Shown: piece after piece, positions 1 to 64,000 of the stretch
Position numbering within the stretch: the stretch's first letter is position 1
Layout of the letters: each line of letters starts with the position of its first letter
Notes under the pieces: model-generated
Told to the model about the DNA's origin: nothing
Database searches by the model: none
Seen by the model: the letters and a program-made list of their open reading frames with translations, nothing else
Assembly: GCA_018606805.1 (NCBI GenBank)
Contig: JAGYWI010000001.1
Coordinates: 248,001 to 312,000 of the forward strand
Reading direction: 5' to 3'
Source of the DNA: Candidatus Magnetomicrobium cryptolimnococcus
GTDB taxonomy: Bacteria; Nitrospirota; Thermodesulfovibrionia; Thermodesulfovibrionales; Magnetobacteriaceae
DNA: 64,000 bases
Program-made: the position numbers and the translations under genes

Positions 1-294
1 TAATCGTACAACTTCCTCTTGTGGTATTTCAACATTATTAATGCTAATACGTTCAGTAAAACGCACCATATGAGGAGAAACAAAAAGCCCCACACTAAAG
101 CCATGAGCTTGAAGTATAGAGGCAACCATAGCAGCCGTAGAACCTTTACCGTTAGTGCCGGCTACATGCACTGTTTGAAAATGTTTGTGGGGGTTTTGCA
201 GGGCTTCAAGCATTTGAGTTATATTCAAAAGACCAAGCTTTATGCCGTATTTTTGCAGATTAAACAGATAATCTATTGTCTCGTGATAGTCCAT
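1..294 (-). CDS. folC: Folylpolyglutamate/dihydrofolate synthase, N-terminal part (cut by window edge)
   Basis: This is the first 98 codons of FolC, the Mur-ligase-type enzyme that adds glutamate to folates (and in many bacteria also makes dihydrofolate). The rest lies beyond the left edge. The reverse strand reads from ATG at 294 (MDYHETIDYLFNLQKYGIKL) to the ATP-binding loop GTNGKGST and on to the SPH motif, all typical of the FolC N-terminus. The start lies 2 bases after the accD stop (297-299), so the two genes are translationally coupled at the end of a trpB-trpA-accD-folC operon. Whether it is mono- or bifunctional cannot be told from this fragment. Confidence 0.9.
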   Translation of the reverse strand, partial: MDYHETIDYLFNLQKYGIKLGLLNITQMLEALQNPHKHFQTVHVAGTNGKGSTAAMVASILQAHGFSVGLFVSPHMVRFTERISINNVEIPQEEVVRL

Positions 295-296
295 AG

Positions 297-1151
297 TTAT
301 TTTTTTAGTGGGCAAAAGCCAAACATTTTCAGTATATTAGAAATGCGCATCTTCATTTCCCTGCGATGGACTACCATGTCAATGAGTCCCTTTTTTAAAA
401 GAAACTCTGCCTGCTGAAAATCCTCCGGTAGCTGCTGTTTGATAGTCTGTTGAATAACCCGAGCACCAGCAAAGCCTATTAAACTCTTTGGCTCGGCTAT
501 GATAATGTCTCCAAGCATAGCAAAGCTAGCGCTAACCCCTCCAAAGGTAGGGTCCGTCAGTACGGATATATAGGCAACAGCTATTTCTTTTAATCTCCCA
601 ATAGCGGCAGACACCTTAGCCATTTGCATAAGCGAAAATATCCCCTCCTGCATACGAGCGCCTCCGGATGATGTAAATATTATAAGCGGATAATTGGTTT
701 CAAATGAGGCTTCTACAGCGCGCACCACCTTTTCACCAACAACTGACCCCATGCTGCCACCCATAAACGAAAAATCCATAACTGCTATTACAACTGGCAG
801 CTTATTTATCGTGGCTATGCCAATGGACATAGCATCTTTTAGGCGTGTCTTTTCCTGATTACTTGTAATACGCTCTTCATAGCTCATGGTATCTTCAAAT
901 TCAAGCGGGTCCACTGGAGATAAGCCCGGACACAGTTCTATAAAACTACCACCATCTACAGTTAGATGAATGCGCTCATTAGCACCTATACGGAAGTGAT
1001 AATTACACTTAGGACATACCTTTAGGTTTTTGTCAAACTCCTTACGGTATATTATTTCCTTGCAGCTTGGGCATTTAACCCACAATCCCTCTGGAATTTT
1101 AACCTTTTTTTCCTCCAGAGAGTCCTTTGTCGTCTTTTTAAACCATCCCAT
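297..1151 (-). CDS. accD: Acetyl-CoA carboxylase, carboxyltransferase subunit beta
   Basis: AccD forms the carboxyltransferase half of acetyl-CoA carboxylase with AccA and moves the carboxyl group from biotin to acetyl-CoA, giving malonyl-CoA for fatty acid synthesis. The 284-residue length is normal. An N-terminal four-cysteine zinc ribbon is visible (CPSC near residue 28, CPKC near 47). The crotonase-like core carries the oxyanion-hole region SSGGARMQEG and the GGVSASFA segment. It follows trpA by 5 bases and is followed immediately by folC. The biotin carrier and carboxylase subunits are encoded separately at 42976-44791; accA is not in the window. Confidence 0.97.
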   Translation of the reverse strand: MGWFKKTTKDSLEEKKVKIPEGLWVKCPSCKEIIYRKEFDKNLKVCPKCNYHFRIGANERIHLTVDGGSFIELCPGLSPVDPLEFEDTMSYEERITSNQEKTRLKDAMSIGIATINKLPVVIAVMDFSFMGGSMGSVVGEKVVRAVEASFETNYPLIIFTSSGGARMQEGIFSLMQMAKVSAAIGRLKEIAVAYISVLTDPTFGGVSASFAMLGDIIIAEPKSLIGFAGARVIQQTIKQQLPEDFQQAEFLLKKGLIDMVVHRREMKMRISNILKMFGFCPLKK

Positions 1152-1156
1152 AGTGT

Positions 1157-1960
1157 CTAACCATCAGGCGCAGTCTTTATTGCCTCAGTTAAAGCCCGTA
1201 TATAAGTTTTTAATTCATCTAAACTGCTATCATTTATTGCCTTAACTATGGAGCTGCCAACGATGACGCCATCGGCAATACGTGCAACTTGCCTTGCCTC
1301 AGCCGGTGTTTTAATGCCAAAACCGACGGCTACAGGTTTTTGCGAGGTTTCGCGTATGGTATTTACCATTTGTGCTATGGACGATTCAAGGATGATGTTT
1401 GCCCCAGTAATGCCTGTTATGGATACGTAGTAAATAAATCCGGTGGACTTAATGGCTGCCAGTTGGACACGTTTTGTAGTAGAGGTTGGTGCTAATAAAA
1501 ATATGGTGTCAAGGGCATATGTCTTACAATTTGTGATAAAGGTTTCCTCTTCATCCGGCAGTAGATCAGGTACGATGATACCGTCCACACCACATTCAGT
1601 AGCATCTTTAATAAACTCACCACCACCGTACTTAAACACAGGATTATAGTATGTCATTAAGACAATGGGAATGTTGGTTTTTTTTCTAAGTCCTGACACA
1701 AGCGTAAGCACTTTTTTTAAAGTTACACCCTTAGCAAGTGCCCGCTCTGCTGCCCGCTGGATTGTCGGACCATCTGCTAGCGGGTCTGAAAATGGTACAC
1801 CTAATTCTATTATATCTGCGCCACAGTCTTCAAGGGTAAGAACTAACTCCGCTGTTTTATCTAAATCCGGGTCTCCTGCCATAATGTATGGAATAAAGGC
1901 TTTTGCCTTTTTATTTATCAAATCATCAAATGCAGCGCTTATGCGTGTTTTTGCATACAT
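1157..1960 (-). CDS. trpA: Tryptophan synthase alpha chain
   Basis: TrpA cleaves indole-3-glycerol phosphate to indole, which passes through a tunnel to TrpB. The 267-residue protein is a complete TIM barrel. It shows the catalytic glutamate in IIELGVPFSDPLADGPTIQ, the catalytic aspartate region DGIIVPDLLPDEE and the phosphate-binding VGFGIKTPAEA and GVIVGSS segments near the end. It lies 24 bases after trpB and 5 bases before accD. Upstream trp genes (trpEGDCF) are absent here, so the pathway is split. Confidence 0.97.
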   Translation of the reverse strand: MYAKTRISAAFDDLINKKAKAFIPYIMAGDPDLDKTAELVLTLEDCGADIIELGVPFSDPLADGPTIQRAAERALAKGVTLKKVLTLVSGLRKKTNIPIVLMTYYNPVFKYGGGEFIKDATECGVDGIIVPDLLPDEEETFITNCKTYALDTIFLLAPTSTTKRVQLAAIKSTGFIYYVSITGITGANIILESSIAQMVNTIRETSQKPVAVGFGIKTPAEARQVARIADGVIVGSSIVKAINDSSLDELKTYIRALTEAIKTAPDG

Positions 1961-1984
1961 ATTATTAGTATCTCCTATTAAAGA

Positions 1985-3169
1985 TTAGAAATGCACCCCT
2001 TTAATGTTGGCTACATGCTGAACGTCCTTATCGCCTCTGCCGGAGAGATTTACAACGATGAGCTGTGTGCTTGCAAGTGTCGGGGCTAGTTTTATGGCAT
2101 GAGCAACGGCATGGGCCGATTCCAAAGCCGGGATAATCCCCTCTTTTAAAGCCAGCTCATCAAATGCCCGTAAAGCCTCATCATCTGTCACATAGGTATA
2201 GGAAACCTTACCTATATCGTGGAGATAACTGTGCTCAGGTCCAACCGATGAGTAATCAAGCCCAGCCGAAACCGAGTGCGTGTTTAAAACGTTGCCATCC
2301 TCATCTTGTAAAAGATAACTCTTGCACCCCTGAAAAACCCCAATAGAGCCTCCAGCAAAACGCGCAGCATGTCTTTCAGGCTCTATACCAAGCCCCCCTG
2401 CCTCAACACCTATCATGTTAACCCTTGAGTCTAAGTCGTCTAAAAATGGGTGAAACAGACCAATAGCATTACTCCCACCACCCACACAAGCAATAAGGTA
2501 ATTAGGCAGCCTACCTTCCATATCGAGTATCTGTGCCTTTGCCTCTATGCCAATTACCGATTGAAGCTCCCGTACTAAAGACGGATAGGGATGAGGACCA
2601 AATGCCGTCCCTAATACATAATGAGTAGTTTTAACATTGGTAGTCCAGTCGCGAAGCGCCTCATTAATGGCATCTTTTAATATCTGCGCACCCGTATCCA
2701 CCGCAACGACCCGTGCCCCCAAAAGCTTCATACGAAAAACGTTTAGCGATTGGCGTTTCATATCAAGAGTGCCCATATAAACATCACACTCAAGGCCAAG
2801 CAGTGCCGCAGCCGTAGCTGTAGCCACACCGTGCTGGCCAGCACCTGTTTCTGCTATCAGGCGCTTCTTACCCATAGCCTTAGCTAAAAGAGCCTGCCCA
2901 ACAGCATTATTTATCTTATGAGCGCCCGTATGGGCAATGTCCTCTCTTTTTAAATATACTTTAGCCCCACCTAAAGACTCGCTAAACCGCTTAGCATAAT
3001 AAAGCGGTGTGGGTCTGCCAATATAGTATTTTCGCAATATATCAAGCTCATCAAGAAATGCCTTATCTTTAAAGTAGGTTTTATAAGCCTCATCAAGTTC
3101 ATCAAGTGCAGGAACTAATGTCTCTGGAACAAACCTGCCACCATAAACACCAAAATAACCTTCTTTCAT
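1985..3169 (-). CDS. trpB: Tryptophan synthase beta chain
   Basis: TrpB is the PLP enzyme that condenses indole with serine to give tryptophan. The PLP lysine sits in [15 protein letters not shown], the phosphate-binding loop is [10 protein letters not shown], and the C-terminal LSGRGDKD motif is intact. I chose the ATG at 3169 ([18 protein letters not shown]) because GGAG lies six bases upstream; the longer reading frame opens at TTG at 3181, which lies in that ribosome-binding site. It is of the normal TrpB1 type with its COMM region, consistent with pairing with TrpA. Confidence 0.97.
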
Positions 3170-3200
3170 ATCTGTCTCCAATTTGTTAATCGAAAGGGAA

Positions 3201-3476
3201 TTATTTATTCTTTAAACTCCTTTCTAATTGGTTAAACCCCTTGTCCATTACTTTTTTTAGTTCTTCCCTGCCTTTTTTTGCCGCATCAAAAAAATCTCTA
3301 ATAACTTGCTGAGCCTCCCGTTGTATGTCCATATTCCTATTGGACATATCCATCAAGACATTTTCGCTTATATCCTGTATATCATAAAAAGCCTCAAGGG
3401 TTGCATTAATGGAACGCTCCATAAATTTAACGAACTCAAATAATTCATCACTGTTTTCTTTGTTTTTGTCATCCAT
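3201..3476 (-). CDS. Small helical/coiled-coil protein, phasin-like
   Basis: This 91-residue, highly charged, probably all-helical protein has no recognisable catalytic motif. It starts [20 protein letters not shown] and ends in a basic region ([21 protein letters not shown] split by heptad-like spacing). Length and charge pattern resemble small phasin-like or coiled-coil scaffolding proteins, but I cannot assign a family. It lies 31 bases upstream of trpB on the same strand and may be the first gene of the trpBA-accD-folC transcript. The function is unknown; the phasin comparison is only an impression of composition. Confidence 0.7.
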
Positions 3477-3610
3477 AGGGCTTCATAACCATCTTTATTA
3501 TTCACTGAAGAAAATTATAGAATATAGTTAATTAATGGAAAAAGTCAAGTGATTGCAAAGAAGAAAAAATAATAGAAAAGATAGAAGAAAATGGGGAATG
3601 CCATATCCCA

Positions 3611-3676
3611 GTGCCATTAAGTTAAGAGAAAAGCGGGGAAAAACCCTTTTAGGCAAAAATGGGGCTGAACTATTAC
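3611..3676. repeat. Composite intergenic repeat fragment
   Basis: Between the two small minus-strand genes lies a composite made of three modules that recur elsewhere in the window: GTGCCATTAAGTTAA at 3611-3625 (also near 27295, 37361 and 41791), a GCGGGGAAAAACCC arm near 3637, and GGGGCTGAACTATTAC at 3661-3676 (also at 38197-38212 and inverted at 27229-27244). No complete hairpin is formed here, so this looks like a degraded copy of the element intact at 27289-27387. Confidence 0.6.
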
Positions 3677-3688
3677 GATATTTATAAT

Positions 3689-3904
3689 TTACCAATGCTC
3701 ATCACGATGATGTCCACAACCGGACCTATGACATTCATAACCACGCGCTGCAAAAAAACCGGGACAACTGCATCTACGACATGCGCCTTCACCCATTACG
3801 ATATCAGAATCCCCATTATGTTTTTGTATTGAAACACTTGATATATGGTTTTCAACATCGCTATTTTCACAGCAAACATCTTCTTCACAGCAAACTTTCA
3901 CCAT
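3689..3904 (-). CDS. Cys/His-rich metal-binding mini-protein
   Basis: This 71-residue protein is preceded by a strong ribosome-binding site (AAGGAGGTGAACAT before the ATG at 3904), which argues strongly that it is translated. Two cysteine pairs lie near the N-terminus (VCCEEDVCCE). The C-terminal third has the pattern CxxCxCPGF, then C, then CGHHRDEHW: five cysteines and four histidines within about 30 residues, as expected of a zinc-ribbon-like fold. Short proteins with such a CxCxxF...CGHxxxxH tail occur in diverse bacteria, but I know of no assigned function. It appears to be a single-gene unit. Confidence 0.75.
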   Translation of the reverse strand: MVKVCCEEDVCCENSDVENHISSVSIQKHNGDSDIVMGEGACRRCSCPGFFAARGYECHRSGCGHHRDEHW

Positions 3905-3972
3905 ATGTTCACCTCCTTAAAACAATTTATGGCTCCATCATCCATTATACATAGTCAACTGAATTAGTTAAC

Positions 3973-4875
3973 TTACGGCTTTACAAATAAAGAAGAACCG
4001 TTAAACACTGCATTTTTATGGCTCCATGGTGCTGTCCCCTCAAGCCTTTCTTTAGGGTATACCCTTAAAAGTTCATTCCCAAAAGTACTAACACCTGCAA
4101 TCAATCCCTCTTCATATTGAAAGTGCCACCACTCAGCACCTAATTCACTGCCTCCGTTGAAAAACTGACTTCTTGCCCTAATTGGTTTAAAACCATATTC
4201 TTTAAAAATACTGGTTAAATCAATAAACTTACCCTTTACCTGTTCTCCACCTTCACGCTTTTTATATGTTGCAGCATTAAGGTTCATTTCCTGTCCCGCT
4301 TCAGCACGAGCATAAATGTTAAATCGCCTATCTCCCAAATAAACAGCCACGTACGGGTCATTTTGAGCATTTACCATGCCACTGTAAATATACAAATCCA
4401 GAGCCTTGCCAAGATAGTGGAATGACACAGCGCTTCGATTTGCATTTACCCCATCGTTAAGGTTACGAAGCCCCCCTGAAGATGTTAAAACACCGCCTGC
4501 TGCCACTACCTTCTCACGCACTTTGTTATACGCCTCGGCAACATCCGCCCTCAAGGAGCATCTATCATATCCGCCATCATACTTATCTGCTTTTACCTTT
4601 ACAAATGGCAGTATCGTTGGCTTAATCAAATCCGACATACCCGGTGCGTATAATTGCCCATCAAGCTCTCTAATAGCCTTCTCTAAAGCCTCAAAGGTAA
4701 TCGCCCCAATAATCCCATCACTGTATAACCCCTCAGATTCTTGAAATGCTACAACAGCGCTTTCCGTAAGCCTTCCAAATACACCATCAACACTACCTGA
4801 TAAATAATTTAATCTCTTCAACATTTTTTGAATCTCTGTTACATCATCACCTTTACTGCCATATTTTAATTGCAT
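3973..4875 (-). CDS. Peptidoglycan-binding, M15-type D,D-carboxypeptidase-like protein
   Basis: The N-terminal ~65 residues are a PG_binding_1 domain (MQLKYGSKGDDVTEIQKMLK ... VDGVFGRLTESAVVAFQ). The C-terminal part contains the M15 metallopeptidase signature: SFHYLGKALDLYIYSG gives the HxxxxxxD pair and GAEWWHFQYE gives the final zinc-ligand WH. It probably trims or remodels cell wall peptides. There is no obvious signal peptide, so export is unproven. The start is placed at the ATG at 4875, with GGGGAGGC upstream; the frame can be opened 15 bases earlier at a TTG inside that site. It appears monocistronic. Confidence 0.85.
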   Translation of the reverse strand: MQLKYGSKGDDVTEIQKMLKRLNYLSGSVDGVFGRLTESAVVAFQESEGLYSDGIIGAITFEALEKAIRELDGQLYAPGMSDLIKPTILPFVKVKADKYDGGYDRCSLRADVAEAYNKVREKVVAAGGVLTSSGGLRNLNDGVNANRSAVSFHYLGKALDLYIYSGMVNAQNDPYVAVYLGDRRFNIYARAEAGQEMNLNAATYKKREGGEQVKGKFIDLTSIFKEYGFKPIRARSQFFNGGSELGAEWWHFQYEEGLIAGVSTFGNELLRVYPKERLEGTAPWSHKNAVFNGSSLFVKP

Positions 4876-6951
<2,076 letters not shown>

Positions 6952-6975
6952 GCTGGTGTTTTTAAGAGAGATTAA

Positions 6976-8517
6976 ATGTTTGAAGATAAAATATTAGTAC
7001 TGGATTTTGGCTCCCAGTACACACAATTAATAGCAAGACGCATTCGGGAAGATAACGTGTACTCTGAAATCTTCCCCTATAACGCATCAATAGAAAAGAT
7101 AAAAGCCTTTAAACCAAAGGGGATAATTCTTTCAGGTGGACCAAAGAGTGTCTTTGACGACGATGCCCCGCTTTGTACAAAAGATATATTTGCGCTTGAC
7201 ATACCAGTCCTTGGCATATGCTATGGTATGCAGCTGATGGCACATGTCTTTGGCGTTAATGTTGCGAGGGCTACAAAAAGAGAGTATGGGCGTGCTAGCC
7301 TACAGATTCTTGATAGTGTTGACCCGCTGCTATCTGGAATTTCAGAAAACACCACCGTTTGGATGAGCCATGCGGATAAGGTTGAGCAACTGCCACAAGA
7401 CTTTCAAACCATAGCTATTACCGAAAACTCCCCGCTTTGTGCTATTGCTAATAAAAATAAGCACTTCTACGCCTTACAGTTTCATCCGGAGGTCTCGCAC
7501 ACTGAAAATGGACAAAGGATAATAGCTAATTTCGTGCATAACGTGTGTCGGTGTCAAGCCACATGGCAGACAAGCTCTTTTATAGAGTGGGCTATTGATG
7601 AAATAAGCAAAACTGTCGGCAATAAAAAGGTTATATGTGCATTAAGTGGCGGAGTGGATTCTTCCGTTTGTGCCATTTTAGTGCATAGGGCTATTGCCGA
7701 TAATCTCACTTGTATTTTCGTTGATAACGGCCTTTTAAGAAAACAGGAAAAGGAGAAGGTCATAGAGACTTTTCAAAGGCACTATCATATTAACTTAAAG
7801 GCAATTGACGCTAGCAGCATATTTCTTGAAAAATTACAGGGTGTTACAGAGCCTGAGGCAAAGCGCAAAATCATAGGTAACGAGTTCATAGCAGTCTTTG
7901 AGGACGAGGCATCCAAGATACCACATGCAGAGTTTTTAGCCCAAGGGACATTGTACCCAGACGTTATTGAAAGTGTCTCATTTAAAGGGCCATCGGCAAC
8001 CATCAAATCACACCACAATGTCGGCGGCTTACCTGAGGTCATGAAACTATCACTAATAGAACCGCTTAGGGAGCTTTTTAAAGATGAAGTGCGGGAAATC
8101 GGCCATGCCCTTGGTCTTCCCGATGATATTTGTTACAGACAACCCTTTCCCGGTCCTGGCCTTGCTATACGCTGTATCGGTGAAATAACCGCTAAAAGAC
8201 TTGCAATACTAAAAGAAGCAGATGCCATCGTTTTAGAAGAAATTAAAAAGGCGGGCTTATACCGTCAAATATGGCAATCTTTCGCCGTGCTCTTACCGGT
8301 TAAATCTGTTGGCGTCATGGGTGATGAAAGGACGTACGACTACACGGTAGCACTAAGGGCTGTCAATAGCGTTGATGGCATGACGGCTGATTGGGTGAAA
8401 CTTCCGTATGATGTGTTAGGCATCATATCCAATAGACTTATTAATGAAGTAAAAGGGATTAATAGGGTTGTATACGATATAACCTCAAAACCCCCTGGAA
8501 CTATTGAATGGGAATAG
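6976..8517 (+). CDS. guaA: GMP synthase (glutamine-hydrolysing)
   Basis: GuaA aminates XMP to GMP with glutamine and ATP. The N-terminal class I glutamine amidotransferase has the nucleophile in [11 protein letters not shown] and the catalytic HPE in FHPEVSHTE. The ATP-pyrophosphatase domain has the loop LSGGVDSSV. The C-terminal dimerisation domain ends canonically in [11 protein letters not shown]. It has a single-chain architecture and normal length (513). It completes the guaBA operon, after which a 280-base spacer with repeat elements follows. Confidence 0.97.
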
Positions 8518-8803
8518 TACTAGTAAAGTGCAAAGTTATGCCTCCCTAATTAAAGAAGATTGCATGAAAGATGTAGTAAAAGATAAGAGGAATAACTACG
8601 TAAATGGCAGGTCAAGAGTTTTAGAAAATGGGGGCGGGGAAATAACAGGGAGGTACGCCTCCGCACCCCTTTTTCTCGAAAAGTGTTTTCCCCCGCCGTC
8701 TTTTTCCTTATATTTTTTTTACAAACCTAAATTTATTTGGGTATAAATTTATCTGTTTTTATCCCCCAAGCAGTCCTTGCAGTAGATAAGGAGATACAAA
8801 TAA
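8518..8803. repeat. Intergenic spacer with terminator-like repeat
   Basis: No credible gene lies here; an 80-codon frame over 8504-8746 overlaps guaA and reads through repeat DNA. A GGAGG-TACG-CCTCC hairpin occupies 8649-8662. It is flanked on the left by a GGGGCGGGGAAA arm (8633) and on the right by TTTTCCCCCGCC followed by a T-rich stretch (8689-8720). The layout matches other copies in the window and may terminate guaBA transcription. AAGGAG at 8788 is the ribosome-binding site for ispA. Confidence 0.6.
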
Positions 8804-9688
8804 ATGGAGCTTAAGCAATATTTAAACGAAATGAAGGCAAACGTTGAGGCATACATAAGAGAGTACTTTGAACCAAAAATAGACCCACCAACCCTTCATG
8901 AAGCAATGAAGTATTCACTCTTTGCAGGTGGTAAGCGTATTCGTCCAGTGCTATGTATAACAGCCTATGAAGCGTGTGGTGGCAATTATAAAGATATTTT
9001 GCCGCAAGCCTCCGCCATTGAGCTTATACACACATATTCGCTCATTCACGATGACTTGCCGGCTATGGATGACGACGACCTCAGACGTGGCAAACCGACA
9101 AACCATAAGGTATACGGAGAGGCGATGGCTATTTTAGCTGGAGACGGACTCCTTACAGAGGCTTTTTTAATGTTTACTAAAAATTTAGACAATAACATTC
9201 AAGACAAATTGCTAATAGAGGCAATAAGGGAATTAGCAGCGTGCGCAGGCTTATACGGTATGGTGGCTGGCCAAGCGATGGATATTATAGCTGAGGGCAA
9301 GACCCCGCAGAAGGAAACTGTCGAATTTATACATAAACATAAAACAGGTGCACTGCTAAAGGCATCTGTCATGATAGGCGGTATCCTTTTTGGAGCAAGC
9401 CAACAACAAAGGGTAGCTTTGCACACATACGGCAGAAACATTGGTTTGGCATTTCAAGTAGTTGACGATATTTTAGACATTGTTGGCACTACTGAGGAGC
9501 TTGGCAAACCAAAAGGCTCAGACTATGCTAAAATGAAGATGACATACCCGGCCGTTTACGGCATAGAGGAATCAAAACAAATAGCTGCAAAATTTATAAA
9601 AGAAGCTGTACAGGCAGCAGACGTTTTTGAACAACGCTCTGGCTGGCTCAAACAAATAGCTAATTATCTTTTAGAAAGGACTAACTGA
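8804..9688 (+). CDS. ispA: Short-chain polyprenyl (farnesyl/geranyl) diphosphate synthase
   Basis: This is an all-helical trans-prenyltransferase that joins IPP to allylic diphosphates. Both aspartate-rich metal sites are visible: FARM in HDDLPAMDDDDLRRG and SARM in QVVDDILDIVG. The motifs GGKRIRPVL and KTGALLKASV are also present, and the length (294) is typical of FPP synthase. The stop TGA shares its last base with the ATG of dxs, so the two isoprenoid genes are coupled. Product chain length (C10, C15 or C20) cannot be decided by eye. Confidence 0.95.
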   Translation: MELKQYLNEMKANVEAYIREYFEPKIDPPTLHEAMKYSLFAGGKRIRPVLCITAYEACGGNYKDILPQASAIELIHTYSLIHDDLPAMDDDDLRRGKPTNHKVYGEAMAILAGDGLLTEAFLMFTKNLDNNIQDKLLIEAIRELAACAGLYGMVAGQAMDIIAEGKTPQKETVEFIHKHKTGALLKASVMIGGILFGASQQQRVALHTYGRNIGLAFQVVDDILDIVGTTEELGKPKGSDYAKMKMTYPAVYGIEESKQIAAKFIKEAVQAADVFEQRSGWLKQIANYLLERTN

Positions 9689-11643
9689 TGGACTCAAAAA
9701 AGGTCGCTTCGTTTAAACCAATTGCAAAAAAGAAGGTTGCAGAATCAAATAAAACTTACTTTAGCAGACTTACACAAATAAATAGCCCAAAGGACATAAA
9801 ACTCTTAAACTTAGAAGAACTTGAAGAGCTAGCCCTTGAGCTAAGGGACGTTATTATTAAACAAGTATCAACAAGCGGTGGACATCTGGCATCAAGCCTC
9901 GGGGTCATTGAAATGACACTGGCACTGCATACCGTATTTGATAGCCCCAACGATAAAATAGTCTGGGACGTGGGGCATCAAAGTTATGCACATAAAATCA
10001 TAACCGGTAGAGGCAATAAATTCCATACATTACGTCAGCACGGCGGCCTTTCCGGCTTTCCTAAAAGAAGCGAAAGCCCACATGACGCCTTTGGCACAGG
10101 CCACAGCTCTACAAGCATTTCTGCCGCCCTCGGTATAGTTGAAGGACGAGACAGGCTTGGTAAATCATTTAAAGTCATAGCCGTAATCGGTGATGGCGCT
10201 ATGACCGGTGGACTTGCCTTTGAAGGGCTAAATCACGCAGGCCATCTCAAAAAAGACCTTATAGTTATCCTAAACGATAACGAAATGTCCATATCGCCAA
10301 ACGTCGGTGCCCTTTCTTCCTATCTTACGCGCATGCTTTCAAGCGATTTCTACCAAAAGATTAAAAAAGAGACCAAATTCTTCATTGAAATAATCCCGAA
10401 AGTGGGCGCTCCTATGTCTAAGTTTGCTCAAAAAACCGAAGATACACTTAAATACTTTTTCGTACCCGGTATGGTCTTTGAAGAACTCGGCTTTACGTAC
10501 GTGGGTCCCATAGATGGGCACGACATCGGAAAACTAATAGACACATTTAAACACGTAAAACATAACAACACGCCAACCCTAATACACGTAATAACGAAAA
10601 AAGGCAAAGGCTATGAGTTTTCAGAAAAAGACCCGTGCATATTCCACGGCGTGGGTCCTTTTGAATTAGATACTGGTGAAAGTAAAAAATCCCCTCTAAA
10701 TCCCCAGTATTGTACGCTTTTTGGTGAAATCGCCTTAGAACTTGCAAACGAAGATAAGCGCGTTGTGGCAATCACAGCAGCCATGTCAGAAGGCACGGGA
10801 CTTACCGAGTTTGCCAAACGCCACCCAGAACGCTTCTACGATGTCGGCATAGCCGAGCCACACGCCGCCACTTTTGCAGCCGGCTTGGCCTCACAAGGGT
10901 TAAGGCCAATTGTAGCTGTTTATTCCACCTTTCTTCAAAGGGCATACGATCAGGTAATACATGACATATGCCTGCAAAACCTACCGGTAACATTTGCCGT
11001 TGATAGGGCTGGTATTGTAGGTGAAGATGGGCCAACACACCACGGCCTTTTTGATATATCCTACCTGCGCCATATACCAAACCTTGTCCTTATGGCTCCA
11101 AAAAACGGTCGGGAGCTTAAAGAGATGGTCAGACTTGCCGTAAATATAGATAAACCTTGTGCCATCCGCTTTCCCCGCGGCACTGTTTGCAATGAACTAG
11201 AAATACTTGGCCAAGCCCCTGTTGAATTTAATAAAGCCGAAGTGGTTAAAGAAGGCTCAACGGCCGCTATCTTAGCTGTCGGGCACTCAGTATTTACCTG
11301 CTATAATGCCGCCAAACGGCTTGAGAAACACGGAGTATCCGTAATGGTTGTTAATATGAGATTTATAAAACCACTTGATGAGGATTTTTTAATAAGTCTA
11401 TTTAATAAGGTAAAGCTGATCCTTACCGTTGAAGAAAACGTCCAAATGGGTGGCTTTGGTAGCTCTATACTGGAATTTATCAATAGTAAAGGAATAAGGG
11501 ATGTAATTGTAAAAACCATAGGCTTACCCGATAATTTTGTTGAACACGGTAAACAGGACCTTTTACGCCACCTATACGGACTAGATGAAGATGGCATTTA
11601 TCAAGCAGCTATATCATTTATAGAAAAAAGGAGTGTATTATGA
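9688..11643 (+). CDS. dxs: 1-deoxy-D-xylulose-5-phosphate synthase
   Basis: DXS joins pyruvate and glyceraldehyde 3-phosphate with thiamine diphosphate, the first step of the MEP isoprenoid pathway. Seen in order are the substrate segment GGHLASSLGV, the thiamine-binding GDGAMTGG ... LNDNEMSISPNVG, the Pyr-domain EGTGL and GIAEPHA, and the transketolase C-terminal domain. It is 651 residues, starting about 35 residues earlier than many homologues with a basic extension (MDSKKVASFKPIAKKK). It overlaps ispA by one base and the next gene by four bases (ATGA). Confidence 0.96.
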   Translation: MDSKKVASFKPIAKKKVAESNKTYFSRLTQINSPKDIKLLNLEELEELALELRDVIIKQVSTSGGHLASSLGVIEMTLALHTVFDSPNDKIVWDVGHQSYAHKIITGRGNKFHTLRQHGGLSGFPKRSESPHDAFGTGHSSTSISAALGIVEGRDRLGKSFKVIAVIGDGAMTGGLAFEGLNHAGHLKKDLIVILNDNEMSISPNVGALSSYLTRMLSSDFYQKIKKETKFFIEIIPKVGAPMSKFAQKTEDTLKYFFVPGMVFEELGFTYVGPIDGHDIGKLIDTFKHVKHNNTPTLIHVITKKGKGYEFSEKDPCIFHGVGPFELDTGESKKSPLNPQYCTLFGEIALELANEDKRVVAITAAMSEGTGLTEFAKRHPERFYDVGIAEPHAATFAAGLASQGLRPIVAVYSTFLQRAYDQVIHDICLQNLPVTFAVDRAGIVGEDGPTHHGLFDISYLRHIPNLVLMAPKNGRELKEMVRLAVNIDKPCAIRFPRGTVCNELEILGQAPVEFNKAEVVKEGSTAAILAVGHSVFTCYNAAKRLEKHGVSVMVVNMRFIKPLDEDFLISLFNKVKLILTVEENVQMGGFGSSILEFINSKGIRDVIVKTIGLPDNFVEHGKQDLLRHLYGLDEDGIYQAAISFIEKRSVL

Positions 11644-12197
11644 AAAAATTGATTTTTATTATTTGCCTTTTTGTTGTTGTTTTTCATAGTGCTTATACCA
11701 ATGCACAAGAAAAAAAACACTATATTGCACTAAGACCGGGTCTTTATTTCTTTACTGATGAAATAGAGGAAAAAACATTTATACAAACCGGCTTTAGCGG
11801 CGAATTTGCATATGGCTACTATCTACACCCAAACTTCGGACTCGAATTTAATAGCGGATACTACCATGATGGCGTTAAAAGAAATGACGTACGGGGATTC
11901 CCTGCTATGCTATTAGCTAAAGGCTACTACACGCTTGGCATGGTAGAGCTATATACAGGTGGCGGATTTGGTATAGTATATGCGGAATTTGACGGAGATA
12001 CTCAGTTTGGCCACGTTAGTGCAGAGGATGTTTGTCTTGGCGGAAATGCTGTAGTAGGGACTAATTTTAATGTGTTATCCAATTTTTTTGTTGGAGCTCA
12101 GGGCAAATACATATTTACAGATCAAGAAAGCTTTGACCTTTTTGATGCCAATCTAAATGGCTTTACAACAACAATAAGCTTAGGATACAGATTCTAA
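11640..12197 (+). CDS. Outer-membrane beta-barrel protein (OmpW/OmpA-like barrel)
   Basis: The protein starts with a clear signal peptide (MKKLIFIICLFVVVFHSAYT, likely cleaved near NAQ-EKK). The mature ~160 residues alternate polar and aromatic or aliphatic residues, with glycine- and tyrosine-rich strands (FSGEFAYGYYLHPNFGLEFN, YTGGGFGIVYAEF) and a terminal aromatic (SLGYRF), which is the Omp assembly signal. It is most like small 8-strand barrels. The ATG overlaps the dxs stop, an unusual partner for an isoprenoid gene. It implies a diderm organism. The ligand or role is unknown. Confidence 0.85.
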   Translation: MKKLIFIICLFVVVFHSAYTNAQEKKHYIALRPGLYFFTDEIEEKTFIQTGFSGEFAYGYYLHPNFGLEFNSGYYHDGVKRNDVRGFPAMLLAKGYYTLGMVELYTGGGFGIVYAEFDGDTQFGHVSAEDVCLGGNAVVGTNFNVLSNFFVGAQGKYIFTDQESFDLFDANLNGFTTTISLGYRF

Positions 12198-12202
12198 AAA
12201 AA

Positions 12203-12886
12203 ATGAAAATAGCAATATTTGCCGCTCTACCCCAAGAGCTAAAGCCGATAATTAAAAGTTTAAAAGCCAAACCTACCGGTAAAAACATTAACTTGTATTT
12301 TGCTAAGCAAAACCAATCCGAATATATATTAGCCTTAACAGGAGTCGGTATCCATAATGCCTCAAAAGTAGTAAAGCATACTGTGGAAGAGTTCCACCCT
12401 GAGCTAATAATGTCAATTGGCTTTGGCGGGGCACTATATCACGGGGCAAAAAAGGGCGACGTAGTAATGGCATCTAAAGTTATTTCTATACCATCAGGGC
12501 ATATCTTGGAGCTTGAAGATTCCCAACTATTAGATACGAAAAAAGGAACGTTTGTAACCATTGAACAGTGGATGACTAAAAGTAGTGTATCAAAACACAT
12601 CCCACCCGATACAGACTATCCAGTTTGCGAAATGGAAACCTTCCCAATAGCAAGTTATGCCATAGAAAAGTCTATTAATTTTGTAGCTTTACGTGCAATT
12701 ACAGATTTATATACAGAAGAAATCCCCTTTGCACCAAGCGAGGTAACAGACTCATCAGGGCATTTTAGTTTTATACGGTCAATACTGTTAATGATAAAAA
12801 AACCATGGCTTATACTAACCATGTTGCATCTTATGAAAAGCTCTAAGCTAGCAGCCCAAAATTTAAAAAATAAGTTAAAGAAATAG
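12203..12886 (+). CDS. Nucleoside phosphorylase-superfamily protein (MTA/SAH nucleosidase-like)
   Basis: The N-terminus (MKIAIFAALPQELKPIIKSL), the glycine loop LTGVGIHNASKVV, the SIGFGGAL segment and the MET motif in CEMETFPIASYA followed by RAITD are hallmarks of the PNP/UDP fold as seen in MTAN and related nucleosidases. At 227 residues it is complete. It directly follows the ispA-dxs-barrel genes (5-base gap). In hopanoid clusters a member of this superfamily (HpnG) removes adenine from adenosylhopane, so an isoprenoid-linked role is possible. A general MTA/SAH or futalosine nucleosidase role is equally possible. Confidence 0.8.
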   Translation: MKIAIFAALPQELKPIIKSLKAKPTGKNINLYFAKQNQSEYILALTGVGIHNASKVVKHTVEEFHPELIMSIGFGGALYHGAKKGDVVMASKVISIPSGHILELEDSQLLDTKKGTFVTIEQWMTKSSVSKHIPPDTDYPVCEMETFPIASYAIEKSINFVALRAITDLYTEEIPFAPSEVTDSSGHFSFIRSILLMIKKPWLILTMLHLMKSSKLAAQNLKNKLKK

Positions 12887-13118
12887 ATGAGCGGGGGGAA
12901 AAATCCTTTTAGGCAAAAGGGGTGCGCCTACGCATTACGGGGGTGCGCCTACGCATTACGGGGGTGCGCCTACGCACTTCCTAAAACTTTTGGCCTGCAA
13001 TCTACTGCACAAACACAACATCAAAAAGTACTATATTATTAAAAAAAATGTCATACATATATTTACACTGTAAGTAGTAGAGCATAAATAATCTTATATA
13101 AGTAATTGTGGTTTAATA
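12887..13118. repeat. Intergenic repeat with a three-copy 21-bp tandem
   Basis: After a GCGGGGGGAAAAATCC arm (12892), the 21-bp unit with core GGGGTGCGCCTACGCATTAC occurs at 12919-12938, 12939-12959 and, truncated, 12960-12977. Each unit contains the GTGCGCCTACGCA mini-hairpin. The array ends in CACTTCCTAAAACTTTTGGCCTGCA, a border also seen inverted at 5200-5225 and at 18110-18130. The remaining bases to the DUF29 gene are AT-rich. Confidence 0.8.
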
Positions 13119-13124
13119 TATAAT
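13119..13124 (+). promoter_or_regulatory. Probable -10 box of the DUF29 gene
   Basis: TATAAT ends six bases before the ATG at 13131, and no purine-rich ribosome-binding site precedes that ATG. If the box is used, transcription starts at or next to the initiation codon and the mRNA is leaderless. No good -35 box is seen. Confidence 0.4.
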
Positions 13125-13130
13125 ATTTTT

Positions 13131-13604
13131 ATGGACAATCAAACAACTATAAATAATAGCAATGTAGCTATAGAAAAAACATTGTACGAAACTGATTTTT
13201 ATCAGTGGGCACTTCATAATGCCAATTTGATAAGGCAGGGGAGGTTCTCAGAGATAGACTTAGAAAATGTAGCCGAGGAATTAGAAGATATGGGGAGGAA
13301 TAATAAAAGAGAATTAGAAAGCCGATTAGCAGTATTGATAATGCACCTACTAAAATGGCAATATCAACCAAAAAAACACTCTAAAAGCTGGGTATCAACA
13401 ATAAACACCCAAAGAACGGATATTGAACTTTTACTTAAAAATAGCCCGAGTTTGAAACACAACATTGAAATAGTTATAGACGAAATGTTTATGACAGCAA
13501 AAAAAAGATTTGAAAAAGAAACAGGTATTCATAAAGATATTTTGCCTGAAATCTGTCCTTATACCTTTAAACAGTTAAGTGATTATGATTTTTGGCCTAA
13601 TTAA
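13131..13604 (+). CDS. DUF29 family protein
   Basis: The 157-residue protein matches the DUF29 pattern. It starts with an LYETDFYQWALHNANLIRQG segment and ENVAEELEDMGRNNKRELESRL, continues with a helix LIMHLLKWQYQP, and ends in a PYTFKQLSDYDFWP tail. DUF29 proteins are small helical proteins of unknown function, common in cyanobacteria and often in several copies per genome. The gene is flanked by repeat DNA and stands alone, which fits an accessory gene. The ATG has no ribosome-binding site. Confidence 0.9.
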   Translation: MDNQTTINNSNVAIEKTLYETDFYQWALHNANLIRQGRFSEIDLENVAEELEDMGRNNKRELESRLAVLIMHLLKWQYQPKKHSKSWVSTINTQRTDIELLLKNSPSLKHNIEIVIDEMFMTAKKRFEKETGIHKDILPEICPYTFKQLSDYDFWPN

Positions 13605-13714
13605 TATAGCTCATTTCGATTTGATAAGCCCCGTCGGACCATTATAGTGCTATAAATAAAAAATACTTTTCTTTCTATCCACCTACCCTCTTTAAATCTT
13701 TACAAACATTATGC

Positions 13715-13720
13715 TACAAT
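13715..13720 (+). promoter_or_regulatory. Probable -10 box of the D-aminoacylase gene
   Basis: TACAAT ends eight bases before the ATG at 13729, with TTTAAA 18 bases further upstream (13691-13696) as a weak -35. No ribosome-binding site lies between the box and the ATG, suggesting a leaderless or nearly leaderless transcript for the downstream genes. Confidence 0.4.
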
Positions 13721-13728
13721 CTTAGTAG

Positions 13729-15345
13729 ATGGGTACAGAACTTGATTTTCTGATAAAAAATGCCACTATCTACGATGGATTGGGTAACAAGCCTTTTTGC
13801 GCAGATTTAGGCATATTGCAAGACAAAATAGTTTATATTGGTAGACAAAGCGGTGTTGATGCAAAAACAAGTATAGATGCTACTCGGAAAGTACTCTCAC
13901 CCGGCTTTATAGATGTACACGCTCATTCGGAATTTAGCATATTTGCTTATCCGGATGCTTCATCGAAGGTTTTTCAAGGTGTAACTACTGAAATAAACGG
14001 CAACTGCGGTATGTCGTGTAGCCCCATTTACGGAGCCACGACTTCTCAGATGGAAAAAGAGTTTACGAGTAACAATATAAGCCAACGATGGGCTACCTTT
14101 GATGACTATAAGGGGCACTTTAAAGCGCTACAGCCAGCCGTAAATTTTACTACCTTAACTGGACATGGCAATATACGCGCATCGGTTATGGGATACGTAA
14201 ATGAAGCTCCATCAGAAAAACAGATGGAAGATATGGCACTCTTATTAAAAAAATCAGCACAACAAGGCTCTTTGGGACTATCAACTGGCTTAATATATCT
14301 ACCGGGCGTGTATTCAAAGACAGAAGAACTTATCGAATTGATTAATCGTTCAGGTATTCAGTCGCTAATCTATGCTACCCACATGAGAAGCGAAGGGGAC
14401 TATTTACTTGAATCGGTTAATGAAACTATAGAAATAGCACAAAAAACTGGTATCAAAATACACATATCACATTTGAAAACCTCTGGACGGCATAATTGGC
14501 ACAAAATGGACAGGGTTATAGAAGCAATGGAGAGTGCTAAAGCAAATGGAATACACATAACCTGCGATAGATACCCTTACACGGCCTCGCAAACTTCCCT
14601 TGATGCAGTGCTACCACCATGGGTATATGAAGGCGGTAATGAGGCAGAAATTGAGCGCCTCAAAGATAAAAATGTTGTCAATAGGTTACGGAATGAACTA
14701 GCCCATACACTTGCCAAAAGGGGTGAGGGCAATATAGATAGTACAAAACCCGATGACTATTGGAACTCAGTTATGATTTCAAGGGTACATAACAGTAAAA
14801 ATCGCCACATTGAGGGCAAACGGCTTGCAGAATTAGCAGAACAATTCTCTATGTCACCATTGACGCTTTTAATCAACACACTTATAGAGGAAAAACTTGA
14901 CGTAGATGCCATATACTTTTCAATGAGTGATGAAAATCTAAGAAAAGTACTCCTCCTTGACAACTGCATGATAGGCTCAGATAGCTCACTTAAAGGTTTT
15001 GATATTGCTGGCAACCCCCATCCAAGAGGGTTTGGTACATTTGCTGGATTTATTAGAAATTTTTCTGTAGAAAAGGGACTTTTACCATTAGAGACAGCTA
15101 TTTATAAGATGACCGGTCTTGCAGCATCCACATTTGATATTAAACACAGAGGTGTTATCGCTAAAGGGGCTTTTGCTGACATAGTGATATTTAACCCTGA
15201 AGAATTTAAAGACATGGCTACATATGATAACCCAAAGCAAAAACCGGTAGGCCTTGAACACCTGTTTGTTAATGGCGTTTTAACAGTATTTAATAATCAG
15301 TTAACAGGCAAGCGAGCTGGCAGGGTGCTAATGCCACCAAGCTAA
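13729..15345 (+). CDS. N-acyl-D-amino-acid deacylase (D-aminoacylase)
   Basis: This amidohydrolase-family-3 metalloenzyme removes acyl groups from D-amino acids. The N-terminus (LDFLIKNATIYDGLGNKPFC) forms the small beta domain. Metal ligands are in FIDVHAHSE, the NCGMSC cysteine motif is present, and IYATHMRSEGDYL, HISHLKTSGRHNW and GSDSSLKGF complete the site. The C-terminal GLAASTFDIKHRGVIAKGAFADIVIF is typical. The length (538) fits. It precedes a permease and a peptide-binding lipoprotein on the same strand, so recycling of cell wall D-amino acid peptides is an attractive reading. Confidence 0.92.
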   Translation: MGTELDFLIKNATIYDGLGNKPFCADLGILQDKIVYIGRQSGVDAKTSIDATRKVLSPGFIDVHAHSEFSIFAYPDASSKVFQGVTTEINGNCGMSCSPIYGATTSQMEKEFTSNNISQRWATFDDYKGHFKALQPAVNFTTLTGHGNIRASVMGYVNEAPSEKQMEDMALLLKKSAQQGSLGLSTGLIYLPGVYSKTEELIELINRSGIQSLIYATHMRSEGDYLLESVNETIEIAQKTGIKIHISHLKTSGRHNWHKMDRVIEAMESAKANGIHITCDRYPYTASQTSLDAVLPPWVYEGGNEAEIERLKDKNVVNRLRNELAHTLAKRGEGNIDSTKPDDYWNSVMISRVHNSKNRHIEGKRLAELAEQFSMSPLTLLINTLIEEKLDVDAIYFSMSDENLRKVLLLDNCMIGSDSSLKGFDIAGNPHPRGFGTFAGFIRNFSVEKGLLPLETAIYKMTGLAASTFDIKHRGVIAKGAFADIVIFNPEEFKDMATYDNPKQKPVGLEHLFVNGVLTVFNNQLTGKRAGRVLMPPS

Positions 15346-15387
15346 CAATTAGGAATATTATAACTACATATAATAGTATAAAGGAAA

Positions 15388-16467
15388 ATGTCGCTAAATA
15401 AAGCCCAATCTTTTATATTAATCGTATTTCTGACCATTTTTGCCTATTTAACCTATAACGTAATAGAGCCTTTTTTAAGGGCGGTTTTGTGGGCAATAGT
15501 GTTTGGGATTGTCTTTTATCCATTATATATCTTTTTTAAGAAATGGTTAAAAGTAGAGGCTATTGCCTCGATATTGACGTTAATTATCATAGTGTTTATA
15601 ATAGTTGGACCATTTTCATACGTAGTAGTTAACCTTATATCAGAAATTAAAATATTTTTAAAACAAATAGAAGCCTCCAATCTTGAAAAAATCAGACACT
15701 TAATAGAACACCCTACAGTTAAAACCCTAATATTAAAAATAGAAGAGACATTCAATGTAGAGATAGATATAACAGGCTTTTTAATGCAAAATATATCAAA
15801 TTTTGGTAATACCCTTGCCTCTAAAGCTACCCATGGACTTAAAAACATATTTCTCATAGTGTTTGATTTCATATTCATGATTTTTACATTATACTTTTTT
15901 TTCCTAGATGGCCCAAAATTCATAACTAAGCTCAAAGGCTACCTGCCTATGACGGAAAAACAAAAGGACAGACTCGTTAAGGTAGTGCAAGATATGGTAA
16001 TTTCCACTATATACGGAGGCATTGTTGTATCCCTTGTGCAAGGGTTTTTGTCAGGTGTTGTGTTTTATTCCATAGGACTACGTTCACCAGTGCTTTTAGG
16101 AACAGCAGCATCAGTTATGTCTTTTATACCGGTGATGGGGGCTTTTTCCGTCTGGGGCACTGTTGATGTGTTATTGTTTTTAAATGGCTCGTATATTAAA
16201 GGTTTTATACTCCTATTTGCAGGGGCTTTTGGTATAAGCTTAGTGGATAATATACTAAAGCCCATTATAATTAGCGGTCGAACCAAAATGCCAATATTGA
16301 TTGTGTTTATATGTGTAATTGGTGGTATTAAATTGTTTGGCTTAATTGGACTGGTAATGGGACCACTTGCTATTGTGCTTTTTGTTTCGTTTTTTGAGAT
16401 ATTTTTAAGAGAAGAAACAGACGAGGAGGTTGTACAAAATGAACCTCTTGAAGTAAATAAAGAATAG
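15388..16467 (+). CDS. AI-2E family transporter (PerM/TqsA-like)
   Basis: The protein has about eight hydrophobic helices: two near the N-terminus (FILIVFLTIFAYLTYNVIEP; LWAIVFGIVFYPLYIFF), a soluble ~90-residue segment after the third, and a C-terminal bundle with the family signature SFIPVMGAFSVWGTVDVLLF and a DNILKPIIISGRTKMP motif. Members export quorum signals or act as Na+/H+ antiporters; the substrate here is not predictable. It has normal length (359) and lies 42 bases after the deacylase. Confidence 0.92.
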   Translation: MSLNKAQSFILIVFLTIFAYLTYNVIEPFLRAVLWAIVFGIVFYPLYIFFKKWLKVEAIASILTLIIIVFIIVGPFSYVVVNLISEIKIFLKQIEASNLEKIRHLIEHPTVKTLILKIEETFNVEIDITGFLMQNISNFGNTLASKATHGLKNIFLIVFDFIFMIFTLYFFFLDGPKFITKLKGYLPMTEKQKDRLVKVVQDMVISTIYGGIVVSLVQGFLSGVVFYSIGLRSPVLLGTAASVMSFIPVMGAFSVWGTVDVLLFLNGSYIKGFILLFAGAFGISLVDNILKPIIISGRTKMPILIVFICVIGGIKLFGLIGLVMGPLAIVLFVSFFEIFLREETDEEVVQNEPLEVNKE

Positions 16468-16486
16468 CTAATTGCTGCTAATATCT

Positions 16487-18067
16487 ATGCACTTAAAAAA
16501 ACTATGCCCCAGCTGGCTACTTTTCTTATCTTTAACTTTAATAATAACATCAGCATGCAAAAATCATACACAGCGCCTAACTGACCATATTTACTACCGC
16601 CTGGAAAGTAACCCAACAACCCTTGACCCGTCATATATCGTGGATGTGTCAGGCGGCAGCATTGCAGCAAAACTATTTAACGGGCTCGTGCGTCTCGATG
16701 AAGATCTACAAATAGTACCAGATATAGCCAAACAATGGGTAGTTGACGACAGTGGGCTTATATATCGGTTTTACTTAGAAGAAGACGTATATTTTCATAA
16801 CGGTAAAAAACTAACAGCAGCCGATTTCGAATATTCATTTAAACGCATATTATCACCAAATGGAATTTCACCAAACACATGGGTACTAAGAAACATTGAT
16901 GGGGCGGAAGAATACCTATCAGGTAAAACAAATGCAGTTACAGGCATCAAAATACTTGACGAATATACCATTGAAATAAAGTTAGTTAAGCCATTTTCAC
17001 CGTTTCTAAAACTCCTGACAATGCCAGCAGCGTATGTGGTACCAAATAATAATATAAGTAACGATAAAGACTTTAGCACTCATCCAGTAGGCACAGGCCC
17101 ATTTAAGCTAAAGCAATGGAGTCACAGCAGTACACTTACTTTAGAAAAAAATGCGCACTATTTTGCTCATAAAAACCTACCCAAAGTAAACGGTATCGTC
17201 TATAAAATAATACCCGAAGACCTTACTGCTGTCATGGAATTTCTCATTGGTAATCTCGATGTACTTGAAGTACCAGTATCTTCCTTTGCACTATTTATGA
17301 AAGATAAGACCTACAGCCAGCTAATTAATATCTCAAATGGGATTAACACCTATTACCTTGGATTAAATAACGAAAAGCCACCGTTTAATAACCCTGCCCT
17401 TAGAAAAGCTGTTTACTATGCCATAGATAGACAAAAAATACTTGATACCTATTACCAAAGGCGCGGTAGACTTGCCGATGGTCCAGTACCAGAAATACTT
17501 AAAGGCTATAAACTTGACAACGACAATTATAATCCAGCAAAAGCTAAAGAAATTATTAAAGATATAGCCGCCGGTAACACCATAAAAGCAGTCTTCTACG
17601 TTATGGCAAAACAGGAGTCAATAGACATAGCCGAAATCATAAGCGATTATCTATCAAAGGTAGGTATACATATAACCATTCAACCACTTGAGTGGAGTGC
17701 CTTTAAAACTACTATAAATAACGCAACGGCTGATATGTTTTGGTTAAGCTGGTGGGCTGATTATCCGGATGAGGATAACTTCCTATATCCAATGTTTCAC
17801 TCTTCAAATTTCGGGGCAGGTGGAAACAGAAGCAGGTACAAAAACGTATATGTAGATATGCTTATAGATAAAGCTAGAACTGTAACTAATGAATATGAAA
17901 AAACCACTCTTTTAAAAAAAGCAGAAAGTATAATAATTGAAGAAGTCCCATGTGTTTTTTTCTGGCACAGAAACGACTATATTGTGCACCAACCTTGGAT
18001 AAAAAAGCACCGGGTGTTTCCTGTCTATAATATTGATAAAGGTAATTATATTGAATTAGAAACTTAA
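16487..18067 (+). CDS. Peptide ABC transporter substrate-binding lipoprotein (OppA/DppA type)
   Basis: This is a SBP_bac_5 family protein that captures oligopeptides in the periplasm. It begins with a lipoprotein signal (SWLLFLSLTLIITSAC, lipidated cysteine at about residue 25), then YYRLESNPTTLDPSYIVDVSG. The family motif region follows (GLVRLDEDLQIVPDIAKQW; FHNGKKLTAADFEYSFKR). A frame from TTG at 16472 is possible; I prefer the ATG at 16487, but neither has a clear ribosome-binding site. No ABC permease or ATPase genes follow, so it must work with a transporter encoded elsewhere or serve as a sensor or chaperone. Confidence 0.92.
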   Translation: MHLKKLCPSWLLFLSLTLIITSACKNHTQRLTDHIYYRLESNPTTLDPSYIVDVSGGSIAAKLFNGLVRLDEDLQIVPDIAKQWVVDDSGLIYRFYLEEDVYFHNGKKLTAADFEYSFKRILSPNGISPNTWVLRNIDGAEEYLSGKTNAVTGIKILDEYTIEIKLVKPFSPFLKLLTMPAAYVVPNNNISNDKDFSTHPVGTGPFKLKQWSHSSTLTLEKNAHYFAHKNLPKVNGIVYKIIPEDLTAVMEFLIGNLDVLEVPVSSFALFMKDKTYSQLINISNGINTYYLGLNNEKPPFNNPALRKAVYYAIDRQKILDTYYQRRGRLADGPVPEILKGYKLDNDNYNPAKAKEIIKDIAAGNTIKAVFYVMAKQESIDIAEIISDYLSKVGIHITIQPLEWSAFKTTINNATADMFWLSWWADYPDEDNFLYPMFHSSNFGAGGNRSRYKNVYVDMLIDKARTVTNEYEKTTLLKKAESIIIEEVPCVFFWHRNDYIVHQPWIKKHRVFPVYNIDKGNYIELET

Positions 18068-18139
18068 AAAACATATAAGGAAAAAAGATGCGGGGGGGAA
18101 AACCCTTTTCCTAAAACTTCTGGCTTGCAATACTTTAGC
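18068..18139. repeat. Repeat fragment between convergent genes
   Basis: A GCGGGGGGGAAAACCC arm (18090-18106) followed by CCTAAAACTTCTGGCTTGCA repeats the borders of the 12890-13010 element with its centre missing. There is no complete stem, so it may act as a weak terminator only. Confidence 0.5.
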
Positions 18140-19972
18140 CTATACTTTTTTCATTATTATAGTAAACTCCACACCATCGTCAATATTTTTAACTGTAAGC
18201 TTACCATCCATATTATTTTCTATTATGGTTTTAGACATATAAAGACCAATGCCAGTTCCTTTATCGTTTAATTTTGTTGAAAAATAAGGTTCAAAAACCT
18301 TATTAATAACATCATCTGGGATACCGCCGCCGTTATCTTTTATTGAAGTAACCACGCGGCTATCCATTTCCGAAATAAACAGTTCAACATAACCTATAAA
18401 TCCTCTTCCCTTGATAGCACGCCTATTTATTATAGCATCTCTTGAGTTATTTATAATATTTAAAATTACTTGTTTAAACTCACTTGGATAACCCATAACG
18501 TTGAAGTTAGAGATTTTATCTGAGGCATTAATTGCAATGTATATATCATTTTTCTTATACACACCTTTAAACATGTCCAACAGTGCCTCGATAGTGTGTT
18601 TTACACTAAATATAACTTTCTCTTTAGATGGTCGTAAGAAGTTTCTGAAATCGTCTATTGTCTTGGCCATAAACACTATTTGTTGGTTTATCGTGTCAAC
18701 CGACTCGTTTAAATATGCTTGGTCTAGTTCTCCGTAATCGTAGGCGTCTTTCAGGTCGTTTGCTTGCAGTGCTATGGCATTTAGCGGTTGTCTCCACTGA
18801 TGAGCAATGAGTGCTATCATTTCCCCCATGGATGCCATTTTCGATTGCTGTATCAGCATTTGCTCTTGTAGTCTGTACTTATTAACTTCCTCTTGAACGC
18901 TCTTTTGGAGGTTTTTGTTCATTTGTCTGATTTCTTCTTCCATTCGTTTACGCTCTACGGCTATAGCATAAATGGAAGCAAGGCGGCTTATTATGTTTAG
19001 GTCATCATCGGTATAATCTCTATTAGCATTTGCTAGTGCAATTTGTCCAATCAATTTATCAGCAATTAATGCCGGTACGGATAGGAAGCGTGTAATAGGC
19101 ATATGCCCTTCAGGTGCGCAGCCTTTATAGGAAGGGTGTGTTTGTGGTGCATTAGTGTAAAATCCCTTTTTAGTATTTAATGCGTATCCCCATAGGGCAT
19201 TATACTCTCCGTTTGGATTTTTGGGAAAGGTTATAGTGTTTTGACTTAAATGTATATTGCATATGCTGGTTTCTATTACATAACTATTTACGTTTTGATC
19301 TATTTCTGCAACATAGCCGTGCAAACTGTCTGTAAGCTTCAAGGCTTGTCTGTGGATTATCCTTGCAATATCAAACATGTTTTTTTCTTTTGAAAGTAAA
19401 GCCTCTGAGACCTCTGCCATTGCAGATTGAAGGTCCAGCTCCCTGGTTTTTTCGCTAACAAGTTGTCTAATTTTAAAATTATATGACAGATTAAGTAAGA
19501 TTAAGCCTATAACCTGTGCTATCATTTCCATCGTATGAATAATAGACGACGTATTATCAGTTAACGTAAAGTTCAAGATTAATAAGCTGCCTATTCTAAC
19601 GTCTCCAGCCCAAAGTGGTAGCAACAAGACATTTGAAATGTTTTGTATTAGCAGCAAATCGGCACAAAAACTTTCTATATATGCCCTTTCGCATTGGAAG
19701 GTTTTGTTTAGTTTTATTACTGAGCTAACGAAATAAAGAAATGAATCATTAAAGAGTATTTCTTTTCTTTTAGATGGATGAAAGTTAATGGTATGTATAT
19801 TACCTGAGTCATTATGGCGGATAATGGCAACAAGAAGTGCCCCTGTCAGTTCTCGTATTTCCTTACATAAGGATTCCTCGGCATTTATAGGGTTTGTCGT
19901 GTATTTAAGAACATTCTGTAAAAAATCCAATAACAAGAAGTCATCTGCTCTATCGCCGTCCAAGTTTTGCAT
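18140..19972 (-). CDS. Soluble GAF-domain sensor histidine kinase
   Basis: This 610-residue kinase has no membrane helix. Two GAF-like sensory domains (about residues 15-165 and 185-340) are joined by a helical linker. A coiled coil follows, then the HisKA phosphoacceptor in LIAHQWRQPLNAIALQANDL. The HATPase_c domain shows the N box (LNIINNSRDAI), G1 (DNGGGIPDDV), F box (FEPYFSTK) and G2 (GTGIGLYMSK). It follows the DUF1638 gene by 23 bases, so it is probably co-transcribed with the corrinoid/methyltransferase genes. No response regulator is adjacent; its partner and signal are unknown. Confidence 0.93.
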   Translation of the reverse strand: MQNLDGDRADDFLLLDFLQNVLKYTTNPINAEESLCKEIRELTGALLVAIIRHNDSGNIHTINFHPSKRKEILFNDSFLYFVSSVIKLNKTFQCERAYIESFCADLLLIQNISNVLLLPLWAGDVRIGSLLILNFTLTDNTSSIIHTMEMIAQVIGLILLNLSYNFKIRQLVSEKTRELDLQSAMAEVSEALLSKEKNMFDIARIIHRQALKLTDSLHGYVAEIDQNVNSYVIETSICNIHLSQNTITFPKNPNGEYNALWGYALNTKKGFYTNAPQTHPSYKGCAPEGHMPITRFLSVPALIADKLIGQIALANANRDYTDDDLNIISRLASIYAIAVERKRMEEEIRQMNKNLQKSVQEEVNKYRLQEQMLIQQSKMASMGEMIALIAHQWRQPLNAIALQANDLKDAYDYGELDQAYLNESVDTINQQIVFMAKTIDDFRNFLRPSKEKVIFSVKHTIEALLDMFKGVYKKNDIYIAINASDKISNFNVMGYPSEFKQVILNIINNSRDAIINRRAIKGRGFIGYVELFISEMDSRVVTSIKDNGGGIPDDVINKVFEPYFSTKLNDKGTGIGLYMSKTIIENNMDGKLTVKNIDDGVEFTIIMKKV

Positions 19973-19995
19973 TTATGCGAAGGCATGCCTCCTAA

Positions 19996-20604
19996 CTATA
20001 TCTTTTGCTTTAAGCGGTTAAATGATTCGATGATAGCACGTTTTAGATGGTTAAGTCCAACGTCTAAAACTTTAACAGGTAAGCCAGTAAAAGCCTCTAT
20101 TTCTTTAAAATAATTGTCCGCTATAATAGCTTTACCAGTATGAATATATACTATTTGTTTAAAAAAATCTTGCATAAACTCTCTAGCTATGTGCTGGTTA
20201 TCTAGCCCCAAGTGTACCCTAAAAACCTCTTGCCAACGGTTTACCCACTCTGGCAATAGAAAAAAAGTATCCTCCCTCTGCATAGTCTTATACCTCTTCA
20301 TACCAAGTATTAGTTGGTAACAGTTGACACCGGCAACACGCACCACATGTTTATTTAATTCGAACTCGTTCATTAAAGGATGACAATCACCGTATAAAAG
20401 CAGCACATTTAATCCATCAGTTACGGCTTTAAACACCCTCGGAAACACCTCACTTTCAAGTCTCTCTGGATACATGTGTAACATAGAGTCAAAATAATCT
20501 ATTTTGTTAAAAGGCAACTTTTCCGTTTTTTGTAACTGTATGAGATCATCTTTAAAAACTGAACATGCCAGACAAATAACATTATCCTCTTGAGTGCTGT
20601 TCAT
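19996..20604 (-). CDS. DUF1638 protein
   Basis: This 202-residue protein of unknown function shows the DUF1638 pattern: ICLACSVFKDDL near the N-terminus, then LLLYGDCHPLM and RVAGVNCYQLILG. The conserved cysteines and the histidine could form a metal or cofactor site. The family is commonly encoded beside corrinoid proteins and UroD-like methyltransferases, as here (2 bases from the methyltransferase gene), so a role in corrinoid-dependent methyl transfer or its reactivation is likely. This is inference from neighbourhood. Confidence 0.85.
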   Translation of the reverse strand: MNSTQEDNVICLACSVFKDDLIQLQKTEKLPFNKIDYFDSMLHMYPERLESEVFPRVFKAVTDGLNVLLLYGDCHPLMNEFELNKHVVRVAGVNCYQLILGMKRYKTMQREDTFFLLPEWVNRWQEVFRVHLGLDNQHIAREFMQDFFKQIVYIHTGKAIIADNYFKEIEAFTGLPVKVLDVGLNHLKRAIIESFNRLKQKI

Positions 20605-20606
20605 TT

Positions 20607-21629
20607 TTATAAAAAAGAATGTTCTCTAATAGCATTAATCATAGCATAAATATTCTCATGGGGAGTAGAAAGCGGAATATCAGGGCCAGATGTACCTAAA
20701 ATAAACCGCTTATCATCTTTCCTGTCTTTTAGTATTTCAACACATTTATCATATATCTGTGCCGGTGTAAACTTATCAAGTGTGGGACCATCTAATCCCC
20801 CCATTAAAGTTTTATCTTCACCGGCTAAAAACCTAGCTCTTTGCAAATCATCACCCGGTGTTGCGGAAAACAAGCATACAACATTTGGTAAATCTTTGTA
20901 AAGGTCAATAAAAGGCACAATAGACCCTCCACCATCATGAATGATAATGGGCGCTTTCAGTTGAGAAAAGGCCTCTTTAAGTACAGGCAAAATAGTATTT
21001 TCAACCAACTCACGCATAACCGTAGTAGTATTTAAAAACCCACCGGATGCTATTAAAAAAGAAGCACCTTCTTCTAAGAGTGCATTTGCCCATGAAACAA
21101 AATAAGCAACAGTTTTTGTAAAGATATGCTCAAGTATCTCACGTTGAAATAAAAGGGCATCAAGCCACCCCTCTATGCCTATGACTAGGGATGGTAAGTC
21201 CACAGGGGTTGTAACAATGGCACCAATAGCAGTGTTATTACCACACCTTTTTTCCGTTAGATGCAGCGTTTTGCGTATGAAAAGCAGTGTTGGGTGAGTG
21301 TTTATATCTGGAAACTGAAGTGCTAAAAACTCCTTAGCTGAATGTGCGGCCATTTTTCTTATATTAGGCGGCATGGATTCATAAAAGCGCAAAGTGGAGC
21401 CAAAGGCCTCCCCCTCAGCTGCAAAAAACACTGGAGATGTAAGGGCATCTGCTGAAAATATATCAACAACAGCAGCCTGCCCTGCAGCATAAAGCTCCGG
21501 TTCTCTATAGTAACGTATAAGGGGAACACCTATTAACTGAGCACCATACATAGATAGTCTAGGGACAAAAGGCCGCCTGTCCACTTGCTTTCCCTCTATT
21601 GTTAAAAACACCCGCTCTTTACCAGTCAT
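20607..21629 (-). CDS. UroD/MtaA-family corrinoid methyltransferase
   Basis: The TIM-barrel sequence (MTGKERVFLTIEGKQVDRRP at the N-terminus; GGLDGPTLDKFTPAQIYDKC and FILGTSGPDIPLSTPHENIYAMINA at the end) is that of uroporphyrinogen-decarboxylase-like methyltransferases such as MtaA/MtbA. They move methyl groups between corrinoid proteins and a thiol or folate. The zinc motif HxC of MtaA appears here as IIHDGGGS, where the cysteine is absent, so the chemistry may differ from thiol methylation. It overlaps the corrinoid protein gene by 11 bases. A true heme-pathway UroD is unlikely. Confidence 0.88.
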   Translation of the reverse strand: MTGKERVFLTIEGKQVDRRPFVPRLSMYGAQLIGVPLIRYYREPELYAAGQAAVVDIFSADALTSPVFFAAEGEAFGSTLRFYESMPPNIRKMAAHSAKEFLALQFPDINTHPTLLFIRKTLHLTEKRCGNNTAIGAIVTTPVDLPSLVIGIEGWLDALLFQREILEHIFTKTVAYFVSWANALLEEGASFLIASGGFLNTTTVMRELVENTILPVLKEAFSQLKAPIIIHDGGGSIVPFIDLYKDLPNVVCLFSATPGDDLQRARFLAGEDKTLMGGLDGPTLDKFTPAQIYDKCVEILKDRKDDKRFILGTSGPDIPLSTPHENIYAMINAIREHSFL

Positions 21630-22302
21630 TGTTAACTCCCCTTTTAGTTTCTGCTTGGTTCCATAATGTCTCCATTAGTGCTGGTGTTGCCATAGCTGTT
21701 TGAGCAGTCCCATCACCCCCTACCTCACCAACAAGTTGTGGTCTTAGTCGAAAGACAGCCCCACCTACAGCAAGTTTCAATTGCCCCGTAAGTCCTCTGC
21801 GATGAATCATATCCCGGATTTTTTGTATGTTTATAGCAGTAGTATACATCATAGCTGAAACGGCAATAACACGTGAGCCACTTTCAATGGCAGTATCAAC
21901 AAAATCTTCCGCCAATACATCATTACCGAGGTCTCTCACTGCCCAGTTGTTTGCCTTTAGAAATGCCACAACAAGCTTTCGTCCCAAACTATGAAAATCC
22001 TCCTCAGCATTGCCTATAACAATAGGTCCTTTTATACATAATGTCTTTTTTTCTACCCCTGAGCTCATTAACTCAACAGTTTCCTCGACTAGCTTTGTTG
22101 CCGTATATATTTGAGCAAGACTTAATAGCCCCTGCCGCCAAGTAACACCTATGTTCATCAGAAATGGTTCAAGTACTTTCACGACTACATCCTCATAGGG
22201 ATGTTCTTTCATCCAGAACTCTATAACATGGCGACCACTTTGTTTGTCTCCATGCTTTATGGTATCCCCCAACAACTCTATTATCTCCCTTATATTTTTC
22301 AC
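21619..22302 (-). CDS. Methyltransferase cognate corrinoid protein
   Basis: The 227-residue protein has the four-helix B12-binding cap (about residues 1-90, LEPFLMNIGVTWRQGLLSLAQ) followed by a Rossmann B12-binding domain. The DxHxxG signature appears as DFHSLG (D102, H104, G107), supplying the cobalt-coordinating histidine; AVSAMMYTT and AVGGAVFR complete the pocket. It is the methyl carrier for the UroD-like partner encoded just downstream. There is no adjacent MtxB-type gene that would load methyl groups from a substrate, so the donor is unknown. Confidence 0.92.
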   Translation of the reverse strand: MKNIREIIELLGDTIKHGDKQSGRHVIEFWMKEHPYEDVVVKVLEPFLMNIGVTWRQGLLSLAQIYTATKLVEETVELMSSGVEKKTLCIKGPIVIGNAEEDFHSLGRKLVVAFLKANNWAVRDLGNDVLAEDFVDTAIESGSRVIAVSAMMYTTAINIQKIRDMIHRRGLTGQLKLAVGGAVFRLRPQLVGEVGGDGTAQTAMATPALMETLWNQAETKRGVNNDW

Positions 22303-22500
22303 AAGCGCTCCTTTACTTAAACCTTAATATTACTAAATCACCCTTCTCTAAATATTTTAACATCTTTTATAAACATATATACAATTTAGGTAACAAAAAT
22401 TAAGGGCGAAGATGCGAAGGCGCACAGGGAGGTGTTGCCGCACCCATTTTGCCTAAAAGGGTTTTCCCCCGCTCTTCTTTTTATCTTTATTAAAAAGCGC
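22303..22500. repeat. Divergent spacer with repeat element
   Basis: Between the divergent corrinoid and soe transcripts, 22410-22478 carries GCGAAGGCGCACAGGGAGGTG followed by TTTTGCCTAAAAGGGTTTTCCCCCGC, another copy of the mini-hairpin plus C-rich arm. A 49-codon extension of soeA could be read across this DNA from 22432, but the repeat content and the promoter at 22501 speak against it. Confidence 0.6.
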
Positions 22501-22530
22501 TTGACCCTTTTGATAAAATTTTGTTATAAA
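22501..22530 (+). promoter_or_regulatory. Probable sigma-70-type promoter of soeABC
   Basis: TTGACC (22501-22506) and TATAAA (22525-22530) are separated by 18 bases. The predicted transcript would start near 22537, leaving about 40 bases of leader before the ATG at 22579. This supports the shorter SoeA start. Confidence 0.5.
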
Positions 22531-22578
22531 TTTATTTACAAAACTGTAGCAATCTTAAAAAAAAGCGAGAAAAAATCT

Positions 22579-25449
22579 ATGCCTGAATTATTAAAAGAAA
22601 AGGATGGCCACATGCTGGCAAAGGACGAGGACATAAAGTACACGACGTGCTATATGTGTGCCTGTAGATGTGGAATCAAGGTAACCTTAAAAGGGGACAA
22701 AATTCGTTACATACAAGGTAACCCTGCACACCCAACCAATAAAGGTGTTATATGTGCCAAGGGCTCAGCCGGGGTTATGAAACAGTTTAGTCCGGCGCGT
22801 ATAACAAAACCGCTTTTACGTAAAAAAGACGCCAAGCGAGGCGATGGCGATTTTGACGAAATCAGTTGGGACGAAGCTATGGACATATTGGTCAAACGCC
22901 TCAGAAAAATCAGGGAAGATGACCCAAAGAAATTTGCATTTTTTACAGGCCGAGACCAGATGCAAGCACTAACATCACTTTTTGCTAAGCAGTTTGGTAC
23001 TCCTAATTTTGCAGCGCACGGGGGCTTTTGCTCGGTAAACATGGCAGCCGGTATGATTTACTCAATAGGTGGCAGTAGTTGGGAGTTTGGCGGCGTGGAC
23101 TACGATAGGACAAAGTATATGCTACTTTTTGGCGTTGCCGAAGACCATGACTCTAACCCCTTGAAGCTTGGTATTTCTAAAGTAAAGGAGCGCGGCGGTA
23201 AGGTTGTTGTCATAAATCCGATACGCTCAGGCTACGGCGCTATAGCAGACGAATGGGTACCAATTAAGCCCGGCACTGATGGTGCATTTATACTTGCCCT
23301 AATACACGTACTTTTAAAGCATGGGCTTTATGATGTGGATTTTCTAATAAGCCGTACAAATGCCTCTTTCCTTATCTGTATGGATGAAGGGACAGAGATG
23401 GAGGGTATGCCATATCTATTACCGGAAATCTATATGGAAGAAACACAATACACAGTATGGGACCAAAATACAAATAGCGTAAAAGAGGCCTTTTTAGAAG
23501 GTAGTGCTCCAGCACTTTTAGGTAAGTACGTAAGTAACGATGGACACACCTTAAAGCCAGCTATGCAGCTACTGATAGAACGGGTTATGGATGAATATAC
23601 GCCTGAAAAGGCCTCTATAATATGTGGTGTGCCCGTTGAACAAATTAATAGGCTAGCCCTTGAAATAGGCATAACCGCTAGAGATGAAACAATAACCTTG
23701 CCAATACCATGGACAGATGCGTGGGGTAGAAAGCACAAAACCACGACCGGTAACCCTGTAGCTGTGCACGGCATGAGGGGACTTGCAGCGCATTCTAATG
23801 GGTTTCAAACAGTAAGGGCTTTTTCCCTTTTGATGATGCTCCTTGGTATTGTGGATAGACCCGGTGGATTTTTATTTAAGCCACCTTTTCCAAAGCCAGT
23901 ACCACCTTGTCCAAAACCAATAAACTCCCCAGAACAGATAAAGCCAAACACACCGCTTCCAGCCCCTGAGCTTGGCTTTCCATCAATGCCTGAACACCTT
24001 ATGCTCGATGACAATGGCAACCCGCTAAGGATAGACAAAGCCTTTAGCTGGGAATTTCCCCTAACCCCTCACGGCATGATACAAAACGTTATAACCAACG
24101 CATACAATAAAGACCCATATCCGATAGATACCTTGATGTTTTTTATGGCTAATATGAGCTGGAACTCCACAATGAACACCTCGGAAGTTATGAAGATGCT
24201 GCAAGCGCAAGACGATAACGGTGAGTACAAAATCCCCTTTATAGTAGTAAGCGATGCCTTTTACAGCGAACAGGTGGCATATTCTGACTTGGTTTTGCCA
24301 GATACAACGTACCTCGAACGCTACGACGTGGTATCGCTCCTTGATAGGCCAATATGTGAATACGACGCAGCAGCAGATGCCATAAGGGTACCAATACTGC
24401 CGCCAAAAGGTGAGTGCCGTCCATTCCAGCAAACCCTTATAGATGTAGCAAATGCCTTGGGCTTGCCCGGCTTTTGCGATAGTTCTGGCAAACCACTATA
24501 TAAAACCTACGAGGAATTTATCACGAAGTGGGAACCAAGCCCAGGAGCAGGTGTCGGTTTTCTTGCCGGCTGGCGCGGTAAAAACGGTAACGAACATATG
24601 ACTGGTGAGCCAAACCCTAACCAGTTAGAGGCATACATTAAAAACAAGTCATTCTTTAAATATGAGCTACACGACACTATAAAATACAACCGTACAATAA
24701 ATCAGGGATACTTAAACTGGGCTCAAAGCAATAAACTTATAAGATTAAACGACCTAATAATAATGCAGTTCTACTCAGAAGCACTCCAGCGCTTCCGCCT
24801 CTCTGCTAAAGGGCTTCGCAAGGGACGCCAACCAAATACGGATGTTCAGCGTAAACGCATAATAGAGTTTTTCGACCCCCTTCCGTTTTGGTACGAACCA
24901 CTCGAACAGCGCCAAATTGATAAAAAGAAATACACATTCCATGCCATAACACAGCGCCCAATGCCGATGTACCACTCATGGGATAGTCAAAACGCCTGGC
25001 TGCGCCAAATTATTAGCCAGAACTTCCTTTACATAAATACCCAATCAGCCCAAGCCCTCGGTATAAACGACCTCGACTGGGTATGGGTAGAGTCCCCCTC
25101 CGGCAAAATCCGCGTACAAGTAAAACTCTCCCAAGCCGTAAGACCTGATACCGTTTGGACATGGAACGGTATTGGCAAGCACCCCGGGGCTTGGAACTTA
25201 GCTGAAGATGCTGATGAAGCACAAAAGGGCTTCCTACTAAACCACCTTATAAGAGAAGAAATAGACTACTACGACAATAAAAAAATATCCAACAGCGACC
25301 CCATAACCGGTCAAGCTGCTTGGTACGATTTAAAGGTAAAAATAACCAAATCAAAAGAAAGTGGCCTTTGGCCGCAATTTAACCCCTTAAAACCGCTGCC
25401 ACACATGTCAAAACGCCCCAAAACCCTGCGGTATGACTTTATGAGGTAA
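22579..25449 (+). CDS. soeA: Molybdopterin oxidoreductase, SoeA-type sulfite dehydrogenase catalytic subunit
   Basis: The 956-residue protein starts MPELLKEKDGHMLAKDED, with an N-terminal [4Fe-4S] motif (CYMCACRCG ... GVICAKGS). It then follows the complex iron-sulfur molybdoenzyme fold: ITKPLLRKKDAKRGDGDFDE, AAHGGFCSVNMAAG (probable Mo-ligand cysteine), and the C-terminal MopB domain. It lacks a twin-arginine signal and so acts in the cytoplasm, as SoeABC sulfite dehydrogenases do. It would oxidise sulfite to sulfate and pass electrons to SoeB and SoeC. Assignment over thiosulfate or polysulfide reductase rests on resemblance around the FeS motif and on the three-gene layout. Confidence 0.82.
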   Translation: MPELLKEKDGHMLAKDEDIKYTTCYMCACRCGIKVTLKGDKIRYIQGNPAHPTNKGVICAKGSAGVMKQFSPARITKPLLRKKDAKRGDGDFDEISWDEAMDILVKRLRKIREDDPKKFAFFTGRDQMQALTSLFAKQFGTPNFAAHGGFCSVNMAAGMIYSIGGSSWEFGGVDYDRTKYMLLFGVAEDHDSNPLKLGISKVKERGGKVVVINPIRSGYGAIADEWVPIKPGTDGAFILALIHVLLKHGLYDVDFLISRTNASFLICMDEGTEMEGMPYLLPEIYMEETQYTVWDQNTNSVKEAFLEGSAPALLGKYVSNDGHTLKPAMQLLIERVMDEYTPEKASIICGVPVEQINRLALEIGITARDETITLPIPWTDAWGRKHKTTTGNPVAVHGMRGLAAHSNGFQTVRAFSLLMMLLGIVDRPGGFLFKPPFPKPVPPCPKPINSPEQIKPNTPLPAPELGFPSMPEHLMLDDNGNPLRIDKAFSWEFPLTPHGMIQNVITNAYNKDPYPIDTLMFFMANMSWNSTMNTSEVMKMLQAQDDNGEYKIPFIVVSDAFYSEQVAYSDLVLPDTTYLERYDVVSLLDRPICEYDAAADAIRVPILPPKGECRPFQQTLIDVANALGLPGFCDSSGKPLYKTYEEFITKWEPSPGAGVGFLAGWRGKNGNEHMTGEPNPNQLEAYIKNKSFFKYELHDTIKYNRTINQGYLNWAQSNKLIRLNDLIIMQFYSEALQRFRLSAKGLRKGRQPNTDVQRKRIIEFFDPLPFWYEPLEQRQIDKKKYTFHAITQRPMPMYHSWDSQNAWLRQIISQNFLYINTQSAQALGINDLDWVWVESPSGKIRVQVKLSQAVRPDTVWTWNGIGKHPGAWNLAEDADEAQKGFLLNHLIREEIDYYDNKKISNSDPITGQAAWYDLKVKITKSKESGLWPQFNPLKPLPHMSKRPKTLRYDFMR

Positions 25450-25457
25450 AATGTATT

Positions 25458-26186
25458 ATGGCACAATTAGCTTTAGTCATAGATTTAAATAAGTGCGTTG
25501 GTTGCCACGCTTGTGCAACGAATTGCAAGGCATGGAATACGGCCGGCGTGTTTGGTCCACTAACTGACATCGAACCCTATAGTAAAAAACCCTACGGCGT
25601 ATGGTTTAACCGCGTACAAACCTACGAGGTTGGTACTTTTCCTAATACGGAGATTATATACCTGCCCAAATCCTGTATGCACTGTAAAGACGCCCCTTGT
25701 GTTAAGGTTTGTCCAACACAGGCATCCTATAAACGTAAGGAAGACGGCATTGTGCTCGTTGACTACAAGCGGTGTATCGGCTGTAAGTACTGCTCGTGGG
25801 CTTGCCCTTATGGCTGTCGGGAATTTGACATACGTGAAGGCATCATGAAAAAATGCACCCTTTGTCTTGACAGAATCTATAATGAAAATCTACCGGAAGA
25901 CGAAAGGAAACCAGCATGCGTACTGGCCTGCCCCACAAGGGCTAGAATCTTTGGCGATATAGACGACCCACAAAGTCTGGCTTCTCAAGTAATCAGTGAG
26001 TTTATGGGCTATAAATTGATGCCGGAAGCCAACACAAGCCCATCCAACCACTACTTGCCAAGACGCCAAAGCAAGATAAAAATAGATGAGGATGTCGTTA
26101 ACGTAAGAGACTATGCAATTGTAACCACGGAGAAAAAGGTTACCTCCTACAAGGTTTTAATTGCTGAAGATATTGCTATAGCTTAA
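25458..26186 (+). CDS. soeB: Four-cluster ferredoxin-type electron transfer subunit (SoeB-like)
   Basis: This 242-residue protein is of the DmsB/PhsB/NrfC class. Four cysteine sets appear in the usual order: CVGCHACATNC, CMHCKDAPCVKVCP, CIGCKYCSWACP, and CTLC with CVLACP. They support four [4Fe-4S] clusters that carry electrons between the molybdenum subunit and the membrane anchor. It is 8 bases after soeA and 17 bases before soeC. There is no signal peptide, consistent with a cytoplasmic complex. Confidence 0.9.
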   Translation: MAQLALVIDLNKCVGCHACATNCKAWNTAGVFGPLTDIEPYSKKPYGVWFNRVQTYEVGTFPNTEIIYLPKSCMHCKDAPCVKVCPTQASYKRKEDGIVLVDYKRCIGCKYCSWACPYGCREFDIREGIMKKCTLCLDRIYNENLPEDERKPACVLACPTRARIFGDIDDPQSLASQVISEFMGYKLMPEANTSPSNHYLPRRQSKIKIDEDVVNVRDYAIVTTEKKVTSYKVLIAEDIAIA

Positions 26187-26203
26187 AAGAGGAGATAAAA
26201 CAC

Positions 26204-27220
26204 ATGCATCCGGAAGTTTCTTTAGTGTTATTAACAGTACTATCAAGCGCAGGACAGGGGCTTTTTATCTTAACCATCCTACTTGATTTAATTTTTCTAA
26301 AAACCGATATGATACCCAGTAACTTTTTCATAGTATCAGTACTAACCACACTCGTTCTTCAAATAACAGGTATAACGGCCAGCACCTTTCACTTAGGCAA
26401 ACCAGTGCGCGGCTGGATGGCTATTTCCATGTGGAAAAACTCTTGGCTTTCCAGAGAGATAATCTCTATATCTCTCTTCACAGCGTGCGCCTTCATCTAT
26501 GGCATACTCTATAAGTTTTACGTACCACATATGGAAAGAACCCTTATCGGCTTACTTGGCATAGGTGCTGCTTTTAGTTTTTTTATATCTTCCAGCATGG
26601 TCTATGCCTCTATTCGCTTTATCAAGGAGTGGTCTAACGGTTTTACACCCATTAACTTCATCTTATTTGGCATAACAGCTGGCTTTGCCCTTGGGTTACC
26701 TATTTTATTGATGACTAATACGCCAACAGACGTTACACTTACTTTAAGCAAAACCTTAATCGTTATGGGAGTAATCAGCTTTTTATGTAAGTCCATGGCC
26801 TTTAAGTATAATGCCAATATTTACCACTCCATAGACACAAAAAGCGCCGTTGGCATTAATAATCCAAATATTAAACTGATGGATATGGGTACAACCTATG
26901 AACACTTCAATACAAAGGAATTTCACTATTTTATCCCAACAGAAGAACTAATACTAAAAAAGAAAAAGGTTATTGTCATAACCTTTATTCTACCAATTAT
27001 GCTATGGATACTCACAGCGCTTAAACCACTACAAATGATTGCAGACTATATATCTATATTTGCAGTTATTTTAATGATTCGCGGGCTAATAACAGAACGC
27101 TTTTTGTTTTTTGCTGAAGGAAACCACATACAAAATCTGTACTACGGTAACTTTAAATCCTATAAAAACGAAAACCCGTTATTAATAAGCGCTAAAAAAG
27201 GCACTCCTTTACCAAATTAA
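26204..27220 (+). CDS. soeC: DmsC/SoeC-type membrane anchor subunit
   Basis: The 338-residue protein has about eight transmembrane helices, beginning HPEVSLVLLTVLSSAGQGLF. The early motif ASTFHLGKPVRGWMA with a following SWLSREI is characteristic of DmsC-type quinone-linked anchors. It would couple sulfite oxidation to the quinone pool on the inner membrane. The gene has its own GAGGAG site. The operon ends here; a strong bidirectional terminator-like repeat follows. Confidence 0.88.
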   Translation: MHPEVSLVLLTVLSSAGQGLFILTILLDLIFLKTDMIPSNFFIVSVLTTLVLQITGITASTFHLGKPVRGWMAISMWKNSWLSREIISISLFTACAFIYGILYKFYVPHMERTLIGLLGIGAAFSFFISSSMVYASIRFIKEWSNGFTPINFILFGITAGFALGLPILLMTNTPTDVTLTLSKTLIVMGVISFLCKSMAFKYNANIYHSIDTKSAVGINNPNIKLMDMGTTYEHFNTKEFHYFIPTEELILKKKKVIVITFILPIMLWILTALKPLQMIADYISIFAVILMIRGLITERFLFFAEGNHIQNLYYGNFKSYKNENPLLISAKKGTPLPN

Positions 27221-27288
27221 GTTTTTGGTAATAGTTCAGCCCCCCGTATGTTACTGCGAGGAACGGAGCTACAAAGGGTGTGGAGGCG

Positions 27289-27387
27289 CACCAATGCCAT
27301 TAAGTTAAAGATGCGTGGGGGAAAACCTTTTTTGGCAAAAAGGGTTTTCCCCCGCTCTTCTATTCCCTTAACTTAATGGTATTGGTG
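27289..27387. repeat. Complete MITE-like element with 20-bp terminal inverted repeats
   Basis: CACCAATGCCATTAAGTTAA (27289-27308) is matched by its reverse complement at 27368-27387 with one mismatch. The interior is the GGGGGAAAACC...GGGTTTTCCCCC hairpin. The right terminal repeat contains the stop codon and last codons of rsmA. The left flank carries GGCGCACC and a GTAATAGTTCAGCCCC box (27229-27244) shared with other repeat loci. Confidence 0.8.
27317..27353. terminator. Strong bidirectional hairpin between soeC and rsmA
   Basis: GGGGGAAAACC plus a T-run (27317-27332) pairs with an A-run plus GGGTTTTCCCCC (27337-27353), a stem of about 16 pairs with one bulged base. It lies between convergent genes and would place a U-rich arm in both transcripts. 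Confidence 0.7.
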
Positions 27388-28143
27388 CAGCGCCCTAGTA
27401 ATAGCAGCAAATTCTTCTAAGCTAAGGGTTTCAGGTCTTCTTTTTGGATCAATACCAGCCTTTATAAGTAAATCAGCGGCAAGGGCATTTAGTGATTTCA
27501 GGCTGTTTGCAAGTGTTTTTCTTCTTTTTGAAAAAGATGTCCTTATTATTCTAAAAAATAGTGCTTCATCATCAACTAAAATACGAGGATTTTCAAAAAT
27601 TTCAAAAGACACCAATGCCGAATCCACCTTTGGTGGCGGGTTAAATGAGCCTTTGCCTACGATAAACTCTATGTTTGGCTTAGTTACGTACTGTACCATA
27701 ACTGATAATACCCCATATGTTTTTGAACCACAGGCAGATGCTATACGAAGGGCAACTTCTTTTTGTACCATCAAAACCATAGCCTCCAAGTGTGCCCGAA
27801 ATGACAACAACCTAAAAAGCAATGGCGTTGTTATATAATAAGGCAGATTAGCGACAACTTTAAACCTGCCAAGACTACCGTAATCAAAAACAAGGGCATC
27901 TGCATTTAATAGCTCCAGATTAACTGCATTAACAAAACGTTGCTTTAACTTGCCACAAAGTACAGGGTCTATTTCTATGGCTATAACCCGTTTACAGTGC
28001 TGCAGTAAAAGACTAGTGAGACTACCATGGCCAGGACCTATTTCAACCACCGTATCATCCGGTGTTAGTTTGGCATGTTCAATTATTTTTTTTAATATAT
28101 TTAGGTCATAGAGAAAGTGTTGACCAAGTCTTCTTTTTCCCAT
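27373..28143 (-). CDS. rsmA: 16S rRNA dimethyladenosine transferase
   Basis: RsmA (KsgA) dimethylates two adjacent adenines near the 3' end of 16S rRNA. The start KRRLGQHFLYDLNILKKII is canonical. The SAM loop VVEIGPGHGSLT, the acidic EIDP, and the target-base motif NLPYYITTPLLF are intact. RTSFSKRRKTLANSL and the C-terminal helical domain follow. At 256 residues it is normal or slightly short. The final codons (His-Gln-Tyr-His and stop) lie inside the terminal inverted repeat of a mobile-looking element. It lies 8 bases after proA. Confidence 0.96.
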   Translation of the reverse strand: MGKRRLGQHFLYDLNILKKIIEHAKLTPDDTVVEIGPGHGSLTSLLLQHCKRVIAIEIDPVLCGKLKQRFVNAVNLELLNADALVFDYGSLGRFKVVANLPYYITTPLLFRLLSFRAHLEAMVLMVQKEVALRIASACGSKTYGVLSVMVQYVTKPNIEFIVGKGSFNPPPKVDSALVSFEIFENPRILVDDEALFFRIIRTSFSKRRKTLANSLKSLNALAADLLIKAGIDPKRRPETLSLEEFAAITRALHQYH

Positions 28144-28151
28144 AAGTGTTT

Positions 28152-29408
28152 TTACTGCCTAAGTTGTCCATCTCCAAAGACAATAAACTTAGTGCTTGTA
28201 AGCTCCTCAATGCCCATAGGGCCACGGGCATGTATCTTATCTGTGGAAATACCAATTTCAGCCCCTAAACCAAACTGCCCACCATCATTTAAGCGTGTTG
28301 AGGCATTCACCATAACAGCGGAGGAATCTACTTCAAGCAAGAACCGTAAGCCTTTCTGGTTATTGGTTGTTACAATAGAATCCGTATGAGCTGACCCATA
28401 CTTATTTATGTGCTCTATGGCTTCATCCATATCCTTTACAATCTTAACATTTAAGATGAGGTCAAGGTATTCATTATAGAGGTCTTCCTCAGAGTAAGGG
28501 TTAACGTCATTATAAAACTCCCTTGTCTTTGTGCAACCCTTTAGAGTAACCCCCGCCTTTGCAAAGCGTTCTAACATTACAGGTAAAAACTCCTTTGCAA
28601 TAGCCGCATCCACAAGCATAGTCTCCATAGCGTTACACGTACCGGGGCGCTGCACTTTAGCGTTAAAACATACTTCTTCCGCCATCTTCAAATCACAATC
28701 CCTATCTACATAAACATGGCACACACCCTTATAGTGTTTAAGTACAGGTATGCGCGAGTGCTCAGTTACAGTGCGAATAAGTCCCTCACCACCCCTTGGA
28801 ATAACAACATCTATAAGCCCCTCTGCCTGTACAAGCTCATATATAGCAGCCCTGTCTTTGTACTCCACAAATGATATAATGCTTTTTGGCAAGGATTCTG
28901 ATGCTACAGCCTCTTTGAGAATGTCTACGATGGCCTTATTGGAGTGAAAAGCCTCCGAACCTCCCCTTAAAATAACAGCATTTCCAGCCTTAAGACACAA
29001 AGCGGTGGCATCAGCTGTAACGTTTGGACGTGATTCGTAAATAATACAGATAACCCCAATTGGCACACGCATCTTACCGACGGACATACCGTTTGGTCTT
29101 TTTCTCATGTAAAGTATCTCACCAACAGGGTCATGTAGGTTAGCAATTTCCATAATGCCATCGGCCATTTCAATTATCCGTTTTTCATTAAGTGTAAGCC
29201 TATCAAGCATAGCCGTTGAAAGCCCTTTTTCTTGGGCATCAGCAATGTCTTTTTTGTTTTCTTCAATTAAAAATGAGATGCGCTCCTTTAAAAGAGACGC
29301 CATCGTTTGCAAAGCCTTATTTTTAGTAACTGAAGTTGCCTTTGCAAGTGCCCTTGAGCCTTGCTTAGCGCCTTTTGCCATTTCCTGTATATACTCACGC
29401 AAATCCAT
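28152..29408 (-). CDS. proA: Gamma-glutamyl phosphate reductase
   Basis: ProA reduces glutamyl-5-phosphate to the semialdehyde in proline synthesis; proC lies at 55361, and proB is not in the window. The aldehyde-dehydrogenase fold shows IYESRPNVTADA, NAVILRGGSEAFHSN and the catalytic cysteine in QRPGTCNAMETMLVD. FGLGAEIGISTDKIHARGPMG precedes the end. The length (418) is normal. It forms a minus-strand unit with rsmA and, 69 bases upstream, the selenoprotein gene. Confidence 0.96.
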   Translation of the reverse strand: MDLREYIQEMAKGAKQGSRALAKATSVTKNKALQTMASLLKERISFLIEENKKDIADAQEKGLSTAMLDRLTLNEKRIIEMADGIMEIANLHDPVGEILYMRKRPNGMSVGKMRVPIGVICIIYESRPNVTADATALCLKAGNAVILRGGSEAFHSNKAIVDILKEAVASESLPKSIISFVEYKDRAAIYELVQAEGLIDVVIPRGGEGLIRTVTEHSRIPVLKHYKGVCHVYVDRDCDLKMAEEVCFNAKVQRPGTCNAMETMLVDAAIAKEFLPVMLERFAKAGVTLKGCTKTREFYNDVNPYSEEDLYNEYLDLILNVKIVKDMDEAIEHINKYGSAHTDSIVTTNNQKGLRFLLEVDSSAVMVNASTRLNDGGQFGLGAEIGISTDKIHARGPMGIEELTSTKFIVFGDGQLRQ

Positions 29409-29477
29409 CTATCCTCCAAGTTAGCGTTGATTATGTAAATTTCCTAAAGGACCAACTGCCCTTTTTATCTACACCCC

Positions 29478-29684
29478 TCAAGCCCCGCCACCAAATCCTA
29501 CAAGTACACTCTCTCCATCAACAATAACAGGCACCTTCCTGTGTCCATTAGAATACCGTAACATATCCTCCATATTCTTTTTAGATGCCCTTACGTCCAC
29601 ATAGGTGGCTTCTGTTCCGTAGGCCGACCTGGCTCTTTCCGTATAGGGTCAACCAGCTTTTCCAAATATGAGTACTTTATCCAT
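29478..29684 (-). CDS. Glutaredoxin-like selenoprotein (Uxx-star family), in-frame UGA = Sec12
   Basis: The reverse strand from ATG at 29684 reads MDKVLIFGKAG-U-PYTERAR, where U is the in-frame TGA at 29651-29649. It continues ATYVDVRASKKNMEDMLRYS, GHRKVPVIVDGE and ends LVGFGGGA before a TGA stop at 29480-29478, giving 68 residues. The fold order (beta strand, U-P-Y-T active site, helix, cis-proline VPVIVDGE, GFGG) is that of glutaredoxin, with selenocysteine at the first active-site cysteine. From memory this matches the family named Uxx-star glutaredoxin-like (seleno)protein. AAGGAG lies upstream, but 12 bases from the ATG. A standard gene caller splits it at the UGA. A pseudogene is the alternative; the intact remainder of the frame argues against that. 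Confidence 0.85.
29623..29633 (-). promoter_or_regulatory. Candidate bacterial SECIS apical stem-loop
   Basis: On the coding strand GCC-AGGTC-GGC lies 15 bases after the UGA codon. The AGGTC loop matches the AGGUCU loop of the E. coli fdhF SECIS that SelB reads, at nearly the same distance from the UGA. The paired stem is short (three G-C pairs, then a mismatch), so the structure is only suggestive. Confidence 0.55.
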
Positions 29685-29820
29685 AGATATGTACTTCTCC
29701 TTAGTAGTTATAAGATTATTATAAATTATAACACTACCTAAAATATTTTATAAATAATAATACATGGGCAATATTTACGCCAAACGGTATTAAAAAAATA
29801 TATAGAAATTTTAGTTCTGA

Positions 29821-30579
29821 TTGTTTTATATTATATTAGTGTTGACTATAATATTTTTTGTCGGTGTCTTTTTACTAATTCCATCGTCCAATTGTTACGC
29901 TTGGGGACCATTAACGCATGTCTTCCTTGGCAATGAGCTTTTAATCTTTCCATATTTAATACCAGCCTCTATATATATGGTTATAAGAAGACACACGGAT
30001 GATTTTCTCTATGGCAACCTAATGGCTGATACTGTTTTAGGAAAAAAATATATGCCTGAACCTGAAAATTCTCACAGTTGGCCATTTGGTTTCAACCTTC
30101 TTTATAATGCAACAAACGAGCATGAAAAGTCTTTTTGTTATGGCTATTTATGCCATCTAGCTGCCGATACAGTGGCTCATGGACTTCTAACGAAAGAAAA
30201 GAAAAACATTGAACACACCTTATATGAGCTTAAGGCAGATAGTTTCATTAATAAAAAATATTGGATTAAAGCTGTAACTATTTTAAAAGCTGCACAACGG
30301 CGAAACGATACATTTCTTGAAAACTCCATGGAAACATATATGTTTTCATTTAAAACCAATAAGCGGATATTTAAGAGCATGGTTTTTATGTCCATATTGA
30401 CGTCTGTAAGCTTTTCGCCGGAGTTTAAGCGAAAAAAATCACTCCTTTCTTACGTACCAGATAAAGACTCTATAAGCAAACTTAGAAGCGAATCTATTTA
30501 TCGTATGGTAGATATTTTAAGAAAAGGAACTGACTCGGCTGTTACACAGATTAGCCCTATGGGTGATTCTGAGGAATAG
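29821..30579 (+). CDS. Secreted zinc-dependent phospholipase C-like protein
   Basis: The N-terminus is a signal peptide (LVLTIIFFVGVFLLIPSSNC then YA) with predicted cleavage just before WGPLTHVFLGNELL. This is significant because in this enzyme family the mature N-terminal tryptophan is itself a zinc ligand. Further ligand-like sites are TDDFLYGNLMADTV and CYGYLCHLAADTVAHGLL. The family name implies phospholipid hydrolysis, but many environmental members are uncharacterised. The start codon would be TTG (29821) or an internal GTG; there is no clear ribosome-binding site. It is a single gene, convergent with the HDAC-like gene. Confidence 0.82.
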   Translation: MFYIILVLTIIFFVGVFLLIPSSNCYAWGPLTHVFLGNELLIFPYLIPASIYMVIRRHTDDFLYGNLMADTVLGKKYMPEPENSHSWPFGFNLLYNATNEHEKSFCYGYLCHLAADTVAHGLLTKEKKNIEHTLYELKADSFINKKYWIKAVTILKAAQRRNDTFLENSMETYMFSFKTNKRIFKSMVFMSILTSVSFSPEFKRKKSLLSYVPDKDSISKLRSESIYRMVDILRKGTDSAVTQISPMGDSEE

Positions 30580-30596
30580 AGGAAAGAAAGAGCGGG

Positions 30597-30625
30597 GGAA
30601 ACCCTCTTCGAAAAAAAGGGTTTCC
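30597..30625. terminator. Bidirectional hairpin between convergent genes
   Basis: GGAAACCC (30597-30604) pairs with GGGTTTCC (30618-30625) across a 13-base A-rich loop. A G-run before it and the T-rich end of the next gene after it resemble the other terminator-like repeats of the window. Confidence 0.6.
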
Positions 30626-30646
30626 ATCAGTTGTTTCCTTTTTTTT

Positions 30647-31570
30647 CTATATTTGTTCAAGAAGTTCTTCAACAGTAATTAGCACTGAATCAGAAAGTGC
30701 TTCCAAATTATAACCACCTTCAAGTGTACAAATTATTGGAATATCTTTTTTGGCATTAATAATGCCACGCACAATATCCCTAATACCATCATTTGTTACA
30801 GAAAGGCCAGCAAGCGGGTCTCTTTTATGTAGGTCATAGCCGGCTGATACAAGCATTATATCCGGGTCAAACTGTTTAACTATTTCATGCAGTTTTACAT
30901 TATATAATTCATACATTTCCTTATCGCCAGCACCATGTCCCATCGGGCAATTATATGTAAACCCAATACCTTTACCCCTTCCTTTATCCGTAATTCCACC
31001 AGTACCCGGATAGTGGGGATATTGGTGTGAGCTAAAATAAAACACCGTATCATCATCATAAAACATATGCTCAGTACCGTTACCATGATGCACATCAAAA
31101 TCTATAATAAACACCTTATGGTAACCTGCCTTTTGAGCAAATCGCGCACCAACAGCAACATTATTAAAAATACAAAAGCCCATACCCCTGTCCACCTCCG
31201 CATGATGACCGGGCGGGCGTACTGCACAAAATGCGCGCTCTATCTCCTGTTCTTTACACTTATCTATAGCTGTAATTATAGCACCGGCAGCATATAAAGA
31301 AGCCTCATATGTATTAGCTGACATATACGTATCCGGATCCAAATAACCACTACCGTAATCTTGCAAGTGTTCTATGTATCTTTTATCATGGACAAGCGCT
31401 ATTTCATCTAAAGAGGCCTTTTTGGGTTTTATATGTATAATAGAATCCCAAATCGCAGATTTTTTTAATTTCTCAACAATTGCAACAAGCCTATGAGATG
31501 ATTCAGGGTGAAAGGGAGGTGTTTCGTGAGTTAAAAAAATGTCATCATATATAAAAGCAGTTTTTTTCAT
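30647..31570 (-). CDS. Histone-deacetylase-superfamily hydrolase
   Basis: This zinc amidohydrolase belongs to the HDAC/acetylpolyamine amidohydrolase/AcuC group. It shows the His-His pair and glycine loop in PPGHHAEVDRGMGFCIFNNV, the metal-binding DFDVHHGNGTEHMFYDD, and the SAGYDLHKRDPLAG and LEGGYN motifs. It would remove acyl groups from lysines of proteins or from polyamines; the substrate is unknown. The length (307) is typical of bacterial members. It is followed upstream by ndk and mdh on the same strand, with gaps of 29 and 42 bases. Confidence 0.94.
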   Translation of the reverse strand: MKKTAFIYDDIFLTHETPPFHPESSHRLVAIVEKLKKSAIWDSIIHIKPKKASLDEIALVHDKRYIEHLQDYGSGYLDPDTYMSANTYEASLYAAGAIITAIDKCKEQEIERAFCAVRPPGHHAEVDRGMGFCIFNNVAVGARFAQKAGYHKVFIIDFDVHHGNGTEHMFYDDDTVFYFSSHQYPHYPGTGGITDKGRGKGIGFTYNCPMGHGAGDKEMYELYNVKLHEIVKQFDPDIMLVSAGYDLHKRDPLAGLSVTNDGIRDIVRGIINAKKDIPIICTLEGGYNLEALSDSVLITVEELLEQI

Positions 31571-31599
31571 AATATTTAGAACTCCTTATAGCTACATAG

Positions 31600-32013
31600 C
31601 TAAAATATCTCCATAGCACTGAAAAAATACTTGATTTCGAAGGTAGCCGACTCTAAAGAATCAGACCCGTGCACAACGTTACGCTCTATATCGGTGGCAA
31701 AATCTGCCCTTATCGTACCGGGCGCTGCATCTTTATAATTAGTAGCCCCCATTGTCTCCCTTACTAGTGATATAGCCTGTGGTCCTTCAAGTACCATAAC
31801 GACGATTGGTCCTTCAGACATAAAATCAGTCAACGAGCCATAAAACGGCCTTTCCTTGTGTACAATATAAAACCCCTTAGCCTCTTCCTTAGATAGATGT
31901 AACATTTTTAAAGCCTTAACCTTAAGACCTTTTTTTTCAAATCTACTTATAACCTCACCTATCACATTTAACGTAACCCCATCAGGTTTCACTATTGATA
32001 ATGTCCTTTCCAT
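31600..32013 (-). CDS. ndk: Nucleoside diphosphate kinase
   Basis: Ndk passes phosphate from ATP to other nucleoside diphosphates through a phosphohistidine. [12 protein letters not shown] opens the protein, and the active-site histidine is in [13 protein letters not shown]. Residues of the nucleotide site ([20 protein letters not shown]) are conserved. It has the normal 137-residue length. Confidence 0.97.
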
Positions 32014-32055
32014 AAATATATGTTTAACTCCCTTTTATTTATTAATATATTTTTT

Positions 32056-32985
32056 TCAAAAAATATTGAGCTTCTTACATGCACTGCGCACACTTTCAAT
32101 TGATTTATGTAAAGCACTTCTTTCTTCATCTAAAAGCTCAAGTTCTATAATCCTATCAATACCGGACTTTGTCAAGACTGCCGGAACCCCTATGTATATA
32201 TCCTTAGCCCCATACAGTCCATCCAAATAACAAGAAACAGGCAGCACGTTTCTTTCATTAAATACAATAGAGCGCACCATCTGACACACCGAAGCACCCG
32301 GGGCATAAAACGCACTACCACTACCAAGAAGACTTACAATCTCAGCCCCACCATTTTGCGTTCTTTTAACAAGGGCATCTATACCTTCCTTTGTTATAAG
32401 GTTAGTTATCGGAATCCCTCTAACTGTCGTCAGACGCGGTAAAGGTACCATCAAATCCCCATGTCCACCAAGCACCAACGCCTCAACCGCCTCTGGCGTA
32501 ACACCAAGTTCCACCGCAATAAACGTTCTAAAGCGTGTTGAATCTAAAACACCGCCCATACCCATTATGCGTTGATGATTAAACCCGGTTGCCTTCCAAG
32601 CTAGGGCAGTCATACTGTCCATCGGATTTGTAACCACTATAACTATGGCATCAGGGCTATGCTTAGCTATTTCCTTTGAACTTTGTTCAACGATTTCAGC
32701 ATTTTTAAAAAGCAAATCATCTCTAGACATACCCGGTTTTCGAGGATAGCCGGCCGTTATCACAACAATATCGGAACTATTAATCTGTACATAATCACTA
32801 GTTCCAACTACCTTAGCAGATGAGTTCCATAAAGGACATGCAGACATTATATCCAGTGCCTTGCCCTTAGCAACCCCCTCAGCAATATCAAGCAAAACAA
32901 CATCTGCAAACCCATCTATCGCTAACAACTGTGCCACTGTTGCGCCAACATGGCCTGCACCTATTATTGAAATTTTCATCTTCAT
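32056..32985 (-). CDS. mdh: Malate dehydrogenase
   Basis: This is an LDH-like type MDH. It has the NAD loop ISIIGAGHVGATVAQLL, the dinucleotide acid LLDIAEG, the substrate loop AGYPRKPGMSRDDLL (the second residue Arg after Gly-Tyr-Pro favours malate), the catalytic VLGGHGDLMVPL with the His-Asp relay, and an N-terminal MKMKIS. The length (309) is normal. It works in the TCA cycle or the reductive branch. Confidence 0.95.
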   Translation of the reverse strand: MKMKISIIGAGHVGATVAQLLAIDGFADVVLLDIAEGVAKGKALDIMSACPLWNSSAKVVGTSDYVQINSSDIVVITAGYPRKPGMSRDDLLFKNAEIVEQSSKEIAKHSPDAIVIVVTNPMDSMTALAWKATGFNHQRIMGMGGVLDSTRFRTFIAVELGVTPEAVEALVLGGHGDLMVPLPRLTTVRGIPITNLITKEGIDALVKRTQNGGAEIVSLLGSGSAFYAPGASVCQMVRSIVFNERNVLPVSCYLDGLYGAKDIYIGVPAVLTKSGIDRIIELELLDEERSALHKSIESVRSACKKLNIF

Positions 32986-33165
32986 ATTGTATTCTTCTTT
33001 CTAAATTAAAAAAAATTAAACACCACTCAACGATGGCTGTACGGATTAATGTAGAAGTAATAAACTTTAAAATAACTTGTAGGCTAAAGTCAAATTAAAT
33101 ATTCATTATAAATAATAAGAGGGCTACTATGAAAAAAACATAATACTTAAGTAAACACTTCCATC

Positions 33166-34452
33166 TTATACTTCCACCCTATTTTCAACTTTTATTGCAT
33201 ATCTAAGAACAAACCACCCTCCAATACCCGAAAGGAGAGAAGCTAAAAAGATTGCTGGTTTTGAAGTAATTTGAACTTCACTTTGTGAAAAAGACAACAT
33301 ATCTATAAAAATAGACATAGTAAAACCAATACCTGCAACCCACCCCGCCCCATACAAATAAAGCCAAGATAACCCCTTTGGTAACTCCGCAATGTTTAAC
33401 CTTACAAAAATCCACGTAAGAAGCATAATCCCTGTCTGCTTACCAACCAAAAGACCAAAAAATACCCCATAATTAATTGACTGAAATAGAAGTTTAATAA
33501 AATCAATGCCCAACGGGATACCTGAATTAGCAAAGGCAAATAATGGCATAATTAAATATGTAACCCATGGGTGTAAGGTATGTTCTATTAACTTTAAAGG
33601 GGAGTGAGAGTTTATATGAAAGTTGTTATTAGTGTTATTTAAAGTGCTACTTTTTATGTATTCTTCCTCAGTATTGTTTTCAGTATCATCATGGTCAGTT
33701 TTATTTTTTATATTATGTGGTATAGTAAATGCCAATAAAACCCCAGCTAAAGTAGCATGTACGCCGGATTTAAGCATAAAAAACCATAAAATAACACCTA
33801 AAATAGTATATGGGATAAAATGCTTAAAACCTATAATATTTAATATTACTAAAAGAGCCAAAACCATCCCACACAGTATAAAATAGTAAACAGATAATTC
33901 AGCAGTATAAAAAATAGCTATTACAACAATAGCTCCAATATCATCAGCTATAGCCAAAGCCGTTAAAAACACTTTTAATGAAAGCGGTACGCCACTGCCT
34001 ACAAGTCGTAATACACCAAGAGAAAAAGCTATATCTGTAGCAATTGGAATAGCCCACCCCTTAGCAGCATCAGTCCCATAATTAAACAAAATATATATTA
34101 ATGCCGGCATAAGCATTCCACCAAAGGCAGCTATAGCTGGCAAAAGCGCACGCTTAAAAGAAGATAGCTCACCTTCTATGCCCTCTCTTTTAATTTCCAA
34201 ACCAACAAGTAGAAAAAAAAGCGTCATTAACCCATCATTTATCCAATGAAGTAGAGATTTAGACAACCCTCGTTCCCCAAGATTTATGGTAAGTTTATTT
34301 TCAAGAACGCCATAATATAAATCTTTATATGGTGAATTAGCTATACATAATGCACATACCGTAAAAAACAGAAGAACCAACCCACCAGAAATCTCAAGCT
34401 CCATAAACTCTTTAAACGGTCTGGTTATTTTATACGCTAATGACTTTTCCAC
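33166..34452 (-). CDS. nhaA: Na+/H+ antiporter NhaA
   Basis: The protein has about eleven to twelve transmembrane helices with the NhaA hallmarks: LTLFFLLVGLEIKRE-type region (MTLFFLLVGLEIKREGIEGE), AIPIATDIAFSLGVL and LTALAIADDIGAIVVIAIFY with the two transport aspartates. It exports sodium in exchange for protons. A ~40-residue hydrophilic, Asn-rich insertion (KTDHDDTENNTEEEYIKSST) sits between helices, unlike E. coli NhaA. I place the start at the GTG at 34452 with AAAGG upstream; the frame continues to a TTG at 34491 in sequence that includes a GGAG site. Confidence 0.93.
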   Translation of the reverse strand: MEKSLAYKITRPFKEFMELEISGGLVLLFFTVCALCIANSPYKDLYYGVLENKLTINLGERGLSKSLLHWINDGLMTLFFLLVGLEIKREGIEGELSSFKRALLPAIAAFGGMLMPALIYILFNYGTDAAKGWAIPIATDIAFSLGVLRLVGSGVPLSLKVFLTALAIADDIGAIVVIAIFYTAELSVYYFILCGMVLALLVILNIIGFKHFIPYTILGVILWFFMLKSGVHATLAGVLLAFTIPHNIKNKTDHDDTENNTEEEYIKSSTLNNTNNNFHINSHSPLKLIEHTLHPWVTYLIMPLFAFANSGIPLGIDFIKLLFQSINYGVFFGLLVGKQTGIMLLTWIFVRLNIAELPKGLSWLYLYGAGWVAGIGFTMSIFIDMLSFSQSEVQITSKPAIFLASLLSGIGGWFVLRYAIKVENRVEV

Positions 34453-34753
34453 TTTTACCTTTACTCTCCTGCAACAATACAATATTTCCAATATTGTACA
34501 AAAATAAATTAATTTTGTAAAGTATTATTTTGTAATAATAAGGTGAAAAAATACAGAATAATGTCTTTTTCATCAAGAATGGGTTGTGACACCTACTTAT
34601 TTTGTATACCAAAACACATTAGGCTTGTAAAACATTTTTTAAAATAATAAGGGAATAAATACATATTTAAAATAATTTTTGTTACATTAATTTATAATTT
34701 TTTGTAGCAGCAAATCTAAAATCTGATATATATAGTATTGCGAGGGGTTAAAA

Positions 34754-34908
34754 ATGTCAAAAGAATACGACAAGGTGCGTAGGCGCAAGGGAGGTGTGCC
34801 TACACACCCTCCCGTAAGAAGCCTTTAAAGACGAAAAGTAACATTGATGAAGATAACACAACCCATAGCTACACCATAATAGACATGAGAACTGTTGATG
34901 CCGAATAA
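34754..34908 (+). pseudogene. Internally deleted Rpn-family (recombination-promoting nuclease/putative transposase) relic
   Basis: The copy starts with the same upstream box (AGTATTGCGAGG) and same MSKEYDK start as the gene at 37758. After CAAG it enters a GTGCGTAGGCGCA palindrome repeat, and afterwards only the tail of the protein remains (KSNIDEDNTTHSYTIIDMRT then TAA at 34906). The middle of the gene, including the PD-(D/E)xK nuclease part, is gone. Confidence 0.7.
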
Positions 34909-35132
34909 GATCAGTTTTACCGTCTTTGTTTACATCTGTAGCGGATGTTGGCTAACAATTTTATATGATTTTTAAAATAATATATATAAATCAATAGTTT
35001 ATACCATAAGTATGTCATTTGCTACAGCGGATATAGCTTCGCTTTGTTGTAGTACAATTCATAGCTATTAATAGTTCTCCTTTACTACAGTTCTCAAAAT
35101 TATGCGTTTGAGCATTACGACCCATAGTTTAC

Positions 35133-35194
35133 TTATGGCATATTTAGTCATAAAAAGTCTAATTTTTAGGAAAATTTTTTTGGTGTTTGCTATA
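35133..35194 (-). mobile_element. Solo left end of an IS630-type element
   Basis: 62 bases match 37286-37348 almost exactly, running inward from the TATAGCAAACACC end to the first codons MTKYAI of the transposase, then diverging. No right end is found nearby, so this is a decayed insertion-sequence end. Confidence 0.65.
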
Positions 35195-35427
35195 ATTTTA
35201 AGAGGTGAAATGTTATAATAAAACTCAATATGTTATTAGGTATAAAGTAGATTATTAAGAATATTAAAGAAGCAGAGCAATTATTATGATTAAAGTAAAA
35301 TTACAATAGTTGAAAAGTTCGTTAGAATATGACGCTGAAATTCTATAAGTAATGGAAAGCTGTCAAAAAATATTTCTTAACTTATTAAAGGTTGATCTCT
35401 TACGTGAAAACGAATTGGAGGCTGTAT

Positions 35428-36831
35428 TTGCTGCAAGATTCAAAACCTAAAGAGTTATTGGAAAGTTTATTAATGTTTGTCATACAGTATATTTTGCCAC
35501 CTGTAGTGACTATTTTTGTTATGGTTTTATTTTTTGAAATTTTTTTATTGGAACAGTACATTAGATTAGAGCGTCTTAGTGGATTTGATAGGGCAATATA
35601 TACTAAATATCAGATTGCTAAGGATAAACAATTGCCCTTTGATACAAGAGGCCAATGGGAAGTTGTTGATACATATAACAGCAGTATTCATGATAAAGAG
35701 AAATTAATATATCCTATGTTTGGGGCTTATTGGTTGAAAACTGAAATACCTGGATTTGGACCAGTTTATAATAAGCCTGAATTTGTGCCATTAACCGGAC
35801 CATCTTTACACAAAATTGTTACAGATTCAGAAGGTGGAACTTATGGCATTCATTTACTTGACGAGCATGGATTTAATAATCCAACAGGTTTATATGATAA
35901 GCCAGTTGATATAGCAGTAGTAGGTGATTCATTTGCAGAAGGTATATCAGTCAATTCAGGTGAAGATAGTGTTTCTTTTATAAGACAGCTACAATATCCT
36001 AATTCACTTAATTTTGGTAAAGCCGGAGCAGGTCCTTTGTCAGTTTTAGCTACTATTAGAGAATATGTCGAGATAGTTAAACCTAAAATCGTATTATGGT
36101 ATTATTATGAAGGTAATGACTTACAAGATATTCCCACTGAAATAAATGTTGTAAACGATACTTCGTTAGGTAATTATCTCGTCAATTATCTTAATCCACA
36201 GTTTACTCAAAATTTGTTTAATAGACAAAAAGAAATAGATAAATATATAGAAGAGGTTTTTTGGCCTCGGTTTATTTTCTCTATAGATAGAGGACCTCAT
36301 GGCCCACCACTAACCAGAAGCTTTAATACAGCTCAGGAAAAAATATTACAAATAAAAAATGAATTAAATAAAAGGACTTTTCTCGATAAACTTTTATTAA
36401 AGAGTTCGTTCTTATATTTCAAGAGGAATGTTAAGAGTTTACGAGTGAAACTTGCTGAATTAATAAATCCACCTGAGCAATTTGAACCGTCCCATAGAGA
36501 TATGGTTTATTTTGATATGGTAATGAGGTTAGCAAAGAAAAGCATTGAATCTTATGGCGGCAAACTAATCTTTGTATATATTCCTGAATTTTATAGAATA
36601 GAGGCGAGGGATGCAAAAAAATATTACAATCAATCAAATCCTAATAATAAACAAAAAGTTCTATCTATGATTTCAGATATTGGATTAGACATTATAGATA
36701 TAACTCCAGAAATTTTAAATCATAAAGACCCATTATCTCTCTATTTTTTTAGAATGCATGGACACTTTAATGTAGAAGGAAATGAATTTATTGCAAAGAT
36801 AATTCTTAATAAATTAAATAATTTAAAATGA
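35428..36831 (+). CDS. Membrane-anchored SGNH/GDSL hydrolase-like protein
   Basis: One transmembrane helix near residues 15-40 (LLMFVIQYILPPVVTIFVMV) precedes an extracytoplasmic domain. SGNH blocks are visible: block I DIAVVGDSFAEG (Ser near residue 168), a GNDL block III, and a final FRMHGHFNVEGNEFIA block V with the catalytic His. Such proteins modify surface glycans or cleave acyl groups. TTG at 35428 is the likely start because GGAGG lies six bases upstream; the open frame begins at 35392. Codon use is AT-rich and the gene is isolated between mobile relics, which suggests horizontal transfer. Confidence 0.8.
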   Translation: MLQDSKPKELLESLLMFVIQYILPPVVTIFVMVLFFEIFLLEQYIRLERLSGFDRAIYTKYQIAKDKQLPFDTRGQWEVVDTYNSSIHDKEKLIYPMFGAYWLKTEIPGFGPVYNKPEFVPLTGPSLHKIVTDSEGGTYGIHLLDEHGFNNPTGLYDKPVDIAVVGDSFAEGISVNSGEDSVSFIRQLQYPNSLNFGKAGAGPLSVLATIREYVEIVKPKIVLWYYYEGNDLQDIPTEINVVNDTSLGNYLVNYLNPQFTQNLFNRQKEIDKYIEEVFWPRFIFSIDRGPHGPPLTRSFNTAQEKILQIKNELNKRTFLDKLLLKSSFLYFKRNVKSLRVKLAELINPPEQFEPSHRDMVYFDMVMRLAKKSIESYGGKLIFVYIPEFYRIEARDAKKYYNQSNPNNKQKVLSMISDIGLDIIDITPEILNHKDPLSLYFFRMHGHFNVEGNEFIAKIILNKLNNLK

Positions 36832-36928
36832 TCATATTCTCATTCTATCCTCGTCGACCTCTGGTAATCCTTATAACTCAGTCTACATTTTTTCATTCTT
36901 AAGTATTCTTACATGCACGGTCTAAATT

Positions 36929-37348
36929 TATAGCGAACACCGAAATTAATTTCCTAAAAAAGTACAAGTTTTAGTGTTTTGATGCAGCAATTCTCATTTT
37001 GGAAGATTAAGTTTATAAACATATTTATATACAAAATGTCTAGTACAGATTTTATGCCCATTTTGAGCTGGCATAATTATTGTGTACCATCCAAAATGAG
37101 AATTGCTGGTTGATGAGAACGAGCAATAGCCCAACATAAAGCTTGATCAAGACAACTAATTAAAGATTTATAATCTTTAGCAAAAAAATTAGTAAACCAC
37201 TCTGCTTTAATGAGTAGCCAAAGCCGCTCAATAGGGTTGAGGTCCGGTGAATAGGGCGGTAAAAAGAAAGGTTCAAATAGTTTATTTATGGCATATTTAG
37301 TCATAAAAAGTCTAGTTTTTTAGGAAAATTTTTTTGGTGTTTGCTATA
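36929..37348 (-). mobile_element. Internally deleted IS630/Tc1-like element, about 420 bp
   Basis: The ends form imperfect 33-bp terminal inverted repeats, 36929-36961 beginning TATAGCGAACACC and the complement of 37316-37348 beginning TATAGCAAACACC, with about five mismatches. The outer TA fits the TA target of this family. On the minus strand a frame joins the first codons of the transposase to its C-terminal DDE part (see next entry). A perfect 18-bp inverted repeat AGCAATTCTCATTTTGGA (36984-37001 versus 37088-37105) lies inside. It is non-autonomous. Confidence 0.75.
37077..37304 (-). pseudogene. Truncated IS630-family transposase (DDE_3 C-terminal part)
   Basis: The 75-codon frame reads MTKYAINKLFEP, then FFLPPYSPDLNPIERLWLLI, the conserved C-terminal block of IS630/Tc1 DDE transposases with the catalytic glutamate in NPIE. 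The catalytic aspartates and the N-terminal DNA-binding part are missing, so it cannot be active. It looks like a fusion of N-terminal codons to the C-terminal third by internal deletion. Confidence 0.8.
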
Positions 37349-37778
37349 ACTAAACATTCCTTAACTTAATGGCATAGATAAAGCTTATACGGTTTACACA
37401 TCTATTGTCAAACATTTTATCCTCCCAATATATTTTATATCTATACTTTATACCAAATAGTGCCTTGCCATTAATAATCACACGATATACAATAATGCAA
37501 CAATAAAAAATATCAAATCACCTAAATTATGTTTTTAACTAAGACATTGTTTATTAAACTTTTTTAATGTTGAGACCCCATAAAACTCCAAAAATCCCAT
37601 AATTTTTGTAGTATTTTCAATGAATTATGACATTTCAAGCTTTTATCCTAACAACTATGGCAAAATGCCATGAAAAGAGTATTGAAATACATAAATTTAC
37701 GATTTTTTATAGCAGTAAATCTAACATATGGTATAATAGTATTGCGAGGAATTAAAAATGTCAAAAGAATACGACAAG

Positions 37779-37826
37779 GTGCGTAGGCGCACTCCCGTTA
37801 AGGTGCGTAGGCGCACTCCCGTTAAG
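37779..37826. repeat. Two tandem 24-bp palindrome inserts, in frame
   Basis: The 24-bp unit begins with the mini-hairpin GTGCGTAGGCGCAC and ends in AAG. It occurs twice directly after the seventh codon of the Rpn-type gene. 24 is a multiple of three, so the frame survives. AAG may be a target duplication, since AAG also ends the preceding codon. Confidence 0.75.
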
Positions 37827-38011
37827 GTTATTAAAGAGCTTTTGAAAGATACGGTAGCCGCTTTGCTTGAAAAGATTACAGGTGTAGATATAAGCAAGGC
37901 TGAGTTAATAGAGCCGAAGATGCAAATTACAGATGAACGGGAAGCTGATTTTGTATTGAAGGCACAACTTAAAGATGGAAGCCAAGAGATTTATCACATA
38001 GAATTTCAAGG

Positions 38012-38212
38012 GTGTGTAGGCACACCTCCCTTCCACAAACGACAACAACATGGGCTATCGAATGCTGCGCTACTGGGTTTATCTAAGGCAGGTTTATAAG
38101 CTGCCTGTTAAACAATATGTGGTTTATATAGGCAAGGTGCGTAGGCGCAAGGGAGGTGTGCCTCCACACCTTCGCTACGCTCGCAATGACAACGTGGGGG
38201 CTGAACTATTAC
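38012..38212. repeat. Two further palindrome inserts and a shared border box
   Basis: GTGTGTAGGCACAC (38012-38025) and GTGCGTAGGCGCA (38137-38149), each followed by GGGAGGTGTG or its complement, interrupt the Rpn-type gene. The last runs into CTTCGCTACGCTCGCAATGA, a type of sequence common in bacterial intergenic repeats, and ends at the box GGGGCTGAACTATTAC (38197-38212). Confidence 0.7.
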
Positions 38213-38464
38213 AGAAAACCTTATTCATCAAGATTCAGGTAATTTTTAATGGACAAATAAACAATAAAAAGGTATACTTACTCGTAAGTTTGCAATATAG
38301 TAGCCCTGAAAGGTAGGTTGTTTGTATTTATTTACTTATCAACGTTGCTCAATTTTTGATAATAAAGGATTACTAACTTGAGAGGTAATGGTAGTTTGGG
38401 TTAGAGGGTCAATCAAAAAGGCCAGAGAAAACACTTAGAACCTGCTCGGTTAATAAACAAAAAC

Positions 38465-39187
38465 ATGGAGTTAAAAAACTGGTGGTATATTATAGTTGGT
38501 GTAGGGTTGCTTTGTGTTTTTTTAGTATTTCAAAATCAACCACTGGTGCTATCCATTGTTTTATTAAATATAGGGTTTACTTTTATTGGTTTTGGCTTAG
38601 GAAGTGGAATATTTGGCGCCAAGACATTTCAAAAAAGAAAAAATGGAACCCTCACGTTAATAAGTTATCTAATTTACTGGCCATACCTTGTCGTTGATTA
38701 TATAATATTGTATATTATACGAGTAGTTAGGAAAGAAAATGTTTATGATGAAATACTGTCAGGCTTATATCTTGGTGGACGGTTGTGGCTTTTTGATAAA
38801 AAAGACCCTTTGATTAAAAAAATAGACTATGTTTTGGATTTAACAAGTGAATTTACAGAACCATTCTTCTTTAGAAACAAAGCAGGCTATCTTTGTATAC
38901 CGTTAATAGACCACCACGCACCTACATTAGATGAGCTAACCTATGGAGTTACATGGCTTGTGGAACAACATAAAAAGGGATACGTCTATGTGCACTGCGC
39001 TATGGGACATGGCAGAAGCGCTATATTTGTGGTTGCATATGTTATGTTTGTAAATAGGCTTAACAGTGTGGAACATGCTATTGAATTTGTAAAGACAAAA
39101 AGGCCTGTTATTAGACTTAATAAAAAGCAAATTGAGGTTATAGAAAAATACCGTCTACATAATAAAATAACGGAGAACTATAAATGA
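38465..39187 (+). CDS. Membrane-anchored dual-specificity-type protein phosphatase
   Basis: Three hydrophobic helices fill residues 1-85 (WWYIIVGVGLLCVFLVF; LVLSIVLLNIGFTFIGFGLG; YLIYWPYLVVDYIILYIIRV). They are followed by a cytosolic phosphatase domain with the general-acid aspartate region LCIPLIDHHAP and the P-loop VHCAMGHGRSAIFVVAYVM (HCx5R). It would dephosphorylate Ser/Thr/Tyr or a phospholipid or inositide-like substrate. The stop overlaps the next start (ATGA). No ribosome-binding site precedes the ATG. The substrate is unknown; the anchor suggests a membrane target. Confidence 0.88.
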   Translation: MELKNWWYIIVGVGLLCVFLVFQNQPLVLSIVLLNIGFTFIGFGLGSGIFGAKTFQKRKNGTLTLISYLIYWPYLVVDYIILYIIRVVRKENVYDEILSGLYLGGRLWLFDKKDPLIKKIDYVLDLTSEFTEPFFFRNKAGYLCIPLIDHHAPTLDELTYGVTWLVEQHKKGYVYVHCAMGHGRSAIFVVAYVMFVNRLNSVEHAIEFVKTKRPVIRLNKKQIEVIEKYRLHNKITENYK

Positions 39188-39999
39188 TTAAAATAACAGC
39201 AATAAATGAACTTGAACAGTATAGTAAAGATGAAAATACATATGTATTTACTGATGAAGTACTATTTTTATTAGATTTAGAGCTTAGTAAATCAGTCATA
39301 TGTAACCACTCGTTAGAATCAGTAGGAAGTTTAAAGGTAGGTGGCTCGCTTGAAAGTGGCAGGGCTATTATGGTTGAAAAAAATCTTGTCGTAGAAGGCT
39401 CATTAAGCGCTGGAAACTCTGTCGAGGTAAGGGGTAGCATTAGTGTAGAAAAGTTTATTGAAACAAAGGGATACGTCAAGGCTTGCGATAAAATAATAGC
39501 TGGGGGGTTTATTAAAAGTGGTAAGTTTATTGAGTCAGACAGTTCTGTGGAATCAGGTGGATTTATTAAAGCACGAGATTTTATAAAAACAACAGGATTT
39601 ATTCATTCAATAGGCTCAATAGAGTCCTTCGGCTCACTTGAATCAGGCGGTTACGTAAGGGCTGGCAGCTCAATTGAAACAGGTGGCTCTATGAAGGTCG
39701 GAGACTTTATGAAGGCTGGTAAGTTCATAGAGTCCGGTGGCTCTATTATAGCTAGCGGATATATAGAGTCCGGCGGGTTCATTAAAGCACTTGGCTCACT
39801 TGAATCAGGGGCTTTTATAAAGGCACGAGAGTTTGTAAAGGCACGAGAATTTATTAATGCCGCAGATTCAATGGAGGCAGGCGGTAACATAAAGGCTGGA
39901 GAGTTTATACGGGTGGGAACCTTTATTGACGCTATCGGATTTATCGAAGCAGGAGGGTTTATTAAAACAGGTAATAAGGAAGTTGACAAACACAGGTAA
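39184..39999 (+). CDS. Hexapeptide-repeat beta-solenoid protein (bactofilin-like composition)
   Basis: After a ~45-residue cap (MIKITAINELEQYSKDENTY), residues ~50-262 consist of about 35 six-residue units of the type G-x-hydrophobic-I-x-A/S, for example ESGGFIKA, GSIESF, GSLESG, AGKFIESGG. Such regular hexads form left- or right-handed beta-helices or bactofilin-like solenoids. No catalytic histidine, metal motif or signal peptide is visible. It is coupled by a 4-base overlap to the phosphatase and followed after 6 bases by the YihY-cNMP gene. Possibly it is a membrane-associated scaffold; the function is unknown. Confidence 0.8.
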   Translation: MIKITAINELEQYSKDENTYVFTDEVLFLLDLELSKSVICNHSLESVGSLKVGGSLESGRAIMVEKNLVVEGSLSAGNSVEVRGSISVEKFIETKGYVKACDKIIAGGFIKSGKFIESDSSVESGGFIKARDFIKTTGFIHSIGSIESFGSLESGGYVRAGSSIETGGSMKVGDFMKAGKFIESGGSIIASGYIESGGFIKALGSLESGAFIKAREFVKAREFINAADSMEAGGNIKAGEFIRVGTFIDAIGFIEAGGFIKTGNKEVDKHR

Positions 40000-40005
40000 A
40001 AGCAG

Positions 40006-41226
40006 GTGAACGCTAAACGGGAAGGTCTAAGGGATTATTTTTTCGTTTTTAAAGAATCAACTAAAAACTTCATTAAAAACGATGACTTCTCAAAAGCTGC
40101 CGCATTAACTTATTACGGCTTGTTTGCTTGCATTCCATTACTGTTACTTGCCGTATACATTATAAGCAATTACATATCATCCTCCGACGAGGAGGCTATG
40201 AGGCAGCTTTCACAAATGACAGTTCTAATTTCCCCCGATTTTCAGAAAATAATATTCACGGAAGTAAGGGCGATGTCCAGAATTGAGGGGTTATTGGGAA
40301 CTGTAAGTATTATAAGCCTTCTCTATGCTACAACTCCGTTGGCAACAGCAGTTAGATATTTCTTTTACGATATGTTTAAAATGGAACACATTAAACCATT
40401 TTTAATTGGAAAGGTAAGAGACATTTTAGTTGTAGTGCTTTTTTTGCTCTTACTCGTTTGCTTAGTTGTAAGTGAAATTATTTTTACCGACATCGCTACT
40501 TACTTATTAGGCAAATCAGGGTTTATACTGTTTATATTTACATTATCAATAAATCCACTTGTCTCTTTAGTGTTTATAGGTGTCTTTTATTATGCCTTTT
40601 CACCAAGAAGACTTAAAATAAAATATATCATCACAGCATCTGTACTAACAACCTTACTATGGGGAATTATAAGACCATCTTTTGCATATTTTATAGCAAT
40701 AAATCCAAACTTTGGCCTTGCCTTTGGCTCACTTAAGGCTATATTTGTACTTTTTTTATGGATATACTTATCATTTTCAGTAGTCTTATTTAGCGGTGAG
40801 GTAATGGCAACTTTATGTAAAAAAGATGTTATGATTCTTAAAAATCTTTTCATTAAAACTAAATTATCAGAAAATATACGCGTTATGTTAATTAGAAAAT
40901 TTTCTAAACTATACGATAAAGATGAAATTATTTTTAATGAAAAAGATATATCAAATGAAGTATACTATATAATAAGTGGTTCAGTATCTATAATAAAAGC
41001 AGGTATAAATATTGCAATCCTGCGAGAAGGGAGGTACTTTGGCGAAATGGCTGCTCTTGTAAACTCACAAAGAAGCGCTCTCGCTATAGCATTAGAACCA
41101 CAAACTAATATTGTTAAAATACCTAAAGAAGATTTCTATAATATACTGATGGAAGAACGCAATGTCCTTTATTCTCTACTAAACAAGACAATAAACAGCT
41201 TAAAAGCAAAAGATGGAATTATATAA
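40006..41226 (+). CDS. YihY/UPF0761 membrane protein fused to a cyclic-nucleotide-binding domain
   Basis: Residues 1-275 match the YihY family (formerly 'RNase BN'): FSKAAALTYYGLFACIPLLL, then about six helices ending IYLSFSVVLFSGEVMATLCK. Residues ~290-400 are a cNMP-binding beta-barrel: IIFNEKDISNEVYYIISGSV and the phosphate-binding cassette FGEMAALVNSQRSALAIA with the key Glu and Arg. This suggests an inner-membrane transporter or flippase gated by cAMP, c-di-nucleotide or another ligand. The start is GTG at 40006 with AGCAGG upstream. The YihY-cNMP fusion is not standard for E. coli YihY. Confidence 0.88.
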   Translation: MNAKREGLRDYFFVFKESTKNFIKNDDFSKAAALTYYGLFACIPLLLLAVYIISNYISSSDEEAMRQLSQMTVLISPDFQKIIFTEVRAMSRIEGLLGTVSIISLLYATTPLATAVRYFFYDMFKMEHIKPFLIGKVRDILVVVLFLLLLVCLVVSEIIFTDIATYLLGKSGFILFIFTLSINPLVSLVFIGVFYYAFSPRRLKIKYIITASVLTTLLWGIIRPSFAYFIAINPNFGLAFGSLKAIFVLFLWIYLSFSVVLFSGEVMATLCKKDVMILKNLFIKTKLSENIRVMLIRKFSKLYDKDEIIFNEKDISNEVYYIISGSVSIIKAGINIAILREGRYFGEMAALVNSQRSALAIALEPQTNIVKIPKEDFYNILMEERNVLYSLLNKTINSLKAKDGII

Positions 41227-41228
41227 AC

Positions 41229-41729
41229 ATGGAAATAGATACCAAAATACTATTAAATTGGTTTTTAAAATATAGACATATACTATCTGGAATATTATTT
41301 ATTACATGGGTAGTGTTTATGATATATTGGTTTTATTGTTTCTATCTACTTGAAGCCAAACCTAACATAAATTTATGTATGCACATAAATGAAGAAGAAA
41401 GCGCTGATGGCATAAATGCACGAGCTGCTATAGCATTTATCTTTTGGTTTTCAACAACAGGTGTTATTTTAATCTTCCTTATAGGTTATGTTCTTAAATT
41501 TGCATATAATATAGCATTGGGACTAATCGAAGGCATTTTCCCGAAAGATTGGCACTATTTTATATCTTCAATAACATTCATACTATTGCTCTACCCATCT
41601 TTTAATTATATGTATGAAATTAAATCAGCCTCACTTTCTTTATACGATGATGGTAAAAAAATAGTTCACATGGCACTAGGCGCTAAACCGTCCCTTAAAA
41701 TAATGAAGAAACAAGAGATTTTTGAGTAA
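41229..41729 (+). CDS. Small inner-membrane protein of unknown function
   Basis: The 166-residue protein has three hydrophobic segments (ILFITWVVFMIYWFYCFYLL; IAFIFWFSTTGVILIFLIGY; YFISSITFILLLYPSFNYM) and a short basic C-terminus. I recognise no family. It starts 2 bases after the YihY-cNMP stop and ends the four-gene plus-strand group, so it may belong to the same membrane assembly. Confidence 0.75.
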   Translation: MEIDTKILLNWFLKYRHILSGILFITWVVFMIYWFYCFYLLEAKPNINLCMHINEEESADGINARAAIAFIFWFSTTGVILIFLIGYVLKFAYNIALGLIEGIFPKDWHYFISSITFILLLYPSFNYMYEIKSASLSLYDDGKKIVHMALGAKPSLKIMKKQEIFE

Positions 41730-41790
41730 GTGCTAAGGAAATAAAAGATAAAAAAAATAAAAAGATAAGACCGGGGGGAAACCCTTACGG

Positions 41791-41866
41791 CAATGTCGTT
41801 AAGTTAAGGATAACTAAGTTAGAGTATAGCAGAGGAAGAACCCTTTTTAAAAAGGGTTTTCCCCCG
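41791..41866. terminator. Repeat/terminator between convergent genes
   Basis: AACCCTTTTTAAAAAGGGTT (41839-41858) is a perfect 20-bp palindrome followed by TTCCCCCGC. A GGGGGGAAACCC arm lies at 41772. The terminal box CAATGTCGTTAAGTTAA (41791-41807) matches that of the 27289-27387 element. It separates convergent transcripts. Confidence 0.65.
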
Positions 41867-41887
41867 CATCCCCTAATCTTTTTTTCT

Positions 41888-42367
41888 TTACTTTATCAAA
41901 TCAATGAGGGCGGGGATTTCTTTAATTTCACTTTTAAACGGACGTTCAAAAATACGTCTAAGTAATAGTTTGTTTTTTGTATCTTTAATATTATATTTAA
42001 ACATATCCAACAAAAATTCAAGGGTCTTCCTATATTCAATTGGGTTTTTATCTTTGTTAACCTTTCTAAGTTCAACAATAAAGTCTGGCAGCGTTTGTAC
42101 TGCAACAAGTGCATTTGCTAATTCTTCATAAGGGATAACATTTTTATCTTGTTGAAGCAGTTCTTCTTTTAATAGTTTTATAGAAAGGATTTTTAAGGCA
42201 TTTTCCTTATTAAGATAAGCACTTACCATGTTAAAAAACCTATAGTAAACGTTTACTACAGTGTTTGCAAGTTCATAGGGTAAATCGTTAATATCACCAA
42301 GTTCAGCTTTAATAAAGGCGGCGCTCAGTTGTAGGGCATCGTTATTTATATTATCTCTTACATCCAT
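41888..42367 (-). CDS. Protein of unknown function, helical
   Basis: The 159-residue protein is predicted helical and charged (ELGDINDLPYELANTVVNVY; KILSIKLLKEELLQQDKN; KTLEFLLDMFKYNIKDTKN). There is no known motif, signal peptide or membrane helix. It overlaps the thiE stop by 17 bases, so it is translated from the thiE transcript. I cannot assign a function. Confidence 0.65.
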   Translation of the reverse strand: MDVRDNINNDALQLSAAFIKAELGDINDLPYELANTVVNVYYRFFNMVSAYLNKENALKILSIKLLKEELLQQDKNVIPYEELANALVAVQTLPDFIVELRKVNKDKNPIEYRKTLEFLLDMFKYNIKDTKNKLLLRRIFERPFKSEIKEIPALIDLIK

Positions 42368-42983
42368 TTATGATTTCCATATACTTACAAGCAGCCTCAT
42401 ATACATCCTTTTTTTTCATTATGCCAGCAGAAACTGCAGCGGCGTCAGCCCCTTGTGAGAAAACATGTTCTACGTGTTCAGGGGCAATACCTCCGATTGC
42501 AATAACTGGTATTTGCACAGCTTTTTTAACCATACCAATGGCGCTTACGCCTTGAGGAGTGCCAGCATTTTTTGTCTTTGTGTGAAATACCGGCCCAAAT
42601 CCGATATAATCTGCACCATTTTTTTCAGCTTCAACAGCCTGTTCCATCGAGTGCGTGGATATGCCAACGATTTTATTACCCATGAGTTTTTTGGCATGCA
42701 CAAGTGGCAAATCGCTTTGTCCTAAGTGCACACCATCGGCATCAACCATAAGGGCAATATCGGCATGATCGTTAATTATTAGTTTAACACCATTAGCCTT
42801 TGTTATAGTGCTAAGTATACGTGCAACCTTAAAAAACCGTCCTCTTTCGCACTCTTTATCTCTAAGCTGAATCCATGAAACCCCTGCCTTTATCAATTCA
42901 ACGGCAAGGTCAATGGCTGATTTCCCTCTAACGTTTGTCTCCATAAGGACACAAAGCCCTTTGTTATAAAGCTCTTTATGCAC
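42351..42983 (-). CDS. thiE: Thiamine-phosphate synthase
   Basis: ThiE joins the pyrimidine and thiazole halves of thiamine. The TIM-barrel motifs are WIQLRDKE, LIINDHADIALMVDADGVHLGQ, GISTHS, ADYIGFGPVFHTKTK and PVIAIGGI. I set the start at the GTG at 42983, preceded by GGAG at seven bases; a longer frame to 43094 would run far into accC. The resulting 210-residue protein overlaps the accC stop by 8 bases. Confidence 0.94.
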   Translation of the reverse strand: MHKELYNKGLCVLMETNVRGKSAIDLAVELIKAGVSWIQLRDKECERGRFFKVARILSTITKANGVKLIINDHADIALMVDADGVHLGQSDLPLVHAKKLMGNKIVGISTHSMEQAVEAEKNGADYIGFGPVFHTKTKNAGTPQGVSAIGMVKKAVQIPVIAIGGIAPEHVEHVFSQGADAAAVSAGIMKKKDVYEAACKYMEIINGCKR

Positions 42984-44319
42984 GCAACATCTCCAAAAAA
43001 CTGGTATCAAATTTACCGGAACGAAATTCCGGTGTGGCAAGTACCTTTTGGTGAAAAGATATAGTAGTTTTAATTCCACCAATTTTAAACTCATCCAATG
43101 CCCTAAGCATACGCTCTATTGCTTCCCTACGGGTAGCACCGTAGGCTATTAGTTTTGCAATAAGTGAATCATATAGTGGTGGCACTGTGTAGCCACAATA
43201 AACGCTACTATCCACCCTAATACCGGGTCCGCCTGGTTGATAAAACTGGGAAATAGTACCCGGTGAGGGTAAAAACGTCAGTGGGTCTTCGGCGTTAATA
43301 CGACATTCTATGGCATGACCGTACATTCTAACCTGTTTTTGTTTAAATGGCAAGGCTAGCCCTGAGGCAAGCTTAATTTGCTCCTTAACGATGTCAATGC
43401 CGGTAACCATTTCCGTTATAGGATGTTCCACTTGAACACGAGTATTAATCTCCATAAAGTAGACATTTTCAGCGCTATCTACAACAAACTCAATGGTTCC
43501 AACATTTCTATAGTTTAAGGCCTCAACTGCTTTAATAGCATATTTGCCAAGTTTATCTCGAAGACGCGAATAAATGGCAGGTGATGGGGATTCCTCTATC
43601 AGTTTTTGGTGTCTTCTTTGTATGGAGCAGTCCCTCTCGCCTAAATGAATGGCGTTACCAAACCTATCAGCAACGACTTGCACCTCTATGTGGCGTATTC
43701 TTGGCAAATACTTTTCGATATACAGCTCCCCGTTACCAAAGGAGGACATGGCTTCTGTTTGAGCGGTATCCATGGCCTTTTCTAATTGTATCTCGTCGTT
43801 TACGATACGTATGCCTCGCCCGCCACCACCGGCAGATGCCTTTATGATTAAAGGATAGCCAATTTTTTGAGCAAATTTGGCAGCCAGTTCTTTACTCGCT
43901 ACGGGACCGTCGGTGCCGGGGATGACGGGGATTCCGTTTTTTTTCATTAATTGTTTGGCTTTGGCCTTGTTGCCACCAATGCGGATGTTGTCCGGTGTTG
44001 GGCCAATGAAGGCGATTTTTGACTTAATACAAGCATCTGCAAAGTTTGGGTTTTCAGATAAAAACCCATACCCCGGATGAATGGCTTCAGCATCGGTTAT
44101 CTCGGCAGCGCTTAGTATTGCTGGGATATTCAAATAGCTCTCCCGAACACTGCTTGGACCTATACAAATAGACTCATCAGAGAGGCGAATGTGCATTGAG
44201 TTTTTATCCCCTTCGGAATAAACCGCCACCGTTTTGATACCAAGCTCCTTACAAGCACGTATGACGCGTACTGCTATTTCACCTCTATTAGCTATTAAAA
44301 TCTTTTTAAAAAGAGGCAT
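42976..44319 (-). CDS. accC: Acetyl-CoA carboxylase, biotin carboxylase subunit
   Basis: AccC carboxylates biotin on AccB with bicarbonate and ATP. The start KKILIANRGEIAVRVIRACK, the ATP-grasp glycine loop KASAGGGGRGIRIV, the catalytic MEINTRVQVEHPITEMVTGID and the C-terminal domain are intact; 447 residues. The ATG at 44319 has GAGGG upstream; a TTG four codons earlier is less likely. It sits directly after accB in the usual accBC order, in a group with efp and a peptidase. Confidence 0.96.
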   Translation of the reverse strand: MPLFKKILIANRGEIAVRVIRACKELGIKTVAVYSEGDKNSMHIRLSDESICIGPSSVRESYLNIPAILSAAEITDAEAIHPGYGFLSENPNFADACIKSKIAFIGPTPDNIRIGGNKAKAKQLMKKNGIPVIPGTDGPVASKELAAKFAQKIGYPLIIKASAGGGGRGIRIVNDEIQLEKAMDTAQTEAMSSFGNGELYIEKYLPRIRHIEVQVVADRFGNAIHLGERDCSIQRRHQKLIEESPSPAIYSRLRDKLGKYAIKAVEALNYRNVGTIEFVVDSAENVYFMEINTRVQVEHPITEMVTGIDIVKEQIKLASGLALPFKQKQVRMYGHAIECRINAEDPLTFLPSPGTISQFYQPGGPGIRVDSSVYCGYTVPPLYDSLIAKLIAYGATRREAIERMLRALDEFKIGGIKTTISFHQKVLATPEFRSGKFDTSFLEMLRA

Positions 44320-44359
44320 TTTAACCCTCAAGCCTAAATATAACCATAGACTCCACCAT

Positions 44360-44791
44360 TTAGTCCTGCATTATCAAAAACATTGGCTCACCATATTCAA
44401 CCGGATGACCGTTTTCAACAAAAATCTTCTTTATAACCCCATCAACTTCACTTTCTATTTCATTCATAAGTTTCATAGCCTCAATAATACAAAGAATTTG
44501 CCCCTTTTTCACCTTACTGCCCACTTCAACAAATGGCGCTGAATCAGGCGTTGGTGAGCGGTAAAATGTACCAACAATAGGTGCTCTTACCACAACGGCA
44601 TTTCTATCTTCATCGTCATGACGATTTACTAGTGGTGGATTTTCCTCAACTACGACACTACGCACAACCTTAGCCTCACCACTAGCCAATCTTTTTATTT
44701 TAATCTTCTGGCCATCTTTTTCATATATAAACTCATGGATATCCGTTTCTTTTAAAAGCTCTATAAGCTCTTTAATGTACCCAATGTCCAT
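44360..44791 (-). CDS. accB: Biotin carboxyl carrier protein
   Basis: AccB carries biotin for acetyl-CoA carboxylase. Residues ~70-143 are the biotinyl domain with the target lysine in [12 protein letters not shown], and [20 protein letters not shown] marks its start. Residues 1-65 form the helical, low-complexity linker ([20 protein letters not shown]). It begins at the base where efp ends, so efp-accB-accC are coupled. Confidence 0.96.
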
Positions 44792-45354
44792 TACTTAACC
44801 CTTTCTATATACTCTAAGGTACGGGTATCTACCCTAATAAGGTCTCCTTCGTTAATGTGGAAAGGCACTTTAATACTAGCGCCAGTTTCAAGCACAGCTG
44901 GTTTAGACCCACCGGAGGCAGTATCCCCCTTAAATCCCGGTTCCGTCTCCTTTACCTGCAACTCTACAAAAGTTGGTAACTCCACAGCCAATGGTGTCTC
45001 TTTATGATAGAGGATTTTAACCACCATATTTTCCTTAAGAAGGCTTTTATTATTAGTTCCCAGTTGTTCTAATGTTAAAGGAAATTGCTCGTATGTTTCC
45101 ATATCCATAAAATAATATAATTCATCCATACCATATAGATACTGCATGTCCTTTGACTCAAGGTTAGCCTTTGGAAATTTATCCCCGGAGTTAAAAGTCT
45201 CCTCTATAACCTTGCCACTTTTAAGCCCGCGCAGTTTAGCCCGCACAAAAGCCCCACCTCTTCCCATCTTCACATGTTGAAACTCAAGTATTTCCTGTGG
45301 TTCACCCTTATACTCTATCTTAGTACCTCGCCTGAAATCACTCGTTGCAATCAC
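44791..45354 (-). CDS. efp: Elongation factor P
   Basis: EF-P relieves ribosome stalling at proline runs. The protein has three beta-barrel domains with the expected ending ([20 protein letters not shown]). The tip residue that is lysine in E. coli is arginine here (R32 in [13 protein letters not shown]). Arg-type EF-Ps are known, for instance in Pseudomonas (rhamnosylated by EarP) and Thermus. No earP, epmA or epmB gene is seen in the window. Normal length (187). Confidence 0.95.
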
Positions 45355-45378
45355 ATATGCCTCCTATTATATATTTTT

Positions 45379-46446
45379 CTAATCCCTTATTATCTCAATC
45401 TCTTTGGAAAGACTGGTAAGCAGCTGGGTACTTGTGTCGTCAACTACAACCATATCTTCTATTCTAACGCCACCAAGGCCTGGTATATAAATCCCCGGTT
45501 CTATGGTAAAAACCATAGTAGCACTGATAGTTCCTCTACCACCATATCTGGAAATAGTAGGTTCCTCATGAACATTAAGTCCAACCCCATGACCTGTACC
45601 ATGCCCAAAGTACTGACCATAACCAGCATCTTCAATAGTCTTTCTTGCAGCAAAATCTATTTGAGCACCTGTAAGCCCACACTTAGCAGCACTAATGGCC
45701 TTCTTATTAGCATCAAGAACTATACCATATATTTGTACCTTCTTTCCAATATCTGAACCATCAAAAATAAAAGTTCTCGTCATATCCGAAAAATAACCGT
45801 TTGCCTCCGCTCCCCAGTCAATAATCAAAAGCTCGCCTGCAGCTATTTTTTTATCTGATGCCCTCGCATGAGGCAGGGACGAATTAGCCCCAGCAGCTAC
45901 AATAAAGTCAAACGGTAATTTACTAGCCCCCTGCGCCTTAACAGCCTCTTCAAGTCTTAAGGCAATAGAGCGCTCAGATACCCCTTTTTTTATATACCCC
46001 TTAATACTTATTAAGGCTTCCTCAGCACATGTAACAGCCTTCCGTATATTTGCCAACTCAACCTCATTTTTAAACCTTCGAAAGCTTTCAACAATAGCTT
46101 TGATAACCCGCACATTAAAAGAAAAGGCTAAACTGCGGTATTCCCTGATAGCCATCGTATCTTCTACAAACAGGTGGTTAATACCCTTCCTTTTTAGAAA
46201 AAACTTTAAAAAATCAAGCCCCTTGCCCTTTGTTATAATTACCTGAGCGTCTTTAACCTCATATTCCGACTGTTCTTTATATCTAAAATCTGTGAAAAAA
46301 TAGGCACTACCTTCTTCAAGTACAAGCAATAAGGCACTTGAGCCTGAAAAACCTGTTAAGTACCTAATATTAACCAGCTCAGATACCAAAAAGGCATTGC
46401 CTTTATCAAGCTTAAGGTGTTTGGCTATTTGCTTTATCCGTTCCAT
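45379..46446 (-). CDS. M24-family Xaa-Pro peptidase
   Basis: The 355-residue protein has a creatinase-like N-terminal domain (residues 1-125, RYLTGFSGSSALLLVLEEGS) and a pita-bread metallopeptidase domain. The metal ligands are in LLIIDWGAEANGYFSDMTRTF, GHGTGHGVGLNVHE and FTIEPGIYIPGLGGVRIED. It cleaves dipeptides or N-termini before proline. Its place just before efp is a common bacterial arrangement. Naming it PepP or PepQ is not safe by eye. Confidence 0.93.
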   Translation of the reverse strand: MERIKQIAKHLKLDKGNAFLVSELVNIRYLTGFSGSSALLLVLEEGSAYFFTDFRYKEQSEYEVKDAQVIITKGKGLDFLKFFLKRKGINHLFVEDTMAIREYRSLAFSFNVRVIKAIVESFRRFKNEVELANIRKAVTCAEEALISIKGYIKKGVSERSIALRLEEAVKAQGASKLPFDFIVAAGANSSLPHARASDKKIAAGELLIIDWGAEANGYFSDMTRTFIFDGSDIGKKVQIYGIVLDANKKAISAAKCGLTGAQIDFAARKTIEDAGYGQYFGHGTGHGVGLNVHEEPTISRYGGRGTISATMVFTIEPGIYIPGLGGVRIEDMVVVDDTSTQLLTSLSKEIEIIRD

Positions 46447-46449
46447 AAA

Positions 46450-49434
46450 TTACTCAAGATACAGCTTTTTCTTTGGAAACTTTTCAAGCATTCGGCTCAG
46501 TCTTCGAATTAACTCTGTATGGTCTTTTTTCAGAAGACGCGCATAGGCTTTAAGTTCTATGAACTTTTGATTTAGTCTCTTATCGTAAGGATAAACTGCC
46601 ATTAGCTCCTTATATGCCCTCATAGCTGTAAGAAATTTTTCTTCTTTTATCAATTTTTCGACAAACTTTAACTCTTCTGGTGTGGCAAGTTTAATCTCCT
46701 TAGGTATAGAATCAACCGGTTTGCCAACATTCACCTCTTCAGCAACAGGTGCCTTCACAGTAGGCTCAAAAATAGGCTCAGATGCCACCAAAGCCTCTTT
46801 CGCTACTACCTTATCCACCACAGGAGCTTGCATAGGCGCTTGTACTACCACCTCAGGCTCAAGCTGCTTACTTTCTAACGGCACTTCATAAGCAACCGGT
46901 TCATCTAAAACCCTATCATAGGTGCCTTCACGCTCCTCACTAACACTGCGTAAATCCTCTCCTGCATCAAGCCCAAAGCCCTCTACATCTTTTAACTCAT
47001 CTATTTGCTCATCTGAAAAAGACACATCAGTGTCTTCATAATTTACACTTTCAATAGACACTTCCTCTTCAAGTGCCTCTTCCCCAGTAGCCTCAAAATC
47101 ACTAATTTCTACCATTATATCTGTATCTTGCCCTACATCTTCAAAAGAATCGTTGGCTAATACACCTATATCATCAGCCTCTATATCTTGCCTTTCACCA
47201 ACTTGCCTTTCGTAAACCCCTTCATTCCAATTAACCTCCTCCTCTTTATTATCTCCCTGTATAACCTCCACATCCTCACCTAATAAATCAGATACCTCCA
47301 AAACCGGCTCTTCCACCTCTATTTCTGATATTGCAATATCATCACTGTCTTCTTCTTTAAAATCTAAAATGTCAACCGGCAACTCCTCTATATCAAGCAC
47401 ATCATCATCCGTACTATCCTTACCCAACTGTTCTTCTTCATCCAAAACCTCTATATCAAGCACCCGCCCTTGTTCTTCATTGGCACTAGCATTAACAAGC
47501 TCCTCAACAAAGGCTTCCTCTTCAAGGGTGTCAGCAAAACTCTCCAAAACTACTTTTTCTATATCCTTTTCTATAGCTAAGACATCAGCCCCACCATCCT
47601 CTTCTTCTTTGTCTTGTTCTTTATTATTATTAAATAGTGGCACATCAGACATCATCTCATCTTTCATAACATCTGCTATAACATCTGCCACCTGCCATTC
47701 ATCTCCCGTGGAAAGCTCTACTTCCTCTATAGGCATCTCTATATCAACTTCATCTTCTATACCTGCCTTATTATTTAAAACTGGGGAATCTGTCCCTTGT
47801 ACTTCATAAGATGGCACATCAGATTCAAATTCCTCATCCTCAAATTTCTCCACATCCAAAATGTCATCTGCATTCAAAATACTTTTATCCTGCTCACTAT
47901 CTACCTTTGTTGCACCATACTCGGCAAACTCTGATAACGATTTCTCAAACTCTGCTATCTCCTTTTCCAACTCAAGCGTATTCACATCATCGTAGTCAAT
48001 TGGTATGTCTAAATTCACTTCTTCTATATTCATATCGAAATCCGAATCATCAGCATAGGCATCAAAATTAACATTATCAGCCCTTATATCATCATTAGCA
48101 CCAAGCTTCGCATTAGAGGCCTTTTCTTCAATATCATTTATATCCTCAATATCAACCCGCTCAACCTCCCTAACAGCATCTCCGGGCTCAAACGGTTCCA
48201 CCTGTACATCGGTAACCCTATCTTCAATATCCTCCAGCTTCTCCACTACAGGCTCTACAACCTCCTCCACCTCATCACTATTAAATATAGGTTGTCCCTG
48301 CCTATCGTTTAAAATCTCATTAAGGGAATCAATCTCTGGAAAGTCAATCTTCAACTCCGGTGGCACTTGCCTATCCTCATCCAAAGCGTTACTTTCATTA
48401 GCATTTTCATAACTCCCCTCTTCCTCTAAATACTCTGCAACACCTGCCCGTAAATCCACACCTAGCTTTAAAAGCTCATCCTCTATTAAATCAAACTCAA
48501 GGTCTGGCAGCTCATCATCGTCAGCACCGTCATCATCCATTGCCATATGTTCATCAGTTAAATCAATAGACTCATCTAATGATTCATTCTCTAATTCATC
48601 ATCTTCATCATCTGATACACTATCATTCTCATCTGTCTCAGGTTCAAGCAACAATTCGGATTCATCATCTTTAGCATCCTCTCTGTCCTGTATATCAGTA
48701 TAATCTTCCAAAGTTTCACTGCCTTTTGCTAAGTTATTTGACCCATCTTTTGTTATTTGCTCTTTTATTATATGCCCTTTTTGTGCAAATCCATTAAGTT
48801 GCACACCATCGCTTAACACATCATCAAGTACTATTTCCTTAGACTTTAAATCTTCACGTTTATCCTGTTTTTTAGTATATTGTTCTTCGTAACTACCAAC
48901 CGCCAAATCATGTATATCAAAGCCTTCCACTTGTTTTTTCTCATCTTCCTCATCACTACTTTCAGCCATAGCGGTTAAAGTAGCCACCTCAGCATTACGC
49001 TCAGATACGTTTTGCCCCTGTGAAGAAGTTTTGTTTAATGCTGCAGCAGCCCTTGTATCATTAGGCGATAATGTCAAAATACGTTCGTATAGCACCGTAG
49101 AGTCATCCACTCTTCCCATAGATTCATATAACCGAGCAAGCCCTTTTAACGCTACTATATTGTCAGGCTCTTTATGAATGACCTCCTCAAACAACTCAAC
49201 GGCATTATCCGGATAGCCGTTAACCATGTATATATCACCAAGTGCTATACTAGCAGGTATGAAATCAGGATGTTTTTTAATACAAAGCTTAAGCGCCTTA
49301 ACAGCTTCATCAGCCCTCTCTATTTCCATGTACTCATTTGCAAGCGATATAAACAGCTCCGGCTCTGATTTTTTTAAAAGCTGCTTTTTAATATTCCTGA
49401 TCTTTTTAATACTTTTAACATTTTTATTTGCCAT
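46450..49434 (-). CDS. Very acidic TPR protein with long disordered centre
   Basis: Residues ~10-135 carry about three tetratricopeptide repeats (FISLANEYMEIERADEAVKA, IALGDIYMVNGYPDNAVELF, LARLYESMGRVDDSTVLYER). The next ~750 residues are extraordinarily rich in Asp/Glu (DEDDELENESLDESIDLTDE and similar) and probably disordered. A basic helical C-terminus (ELKFVEKLIKEEKFLTAMRA) looks like a final TPR pair. The layout is somewhat FimV-like but there is no LysM or membrane helix. It lies 3 bases after the M24 peptidase ATG side, in a housekeeping operon; the role is unknown. Confidence 0.85.
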   Translation of the reverse strand: MANKNVKSIKKIRNIKKQLLKKSEPELFISLANEYMEIERADEAVKALKLCIKKHPDFIPASIALGDIYMVNGYPDNAVELFEEVIHKEPDNIVALKGLARLYESMGRVDDSTVLYERILTLSPNDTRAAAALNKTSSQGQNVSERNAEVATLTAMAESSDEEDEKKQVEGFDIHDLAVGSYEEQYTKKQDKREDLKSKEIVLDDVLSDGVQLNGFAQKGHIIKEQITKDGSNNLAKGSETLEDYTDIQDREDAKDDESELLLEPETDENDSVSDDEDDELENESLDESIDLTDEHMAMDDDGADDDELPDLEFDLIEDELLKLGVDLRAGVAEYLEEEGSYENANESNALDEDRQVPPELKIDFPEIDSLNEILNDRQGQPIFNSDEVEEVVEPVVEKLEDIEDRVTDVQVEPFEPGDAVREVERVDIEDINDIEEKASNAKLGANDDIRADNVNFDAYADDSDFDMNIEEVNLDIPIDYDDVNTLELEKEIAEFEKSLSEFAEYGATKVDSEQDKSILNADDILDVEKFEDEEFESDVPSYEVQGTDSPVLNNKAGIEDEVDIEMPIEEVELSTGDEWQVADVIADVMKDEMMSDVPLFNNNKEQDKEEEDGGADVLAIEKDIEKVVLESFADTLEEEAFVEELVNASANEEQGRVLDIEVLDEEEQLGKDSTDDDVLDIEELPVDILDFKEEDSDDIAISEIEVEEPVLEVSDLLGEDVEVIQGDNKEEEVNWNEGVYERQVGERQDIEADDIGVLANDSFEDVGQDTDIMVEISDFEATGEEALEEEVSIESVNYEDTDVSFSDEQIDELKDVEGFGLDAGEDLRSVSEEREGTYDRVLDEPVAYEVPLESKQLEPEVVVQAPMQAPVVDKVVAKEALVASEPIFEPTVKAPVAEEVNVGKPVDSIPKEIKLATPEELKFVEKLIKEEKFLTAMRAYKELMAVYPYDKRLNQKFIELKAYARLLKKDHTELIRRLSRMLEKFPKKKLYLE

Positions 49435-49445
49435 ATTATTTTCTC

Positions 49446-50651
49446 TTAATTATTCATAAAGCCTTCTGTTTGCAAAACTTTATTGTAAATCTCGTAAGCC
49501 ACATCCTCCTTAGACAACCTTGGCAAAGCGTACTCATAGTTGTTAGTTATTATTGTAACCACATTCGTATCCGTTTCAAACCCAGCCCCTTCAACAGTAA
49601 GGTCATTAAATACAATCATATCAAGCCCCTTACGTACAAGCTTCTCCTTAGCCCTATTAATATTATTGCCAGATTCCAAAGAAAACCCCACTTTAAATAT
49701 ATTTAAATGCCCCAAAACCTTTGACACATTTGCAACAATATCATTGGTTTTTTGTAAATGCAACTCTAAGGTATCCAAACGCTTAATTTTCCCAGACACA
49801 CTTTCTACCGGCGCATAATCGCCAACAGCCGCTGCCATAACCAAGATATTAGCTCCCCGCACTTTATCATAAACGGCACTTTCCATATCCCTTGCCCGTT
49901 CGACCGATACAACATCCATAAATGACGGCAATTTCTGATTAGTTGGACCACTTATAAGCGTAACCTGAGCCCCTCGACTATAGGCGGCCATAGCAAGAGC
50001 CATACCCATTTTACCTGATGACCTGTTTGTTATAAACCGTACATCGTCAATATACTCTCTCGTAGGCCCTGAGGTAACAACCACCCGAAGCCCCTTCATA
50101 TCCTGCGTTATTGCTGCACGTTTAACCTGCGCTACTATTACATCAAGCTCGGCCATTCGCCCAACCCCTTCCTCCCCACAGGCAAGATGACCACTTTCAC
50201 TTTCAATGAAAACAATCCCCTTTGCCTTTAGGTAGTCCACCTTATCTTTAAATATAGGATTTGTATACATACGCCAGTTCATAGCAGGTGCTATCAGCAC
50301 TGGTACATCGCAAGACATAAAAACAGTTGTCAGAAGGTTATCAGCAATACCCCCTGCAAACTTACTTATTGTGTTTAACGTAGACGGGGCAACCAAAAGA
50401 CAAGAGGCCTCCTTTACAACATTAATATGCGCCATCGGCGTTTCAAACATATCACCCAATACCTGATTTTCTGAAACCACCTCTAACGTCATAGGCGTTA
50501 CAAAATTCTTAGCCCCATCCGTTACAATAACCTGCACATCCATCCCCGCACACTTTAAATCCCTAACAAGCTGTGGCGTCTTATATGCAGCTATACTTGC
50601 CGTAACACCCATTAAAACTGTTGTTTTATCTTTAGTATCAGGCACATTCAT
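49446..50651 (-). CDS. coaBC: Bifunctional CoaBC (phosphopantothenoylcysteine decarboxylase/synthetase)
   Basis: The protein catalyses two steps of coenzyme A synthesis. The N-terminal flavoprotein domain (residues 1-180) has LMGVTASIAAYKTPQLVRDL and the catalytic-His and PAMNWRMYTNP segments. The C-terminal CoaB domain opens VVTSGPTREYIDDVRFITN and holds SGKMGMALAMAAYSRGAQVT and the KKxNDI-like QKTNDIVANV. The length (401) is normal. It follows rpoZ by 6 bases, a typical gmk-rpoZ-coaBC order. Confidence 0.96.
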   Translation of the reverse strand: MNVPDTKDKTTVLMGVTASIAAYKTPQLVRDLKCAGMDVQVIVTDGAKNFVTPMTLEVVSENQVLGDMFETPMAHINVVKEASCLLVAPSTLNTISKFAGGIADNLLTTVFMSCDVPVLIAPAMNWRMYTNPIFKDKVDYLKAKGIVFIESESGHLACGEEGVGRMAELDVIVAQVKRAAITQDMKGLRVVVTSGPTREYIDDVRFITNRSSGKMGMALAMAAYSRGAQVTLISGPTNQKLPSFMDVVSVERARDMESAVYDKVRGANILVMAAAVGDYAPVESVSGKIKRLDTLELHLQKTNDIVANVSKVLGHLNIFKVGFSLESGNNINRAKEKLVRKGLDMIVFNDLTVEGAGFETDTNVVTIITNNYEYALPRLSKEDVAYEIYNKVLQTEGFMNN

Positions 50652-50657
50652 ATAATG

Positions 50658-51197
50658 CTATTCATAATCATCCGAGGCTATATCATCCCCGTCCCCGTAA
50701 CTACCATCCATCTCATCCCCACCATCGTATTCACCAGCGGGTGTTTCATCACCAGTATAATCATCTACCCGTTCAATTTCATCAACCAGATCGCCTGCGC
50801 CTTCATCATCTTTAGAAGAAGCAACACCCGAAAATAACTTTTCAATGGACGGAATACCCGGCTCAACCTTCTCATCAAGATAAAACTTAAGGTCTCTTTC
50901 AAGCTCAGTAAGGTCCTCATGCTCTGATTCCCGTTTCTTTTCCTCCAGAAATTTCTTATAATCAAGTTTTTTAGCCTCTTCTTTTGCCTGCTTAGCCTCT
51001 TCTCCGGTTATAAAATCCAGCTTATAATTAACAGCTTCGTATAGTGCAATAGAAGTTACCTTTTTAGCCTTAGTAGACATCTTTGGCTGTGCCGATTGTG
51101 CTAGTTCCTTTGCCCTTTGCGCTATTATATTAACAAGCCGAAAACGGCCATCAATCTTTTCTTTATCAAATTCAATAGGTAATGAAATGATATCCAT
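50658..51197 (-). CDS. rpoZ: RNA polymerase omega subunit with long acidic extension
   Basis: Residues ~1-70 match omega: DKEKIDGRFRLVNIIAQRAK, KVTSIALYEAVNYKLDFITG. A further ~110 residues follow that ordinary omega lacks: a helical charged segment and a tail of Asp/Gly/Glu (DYTGDETPAGEYDGGDEMDG). Omega helps fold the beta' subunit. Two ATGs are adjacent; the second (51197) is better spaced from AAGGGGG. The position between gmk and coaBC supports the assignment. Confidence 0.88.
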   Translation of the reverse strand: MDIISLPIEFDKEKIDGRFRLVNIIAQRAKELAQSAQPKMSTKAKKVTSIALYEAVNYKLDFITGEEAKQAKEEAKKLDYKKFLEEKKRESEHEDLTELERDLKFYLDEKVEPGIPSIEKLFSGVASSKDDEGAGDLVDEIERVDDYTGDETPAGEYDGGDEMDGSYGDGDDIASDDYE

Positions 51198-51272
51198 CAT
51201 ACCCCCTTAGTTTGTTACAAACTATATCTATGTTTAATAACTTAATCTTTCCAATATTAATGACCTTAAACA

Positions 51273-51905
51273 CTACGTTTGTTTACCCAAAAAAGTATTT
51301 TCCAACCACGTCATGTTTAAGCCACTAGTTAGCAACCTTCTTGCTATTATTATTGATTCAATATCCTTAAAGGCGGTTTCAAAGTCATCGTTAATGACCA
51401 CATAATCATAAAAATGAAAATCCTTCATTTCATCAATAGCCCTAGCAAGCCTCTTTTCAACAACATCAGGTGCATCCGTACTCCGTTTAACAAGCCTCCG
51501 TCGCAGTTCATCCAGAGACGGGGGAAATATAAAGATATACACCCCATCCAGTTTCTGCTGCCTAAACTGTTTAGCCCCCTGCGTATCTATATCAAGTAAG
51601 ACATCAGCCCCAGATGCCAAAATATCTTCTACTCGTTTCTTAGCCGTACCGTAATAGTTACCATGCACCTGTGCCCACTCTAAAAACTCCCCCCCTTTAA
51701 GCATATGTTTGAAAATCTCAGGCGTAATAAAGGTATAGTCCACATCCTGTGCCTCACCAGCCCTCATTTGGCGTGTGGTATAGGATACCGATTCCCGTAT
51801 GCCCGGCAGTGTATCCAGTATGCGTCCAGCAAGCGATGTCTTGCCTGTACCTGACGGGGCGGAAATTATAAACAAACAGCCTTTGCTTATTCTACGTCTC
51901 TTCAT
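51273..51905 (-). CDS. gmk: Guanylate kinase
   Basis: Gmk phosphorylates GMP to GDP, the step after guaBA. It shows the P-loop [13 protein letters not shown], the GMP-binding [14 protein letters not shown] and [10 protein letters not shown] segments, and a [14 protein letters not shown] motif. I prefer the ATG at 51905 ([12 protein letters not shown]), which has GGGGA upstream and overlaps the RemA-like gene by 14 bases; the frame opens at 51935. Confidence 0.96.
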
Positions 51906-52182
51906 CTTTCCCCGATTTCCCATTTTTATCTGCAAAACGTTGTGTTAACGTCTCCGTTTGTAGTGCCGACAGAATTATATGATCACTATCAGTCACAATA
52001 ATAGAACGCGTTCGCCTACCTTCGGTGGCATCTATAAGTTTCCCCATCTTCTTTGCCTCTTCTCTCAAACGCTTCATAGGCGCCGATGCAGATGTCAATA
52101 TAGTAACTACCCTATTTACAGCTATAACATTACCAAACCCTATATTCACTAAAACAGGTAGCGCCTTATCCTTTTTAATCAA
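51892..52182 (-). CDS. RemA-like (DUF370) regulatory protein
   Basis: The 96-residue protein matches DUF370/Rem[41 protein letters not shown] and [20 protein letters not shown]. RemA is a DNA-binding activator of matrix and osmoprotection genes in Bacillus; elsewhere the family sits beside gmk and yicC as here. The start is TTG at 52182 with GGAG upstream. The C-terminal tail ([16 protein letters not shown]) extends beyond the Bacillus core. Confidence 0.9.
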
Positions 52183-52239
52183 CCGTAAGCTCTCCTTTTA
52201 GTTTTTGTTTTACAGCCCATTCTAAATAATGCGATAAGC

Positions 52240-53088
52240 TTACTGTATATTTTGTACTTGTTCCCTTAACTGCTCAATCTTATTCTTAAGTTCAACCGTA
52301 AGGGCTACAATATCATATTCTTGAGACTTAGCCGCTATCGTGTTAGTTTCCCTGTAAAGTTCCTGTACAATAAAGTCTAATTTTTTACCTACTATTGCAT
52401 TATTAAAAAGGCTGCCGGCAAACTGTTTCACGTGGCTTTTAAGCCTATCAATCTCCTCTCTTATATCCGTCTTTTCAGCAAGATATGCAGCCTCTTGCAA
52501 AAGCCGCTCCCTATCGTTAACAATCTGACCTATCAGCTCGTTTAACCGCTTTTCAATCCGCACTATAGCCCTATCACAAAACCCCTTGCTTTTTTCCTCT
52601 ATTTTATTAGTAATCCGCTCTATATCATTAATACCAATATTTATCTCATTTAAAATGCTCTGAGCCTCTGCCACTCTCATACTACAAAGCTCATCCAAAG
52701 CACTATTTAAAAGCTCTAAAAGAAGCCCTTCTTCTACTTCCTCTGGCTCAGACATAAAAGCATCCTTAAAAGACAGAACCGTGCTTACGTCCATTGTACC
52801 TTCTAAGTTATAGTCATATTTTAGTTTTTTCATTGTATCTATAAGGTTTGCAACATAATTATTGTTAAGCAAAACCTTACCGGCATGTTCCGGTAAAAAT
52901 GAAATATACACATCCACATTACCACGGCGTATAACGCCTTTTATAGCATTTCTCAACACTATATCATACTTAATTAACGTTGCAGGCATTTTCATATTTA
53001 TATTTAAATAACGATGGTTAACCGAACGAATCTCAATACGTATCCCATCCTTTTCTTTACATCCATAACCAGTCATACTTTGTAACAT
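52240..53088 (-). CDS. YicC/YloC-family endoribonuclease
   Basis: The protein begins MLQSMTGYGCKEKDGIRIEI and continues with IRSVNHRYLNINMKMP, both signatures of YicC_N. The C-terminal DUF1732 domain is present (EEIDRLKSHVKQFAG, GKKLDFIVQELYRETNTIAA). E. coli YicC takes part in small-RNA turnover. 282 residues, normal. It is part of the yicC-remA-gmk-rpoZ-coaBC order seen in many bacteria. Confidence 0.94.
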   Translation of the reverse strand: MLQSMTGYGCKEKDGIRIEIRSVNHRYLNINMKMPATLIKYDIVLRNAIKGVIRRGNVDVYISFLPEHAGKVLLNNNYVANLIDTMKKLKYDYNLEGTMDVSTVLSFKDAFMSEPEEVEEGLLLELLNSALDELCSMRVAEAQSILNEINIGINDIERITNKIEEKSKGFCDRAIVRIEKRLNELIGQIVNDRERLLQEAAYLAEKTDIREEIDRLKSHVKQFAGSLFNNAIVGKKLDFIVQELYRETNTIAAKSQEYDIVALTVELKNKIEQLREQVQNIQ

Positions 53089-53131
53089 AAAATATTGCGA
53101 CCTCTCAATTTATAATAATCGAAATCAGTTC

Positions 53132-54430
53132 TTAGGAAAAGTTTATCTTTTGTTTATTATAAGCCGCCTGCTTTCCCTTAATGCACCCCAAAACTCCCTC
53201 TAAAGGAACCTCTTCTTGTGTGTGATTAACAAGGTCTTTAAAAATAACAGCATTTTTATTGATTTCCTCTTCCCCTATAATTATAACAAAGCGAGCTGCC
53301 ATTTTATCAGCCCTTTTCAACTGGTTTTTAAGCGTATGTAAAGCATTACCAATTTCCGTATAAACCCCTGCCTGACGATACCTTGTGGATAACTTAAAAG
53401 CCATCCGCTGGGCCTCTTTGCCTAAAACAGCAAAAAAGATTAACGGTGCACACACATAAACATCCAACCTCTGTCTTAATAGCTCAGCAAGCCTCTCCAC
53501 TCCAATTGCAAAACCAACAGCTGGTGTCTTTGGCCCACCAAAATCAGCAACAAGGTTATCATACCGCCCACCAGCAGCCACCGCCTTTTGAGCGCCAAGG
53601 TGCTCTGTCGTAAACTCAAATGCTGTTTTTGTATAATAATCAAGCCCCCTTACTATTTCAGGGTTTTCCACGTATTTTATATCTATTTCATTTAAAAAGC
53701 CCTTAAATGCTTCATCATGTTCTCGACATTCATCGCATACATACTCCGTAATAAGCGGAGCACCCTTTCTTAGCTCTATACATGTAGGCACTTTACAATC
53801 CAACACCCTTAGAGGGTTTTTAACTAATCGCACTTTACAATCATCACAAAGCATATTTGTTTTAGAGGCCTCAGAAGTAAAAAACCCAACTAAGGCATCT
53901 CTATATAATGGCCGACACAATCTACAACCCGTCGTGTTAACCTCAACCGTAACATCCGGTAGATGCAGTGCCTTAAAAATAGTATCTATCATGGAGATAA
54001 TCTCAGCATCTGCCACAGGGGCAGCATTACCTAAAAACTCAGCCCCTATTTGATAAAACTGGCGAAAACGGCCCTTTTGCGGTCTTTCATAACGAAACAT
54101 AGGTCCAATGTAATAGTACTTCCATGGCTGCGGCGTGTTATTAAGACCATGCTCTATATATGAACGCACTAAAGAAGCAGTCCCCTCCGGCCTCAGAGAT
54201 ATAGAACGCCCTGCCCTATCATTGAAAGTATACATCTCCTTCGACACTATATCAGAGGTTTCACCAATACCCCTAATAAATAGCTCAGTTGACTCTATTA
54301 TCGGAATGCGCAATTCCGTATAACCAAAGTTTTGCAAGACAGCCCTAGTGATTTCTTCAATCTTATTCCAAAGAAGAATCTCAGGCTGTAAAATGTCCAA
54401 AACCCCTTTAAGCGTGCTATAAGCTTTCAA
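53132..54430 (-). CDS. hisS: Histidyl-tRNA synthetase
   Basis: This is a class II synthetase with motif 2 RYERPQKGRFRQFYQIGAEF, the histidine-specific loops RGLDYYTKTAFEF and AAGGRYDNLV, and the anticodon-binding C-terminal domain (KRADKMAARFVIIIGEEEIN). The frame is open to a TTG at 54481, but homologues start close to the KGVLDILQPE segment. I therefore place the start at the TTG at 54430 (encoding residues M-K-A-Y-S-T-L-K-G), which overlaps the divIVA stop by 14 bases. This start is uncertain. Confidence 0.93.
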   Translation of the reverse strand: MKAYSTLKGVLDILQPEILLWNKIEEITRAVLQNFGYTELRIPIIESTELFIRGIGETSDIVSKEMYTFNDRAGRSISLRPEGTASLVRSYIEHGLNNTPQPWKYYYIGPMFRYERPQKGRFRQFYQIGAEFLGNAAPVADAEIISMIDTIFKALHLPDVTVEVNTTGCRLCRPLYRDALVGFFTSEASKTNMLCDDCKVRLVKNPLRVLDCKVPTCIELRKGAPLITEYVCDECREHDEAFKGFLNEIDIKYVENPEIVRGLDYYTKTAFEFTTEHLGAQKAVAAGGRYDNLVADFGGPKTPAVGFAIGVERLAELLRQRLDVYVCAPLIFFAVLGKEAQRMAFKLSTRYRQAGVYTEIGNALHTLKNQLKRADKMAARFVIIIGEEEINKNAVIFKDLVNHTQEEVPLEGVLGCIKGKQAAYNKQKINFS

Positions 54431-54917
54431 CTCTCGACTCTTTTTCGTATCTATCTGTTTCCCCTTCCCTTTCCGAATCAAACTCTATAGCGCGGATAAC
54501 ACTTTCAATAAGCCGCTTAACTTCCTCTTTATAGTGCCTGCGTATTCCCTTGAGGTCTACAATGTCTTCATGAATCTTAACAATTTTCTCCTGCGCCTGC
54601 TTAACGATGTTTTCAGCATTAAGCTCTGCTTCTCTCGTAATAAGCTCTGCTTCCTTGCGAGCATTATTCTTATACGCATCAATCATCTGCTGGGCAGTAA
54701 TAAGAGTGTCCTTCAAGGTTGACTCTATCGTCTTGTGCTCCTTCAACTGCTGCTCTATTATACTTATTTGTTCTTTAAGAGAGGTGTTTTCCCGTAATAG
54801 CTCCTCCATTTCCTCCCTGAGTATCTCTAAAAACGCATACACCTCCTCCATATCAAACCCTCTGAACTTGATCGGGAATTGCTTTTGTTGGATGTCAAGA
54901 GGAGTTATCCTCATCAT
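54417..54917 (-). CDS. DivIVA-domain coiled-coil protein
   Basis: The first 60 residues are the DivIVA lipid-binding and coiled-coil start: ITPLDIQQKQFPIKFRGFDM with the F-x-x-x-x-R-G-F/Y motif and EVYAFLEILREEMEELLREN. Long heptad coils follow to about residue 150. DivIVA proteins mark curved membranes at poles and septa and recruit division or growth proteins. Its neighbours yggT and proC match the yggT-divIVA layout of many bacteria. Confidence 0.92.
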   Translation of the reverse strand: MMRITPLDIQQKQFPIKFRGFDMEEVYAFLEILREEMEELLRENTSLKEQISIIEQQLKEHKTIESTLKDTLITAQQMIDAYKNNARKEAELITREAELNAENIVKQAQEKIVKIHEDIVDLKGIRRHYKEEVKRLIESVIRAIEFDSEREGETDRYEKESRVESL

Positions 54918-55048
54918 TTCCTCCTTAATCTAATACTCTATCCATGCTATAATACTGCCCGATGGCCTTTATATCTCTTTAGGGTAATAATTATATCATT
55001 AATTATGAGAAAAGTCACTATAATTAGTTGTTTCTATTAAAAAACGAA

Positions 55049-55345
55049 TTATAAACTTCTTCCAAGCTGTATAAGTGAAGTTATCAGAAATGACCTTAAA
55101 AACATTATCGCAAGAATAACCACCAATGGCGATATGTCTATACCACCAAGGACTCCAATTTTATTCCTTATAGGTCTAAACACTGGCTCCGTAAGCCCAT
55201 ATAAAACCCTCACTATTGGGTTAAACGGGTCAGGCCGTACCCACGTCAAAAGCGCTGCTATGATTATCACCCAAGTATACGCACTAAGCACTATATCAAG
55301 TACCTGCGCTACTGCTATAAGAAAGTTTCCTAAAAAATACATCAA
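55049..55345 (-). CDS. YggT family membrane protein
   Basis: The 98-residue protein has two helices (VLDIVLSAYTWVIIIAALLT; GGIDISPLVVILAIMFLRSF) around the conserved WVRPDPFNPIVRVLYGLTEP and PIRNKIG motif. YggT family members (YlmG in chloroplasts and cyanobacteria) act in division-related or ion homeostasis functions. It lies between proC and divIVA. Confidence 0.93.
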   Translation of the reverse strand: MMYFLGNFLIAVAQVLDIVLSAYTWVIIIAALLTWVRPDPFNPIVRVLYGLTEPVFRPIRNKIGVLGGIDISPLVVILAIMFLRSFLITSLIQLGRSL

Positions 55346-55360
55346 TTATCCTCCTGTGAA

Positions 55361-56155
55361 TTATTTCTGTATGGAAAGCTCTTGACTGCGCCTTGCCGCT
55401 TCTAAAATAGTCTCCCCAATTATATCTGCTACCGCATTATTATCAAGCACCCCAAGACCAGCCTCTGTGGTACCACCGGGTGAAGCAACCATTTTTATCA
55501 ACGCCTGCGCATCACTGACAAAACCGCTATCTAATAATTTAGCCGTACCCATTAAGGTTTGTAACACAAGCACTTTAGCCGTGCCTTCATCCATACCTTC
55601 TTTTATAGCCAGCTCAACCATCGCCTTTACAACATAAGCAATAAAGGCAGGACCACTTCCCGATAGCGCCGTAACCATATCCATACTCTTTTCATCCATA
55701 AAAAGCACCTTGCCTATTGAGGAAAATATGTTTTGAACCCCTTCCATATCCCCATCAAAGTCCTCCAAAACACTTATAACAGACATCCCTTCAAGCACCA
55801 ACGCTGGCGTATTTGGCATAACCCTTACAATTTTTTTTATGCCAAGCCTACCTTTTAAAAACTCCAACTTTATACCAGCAGCTATAGAAACAACCGTTTT
55901 ATTTGATAAATCAACCGTCATAAGCTCATCAAGAACTGCTGGTATTACCTGCGGCTTAACAGCCAACACTACGATTTTTACCATAGATACAAGCTCAACA
56001 TTACTGTCTATCAGCTTAATAGACGGATACTTTTTAATTAAATACTCCCGCCTACTTACCTGTGGCTCATATACACATATATTATCCATACCACCAGCCA
56101 AAAGCCCCTTTATTAAGGCTTCAGCCATATTCCCACCGCCAATAAAGCCAATCAT
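55361..56155 (-). CDS. proC: Pyrroline-5-carboxylate reductase
   Basis: ProC makes proline from pyrroline-5-carboxylate. It has the Rossmann loop IGFIGGGNMAEALIKGLL, the KPQVIPAVLDEL segment, RVMPNTPALVLEGMSVIS, the dimer and active-site region ALSGSGPAFIAYVVKAM, and the final VASPGGTTEAGLGVL. Normal length (264). The final proline step is here while proA is at 28152, so proline genes are dispersed. Confidence 0.96.
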   Translation of the reverse strand: MIGFIGGGNMAEALIKGLLAGGMDNICVYEPQVSRREYLIKKYPSIKLIDSNVELVSMVKIVVLAVKPQVIPAVLDELMTVDLSNKTVVSIAAGIKLEFLKGRLGIKKIVRVMPNTPALVLEGMSVISVLEDFDGDMEGVQNIFSSIGKVLFMDEKSMDMVTALSGSGPAFIAYVVKAMVELAIKEGMDEGTAKVLVLQTLMGTAKLLDSGFVSDAQALIKMVASPGGTTEAGLGVLDNNAVADIIGETILEAARRSQELSIQK

Positions 56156-56182
56156 AAACAGTCCTCCAAAAACCCAACAAAT

Positions 56183-56596
56183 CTATTTTGAATGAATTTG
56201 CTTAATTAACTCAAAAGCAATATTTAACCTCATAGTTACCTCATGCGCCTTCTCTTGAAGTTCCTCACTTAGATGATTTACCTTATCTGGATGGTTTAAG
56301 GTAAGCTTACGCTTATACACCTTCTTGATTTCCTCAAATGGTGTCTGACTATCTACACCAAGATAACGATAAGCCTCAGCAAGCGTCATTTTTACATCTT
56401 TATCATAAGACGCCTTCTCTTCTTCTTTTCCATAATGCCCTTTCTTCATCTTCAAACCCGGAGACTTAAAAAAATAATAATACGCTAATGCCCCTAAAGC
56501 TAATAAATCATCTAAAAACCCCGGATGAAGGTCTGTCGGCTTTATTATGTATAAAATTAATAATGCAACTATAATGTAATATTTGATGTTTTGCAC
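56183..56596 (-). CDS. Membrane-anchored J-domain protein
   Basis: A single hydrophobic segment near the N-terminus (YYIIVALLILYIIKPTDL) and the DDLLALGALAYYYFF segment anchor the protein. The C-terminal 70 residues are a J domain with AEAYRYLGVDSQTPFEEIKK and the essential NHPDKVNHL, where the HPD triad is intact. It should recruit DnaK to the membrane face. It is 137 residues long and follows proC closely. Confidence 0.88.
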   Translation of the reverse strand: MQNIKYYIIVALLILYIIKPTDLHPGFLDDLLALGALAYYYFFKSPGLKMKKGHYGKEEEKASYDKDVKMTLAEAYRYLGVDSQTPFEEIKKVYKRKLTLNHPDKVNHLSEELQEKAHEVTMRLNIAFELIKQIHSK

Positions 56597-56935
56597 TTGT
56601 AATATTTTACCATAAAAGATAATAAGATGAAGATAAAATATAAAATATAAAAGATAGAAGATAGAAGATAGAAGAAAAGGGGGAAAACCATTTTAGGCAA
56701 AAGGGATGCGGCAGCACACCAGGGTGTACTACCTCTGTGCAACACAATATCCACTCTGTAACTAAACATAGGGCAGACGCATAGGTCTGCCCCTACATAT
56801 CCATTTGTAGGGGCGAACCCAGGGGTAAGCCCTTGTTTTACTTGTAATAACATGATTATTTGTCAACCGTAGAGCCTCTGTGTGGCTCCAAAATAGCGAT
56901 AGGAAAAAAGTGTCATTCTGCTTCTAATAAATATC
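56597..56935. repeat. Intergenic region with tandem and hairpin repeats
   Basis: No gene is supported. 56625-56690 holds short A-rich tandem units (AGATAGAAG repeated about three times). 56680-56730 carries a GGGGGAAAACC arm. GGGCAGAC-GCATAG-GTCTGCCC (56771-56792) is a perfect 8-bp hairpin, followed by TGTAGGGGCGAACCC. Such GGGGCGAACCC/GGGCAGAC repeats are widespread in bacterial intergenic DNA. Confidence 0.65.
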
Positions 56936-56965
56936 TTGACAGAAGGCGATTATTGTTGGTATAAA
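56936..56965 (+). promoter_or_regulatory. Promoter of ilvE
   Basis: TTGACA (56936-56941) and TATAAA (56960-56965) are separated by 18 bases, a near-consensus sigma-70-type promoter. The expected start of transcription (about 56972) coincides with the first ATG of ilvE at 56973, implying a leaderless message or use of the second ATG behind AAGG. Confidence 0.65.
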
Positions 56966-56972
56966 ATAAGGC

Positions 56973-57899
56973 ATGATGAATAAAACGGAAAAGATATGGA
57001 TGGATGGCAGTTTAGTAAATTGGGATGAGGCTAAAGTACATGTGTTAACCCATACCTTACACTATGGAATGGGGGTATTTGAAGGTATTAGATGTTATAA
57101 GGCTGAAAATGGGTCTGCTATTTTCAGGTTAAAAGAACATGTAAAACGCCTTTTCGATTCGGCTCATATTATGCAGATGGTTATTCCTTACACAAAAGAA
57201 GAAATAGAGCAAGCAATAGTTGAGACGGTTCGTGCTAATCAATTAGCTAATCAATTAGATGAATGTTATATAAGACCACTTGCTTATATTGGCTATGGTG
57301 AGATGGGGCTTTATATAAAAAATAGACCAATAAATGTCTCTATAGCTGTATGGCCATGGGGTGTTTATTTAGGCGAAAACGCAATAACAGATGGGATTAG
57401 GGTAAAGACCTCATCTTATATAAGGAACCATGTGAACTCCAATATGTCAAGGGGTAAGATTTGTGGTTATTATATAACATCGCAACTGGCTAAGAAAGAA
57501 GCTGTGGATTCTGGCTTTGATGAGGCGATTCTTCTTGATACAGAGGGTTATGTCTCTGAAGGGTCGGGAGAAAATATCTTTATTATCAGAAATGGCGTTT
57601 TAAAAACAACGCCTCTTACCTCGATACTTGAAGGTATTACGAGAGATAGCATTATTACAATAGCCCACGATGAGGGAATACCGGTTATGGAAGAGAAGTT
57701 TACAAGAGATGAACTATATATTAGTGATGAGGCATTCTTTACTGGAACAGCAGCTGAACTAACACCTATCAGGGAAGCTGATTATCGCCAAATAGGCTCT
57801 GGTAAACGTGGCAAGCTTACGGAGAAGATTCAATCAATATTTTTCAATACGGTATACGGAAAGGTAGACTATTATAAGCACTGGCTTACTTATGTTTAG
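56973..57899 (+). CDS. ilvE: Branched-chain amino acid aminotransferase
   Basis: IlvE is the fold-IV PLP enzyme for the last step of Leu, Ile and Val synthesis. The sequence KIWMDGSLVNWDEAKVHVLT, HYGMGVFEGIRCYK, RPLAYIGYGEMGL, DEAILLDTEGYVSEGSGENI and EGITRDSIITIAHDEGIPV cover the substrate and PLP phosphate sites; the PLP lysine is in the SRGKICGYY region. 308 residues, normal. It is a single gene with its own promoter and terminator. Confidence 0.95.
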   Translation: MMNKTEKIWMDGSLVNWDEAKVHVLTHTLHYGMGVFEGIRCYKAENGSAIFRLKEHVKRLFDSAHIMQMVIPYTKEEIEQAIVETVRANQLANQLDECYIRPLAYIGYGEMGLYIKNRPINVSIAVWPWGVYLGENAITDGIRVKTSSYIRNHVNSNMSRGKICGYYITSQLAKKEAVDSGFDEAILLDTEGYVSEGSGENIFIIRNGVLKTTPLTSILEGITRDSIITIAHDEGIPVMEEKFTRDELYISDEAFFTGTAAELTPIREADYRQIGSGKRGKLTEKIQSIFFNTVYGKVDYYKHWLTYV

Positions 57900-57917
57900 A
57901 GTTATACATTATGGATT

Positions 57918-57950
57918 AAGGGCTGAGGTGTTTTAACTGCTACAGCCCTT
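57918..57950. terminator. Hairpin after ilvE
   Basis: AAGGGCTG (57918-57925) pairs perfectly with CAGCCCTT (57943-57950) across a 17-base loop, 18 bases after the ilvE stop. There is no long T-run, so the strength is uncertain. Confidence 0.5.
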
Positions 57951-57984
57951 ATAATGATACAAAAACTCAATGTGATTATTCAGT

Positions 57985-58509
57985 TTAGATAAAAAAATAC
58001 TCTTTATCCTCCTTTTGTAGACACTGAACAATTTCCCCTAAATACATACGGTGGTAATCCTTTTGTGGATAGTTGTCATCAATTTCAGGTAAGAGAAAAT
58101 TATTAGGGGTTATATCTTGAAAGTAAATCTTTTTACAAACAAAAACAAGTCGAGCCTCTTCAAAATATATAGCATCCTTATTAAATACAGGCTTTAAACC
58201 TGTTTGTGAAATTTTATCTACCTCACGACCAGACTTAGTCCCACAAAATAACAAAGACTGTCTATAAGGTTCAGCAAAAAATGAAAGCGTAAAGGTTTCA
58301 GATTTTTCGACAAAGCTGTATGTATATCTTTGTGGACGAATAACACAAAAACAAATCTTCTTATTCCATAAAATACCCAAGCCACCCCAACTCACTGTCA
58401 TAGTGTTAAATTGTTCATCAGTGCCAGCTGTTACAAGCGCCCAATCCTTATTAAAAAGCTTAAAAGGATTATCCTTTACATCTTCAACGCTAAGCTCAAC
58501 AAAACTCAT
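57985..58509 (-). CDS. Flavin reductase-like FMN-binding protein
   Basis: The 174-residue protein resembles the split-barrel flavin reductase family: NKDWALVTAGTDEQFNTMTV, SWGGLGILWNKKICFCVIRP and TYSFVEKSETFTLSF are typical of members that bind FMN and reduce it or pass electrons. The partner is unknown. It is the last gene of the minus-strand group with PLD, Fic and EEP genes (55-base gap), so a link is possible but unproven. Confidence 0.88.
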   Translation of the reverse strand: MSFVELSVEDVKDNPFKLFNKDWALVTAGTDEQFNTMTVSWGGLGILWNKKICFCVIRPQRYTYSFVEKSETFTLSFFAEPYRQSLLFCGTKSGREVDKISQTGLKPVFNKDAIYFEEARLVFVCKKIYFQDITPNNFLLPEIDDNYPQKDYHRMYLGEIVQCLQKEDKEYFFI

Positions 58510-58563
58510 TAAAGCCTCCCCTATGTTTGTTAACTCCCCATTATTGATTTTGCAGATAAAAAC

Positions 58564-60186
58564 TTAATCCCAACCAATCCTCATACGTGCAAAAATCTTA
58601 TCAACCTCATCAAGAAAGGCACTGGCCACACGACTATCTCTTATGACAGAAAGCACCTCATCAGAGTGCACACTTGCCAGATACCAGTTAAACGACTCTG
58701 TTATAACCGTATAATTATCAATAACGGCAAACTTATGGTGTATCGGCGAATAAATGCTTTCCCAATAGTACACAAAGGCCACCTCCATCCACTCACTTTT
58801 CAATTTCCAAACGGCCTCCTTAAGCGGTCTATACTTATTAGTATCCCATGGCTCCGGTAAATCCCCCGTATGGGCAATCATACCGTTAAGTACTACCCGA
58901 ACCCGCACACCACGGTTTCTTGCATTGACAAGCGCCGTTATCACATCGGTTTCATGGTGATCGTTAGAGGATACGCCTGTCATATAACCTATATCAAACA
59001 TGGACACAACAATATTTTGCCGTGCATTATTTATCTCAGTTATAATGGCATCTTGCGGACGGTAGTAATCCCTTATGGCGGTATAGTAGCTTCCAAATGT
59101 ATAAAACATATTGTACTTACCTTCAGGGTTAACCCCTATGCGTTGAATAATACCACCCCTTATCGCATAATAAACATTTAGATAGATGTCTGCAAAATCC
59201 TTCGAGTAATAAAAAATGCCATTTTCCCAATTGCCCCCCCACAGATGAAAATGCAAGTTATAAGAGCTTGAATGGACAACTTCACCGTCAAAGATAATAA
59301 TCTTCGTGTGCATACTTGCAATGCCTTGCGAGGGGTCGCCCGGTGTGTTTCTAACGACTCCATATATTGGTATACCGCTGCGTTTCATCTTTGCCACATT
59401 TGCAGTTATTGTCATAGGGCTTACTGCAGCCCAGTCCGCTATACACTCAATATCCACCCCTTTACTTTGGGCATGTATCAAGTGTTCTGCAACGTGATAA
59501 TTATCAAAATCAAAGATAGCCATATAGATATAATGCCTACCTTTAGGGTCTTTTTCTTTTCTATCAATAACCCAGTCTATCATTTTGTGAATTTCATGAA
59601 TAGGATGGTCAGGTTCCCACGTATTACCTCTTGTAAAAAAAGGCCTTATTGGTAAATCATTATATTCAGTATTGATTTTAACAAGGGCATCTTGTACCGT
59701 TTTTTGGTCCATTTCAGTACACTTAAAATCATTTAAATCTTTAAAATAACTATCATGAAAATCGTCGTTAGGAATACTCCCCTTTTGAAATTCTGGAAGA
59801 GATGCAAACTTATAGTTATACTTTGAAGGTATAGATTTGCCATCTTTATGTATTATATATGAAAACTTCATATTGTGAGCAAGGCCATGCAACCCCTCAT
59901 ATGGAAAAAGAGGCAACTGGTGCACCTGCCACTTCTGCCAGTTATCCGACCACTCACCACAACAATAACCATCCATTATATACTGTTCACAAACGCCGTC
60001 TTCCCTGTACACTTTAAGAATAACACGCAGTGCCTTATGGTCAGCGTAATTATTAAAAGCAAAACCTATCCCACCTGCAAAATTAGAAATCTCCCACTGC
60101 TGTATATTCTTAACACTGCGCCTGTGCCCTATCCACTTATAGGACGGATGACAATATTCTTCAGCATATCCTTCAAATTCTTCCAT
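58564..60186 (-). CDS. Phospholipase D-superfamily protein with two HKD motifs
   Basis: Residues ~1-135 form a beta-rich N-terminal domain (WEISNFAGGIGFAFNNYADH, KALRVILKVYREDGV). Two HKD motifs follow: SMHTKIIIFDGEVVHSSSYN at H293 and PIHHKFAVIDNYTVITESFN at H483, so the active site can form within one chain. There is no signal peptide. The superfamily includes nucleases, phospholipases and transferases; which applies here is not known. It lies 7 bases after the Fic gene. Confidence 0.88.
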   Translation of the reverse strand: MEEFEGYAEEYCHPSYKWIGHRRSVKNIQQWEISNFAGGIGFAFNNYADHKALRVILKVYREDGVCEQYIMDGYCCGEWSDNWQKWQVHQLPLFPYEGLHGLAHNMKFSYIIHKDGKSIPSKYNYKFASLPEFQKGSIPNDDFHDSYFKDLNDFKCTEMDQKTVQDALVKINTEYNDLPIRPFFTRGNTWEPDHPIHEIHKMIDWVIDRKEKDPKGRHYIYMAIFDFDNYHVAEHLIHAQSKGVDIECIADWAAVSPMTITANVAKMKRSGIPIYGVVRNTPGDPSQGIASMHTKIIIFDGEVVHSSSYNLHFHLWGGNWENGIFYYSKDFADIYLNVYYAIRGGIIQRIGVNPEGKYNMFYTFGSYYTAIRDYYRPQDAIITEINNARQNIVVSMFDIGYMTGVSSNDHHETDVITALVNARNRGVRVRVVLNGMIAHTGDLPEPWDTNKYRPLKEAVWKLKSEWMEVAFVYYWESIYSPIHHKFAVIDNYTVITESFNWYLASVHSDEVLSVIRDSRVASAFLDEVDKIFARMRIGWD

Positions 60187-60193
60187 AAGTTCA

Positions 60194-61870
60194 CTACCTT
60201 TCCATTTTATATGAATAATTTAAACCCTTATTATTAAATATAAGCCCACCATCTTCAGAAACAATAGAACAATTAAAATAATCGCACTCATATTGCTGCC
60301 CATGCAGCTCTATTACAAAATCAACGTCATAAGCACACGTGTTCGGTATATCTGAGGCTATTTCTTTAATGAAAATATTATCCTTAACACTAAATATCTT
60401 TTGCCACTCACCACGCTCTTTTTTTGAAAAGCCACAGTATACCTTTAAGTTTCTAAGCTGATTTTCATCATAAAAAACAACTCGGCAATAGTCTTGTAAA
60501 TTTCTAAAAACACGCTCTTCAAACGGACGTACTATATAAGCTTCAAAACTCACTTCAAGTTTCTGAGGCCTATCATCTATTTGCCGAAAATACACTCCGG
60601 AGTCAAATGCCACATTATATATCTGCTTATGCAAAAACCCAAACTCATCAAGCTTCCATCGCTCGTAAAAGTACGCATCTACAGCCCTGCGTATCCTTTT
60701 TTTTATATAAGCATACATATCCTCTATGGTACCACCATAGCGCGGCAGGGCATAAATTTCCTCCCGCATATCAAAGCTTATAGGCGGAAGCCCCTTTTTT
60801 AAAAGCAGATGGTTTAAAAATACCTTGCCAACCCTCCCGTTTGAATCCCAAAAAGGGTGCACCCCTATAAACATATAGTAAGAGCGCGATAGATCATAAA
60901 TAAAAGCAAACAGGTCGTGGTAACTTTCCGCTGTTTCTTTCAGGACGTGTTCCATGTTTTTAATTTCCCTTTTGAAATTGTCAAAATCAAAGGTAACACC
61001 ATTTCTATCGGGAAAGTCCATTGTCCTAAACTCACCGGCATTTGGTACAAGTTTTTTTGAAAGTTGTTTATGAATCTTCTTTAAAAGCTCCACACCTATT
61101 TCCGTAAACTTATGAAGTTTTGCAAAGGTTTCTTTATATACTTCAACAAAATTAGCATTGCCTATAACCTTCAGCTCCTGTGGTGTCAGCTCATCTTCGT
61201 AACCAACAGAACCCTTCATTATTGTTTTTGAAGAACAGCCTAAGTGTAGAAATAGTTTTTGAAAAATAGCCGTATTTACAAACCACGGCGTTTCCTCACT
61301 CATAATCTTAAAGTAGTGAACAACATCCACATCTATATCTGAAACAACCTTTGGCGTATTTTCTTCCTTATTTAATCCTAATTTGCGGCAAAACTCATCT
61401 ATTATTGAGTGCGAGTTCATTTCCTCAATAAGTTCAGTTGGGAAAAATATTACGTCCTTTACAGATTCAATATGTTTATCAAAGGTTTTTTTTAATTGTA
61501 ACCATATCCGCTCACAAAAGTCCCTCTTCAAATCCTCCATAGCATTTAAAAGGTCAATATTAACCCCAAAGCCTCTATAGCCAAGCTCCCTTATAACGCG
61601 TAGCTTCTTATCAATCTCACCAACAGCATATTCAAAGTGTATCTTGTTATAATGCCACTTCTTATAATACTCAAGCAAGGACTCCTTTGTAGCCTTAGAT
61701 ACTGGTTTATCTCCATCCTCAGATTTTTGTATTTTATACTCAATTACTATATTTTCTAGCTCTTCAAGACCACTAAGCACACGGTTGAGCTCACCTTTAA
61801 GTAAATCAAAAAGACTCTGACAATAGCCGTCCCACTGATAGGATAGCACAAAATGCTCTTCACCAAACAT
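60194..61870 (-). CDS. Fic/DOC-family protein with extra C-terminal beta domain
   Basis: Fic enzymes move AMP or related groups to target proteins. Here the Fic loop is HPFWDSNGRVGK (from H338). The catalytic His and NGR are kept, the usual Gly before Asn is Ser, and the final Arg is Lys. The N-terminal 250 residues are helical. Residues ~430-558 are beta-rich, with W-K-x-x-x-x-V-K-D-N, DVDFVIELHGQQYECDYFN and FNNKGLNYSY, resembling CBM21 carbohydrate-binding modules. The start has no strong ribosome-binding site. It lies between the EEP and PLD genes. Confidence 0.85.
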   Translation of the reverse strand: MFGEEHFVLSYQWDGYCQSLFDLLKGELNRVLSGLEELENIVIEYKIQKSEDGDKPVSKATKESLLEYYKKWHYNKIHFEYAVGEIDKKLRVIRELGYRGFGVNIDLLNAMEDLKRDFCERIWLQLKKTFDKHIESVKDVIFFPTELIEEMNSHSIIDEFCRKLGLNKEENTPKVVSDIDVDVVHYFKIMSEETPWFVNTAIFQKLFLHLGCSSKTIMKGSVGYEDELTPQELKVIGNANFVEVYKETFAKLHKFTEIGVELLKKIHKQLSKKLVPNAGEFRTMDFPDRNGVTFDFDNFKREIKNMEHVLKETAESYHDLFAFIYDLSRSYYMFIGVHPFWDSNGRVGKVFLNHLLLKKGLPPISFDMREEIYALPRYGGTIEDMYAYIKKRIRRAVDAYFYERWKLDEFGFLHKQIYNVAFDSGVYFRQIDDRPQKLEVSFEAYIVRPFEERVFRNLQDYCRVVFYDENQLRNLKVYCGFSKKERGEWQKIFSVKDNIFIKEIASDIPNTCAYDVDFVIELHGQQYECDYFNCSIVSEDGGLIFNNKGLNYSYKMER

Positions 61871-61911
61871 AACACCAATCCCTCTATATTAAAATATTAA
61901 AATGCACTTAT

Positions 61912-63471
61912 TCACTCAATAACAGTATAAAGCCCTATGTGATCACTAAACTGTGGATTATTTAAAATAAGCTCTGCCCAGTGGACCTTTTGAATGTTTC
62001 CTTTAACCATAATGTAATCAATACGCGTAAAGGGGTCAACCGTGTTAAATGTATTGCCTCCGGTTGGATGAATACTCCTATATGTATCAATAAATCCTTC
62101 ATCTTTTAAAAAAGAAATGACAGGTGAATTTTCAACATCGTTAAAGTCCCCGGCAAGCGCTACACAGTAGTAACTACTTTCATCACCATAGAGACGGTTT
62201 ATTTCCTCAAGTAGTTTTTGAGCTTGGGCAAGGCGAATATCCGAGTTTTCATGATGGTCTAAATGTAGGGATACAAATATTACTCGCCTGCCATATATCT
62301 CCACCTCACAGGCAGCAGCGTACCGCTCCATAGCAGGCCGTAAACCACCCATCAAGTTTGCATTTAGATTAATAGTTTGTTTATTTTTTAGCTCATAACG
62401 GCTTGAAACAGCCACACCCTCCGGGTACCTCTCCATGTAAAGATGACAGTAGCTGTAATGAGTTCTATAATAGTTGCCTGTCATATTAGTCATCCATCTA
62501 GCAATCTGTGCGCTTGTTTCCTCTATGCCAGCACCGCTAATAACCTCCTGATAGGCACACACCTCCGGGTCAAACACCGATAACTCATTTGCAACCCGCC
62601 TAAACCGTGCGGCATCGCTATCGTGCGTACCGTGAAGGTTAAAAGAACAGATACGTATTATTGGCGGATTTACCTGCCTGTACCTTATCATATCATCCTC
62701 AGTCAAAACGCCCAAGTAACCGTTATTTGTAAATCTATCATTTAACCTATATATATACTCTTTAGTCGTATTATATTCCCTTGCGATAACCTCAGGTGGG
62801 CTACCTGCCCTTAAAAGACGAATAATCTCAAGCCTTCTTAGCAATGGATCATTATAGTTTAAATTATCAAGCCAATGCCGTATATTTGAACCTGACACTA
62901 TACCATTGACACCAGCCAAGGTAAAGGCACTGTGCACCCGGTATAGATAATCTATATCAGTGTGAAACATTTGTGCTATTTGTATTGGGTCCATGCCTAT
63001 ACGTAACAGCCTTATCATTTCAAGCCGTTTTATTACGTCATCCTCGCGGTTTAAGACATCTGCCCATCTCACCGTATTTAGCTCCGTGCTTGTATTAACG
63101 GAGACACCGCGCTGTGCTACCTCACCCCATGCCTTTGATAGTGCTATTGCAAGTTTTTCATCTTGAGTAGTCATTATTTTTAGTTGAAATCTAAGGGTTG
63201 ACGTTGCATCTTCATCATATGGAAATAGATTAAGCCCATTGACAGCATCTTTCAAACTGCTATTAGTTGCTAATTTCGGTCTAATTAAATCCCAAAGGCT
63301 TCTGGCCTTTTCCATTGTGGTAACGTCTGGGGCATAATCTTCCTCTATAGTGGCAGCACCTTTTTGTTTGGTACCGGGCTTTGCAGCTTTTTCCATGTCA
63401 GCTTTCAATAGATACGGTATTAATGGGGAAAGAAAGGCGGCTATAGCCGCAATATGTGATCTTATATCCAT
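61912..63471 (-). CDS. Tandem-HTH protein with EEP (endonuclease/exonuclease/phosphatase) domain
   Basis: The N-terminal ~120 residues are helical with a hydrophobic stretch (HIAAIAAFLSPLIPYLLKAD). Residues ~145-193 and ~208-257 are two similar helix-turn-helix repeats (VIKRLEMIRLLRIGMDPIQI and LLRRLEIIRLLRAGSPPEVI). Residues ~271-519 are an EEP domain with SFNLHGTHD, YQEV, SLHLDHHEN, LAGDFNDVEN, RIDYIMVKG and SDHIGLY, so all metal and catalytic positions look intact. It is a likely Mg-dependent nuclease or phosphatase. It lies 41 bases upstream of fic. Confidence 0.87.
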   Translation of the reverse strand: MDIRSHIAAIAAFLSPLIPYLLKADMEKAAKPGTKQKGAATIEEDYAPDVTTMEKARSLWDLIRPKLATNSSLKDAVNGLNLFPYDEDATSTLRFQLKIMTTQDEKLAIALSKAWGEVAQRGVSVNTSTELNTVRWADVLNREDDVIKRLEMIRLLRIGMDPIQIAQMFHTDIDYLYRVHSAFTLAGVNGIVSGSNIRHWLDNLNYNDPLLRRLEIIRLLRAGSPPEVIAREYNTTKEYIYRLNDRFTNNGYLGVLTEDDMIRYRQVNPPIIRICSFNLHGTHDSDAARFRRVANELSVFDPEVCAYQEVISGAGIEETSAQIARWMTNMTGNYYRTHYSYCHLYMERYPEGVAVSSRYELKNKQTINLNANLMGGLRPAMERYAAACEVEIYGRRVIFVSLHLDHHENSDIRLAQAQKLLEEINRLYGDESSYYCVALAGDFNDVENSPVISFLKDEGFIDTYRSIHPTGGNTFNTVDPFTRIDYIMVKGNIQKVHWAELILNNPQFSDHIGLYTVIE

Positions 63472-63543
63472 ACGAGCATCTCCTTAAAATAGTAATATGC
63501 TAGGGTTATAATAATAAGCGGTTAAAATAGTTAACCACTGATG

Positions 63544-64000
63544 TTAGTCAACATATTTGCTTGCAAATACCCTAAAATCTATTTTTTCAAAAATAGAGTT
63601 CTTATATTCATTCCATTCAAGAAGGCGCATATCCGTATTATTCGCTAAAAACCCCGCCAATAGATTATTAAAATTATAAATATGCTCCTTTGTCCTCTTA
63701 GTAGAGTACTCAACGGCAGTGCCCATAGTTATAAGAAAAGCCCAGTCGCTACTTTGGCCAAGCAAAAGCTCACGAAGCATCTGATTAAGAACTCTTTCCG
63801 TAAGCTCATCTTTTGTAAAGTAGTACTTATTTGCAAGCTGCTCTATCTTATCAGCCATCGTGTGAAGGTGTCTGTAAATCCAGGCATTTTTTTCATTAAG
63901 CCACACATCATAATAACCATCAGCCCCCCATGTTGATGGACATGGGGTTATTATTTGATTTTGTGGATACATATGCAAATATTCCATCGGTGTTACTGCT
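63544..64000 (-). CDS. GH57-family glycosidase/branching enzyme, C-terminal part (cut by window edge)
   Basis: The frame stays open through the right edge (AVTPMEYLHMYPQ is the first visible part). The text STWGADGYYDVWLNEKNAWI, RELLLGQSSDWAFLITMGTA and EYSTKRTKEHIYNFNNLL are the conserved C-terminal motifs of GH57 alpha-glucan branching enzymes and amylases (DUF1957 region). It would act on glycogen-like polysaccharide. The catalytic part lies outside the window. The next gene starts 72 bases downstream. Confidence 0.88.
   Translation of the reverse strand, partial: AVTPMEYLHMYPQNQIITPCPSTWGADGYYDVWLNEKNAWIYRHLHTMADKIEQLANKYYFTKDELTERVLNQMLRELLLGQSSDWAFLITMGTAVEYSTKRTKEHIYNFNNLLAGFLANNTDMRLLEWNEYKNSIFEKIDFRVFASKYVD

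What the first reader, a model, noticed from the sequence alone, without database searches (positions are those of the whole stretch)
29478..29684. Unannotated 68-residue selenoprotein with an in-frame UGA at a glutaredoxin-like active site
Reading through the TGA at 29649-29651 gives a complete small thioredoxin-fold protein (MDKVLIFGKAG-U-PYTERAR ... KVPVIVDGE ... GFGG). Selenocysteine replaces the first active-site cysteine, and no partner cysteine follows. Standard gene callers see two useless fragments. The presence implies selA/selB/selC elsewhere in the genome.
Basis: partly seen in the sequence, partly recalled or inferred. Interest (0 to 1): 0.8.

Follow-up and report, generated by a model that had tools for sequence, protein, structure and literature searches.

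The report
Two-selenocysteine UXX-star glutaredoxin-like protein

Summary
The in-frame TGA at 29649-29651 (minus strand) is a selenocysteine (Sec) codon, as proposed. The product is 71 aa, MDKVLIFGKAGU-PYT...GFGGGAU-GV*, and matches NCBIfam NF041114 (UXX-star selenoprotein family 1) at 100.4 bits against a cut-off of 72. All 81 family members collected here end in TGA-x-[VIL]-stop; position 12 is TGA in 58, Cys in 22, TAA in one. A covarying bacterial SECIS-type hairpin follows the second TGA in nearly all, mostly beyond the stop codon. A hairpin follows the first TGA in 45 of 58 Sec12 members but only 5 of 22 Cys12 members; the window's own copy is imperfect. The genome has selA, selB, selC and a selD that itself carries an in-frame TGA; glutathione-synthesis genes were not found. 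The family is already listed in the literature with two Sec, so this is a new member of a known kind. Its function is untested; most likely it is a glutathione-independent redoxin whose C-terminal Sec partners the active-site Sec.

The parts
29469..29684 (-). UXX-star family 1 double selenoprotein gene, 71 codons plus TAG stop (29469-29471)
   Evidence: NF041114 100.4 bits, cut-off 72
29649..29651 (-). TGA = Sec12, glutaredoxin active-site position (UPYT)
   Evidence: TGA in 58 of 81 members, Cys in 22, TAA in 1
29478..29480 (-).
   Evidence: present in 81 of 81 members; profile NF041114 ends with it and the next two residues
29446..29464 (-). Predicted SECIS hairpin for Sec69: stem AAAGGGC/GTCCTTT, loop AGTTG starting 20 nt after the TGA, lying beyond the stop codon
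   Evidence: fold z -3.2; family covariation
29621..29635 (-). Candidate SECIS hairpin for Sec12: GAGCC-AGGTC-GGCCT, 3 bp plus an A.C mismatch plus G.U; imperfect in this genome
   Evidence: position and loop as in relatives; no fold signal in the window copy (z 1.1)
29697..29702 (-). AAGGAG, likely ribosome-binding site, 12 nt before the ATG
   Evidence: read from the sequence
28152..29408 (-). Downstream co-directional gene (Aldedh family; proA-like by sequence), 60 nt after the stop; context only
   Evidence: Pfam PF00171; neighbourhood not conserved

Best explanation
A small one-domain glutaredoxin-fold redoxin with two selenocysteines. SHOWN BY SEQUENCE: both UGAs lie in one conserved reading frame; the second is followed by a bacterial-type SECIS hairpin; the machinery to insert Sec is in the genome. 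INFERRED: SelB with Sec-tRNA decodes UGA12 through a hairpin inside the coding region and UGA69 through a hairpin beyond the stop codon. Sec12 sits at the N-terminus of helix 1 as the nucleophile. The usual resolving Cys of a CxxC motif is Thr, and the protein ends just after the Gly-Gly turn that in glutaredoxins leads to the glutathione site, so the C-terminal tail with Sec69 takes the place of bound glutathione and is the resolving partner, closing a Sec12-Sec69 diselenide (Cys12-Sec69 selenenylsulfide in other phyla). A thioredoxin-reductase-like flavoenzyme would reduce it again. The substrate is unknown: a peroxide, a protein disulfide or a metal(loid).
For: Double Sec: 81 of 81 members keep the C-terminal TGA; position 12 is only Sec or Cys but for one TAA. 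SECIS2: hairpin found in 60 of 61 phylum loci, mean stem score 17.4 against 6.7 in shuffles; 85.9% of cells paired, all 8 pairs with changes on both sides, covariation 0.425 against 0.203 in shuffles and at most 0.135 when slid. SECIS1 tracks Sec12: 45 of 58 against 5 of 22 Cys12 members, Fisher p 1.3e-5. Machinery: selB 376.7 bits, selC 71.6 bits and ARAGORN tRNA-Sec, selA 575 bits, selD 323.9 bits with its own in-frame UGA plus hairpin. Fold: AlphaFold2 pLDDT 94.5, closest to NrdH and glutaredoxin, Z about 9. Tail docking: DSSP marks residues 69-70 and residues 50-51 before Pro52 as strand or bridge, with no other obvious partners. No glutathione synthesis: PF02955 and PF04107 absent. Reductase link: an AhpF/TrxR-like flavoprotein lies 0.6-1.3 kb downstream in ten related loci of the phylum.
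Against: No experiment on this protein or any member was found. The Sec12-Sec69 distance was not measured (no coordinates available). The window's SECIS1 has only 3 clean base pairs and no fold signal. The gene neighbourhood is mostly not conserved and the reductase is not next to it in this genome, which does encode a TrxR-like protein elsewhere. A review suggests that UXX-star Sec residues may bind metals or other substrates instead (PMC13188914).
Confidence: 0.5

Rival explanations
1. A metal or metalloid scavenger: Sec12 and Sec69 form a two-selenolate site that binds a soft metal such as mercury or copper, or an arsenic species, with no redox cycle.
For: A review names Sec residues of the UXX-star family as possible metal-binding ligands (PMC13188914). 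Two Sec in a small fold with no CxxC could make a soft-metal site.
Against: No recurrent metal-resistance neighbour was seen among the commonest neighbour clusters. Sec12 is replaced by Cys while the Pro52 loop and Gly turn of a redoxin are kept. The recurrent redox-type neighbours are AhpF/TrxR-like flavoproteins.
Confidence: 0.25
2. Only one of the two UGAs is decoded as Sec; the other ends translation, or both products occur as a mixture (for example a 68-aa form without the tail).
For: Each UGA competes with release; the window's SECIS1 is weak. Recoding twice in one 71-codon gene should be inefficient (general knowledge).
Against: All 81 members keep U-x-[VIL]-stop and a covarying hairpin follows it. 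Protein-like conservation runs from UGA12 to UGA69. Cys replaces Sec at 12 in other phyla.
Confidence: 0.12
3. A glutathione-dependent monothiol-type glutaredoxin in which Sec12 alone does the chemistry and the tail Sec is accessory.
For: UPYT resembles the CxxS site of monothiol glutaredoxins; Pfam PF00462 match 28.4 bits over its cut-off.
Against: No PF02955 (glutathione synthetase) or PF04107 (GCS2) match in a 98.5% complete genome (other glutathione routes not tested). Sec69 is more conserved than Sec12.
Confidence: 0.12
4. UGA is a reassigned sense codon in this genome, or the frame is a pseudogene with stop codons, and no selenium is involved.
For: Standard translation breaks at both TGAs.
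Against: Other long frames of the window end in TGA (6 of 43); complete Sec machinery; the same two TGAs recur across families of the phylum; purifying selection.
Confidence: 0.01

Closest known systems
UXX-star selenoprotein family 1 (NCBIfam NF041114; 'Distant Grx-like protein 1' in reviews PMC9312934 and PMC13188914)
   Same: Full-length match over the curated cut-off; UxxT at the active site; two Sec, as listed in PMC13188914 Table 1; glutaredoxin fold; ends U-x-x-stop.
   Different: Tail is GGGAUGV, one residue longer before Sec69 than most relatives; SECIS1 is imperfect here. No difference in kind.
UXX-star (seleno)protein families 2 and 3 (NF041211, NF047338) and HUGP/GUXX-star fusion (NF045501)
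   Same: Same glutaredoxin-like domain; weak matches of 44.1, 42.8 and 44.4 bits.
   Different: All far below their cut-offs of 100, 97 and 325.
NrdH-redoxin and glutaredoxin 3 (for example PDB 1h75, 4fiw, 3grx)
   Same: Same fold, Z about 8 to 9 over 62-64 residues; Cys/Sec at the first active-site position; Val-Pro loop.
   Different: UPYT in place of a CxxC site; chain ends after the Gly turn, without the last helix; second redox residue comes from the C-terminus.
C-terminal-Sec redox enzymes such as mammalian thioredoxin reductase (works like; from general knowledge)
   Same: A Sec near the very C-terminus serves a distant redox centre.
   Different: A different, large flavoenzyme with a Gly-Cys-Sec-Gly end. 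Not a relative.

Membership tests
UXX-star selenoprotein family 1 (NF041114) | Profile match over the curated cut-off along the full length | tested here: met
   100.4 bits against 72, profile positions 1-70 of 70
UXX-star selenoprotein family 1 (NF041114) | Sec at the third-last position (U-x-x-stop) | tested here: met
   TGA GGG GTG TAG at 29469-29480; same pattern in 81 of 81 members
UXX-star selenoprotein family 1 (NF041114) | UxxT active-site motif, two Sec (PMC13188914 Table 1) | tested here: met
   UPYT at 12-15 and Sec69; Table 1 entry read
Bacterial selenoprotein gene | SECIS hairpin 16-37 nt after the second UGA, stem of 4 bp or more, G in the first two loop positions, MFE at or below -7.5 | tested here: met
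   7-bp stem, loop AGUUG, 20 nt spacing, -12.2 kcal/mol; criteria from PMC13188914
Bacterial selenoprotein gene | SECIS hairpin after the first UGA by the same criteria | tested here: inconclusive
   No uninterrupted 4-bp stem in the window; the family shows it in 45 of 58 Sec12 members
Bacterial selenoprotein gene | selA, selB, selC, selD in the same genome | tested here: met
Bacterial selenoprotein gene | Sec present in the purified protein | not testable with these tools
   needs 75Se labelling or mass spectrometry
Glutaredoxin (Pfam PF00462) | Profile match over the gathering score | tested here: met
   28.4 bits against 22.9
Glutaredoxin (Pfam PF00462) | Reduced by glutathione | tested here: inconclusive
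   PF02955 and PF04107 not found in the genome; the activity itself is not testable here

The most novel reading that the evidence does not exclude
The protein is a one-domain redoxin that works through an internal Sec12-Sec69 diselenide, with its own C-terminal tail sitting in the glutathione groove, in an organism without glutathione; in other phyla the same fold uses a Cys12-Sec69 selenenylsulfide, so that the C-terminal Sec is the fixed partner and the active-site Sec the exchangeable one.
Probability: 0.4. Interest if true: 0.55.

Novelty: new member of a known kind. Interest (0 to 1): 0.32.

Why it matters
It corrects the gene's extent (two Sec, 71 aa) and shows a pattern that makes the family's chemistry testable: the C-terminal Sec is invariant, the active-site residue swaps between Sec and Cys, and the hairpin behind each UGA follows the presence of that Sec. 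A 71-residue protein with two Sec is a compact system for studying diselenide redox chemistry and double UGA recoding, including a SECIS element that lies beyond the stop codon.

Tried and rejected
Rfam has no match here. The papers that define the UXX-star families (Haft and Gwadz 2023; Haft and Tolstoy 2025) are not held, so their text was not read; one guessed DOI fetched an unrelated paper. Paper searches for UxxT/UGV or for diselenide redoxins of this type gave nothing specific. No relative on plasmids. Neighbourhood analysis: mostly unshared genes; an AhpF/TrxR-like flavoprotein and an isochorismatase-like hydrolase recur in part of the phylum only. Considered and rejected: reassigned UGA, pseudogene, two separate short genes. 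The genome-contig scan could not find Sec12 forms because its pattern demanded Cys at 12; it found Cys12 members instead, which proved more useful.

Full report
WHAT IS THERE. On the minus strand an ATG at 29682-29684, 12 nt after AAGGAG, opens a frame that runs through TGA at 29649-29651 and TGA at 29478-29480 to a TAG at 29469-29471. With both TGAs read as selenocysteine the product is MDKVLIFGKAGUPYTERARSAYGTEATYVDVRASKKNMEDMLRYSNGHRKVPVIVDGESVLVGFGGGAUGV, 71 residues.

FAMILY. The 71-residue product matches NCBIfam NF041114, UXX-star selenoprotein family 1, at 100.4 bits (cut-off 72), over profile positions 1-70 of 70; cutting it at the second TGA lowers the score to 96.7. The general UXX-star model NF041212 is also passed (72.9 against 66); families 2, 3 and the HUGP fusion are not. 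Pfam calls it glutaredoxin, PF00462, 28.4 against 22.9. The review PMC13188914 lists NF041114 as 'Distant Grx-like protein 1', motif UxxT, two Sec, and PMC9312934 lists the same protein. The double Sec is therefore known for the family.

CONSERVATION. A search of 396 genomes of the phylum found a match in 64, and the loci were read through. Together with 20 loci from genome contigs (Nitrospirae, Deltaproteobacteria, Desulfovibrionaceae, Peptococcaceae, Planctomycetes, Acidobacteria and others), 81 distinct members were tabulated. All 81 end in TGA-x-[VIL]-stop (59 are Sec-Gly-Val); position 12 is TGA in 58, Cys in 22 and TAA in one. The genome contigs pattern demanded Cys at 12, so these proportions are not frequencies in nature; and members were tabulated only if the C-terminal motif could be located, seven loci being set aside: three more distant glutaredoxins, two incomplete or divergent ends, and two copies of one gene that has Sec-Gly-Val-Arg before the stop. 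Between the TGAs the median dN/dS of 62 comparable pairs is 0.24, so the stretch is translated.

SECIS ELEMENTS. After TGA69 of the window comes a 7-bp hairpin whose loop AGUUG begins 20 nt downstream; MFE -12.2 kcal/mol, z -3.2. It meets the bacterial SECIS criteria quoted in PMC13188914. In the family the hairpin is found in 60 of 61 phylum loci, mean stem score 17.4 against 6.7 for shuffles. On 46 sequences all eight pairs show changes on both sides; covariation is 0.425 against 0.203 shuffled, and no slid version exceeds 0.135. Because the hairpin lies beyond the stop codon, protein coding cannot explain this. After TGA12 a 5-bp stem with a loop most often AGGUC sits at a fixed place inside the coding sequence; compensatory cells number 20 against 5.3 in shuffles. 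It is present in 45 of 58 Sec12 members but 5 of 22 Cys12 members (Fisher p 1.3e-5); relatedness is not corrected for. The window's copy has an A.C mismatch and shows no fold signal, so its efficiency is open.

MACHINERY. The genome (98.5% complete) has selB (376.7 bits), tRNA-Sec (71.6 bits; ARAGORN), selA (575 bits) and selD (323.9 bits). The selD has an in-frame TGA in the usual place (AAGUGGK) with a hairpin behind it, so the genome has a second selenoprotein gene. TGA also ends other long frames of the window (6 of 43).

STRUCTURE AND MECHANISM. AlphaFold2 on the 58-member alignment A1, with Cys for Sec, gives pLDDT 94.5. The nearest solved folds are NrdH-redoxins and glutaredoxins, Z about 9 over 62-64 residues; the sequence profile agrees. 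The order is strand, helix, strand, helix, two strands, and then the chain ends, without the last helix of glutaredoxins. DSSP marks residues 50-51, just before the conserved Pro52, and 69-70 as strand or bridge. In glutaredoxins the main chain before that proline holds glutathione or the substrate (general knowledge). I infer that the tail pairs there and brings Sec69 to Sec12; I could not measure the distance. No glutathione synthetase (PF02955) or GCS2 (PF04107) was found, which fits a tail that replaces glutathione. In ten related loci an AhpF/TrxR-like flavoprotein lies within 1.3 kb downstream; in this genome the nearest such protein is a TrxR-like gene elsewhere. The redox reading is thus inferred, not shown; metal binding is the main rival and is the suggestion made in the review.

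VERDICT. The family and its double Sec are catalogued, so this is a new member of a known kind. What is added is the evidence that Sec69 is the fixed feature, that Sec12 is exchangeable, and that each hairpin follows its Sec.

Noticed in passing
L018 (own genome C29:40997-41911, minus): selD is itself a selenoprotein gene: in-frame TGA in RVKAAGUGGKLGP followed by a GGUCC-GGC-GGACC hairpin.
   Followed up: partly
L046 (position of Sec12): A relative has TAA where Sec12 should be, while the C-terminal Sec and its hairpin are intact; an error, a dead gene or something odder.
   Followed up: no
L058, L059, L066, L071, L072, L074, L094, L107, L042, L044, 0.6-1.3 kb downstream of the UXX-star gene: An AhpF/TrxR-like flavoprotein recurs, with an isochorismatase-like hydrolase in between in some loci; a possible reductase partner.
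   Followed up: partly
L035 and L100 (same gene): The C-terminal Sec-Gly-Val is followed by one more residue (Arg) before the stop, breaking the strict U-x-x-stop rule.
   Followed up: no
L018, outside selD: Short tandem repeat TGATTCCTAAAA (12 nt, about 7 copies) near selD.
   Followed up: no
window 29821-30579 (+): Zinc-dependent phospholipase C family gene, divergent from the selenoprotein gene and 136 nt away.
   Followed up: no
window 22432-27220 (+): Three-gene molybdopterin oxidoreductase, iron-sulfur and DmsC-type anchor set.
   Followed up: no
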